A stretch of 7,423 nucleotides of DNA from Sulfurimonas sp. (GTDB lineage: Bacteria > Campylobacterota > Campylobacteria > Campylobacterales > Sulfurimonadaceae): assembly GCA_002733945.2 (NCBI GenBank), contig NVXO02000002.1, positions 212,886-220,308 on the forward strand, read 5' to 3'. Position numbers and translations under genes: made by a program. Positions 1 to 7,423 of this stretch are shown here, piece by piece (the stretch's first letter is position 1; every line of letters begins with the position of its first letter). The notes under the pieces were generated by a model. It was given only the letters and a program-made list of their open reading frames with translations. It was not told where the DNA came from and made no database searches.

Positions 1-356
1 TGTGGTAATGGTGTAACATCTTTCATAAATGTTACACGGATTCCTTCGATAGCACCAACAGCTTTAACTGCAGTCTCACGACCTGAACCAGGACCTTGAA
101 CTTTAATACCAAGTTCTTTGATACCATGTACTTGTGCTTTTGCAATTGCATCTTCCGTTGCAGCTTGTGCAGCAAATGGAGTAGATTTTTTAGAACCTTT
201 AAATCCTAAAGAACCAGCAGAACTCCAAGCAATCATGTTACCCATTTCATCTGTAATTGTTACAAGCGTATTGTTAAATGATGCAGCAATGTGGCAGATA
301 CCACGTGCAATATTCTTTTTTACTACTTTTTTTCTAACAGCTTTTCTTTTTGCCAT
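1..356 (-). CDS. rpsK: 30S ribosomal protein S11, C-terminus cut off by the window
   Basis: The reverse strand reads [15 protein letters not shown] and continues into S11 signatures: [18 protein letters not shown], then [40 protein letters not shown], and [15 protein letters not shown]. About 118 of the roughly 130 residues usual for the family are present; the last ones lie outside the window. S11 is a platform protein of the small ribosomal subunit and contacts 16S rRNA near the E site. The ATG at 354-356 is preceded by an AAGGA at 365-369 that overlaps the rpsM stop, leaving 11 bases between the genes, so S13 and S11 are translated from one transcript. In related bacteria rpsD, rpoA and rplQ follow; that part is not visible. 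Nothing looks damaged. Confidence 0.97.
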
Positions 357-367
357 ACTATAATTCC

Positions 368-730
368 TTACGCAGCGCCGACAGTCTTACGTTTACCCTT
401 ACGAGTACGCGCATTTGTCTTTGTTTTTTGACCACGACATGGAAGACCACGACGGTGACGAATTCCTCTATATGAACCTAAATCCATAAGAGCTTTAATA
501 TCCATAGCTACTTTCTTACGTAAATCACCTTCAACCATATGGCTTTTACGGATTTCAGCAGTAATTGCAGCAACATCAGCTTCGTTTAATTCGAAAACTC
601 TTTTGTTATAGTCAATACCAGTCGCGTCTAAAATTAAACGTGAGGCATGGAGACCAATACCATAGACATACGTTAAACCGTATTCTATTCTTTTCTTTTT
701 AGGTAAATCAACACCAGATATACGTGCCAT
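368..730 (-). CDS. rpsM: 30S ribosomal protein S13
   Basis: The 120-residue product begins [20 protein letters not shown] and has the S13 helix-two-turn-helix region ([14 protein letters not shown]). It also has the conserved [19 protein letters not shown] stretch and the basic tail [12 protein letters not shown], which reaches toward tRNA in the P site. Length is normal for bacterial S13. S13 sits in the head of the 30S subunit and forms bridges to the 50S subunit. The ATG at 728-730 lies two bases after the rpmJ stop, and its Shine-Dalgarno sequence (AAGGA) is inside the last rpmJ codons, which suggests translational coupling. It belongs to the same minus-strand operon as rpmJ and rpsK. Confidence 0.98.
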
Positions 731-732
731 GC

Positions 733-846
733 TTATCCTTGTCTTTGTTTATGTTTTTTAACTTTGCAGATTACTCTTACAATGCCTTTTCTTTTGACAA
801 CTTTACAGTCATCACACATCTTCTTAACTGAAGCTCTTACTTTCAT
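733..846 (-). CDS. rpmJ: 50S ribosomal protein L36, zinc-binding type
   Basis: This 37-codon gene encodes [15 protein letters not shown] followed by a basic stretch ending [11 protein letters not shown]. Cys11, Cys14, Cys27 and His32 form the C-x2-C-x12-C-x4-H zinc site of the zinc-containing ('C+') form of L36. L36 is the smallest 50S protein and helps organise 23S rRNA. The ATG at 844-846 has a strong AAAGGA at 853-858 with six bases between. It is the first gene of the visible operon and stops two bases before rpsM. In many bacteria, as I recall including Helicobacter, infA lies directly upstream of rpmJ. Here the upstream DNA holds no infA; it is a structured leader and a promoter shared back-to-back with nrdD. 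Confidence 0.96.
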
Positions 847-1012
847 AAGTCGTCCTTTGTTTGTACATCTTTACTGTTTTCAGGCTAGAAATATATAATT
901 TCTCACCAAAAGTTCACCTCACGGTGAGAATTAATTAACTTCGCCAATACTTTTATCTACACAGTATATATGAAGATAGAAATACTCTTTCGTTTTGTTA
1001 AAACAGTAAAGC
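847..1012 (-). promoter_or_regulatory. Structured 5' leader of the rpmJ-rpsM-rpsK operon
   Basis: The 322-base gap between rpmJ and nrdD has no coding gene. Read on the minus strand, it starts about where the transcript would begin with CTTTACTGTTTT (1011 to 1000). Its perfect 12-base complement AAAACAGTAAAG (880 to 869) ends 10 bases before the rpmJ Shine-Dalgarno. Inside this long stem, TTCTCACC (930-923) can pair with GGTGAGAA (907-900). That second arm overlaps a hairpin AGAAAT/ATTTCT (903-898 with 892-887), and a third small hairpin uses 927-923 with 918-914. These inner pairings exclude one another. The layout suggests an RNA element controlling the operon, for example ribosomal-protein autoregulation. 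I do not recognise it as a named family. Confidence 0.6.
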
Positions 1013-1020
1013 GGGTGGGA

Positions 1021-1026
1021 ATTATA
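1021..1026 (-). promoter_or_regulatory. -10 box of the rpmJ operon promoter
   Basis: A perfect TATAAT is read on the minus strand at 1026-1021, with an AT-rich, T-run-rich stretch upstream and no clear -35, as is common for Campylobacterota sigma-70 promoters. The next bases are TCCCACCCGC, strikingly GC-rich for this DNA. Transcription would start near 1016-1012, at or just before the first arm of the leader stem. Confidence 0.65.
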
Positions 1027-1084
1027 TCCAAAAGAATGTAAAAATTTTATTAATCCAAATTATTCATTTTATAAAGTTTTAAAA

Positions 1085-1102
1085 ATGACAAAATAATGAC
1101 AC
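1085..1102. promoter_or_regulatory. Direct repeat of TGACA/TGTCA half-sites, possible OmpR-family operator
   Basis: On the plus strand ATGACA occurs at 1085-1090 and again at 1096-1101, 11 bases apart, or one helical turn. On the minus strand this reads TGTCAT-TATT-TTGTCAT, the geometry of a PhoB-type box (two TGTCA half-sites, 11-base period). It lies between the divergent rpmJ and nrdD promoters, centred about 40 bases upstream of the nrdD -10. The regulator is unknown. AT-rich chance similarity is possible. Confidence 0.35.
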
Positions 1103-1132
1103 TTTTTCTTAAAACTTTTTAACCCATGCTCC

Positions 1133-1138
1133 TATAAA
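1133..1138 (+). promoter_or_regulatory. Probable -10 box of the nrdD promoter
   Basis: TATAAA lies 30 bases before the nrdD ATG and is preceded by AT-rich DNA with no convincing -35. A start site near 1145 would give a leader of about 24 bases that includes the Shine-Dalgarno AAGGAG at 1155-1160. I saw no NrdR-box pair or FNR box (TTGAT-N4-ATCAA) here. Confidence 0.5.
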
Positions 1139-1168
1139 CTAGCACTATCAATCTAAGGAGAAGTTTAT

Positions 1169-3292
1169 ATGACAAAGAGTAAATTTGTTGCTTTAATTTT
1201 AAAAAGAGATGGTTCTTATAAAGAATTTTTATCATATAAAATAGAAGATGCGATTAAAAAAGCTTTTAAAAGTGAAAATACAATATATGATGACTCTATT
1301 TTTGCTCATATTTTAGACAAGCACAAAAACAGAAGAATAATTGCTGTTGAAGATATACAAGACCTTATAGAACAGAGTCTGTATGAATCAAGATACTTCA
1401 ATGTTATGCGCTCTTTTATGCTCTATAGACATTTACACAAGATGCAAAGAGAGACAGAGATAGATGAGAGTACTACATATATCAACTCTACACAGACGGT
1501 AGAGGAGTATATAAATGGAAATGATTGGAGAATTAAAGCAAACTCAAACACAGGCTACTCAAACGCAGGACTAGTAAACAATAGTGCGGGAAAAGTCATA
1601 GCTAACTACTGGCTAGATAAGATTTACTCCAAAGAGGAAGGATATGCACATCGTAATGCTGATTATCATATTCATGACCTTGATTGCTTAACTGCTTATT
1701 GTGCAGGGTGGAGCTTAAGAATTCTTCTTGATGAGGGTTTTAACGGTGTGAGGGGGAGAGTTGAGAGTAGTCCTCCAAAACATTTTCGTGAAGCACTTGG
1801 ACAGATGGCAAATTTTCTAGGTATACTGCAGAGTGAGTGGGCAGGAGCACAAGCTTTTTCTTCTTTTGATACAAACTTAGCACCCTATGTTTTTAAAGAC
1901 AAATTACCATTTAAAGAGATTAAAAAAGCTATAAGAGCTTTTATTTACAACCTAAATGTACCAGCCAGATGGGGTCAGTCACCTTTTACAAATATTACAA
2001 TTGACTGGAGTGTACCAGATGACTTAAAAGATCAGATTCCTACCTCAAATGGTACACATTTATTAAAAAACTGTTTAGATGCGGAACTTTTAGATTTTGC
2101 AAAAGAGTGTGGCTGTGAAAAACTCGAAGATATGACCTATAAACATTTTCAAAAAGAGATGAACTCTATTAACAAGGCTTTTTATGAAGTAATGACAGAA
2201 GGGGATAAGAATGGTCAACCTTTTACCTTTCCTATTCCGACGGTAAACATCACAGAAGAGTTTGACTGGTATGGAGAAAACACAGACCTTCTTTTTGAAA
2301 ATACTGCAAAAATAGGCTCCTCATATTTTCAAAATTTTATAGGCTCTCAATATAAAAAAGATGAAAATGGAACATTAATCCCAAATGAAGATGCCTACAA
2401 ACCCGGTGATGTAAGAAGTATGTGTTGCAGACTCCAACTCGACTTAAGAGAACTACTAAAAAGAGGTGGTGGGCTTTTTGGAAGTGCCGAAATGACTGGG
2501 AGTATAGGTGTTGTTACACTCAACATGGCACGATTAGGATTTCTTTTCAAAGGAGATATAGAGGGTCTCTACCATAGACTCGATGAGCTTATGAATTATG
2601 CGAAATCAACCTTAGAGAAAAAAAGAATTTTTATACAAGATATGTATGAAAGAGGGCTTTTCCCCTATACAAAAAGATACCTCCCTGGCTTTAACAACCA
2701 CTTCTCAACCATAGGAGTCAATGGTATTAACGAAATGATTAGAAATTTTACAGATGATACCGACAACATCAGTTCGCATGAGGGTATCAAATTTTCAACA
2801 GAAATTTTAGAGTATATGAGAACAAAAATGATTGCTTTTCAAGAGGAGACAGGCAACCTCTATAACCTCGAAGCAACACCAGCAGAAGGGACAACTTACA
2901 GATTTGCTAAAGAGGATAAAAAAAGATATGGTAGTGCTATTGTCCAAGCAGGAGAAGATGAAAACATTTACTATACAAATTCATCACAAATACCTGTAAC
3001 TTTAACTGATGACCCTTTTGAAGCATTAGCACTTCAAGATGATTTACAATGTAAATATACAGGAGGAACCGTACTACATCTATATATGAAAGAAAAAATT
3101 AGTTCTGCTGAGTCCTGTAGAAAACTTCTAAAAAGTGTCATTACAAACTTTAGGCTCCCTTATATAACAGTAACCCCTCTGTTCTCTGTTTGCCCAAAAC
3201 ATGGTTATCTTTCAGGAGAACATGAATACTGTGTAAAATGTGATGAAGAGCTACTAACTAACTACATAGAAAAAAAACAAAAAGTTTCATAA
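1169..3292 (+). CDS. nrdD: Anaerobic (class III) ribonucleoside-triphosphate reductase, large polypeptide lacking the glycyl-radical loop
   Basis: This 707-residue protein reduces ribonucleoside triphosphates to deoxyribonucleotides by radical chemistry in the anoxic cytoplasm. Residues about 4-92 are an ATP-cone (LILKRDGSYKEF, VEDIQDLIEQ), which senses the ATP/dATP ratio. The catalytic barrel shows HDLDCLTAYCAGWSL (Cys178), PFTFPIPTVNIT, and RSMCCRLQLD (Cys419-Cys420, expected to include the thiyl-radical cysteine), then RGGGLFGSAEMTGSIGVVTL. The C-terminus holds a zinc site, Cys675-x2-His678-x9-Cys688-x2-Cys691, and stops 16 residues later. In ordinary NrdD proteins the glycyl-radical motif (RVxGYxRPV...) follows this zinc site in the same chain. 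Here it is absent and is found in the next ORF in another frame. ATG 1169 has AAGGAG eight bases upstream. The following glycyl-radical ORF and nrdG complete the operon. Confidence 0.95.
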   Translation: MTKSKFVALILKRDGSYKEFLSYKIEDAIKKAFKSENTIYDDSIFAHILDKHKNRRIIAVEDIQDLIEQSLYESRYFNVMRSFMLYRHLHKMQRETEIDESTTYINSTQTVEEYINGNDWRIKANSNTGYSNAGLVNNSAGKVIANYWLDKIYSKEEGYAHRNADYHIHDLDCLTAYCAGWSLRILLDEGFNGVRGRVESSPPKHFREALGQMANFLGILQSEWAGAQAFSSFDTNLAPYVFKDKLPFKEIKKAIRAFIYNLNVPARWGQSPFTNITIDWSVPDDLKDQIPTSNGTHLLKNCLDAELLDFAKECGCEKLEDMTYKHFQKEMNSINKAFYEVMTEGDKNGQPFTFPIPTVNITEEFDWYGENTDLLFENTAKIGSSYFQNFIGSQYKKDENGTLIPNEDAYKPGDVRSMCCRLQLDLRELLKRGGGLFGSAEMTGSIGVVTLNMARLGFLFKGDIEGLYHRLDELMNYAKSTLEKKRIFIQDMYERGLFPYTKRYLPGFNNHFSTIGVNGINEMIRNFTDDTDNISSHEGIKFSTEILEYMRTKMIAFQEETGNLYNLEATPAEGTTYRFAKEDKKRYGSAIVQAGEDENIYYTNSSQIPVTLTDDPFEALALQDDLQCKYTGGTVLHLYMKEKISSAESCRKLLKSVITNFRLPYITVTPLFSVCPKHGYLSGEHEYCVKCDEELLTNYIEKKQKVS

Positions 3293-3302
3293 GGAGTATA
3301 AA

Positions 3303-3455
3303 ATGAATCGCGAAGATATTTTAAAATTATTACATAATAAAAGACAAAAATGTATAGTGTACACTAGGGTCATGGGGTACCATAGACCTGTGGAGAGTTT
3401 TAACATTGGAAAAACAGCTGAGCATAGAGAAAGAAAACAGTTTGTTGAACAATAA
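3303..3455 (+). CDS. Separate 50-residue glycyl-radical polypeptide of the anaerobic ribonucleotide reductase
   Basis: The product starts MNREDILKLLHNKRQK and contains CIVYTRVMGYHRPVES followed by FNIGKTAEHRERKQF. This is the C-terminal glycyl-radical loop normally fused to NrdD; by homology the radical forms on Gly25 of RVMGY. It lacks the rest of the enzyme and must dock onto the 707-residue NrdD. Ten bases separate it from the nrdD stop. A Shine-Dalgarno AAGGAG (3291-3296) overlaps that stop, six bases before the ATG, so it is translated in its own right and its frame differs from that of nrdD. The 16-residue lead-in looks like an amphipathic helix. Its 3' part overlaps the start of nrdG. 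It resembles in concept GrcA/YfiD of pyruvate formate-lyase. A fusion by slippage or a sequencing error in an A8 tract upstream is the alternative. Confidence 0.88.
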   Translation: MNREDILKLLHNKRQKCIVYTRVMGYHRPVESFNIGKTAEHRERKQFVEQ

Positions 3456-4134
3456 ACTTATTTATGATATTACTCAGTTTACCCATTTAGATTATCCAGA
3501 CCATCTTGCTTGTATTTTTTGGTTTTCATCTTGTAATATGCAGTGTGATTTCTGTTATAACAAAGATATTGTTTATGCGAAAGGTGGTAATTTTAGTATG
3601 TACTATGCCCTAGAGTTTTTAAAAACTAGAGTTGGTCTACTTGACGGTGTTGTTCTCTCAGGTGGTGAAGCAAGCAGTTATAATTTAAAAGAGTTCTGTC
3701 TCAAAATAAAAGAGTTAGGTTTTTTAATAAAACTCGATACAAATGGAACGAACTATGAAAAAATTAAAGAGCTCGTACAATGCAACTTAGTAGATTTTAT
3801 TGCTTTAGATTATAAAGCACCTCACTATAAATTTACACAAATTACCAAATCAAATAAATTTTCTGAGTTCTCACAAACTCTTAACCTATTGATAAAAAGT
3901 GACATTGCCTATGAAGTCAGAACAACACTACACCCTGACCTACTCACATATAAAGATATAAATAATATCATAGAAGATTTAGTGCAGAGAGGATATACAA
4001 ATAGTTATTTTTTACAAGAATTCTTAGAAACACAAAATATTGGAAATATAAAACAATCTACTCAAAAGTTTCAATATAATCTACTCTCAAATAGACTCAA
4101 GGTTGAGTACAGATATAATACCCCTCATTCTTAA
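3406..4134 (+). CDS. nrdG: Anaerobic ribonucleotide reductase activating enzyme, radical SAM
   Basis: This iron-sulfur enzyme cleaves S-adenosylmethionine to make the glycyl radical on the reductase, here presumably on the separate 50-residue polypeptide. The core motif is SSCNMQCDFCYN, with Cys43, Cys47 and Cys50 (C-x3-C-x2-C) binding the 4Fe-4S cluster. It is followed by LSGGEAS for SAM binding, then LIKLDTNGT and FIALDYKAP. At 242 residues it matches NrdG2/PflA-like activases rather than the shorter E. coli NrdG. No in-frame ATG precedes the domain. TTG 3406 has GGAGAG eight bases upstream but overlaps the previous ORF by 50 bases. TTG 3445 overlaps by only 11 bases and puts LIYDITQF close to the N-terminus, as expected for the family, but has a weak Shine-Dalgarno. 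Both are possible. The 3' end overlaps the convergent regulator gene by 38 bases. Confidence 0.9.
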   Translation: MEKQLSIEKENSLLNNKLIYDITQFTHLDYPDHLACIFWFSSCNMQCDFCYNKDIVYAKGGNFSMYYALEFLKTRVGLLDGVVLSGGEASSYNLKEFCLKIKELGFLIKLDTNGTNYEKIKELVQCNLVDFIALDYKAPHYKFTQITKSNKFSEFSQTLNLLIKSDIAYEVRTTLHPDLLTYKDINNIIEDLVQRGYTNSYFLQEFLETQNIGNIKQSTQKFQYNLLSNRLKVEYRYNTPHS

Positions 4135-4783
4135 TATTTTTTAGTAATTTTTTTACTGTCTTGGTACGAAAGCGTTTCACAAAAGTTCTTAATCTGTTTT
4201 CATTTCCATTACTTCCCCAGAGTGCTTTTTGAATTACATCATTACTAACAATACCATGAGATTTTTCATCTCCCTTATATAAAAGCAGTTCTAAGAATAG
4301 ACTCTCGTTTTTTGATAAAAAAACATACCTTCCCTTCTTATAGAGACTCTTTTTTTCATAACTATATGTGAACTCTTCGCAAAGTTCTAGAAGATATTCT
4401 TGAAATCTATGTTTTAAGGAGCTAATATACTCAAGAACTTCTTCTGGGTCAAATGGTTTAATGAAGTATTTTACAACACCTATGTCAATGGCACTTAAAA
4501 GTTTATCCGTGTCACTATAAGCACTTAAAATAATAATAGGAGTGTTTGGATTTATTTTTCTGATTTCTTGTGCCAACTCTAAACCTGTCATTTTTGGCAT
4601 CATAATATCAGTTATAACAATATCTGGAGGATTTTTAATATACTCCTGCAGGGCATCTTTACCATTACTAAGCATAGTAAAACTATGAAAATCGTCCCCG
4701 ATAGCTCTATAAAGGAGTTGTGATAAACTCTTCTCATCTTCTACCAGTAAAATTTTTAAGGATTTCAAAAATCTACTTTTCAT
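4097..4783 (-). CDS. Two-component response regulator, receiver plus OmpR-like winged helix
   Basis: The 228-residue protein has an N-terminal receiver (about residues 8-125). It contains the acidic pair in LVEDE (Glu15-Asp16), phospho-acceptor Asp59 in VITDIMMPKMTG, Ser87 in IIILSAYSD and Lys109 in YFIKPFDP. The C-terminal part (about 150-226) resembles a Trans_reg_C winged helix: FLSKNESLFLELLL, then VIQKALWG, LRTFVKRFRTK and NEGYYI. It is therefore a DNA-binding transcription factor activated by phosphorylation. Its ATG shares ATGA with the stop of the kinase gene (4-base overlap), so the two are a co-translated pair. A modest AAGG lies nine bases before the start. The target genes are unknown; nrdD or the kinase operon itself are only guesses. 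The last 13 codons are antisense to the end of nrdG. Confidence 0.93.
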   Translation of the reverse strand: MKSRFLKSLKILLVEDEKSLSQLLYRAIGDDFHSFTMLSNGKDALQEYIKNPPDIVITDIMMPKMTGLELAQEIRKINPNTPIIILSAYSDTDKLLSAIDIGVVKYFIKPFDPEEVLEYISSLKHRFQEYLLELCEEFTYSYEKKSLYKKGRYVFLSKNESLFLELLLYKGDEKSHGIVSNDVIQKALWGSNGNENRLRTFVKRFRTKTVKKLLKNIKNEGYYICTQP

Positions 4784-5928
4784 ATTTTTGCACCTTCTTC
4801 AAGTGGCAGTCTTATTATAAAAGTTGTTGTATCTGTATGAGACTTGACATCCATTGAACCATAAAAACCTTTTTCACAAATCATCTTAGATATAAAAAGT
4901 CCTAAACCTGTCCCAACACTTGTATGCTTTGTTGTAAAATATGGCTCAAAAATCCTATAAATATTTTTCTCTTGTATACCACCAGCATTATCTTCTAGTT
5001 CAATAGAGAGTTCTTGCATATTTTTTTCTACTTTTATAGTAATGACTCTTTGGGTTATATCATTTTGTACAAAAGCATCTATAGAATTTTTCACTAAGTT
5101 AAGAATCACCTGCGAGAGCTCATTTGAGACTCCAACAACCACAATGTCTCTCCCCTCTACATTTATCTCGATTGTTTCGCTTACTATGAGTCTATCTAAG
5201 ATGTTTAAAGCATCCGCAATGCTCTCATTAACATTAAAAAGGTATCGCTTTTTTGATGGTTTAAAAAAATTACTAAAATCATCCATGGTTTGAGACATGT
5301 TTTGTATGATATTTTTACCTTCACAATAGAGTGCATCAACCTCATTCATTTTCCCCTTTAAAGCTGCTTTTTTCAGAGTAAATATCGTGAGGTTCAACTC
5401 CGTTAGAGGTTGTCGCCATTGGTGTGCTATATTTGCCAGCATTTCACCTAAACTTGCTAAACGCGACTGCCAAAACATCACCTGCTGTTTCTCTTCGTTT
5501 TTTGTAAGTTCCTCTTTTAAATGCCGATTTAACTCTTTGAGCTCTTCCTCTTTTTTCTCTAAAGCCTCTTTATAAAACATCTCTTTGGTAACATCGTAAC
5601 GAATCGCCACAAACTCTTCAATCACTTCATTCTCATTTAAAATAGGAATCACAGTAGTGTTTACAAAAAATGTTGTGCCATCTTTAGCTCTGTTTTTAAC
5701 GGTAGCCTTATATATATTTTTTGACATTATTGTTTGCCACAAATCTTTAAACTTTGCATCTACTACATCAGGGTGACGTACTATGTTATGTTTTTGAGAA
5801 ATAAGCTCCTCTTTTGTATACCCAGAAATTTTGCAGAATTCATCATTCACGAAAGTGATAACACCATTCACATCTGTTTTAGAGATAATATTACTTTTTT
5901 CAATAGCTTCTTGATAGAGATTTAACAT
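4780..5928 (-). CDS. Cytoplasmic PAS-domain sensor histidine kinase, Aer-like PAS
   Basis: The 382-residue protein has no membrane segment or signal peptide. Residues about 5-115 form a PAS domain: VNDEFCKISGYTKEEL, then NIVRHPDV (Arg51-His52-Pro53-Asp54) and VKNRAKDGT. These resemble the FAD-binding PAS of the aerotaxis receptor Aer, so a redox or oxygen signal is likely but unproven; the Aer-family Trp before the VKNR segment is Tyr73 here. A charged coiled coil (about 117-150) links to the H-box SLGEMLANIAHQWRQPL, with His169 as the phosphorylated residue. The ATPase core has LNLVKNSIDAF (N box), DNAGGI (G1), FEPYFTTK (F) and GTGLGLFISK (G2), so it looks active. The downstream regulator overlaps its stop by four bases. 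The start has only a weak Shine-Dalgarno. Confidence 0.93.
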   Translation of the reverse strand: MLNLYQEAIEKSNIISKTDVNGVITFVNDEFCKISGYTKEELISQKHNIVRHPDVVDAKFKDLWQTIMSKNIYKATVKNRAKDGTTFFVNTTVIPILNENEVIEEFVAIRYDVTKEMFYKEALEKKEEELKELNRHLKEELTKNEEKQQVMFWQSRLASLGEMLANIAHQWRQPLTELNLTIFTLKKAALKGKMNEVDALYCEGKNIIQNMSQTMDDFSNFFKPSKKRYLFNVNESIADALNILDRLIVSETIEINVEGRDIVVVGVSNELSQVILNLVKNSIDAFVQNDITQRVITIKVEKNMQELSIELEDNAGGIQEKNIYRIFEPYFTTKHTSVGTGLGLFISKMICEKGFYGSMDVKSHTDTTTFIIRLPLEEGAKI

Positions 5929-5945
5929 ACTTCATTTTAACAAAA

Positions 5946-5990
5946 CTAATCCCAAATTATACTGACTTCATACTCTTGTCTTGCATAGAA
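5946..5990 (-). pseudogene. Decayed copy of the C-terminal tail of the neighbouring zinc-ribbon gene
   Basis: On the minus strand these codons read FYARQEYEVSIIWD and a TAG stop, right after an in-frame TGA. The intact gene at 6089-6433 ends VVLNQEYGVSILWN. From the CAA codon to the stop, 25 of 33 bases agree, with several synonymous differences. Weaker similarity may continue up to about 6012 in a shifted frame. It looks like the broken 3' end of a paralogue or old duplication. There is no start codon or domain left, so it is not expected to be functional. Confidence 0.5.
5956..5961 (-). promoter_or_regulatory. Possible -10 box for the histidine kinase-regulator operon
   Basis: TATAAT is read on the minus strand 27 bases before the kinase ATG, followed by TTGGG. 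It lies inside the tail-like pseudogene remnant. The corresponding bases in the intact gene are TATTCT, so the remnant may have drifted into a promoter. No -35 is evident. Confidence 0.4.
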
Positions 5991-6088
5991 TCATATTTAC
6001 ACTGTATAATTCTACAAAAATGGAACTTTTTATGTTTCAACGCTATGTTGATGCTGGAGCAGATCAAGAGTGATATAGAAGTAAATAC

Positions 6089-6433
6089 TTAGTTCCATAG
6101 AATACTAACTCCATACTCTTGATTCAAAACCACATACTTTTTATAATAGACTTTTTTACTATACTTTTTACTCAGAAGCTCTACTTCTAAGTCTTCTTCG
6201 TTTAAAAGTGCCCGTATATCTTTGTACTGTAACCATTTCCCATACTTTGCCAAGGAGTTTTGCCAAATTTTAAAGTCACAACTTGCATCTTTTCGTAACT
6301 CAAAGACTTCCCCGTCTTCTGTACTCCAGTGCGCATTTGAGCAAGCATAAAGTTTTACTTTTTTACCACTTACTTCTTTGTCGCGAACTTCTATCTCACC
6401 ATCTTCACAGTAGGGACACTTACCTAATATCAT
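6089..6433 (-). CDS. Small zinc-ribbon protein, function unknown
   Basis: The 114-residue protein opens with a zinc ribbon like those at the C-terminus of DNA topoisomerase I: KCPYCEDGEIEVRDKE, then LYACSNAHW. Cys6, Cys9 and Cys31 are likely ligands, with His35 or Cys52 as candidates for the fourth. A conserved-looking middle (FKIWQNSLAKYGKWLQYKDI) and a basic-aromatic tail ending NQEYGVSILWN follow. It has no topoisomerase catalytic domain, membrane segment or signal peptide, so a cytoplasmic nucleic-acid-binding role is possible but not shown. ATG 6431-6433 has GGAG five bases upstream. It stands alone between the kinase pair on the same strand and the divergent SPL-like gene. A decayed copy of its tail lies just downstream, before the kinase. 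Confidence 0.75.
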   Translation of the reverse strand: MILGKCPYCEDGEIEVRDKEVSGKKVKLYACSNAHWSTEDGEVFELRKDASCDFKIWQNSLAKYGKWLQYKDIRALLNEEDLEVELLSKKYSKKVYYKKYVVLNQEYGVSILWN

Positions 6434-6611
6434 TCTTACTCCAATGCTTATTGTATTGCAAATAATAATCTAAAAAATGATTTTACTTAAAAAAGATGTC
6501 ATATAGACATATAATTTATTTCATTTGCTATCTCAAAGTGTCCGCAACCATCCATCACCTAAACCCAATCATAACTTATATTTTCCATTTAATAGTCATA
6601 TCGCAATACCC

Positions 6612-6617
6612 TATAAT
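6612..6617 (+). promoter_or_regulatory. -10 box for the SPL-like gene
   Basis: TATAAT lies 24 bases before the ATG at 6642, in AT-rich DNA without a clear -35. It gives a leader of only about 17-20 bases with a weak ribosome site (GGAT at 6627-6630). The rest of 6434-6641 holds only the zinc-ribbon gene's ribosome site and a small imperfectly supported hairpin (6496-6510). Confidence 0.5.
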
Positions 6618-6641
6618 ATAAATTTTGGATAGAATTTCATC

Positions 6642-7423
6642 ATGCAAAATTATTTAGATAAATTTAACACAGCAATACAAAATACTTTTTACACGAATCT
6701 TCCTCTCAATGAACAAGAGTTTATCAAGAAGAAAGCTCTTGAATTACTCTTTTCAGTGCAAGAATTAAAGCAGATTATTACTATTGCTCGTGATTTAGAA
6801 ATGTGGAATGAAAAAACAATTAGAGAAATTTTTCCAGATCATAACCAAAAAAAAGTTGTTTTTACTCGCCTTAGAAATACTTATGAAGCTATCCAGAAAA
6901 AAACAACTTCTTATGAAAACTTTACTCTCAAAAACATTCCAAAAGAGCAGAAATTTACTTTTAAAGTGGCAGAGAAGCAAGGCTTTGGTTTGGGTCTTTG
7001 TCCTGTTGCTTCAGAAAAGACTAGATGCTGTAATCTTCTCACACTTGACGCGGTTGAATCTTGTGGATTTGACTGCTCATACTGCTCTATTCAGAGTTTT
7101 TATAATCAAAACACTATTACCTTTGACAGTAGTTTTAAAGATAAACTGCTCAAACTTGAACTTGACCAAAATAAAACCTATCATATAGGAACAGGGCAAG
7201 CAAGTGACTCCCTTATGTTTGGAAATCGTGAGGGTGTTTTAGATGCACTCTTTGAGTTCGCATTTAGTAATCCTAATGTTATTTTAGAGTTTAAAACGAA
7301 GAGTGACAACATAAAGTACTTTTTAGAAAATGATGTCCCTCCCAATATACTATGTACTTGGAGTTTAAATACAACAACTATCATAGAAAATGAAGAGCAC
7401 TTAACTGCTTCATTAGATAAACG
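6642..7423 (+). CDS. Spore-photoproduct-lyase-like radical SAM protein, C-terminus cut off by the window
   Basis: The frame from ATG 6642 stays open for 260 codons to the window end. It starts MQNYLDKFNTAIQNTFYTNL, and residues 1-130 form a helical N-terminal part. The radical-SAM motif is VESCGFDCSYCS, with Cys141, Cys145 and Cys148 (C-x3-C-x2-C) for a 4Fe-4S cluster. Downstream are YHIGTGQASDSLMFG, LEFKTKSDNIKYFL, and NILCTWSLNTTTIIENEEH with LTASLDKR, the pattern of the SplB superfamily. At the place where true spore photoproduct lyase carries its catalytic H-donor Cys, this protein appears to have Ala187 (GQASDS), as in SPL-like proteins of non-sporulating bacteria. DNA repair activity is therefore uncertain. 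The ATG has a weak Shine-Dalgarno. It is divergent from the zinc-ribbon gene and alone on its strand here. Confidence 0.88.
   Translation, partial: MQNYLDKFNTAIQNTFYTNLPLNEQEFIKKKALELLFSVQELKQIITIARDLEMWNEKTIREIFPDHNQKKVVFTRLRNTYEAIQKKTTSYENFTLKNIPKEQKFTFKVAEKQGFGLGLCPVASEKTRCCNLLTLDAVESCGFDCSYCSIQSFYNQNTITFDSSFKDKLLKLELDQNKTYHIGTGQASDSLMFGNREGVLDALFEFAFSNPNVILEFKTKSDNIKYFLENDVPPNILCTWSLNTTTIIENEEHLTASLDK

Follow-up and report, generated by a model that had tools for sequence, protein, structure and literature searches.

A class III ribonucleotide reductase from Sulfurimonas with a predicted glycyl-radical subunit encoded by a separate small gene

Organization of the locus

The window, which is the whole stretch of 7,423 nucleotides of Sulfurimonas sp. 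DNA that was analysed, carries on its forward strand, in this order, nrdD (1169–3292), a 50-residue open reading frame (3303–3455) and nrdG, which extends to position 4134. The nrdD frame runs from an ATG at 1169 to a TAA at 3290–3292 and closes 16 residues past its zinc-type site. The small open reading frame starts at ATG 3303 and is offset by +1 from the nrdD frame.

1169–3292, forward strand: nrdD, catalytic chain of a class III ribonucleotide reductase, 707 residues, without a glycyl-radical motif
1196–1441, forward strand: ATP-cone domain, NrdD residues 10–91 (PF03477, E 4.6e-17)
2423–2428, forward strand: Cys419-Cys420, finger-loop pair, invariant across the 27 rows of alignment A4
3191–3241, forward strand: zinc-type site Cys675/His678/Cys688/Cys691 of NrdD (C-P-K-H...C-V-K-C), invariant in the 27 A4 rows
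3290–3292, forward strand: TAA stop of nrdD, sharing bases with the Shine-Dalgarno site that follows
3291–3296, forward strand: AAGGAG, Shine-Dalgarno site of the small gene
3303–3455, forward strand: small gene, predicted glycyl-radical subunit of 50 residues and 6.1 kDa, matching PF13597 positions 530–562
3351–3353, forward strand: Cys17 of the small subunit, conserved among small and fused homologues
3375–3377, forward strand: Gly25, predicted radical glycine within RVMGYHRPV, assigned by homology
3445–4134, forward strand: nrdG (NrdG2 type), radical SAM activase (TIGR02495, E 1.7e-50)

A preliminary description of this DNA had placed the glycyl-radical loop on an open reading frame of its own, led by AAGGAG and an ATG, and had NrdD ending soon after Cys675-His678-Cys688-Cys691; every coordinate checked agrees with this, and 16 residues follow the zinc-type site. 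Cys419-Cys420 presumably include the thiyl-radical cysteine or cysteines, by homology, and the Cys675/His678/Cys688/Cys691 group would bind a metal. The TTG start of nrdG at 3445 is assigned from relatives, the open-reading-frame list beginning at 3406; both starts overlap the end of the small gene. An A-rich stretch (3270–3283) lies ahead of the nrdD stop. On the reverse strand, a PAS histidine kinase and response regulator (4097–5928), convergent with nrdG, make up an ordinary two-component system, and a 114-residue open reading frame (6089–6433) with a CPYC motif and further cysteines is without matches in Pfam and NCBIfam (E ≤ 0.1).

Family assignment of the two proteins

The 562 positions of PF13597 are divided between the two chains, NrdD covering positions 2–532 and the 50-residue protein positions 530–562. 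The NrdD barrel matches this family with an E value of 1.2e-156, and the chain scores 397 bits against TIGR02487 (cut-off 326) and 1070 bits against the class III reductase family NF006126 (cut-off 548). It does not belong with the class II enzyme NrdJ: its best families are those of class III, and class II models match it only over the ATP-cone part. The fold is like that of solved NrdDs, and the companion activase of class III is encoded by the adjacent gene (171 bits against TIGR02495, cut-off 131). The glycyl motif, which class III enzymes carry at the C-terminal end of the catalytic chain, is here on the separate 50-residue open reading frame. A glycyl radical and NTP reduction are predicted from sequence.

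For the 50-residue protein, PF13597 is the sole Pfam family matched at E ≤ 0.1; the Gly_radical domain of GrcA/YfiD (PF01228) is not matched in Pfam at that threshold. The likeness to GrcA/YfiD drawn in the preliminary description therefore stands as a functional analogy, a small separate glycyl-motif protein with phage copies included, and fails as family membership. Solved structures gave a single chance-level match, to ribosomal protein S20 (E 0.076). All five small proteins scanned matched positions 110–157 of phrog_4132, a PHROG family of unknown function with 179 positions, whose first 110 positions could hold another domain. Cys17 is kept in 120 of 120 small homologues listed (the best 120 of 1956) and in 108 of 117 fused homologues; as no more than an idea, it could serve as an inter-chain metal ligand or in a disulfide. 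The small protein and NrdD together are likely to form a class III reductase with its glycyl motif on a chain of its own, outside the GrcA family and likely working in a GrcA-like manner.

Conservation of the split

A scan of genome contigs for relatives gave 274 confirmed loci, of which the best 80 were kept; 79 of these bear titles that place them in Campylobacterota or a group within it, Sulfurimonas foremost, and the remaining one (L018) is titled 'bacterium'. The NrdD frame closes without a glycyl motif in all 80, and none of this set has a single fused frame. The small gene was found in 77 of the 80 kept loci, in addition to the source stretch; in the other three (L024, L045, L073) it is absent from the sequence examined. 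Relative to NrdD, the small gene is in the same frame in 17, in +1 in 12 and in +2 in 27 of 56 rows, these being the loci that match the zinc pattern, with the source locus counted twice (also as L001). The NrdD stop and the motif are 38–916 nt apart over 77 loci, and at most 250 nt apart in 70 of them.

A Shine-Dalgarno score of at least 5/6 of AAGGAG precedes 73 of 77 small open reading frames, compared with 33 of 800 random ATGs, where the best-scoring ATG upstream of the motif was chosen and 69 of the 77 chosen sit 21 residues ahead of the motif. All 77 scored start with ATG. Mean pN is 0.095 and mean pS 0.736 over 36 codons (77 loci), as under purifying selection, and the 50-residue protein has 1956 matches of comparable length in the protein database (E ≤ 0.001). 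The split in all 80 kept loci, together with the Shine-Dalgarno sites and the purifying selection, argues against a sequencing error or a pseudogene, and both are rejected.

Of 78 loci, 70 have an NrdG-type cysteine motif downstream of the small gene; the pattern was not found after the small gene in the other 8, one of which is cut off. Such an arrangement, found in 70 of 78 loci, is consistent with the proposal of the preliminary description that NrdG acts on the small protein. Two genes with PAC_bac and NifU_N matches separate nrdD from the small gene in some loci of the Arcobacter-like and related kind. The pair is seen at L111 (3582–4404) and L116 (3423–4233), where a PAC_bac gene (proteasome-assembly-chaperone-like) and a NifU_N-like gene form the spacer, the NifU_N match of L111 falling slightly under its cut-off; by eye, L118 has a PAC_bac-like gene in the same position. 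Possibly the two are Fe-S or assembly helpers for NrdG or NrdD.

Unlinked and extra copies in Campylobacterota

The small protein and NrdD were each searched against 397 genomes of the source phylum (E ≤ 0.001). Among the matches listed, the small protein was matched in 186 genomes, with frames of 51–90 codons throughout, and NrdD in 208, some of them weakly. One genome (G246) among the 15 inspected closely has the fused form, in a 648-codon frame, and splitting is thus not obligatory in the phylum. In seven genomes (G079, G170, G194, G201, G214, G263, G369) the small gene lies beside an nrdG-like gene with nrdD at least about 58 kb away, a separation that holds for circular contigs too; these nrdG-like genes were identified by eye, without a profile search. 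The persistence of the small gene beside nrdG even far from nrdD fits an activase and its substrate kept as a unit. Among the matches listed, three genomes (G332, G124, G356) have a strong NrdD match and no small match, that of G356 being at a contig end, and one (G355) has a small match and no NrdD match.

More than one small-gene match is present in 13 of the 186 genomes, among the matches listed, with a third in G349. In nine genomes (G079, G115, G175, G205, G213, G214, G262, G349, G350) the extra copy lies amid phage-like genes. Profile matches support this in G079 (spanins and a holin), in G115 (an endolysin) and, weakly, in G350 (a holin); G175 matched a phage family of unknown function, and the viral record L126, whose neighbours are identical to those of the G205 copy, has an endolysin profile match. 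The phage context of the other four was judged by eye, from like neighbours. Lone copies in G211 and G235 have no recognised phage genes nearby, and G126 retains a broken remnant of the small gene. In G225 the nrdD-small-nrdG operon is duplicated (C1:1343026 and C1:1923115, L116 and L117); the second operon is without the pair of spacer genes, and two overlapping frames make up its nrdD.

Plasmids, other phyla and the relation to fused enzymes

The Campylobacterota, to which the preliminary description had confined its proposed search, proved too narrow a scope, as Cupriavidus, Bradyrhizobium, Paracoccus, Azospira and other genera also have the split form on plasmids. In PLSDB, 28 plasmid records matched and 15 were examined. 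Nine of the 15 carry the split form, one from Campylobacterota (Sulfuricurvum) and eight from Pseudomonadota (two Cupriavidus, Bradyrhizobium, Paracoccus, Azospira, Aquabacterium, Shinella and Cereibacter). Two, both from Allochromatium, carry a lone small gene within the stretch read, and a Thiothrix plasmid has the small gene and nrdG with no NrdD frame by the zinc pattern. The lone Allochromatium genes (L175, 3501–3710; L180, 2460–2645) are annotated 'nrdD', with the large subunit absent from the stretch read; that of L180 adjoins a DUF3268 zinc-finger gene. Fused NrdDs are present on the remaining three plasmids, from Acidiphilium, Acidithiobacillus and Actinomyces. With the Acidiphilium NrdD as query, 117 of the best 120 matches listed are fused and three are not; in fused proteins 8–22 residues separate the last zinc cysteine from the motif.

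A tree was built from 75 NrdD rows, 40 split and 35 fused, for which a random draw took 22 loci from the 80 and 35 proteins from the 117 fused ones. L014, L159, P0175, P0205 and P0208 were dropped for failing the zinc pattern and L142 gave no NrdD frame; the fused G246 copy (L159) is therefore outside the tree. Split and fused NrdDs interleave, most simply with six label changes, of which at least three fall on branches with good support; a single change explains the split or fused label in none of 200 bootstrap trees. That the two parts have been fused and separated in nature suggests that both do one job, and it is the strongest argument that they would form a single enzyme.

Viral records

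Searches of IMG/VR gave 21 loci with the source protein and 175 with a broader alignment. The viral set of 81 records comprises the 21 loci and 60 new ones from the best 80 of the 175. It overlaps with the genome counts, L126 occurring as in G205 and L127 and L192 as in G214 (prophages). The glycyl motif is present in the matching frame in all 81 records (64 distinct cores), and a cysteine stands at R-5 in 80; the match in L237 sits within a long open frame. Terminase_6N was matched in 11 of 40 larger records, those of 183, 177 and 212 kb included. NrdD was matched (E ≤ 0.001) in one record, the 6.8-kb L188/G422, and in none of the other 80; part of this test was run at a limit of 1, at which G412 gave E 0.11. 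Many records are fragments, and an empty result alone shows nothing. No nrdG was seen when 77 of the 81 loci were checked by pattern; the nrdD flags that this check raised on L136 and L208 are chance matches on the opposite strand. Among the 50,697 cultured-phage records of INPHARED, tblastn (E ≤ 1e-3) gave no small-protein match.

In six loci (L122, L126, L128, L132, L136, L100) the phage copies adjoin endolysin, spanin or holin genes. By eye, L124 has a similar lysis-type setting, with a neighbour that lacks a profile match.

Structure prediction

In a model of a covalent proxy that joins NrdD and the small part, the small part is placed as in solved NrdDs, within the aligned range, a placement that depends on the fused homologues in the alignment. 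In a control fold on alignment A4, which has 27 rows of split NrdDs only, without fused homologues or small-protein rows, residues 705–757 have pLDDT below 50 and the small part is unplaced. Alignment A3, which set the small rows at the NrdD N-terminus, was discarded before folding.

Proposed mechanism and alternatives

The barrel, the cysteine pair and the zinc-type site are on NrdD by sequence, and the motif is on a separate gene that is conserved, led by a Shine-Dalgarno site and sometimes unlinked. Very probably, the 50-residue protein is a free-standing glycyl-radical subunit of the class III reductase, one that would be charged by NrdG and dock into NrdD. Action in trans is well supported as a reading of the gene arrangements: as copies are unlinked or phage-borne, the small piece acts in trans if it acts at all.

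In established class III chemistry, NrdG charges the glycyl domain once this has swung outward; the domain then re-enters the barrel, where the radical passes to a cysteine (PMC11226230, PMC12662201). Here, the flipping domain would be a free protein. NrdG would abstract a hydrogen from Gly25, probably with NrdD bound, by analogy with YfiD, whose activation was undetectable without its partner (PMC8683613). The loop of the charged protein would then enter NrdD beside Cys419/420, and radical transfer would start catalysis. Oxygen would cut just the 6-kDa piece and spare NrdD, so that a fresh copy could restore the 81-kDa enzyme. Copies in phages would most likely be spare cartridges for the host NrdD during infection. 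As phages and plasmids carry lone copies, the small protein is likely a plug-in, replaceable radical cartridge. Of the interpretation in the preliminary description, the split is borne out as real, conserved and unjoined by frameshifting, with unlinked and phage-borne copies; the interpretation as a whole is partly supported.

The alternative that survives best, although we consider it unlikely, is neutral fission, in which NrdD would depend on the small protein for its radical, the split would bring no repair advantage, and each copy would be bound for life to its NrdD. The tree permits several fissions and refusions with no obvious pattern, and fused relatives are common (117 of the best 120 Acidiphilium matches listed); extra solo copies, and lone copies in prophages, plasmids and viral records, nevertheless fit exchange better than lifelong pairing. 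More doubtful still is a role of the phage and plasmid copies as decoys or brakes on NrdG or NrdD that stop or redirect host dNTP synthesis. The position of phage copies beside late lysis genes in several records is odd for a DNA-synthesis gene, and the 77 viral loci checked show no nrdG by pattern, the two nrdD flags being chance; yet these copies retain the motif with its glycine and, in 80 of 81, the cysteine at R-5, and a simple decoy would have no need of the radical glycine.

Service to a pyruvate formate-lyase type enzyme, the role that GrcA/YfiD and T4 Y06I have (PMC8683613), is highly improbable, since the profile of the small protein is that of the NrdD C-terminus, the end that its NrdD lacks, and a PF01228 search of its own genome (98% complete) found no such partner. 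Least credible of all is programmed frameshifting or read-through that fuses the two frames into one chain: the A-rich stretch ahead of the NrdD stop and the local +1 offset would suit it, but the three frame relations, the 38–916-nt spacers, the entire genes in between (PAC_bac and NifU_N matches), the small genes' own Shine-Dalgarno sites (73 of 77) and ATG starts (77 of 77), and the unlinked and lone copies speak against it, and the genomes with an unlinked small gene refute it as a general mechanism.

Relation to known systems

The closest relatives are the fused NrdDs of NF006126/PRK08270 (Acidiphilium, Acidithiobacillus, Actinomyces, Desulfovibrio-like), which have a closely related barrel, a zinc-type site and a WTRVMGYHRPV-type motif as here; in these, one chain continues through the motif, whereas in Sulfurimonas the motif belongs to a second chain. 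Two likewise small glycyl-loop proteins, GrcA/YfiD from E. coli and the phage T4 copy Y06I, provide a barrel enzyme with its radical, but they repair a pyruvate formate-lyase that has its own glycine, and their family profile differs from that of the 50-residue protein (PMC8683613). Unlike GrcA's partner, the split NrdD is without a motif of its own, and the small protein would therefore be the primary radical bearer. NrdJa/NrdJb of Pseudomonas aeruginosa is also a two-chain ribonucleotide reductase; it is a B12-dependent class II enzyme with no glycyl radical, in which the cut separates a different domain (PMC4520616, PMC9669993). Phage nrdD genes split by introns or fragmentation, such as that of phiAS4, likewise code in parts, but these splits interrupt a phage-encoded nrdD and do not set apart a conserved stand-alone glycyl subunit (PMC3653736).

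In the solved class III reductases of Prevotella copri, Streptococcus thermophilus, Thermotoga maritima and T4, the catalytic chain itself ends in the glycyl domain (PMC11226230, PMC12662201, PMC9669993). Searches of the open-access literature, with ribonucleotide reductase papers and a phage survey among it, found no class III glycyl domain on its own chain. Plasmid pHG1 of Cupriavidus necator H16 (L177) reads as split, with an NrdD of 676 residues and 76.2 kDa and a small gene of 66 residues. Work on the H16 NrdDG by Siedow et al. in 1999 reportedly gave an NrdD size of 76.2 kDa. If so, this identity with the split NrdD would mean that a split enzyme has already been shown working in cells, and the 1999 Cupriavidus work may bear on priority. 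A Cupriavidus paper calls NrdDG essential for complete denitrification in H16 and gives nrdD of CH34 as Rmet_5137 and nrdG as Rmet_5139, with one number skipped (PMC2864759).

Significance

A natural two-chain form would part radical storage from catalysis and offer a dissociable radical for EPR, and it would allow direct study of loop recognition by NrdG and of loop entry into the barrel. Besides NrdD, the Sulfurimonas genome encodes one PF02867 reductase of the aerobic or B12 type. According to Andorfer et al., YfiD and Y06I are the sole validated spare parts, and others are considered possible for other glycyl-radical enzymes (PMC8683613); the small protein, carried by phages and plasmids too, would be a widespread spare-part candidate in the case of ribonucleotide reductase, and it provides a functional lead for phrog_4132. 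Beyond the subunit itself, we put forward tentatively, and with slightly more reserve than conviction, that phages and bacteria trade radical cartridges: at least two bacterial phyla would have a detachable 6-kDa subunit, and prophages, phages of up to 212 kb and plasmids would carry the cartridge alone, recharging or hijacking the host reductase, oxygen-cut fused ones included, upon infection or exposure to oxygen.
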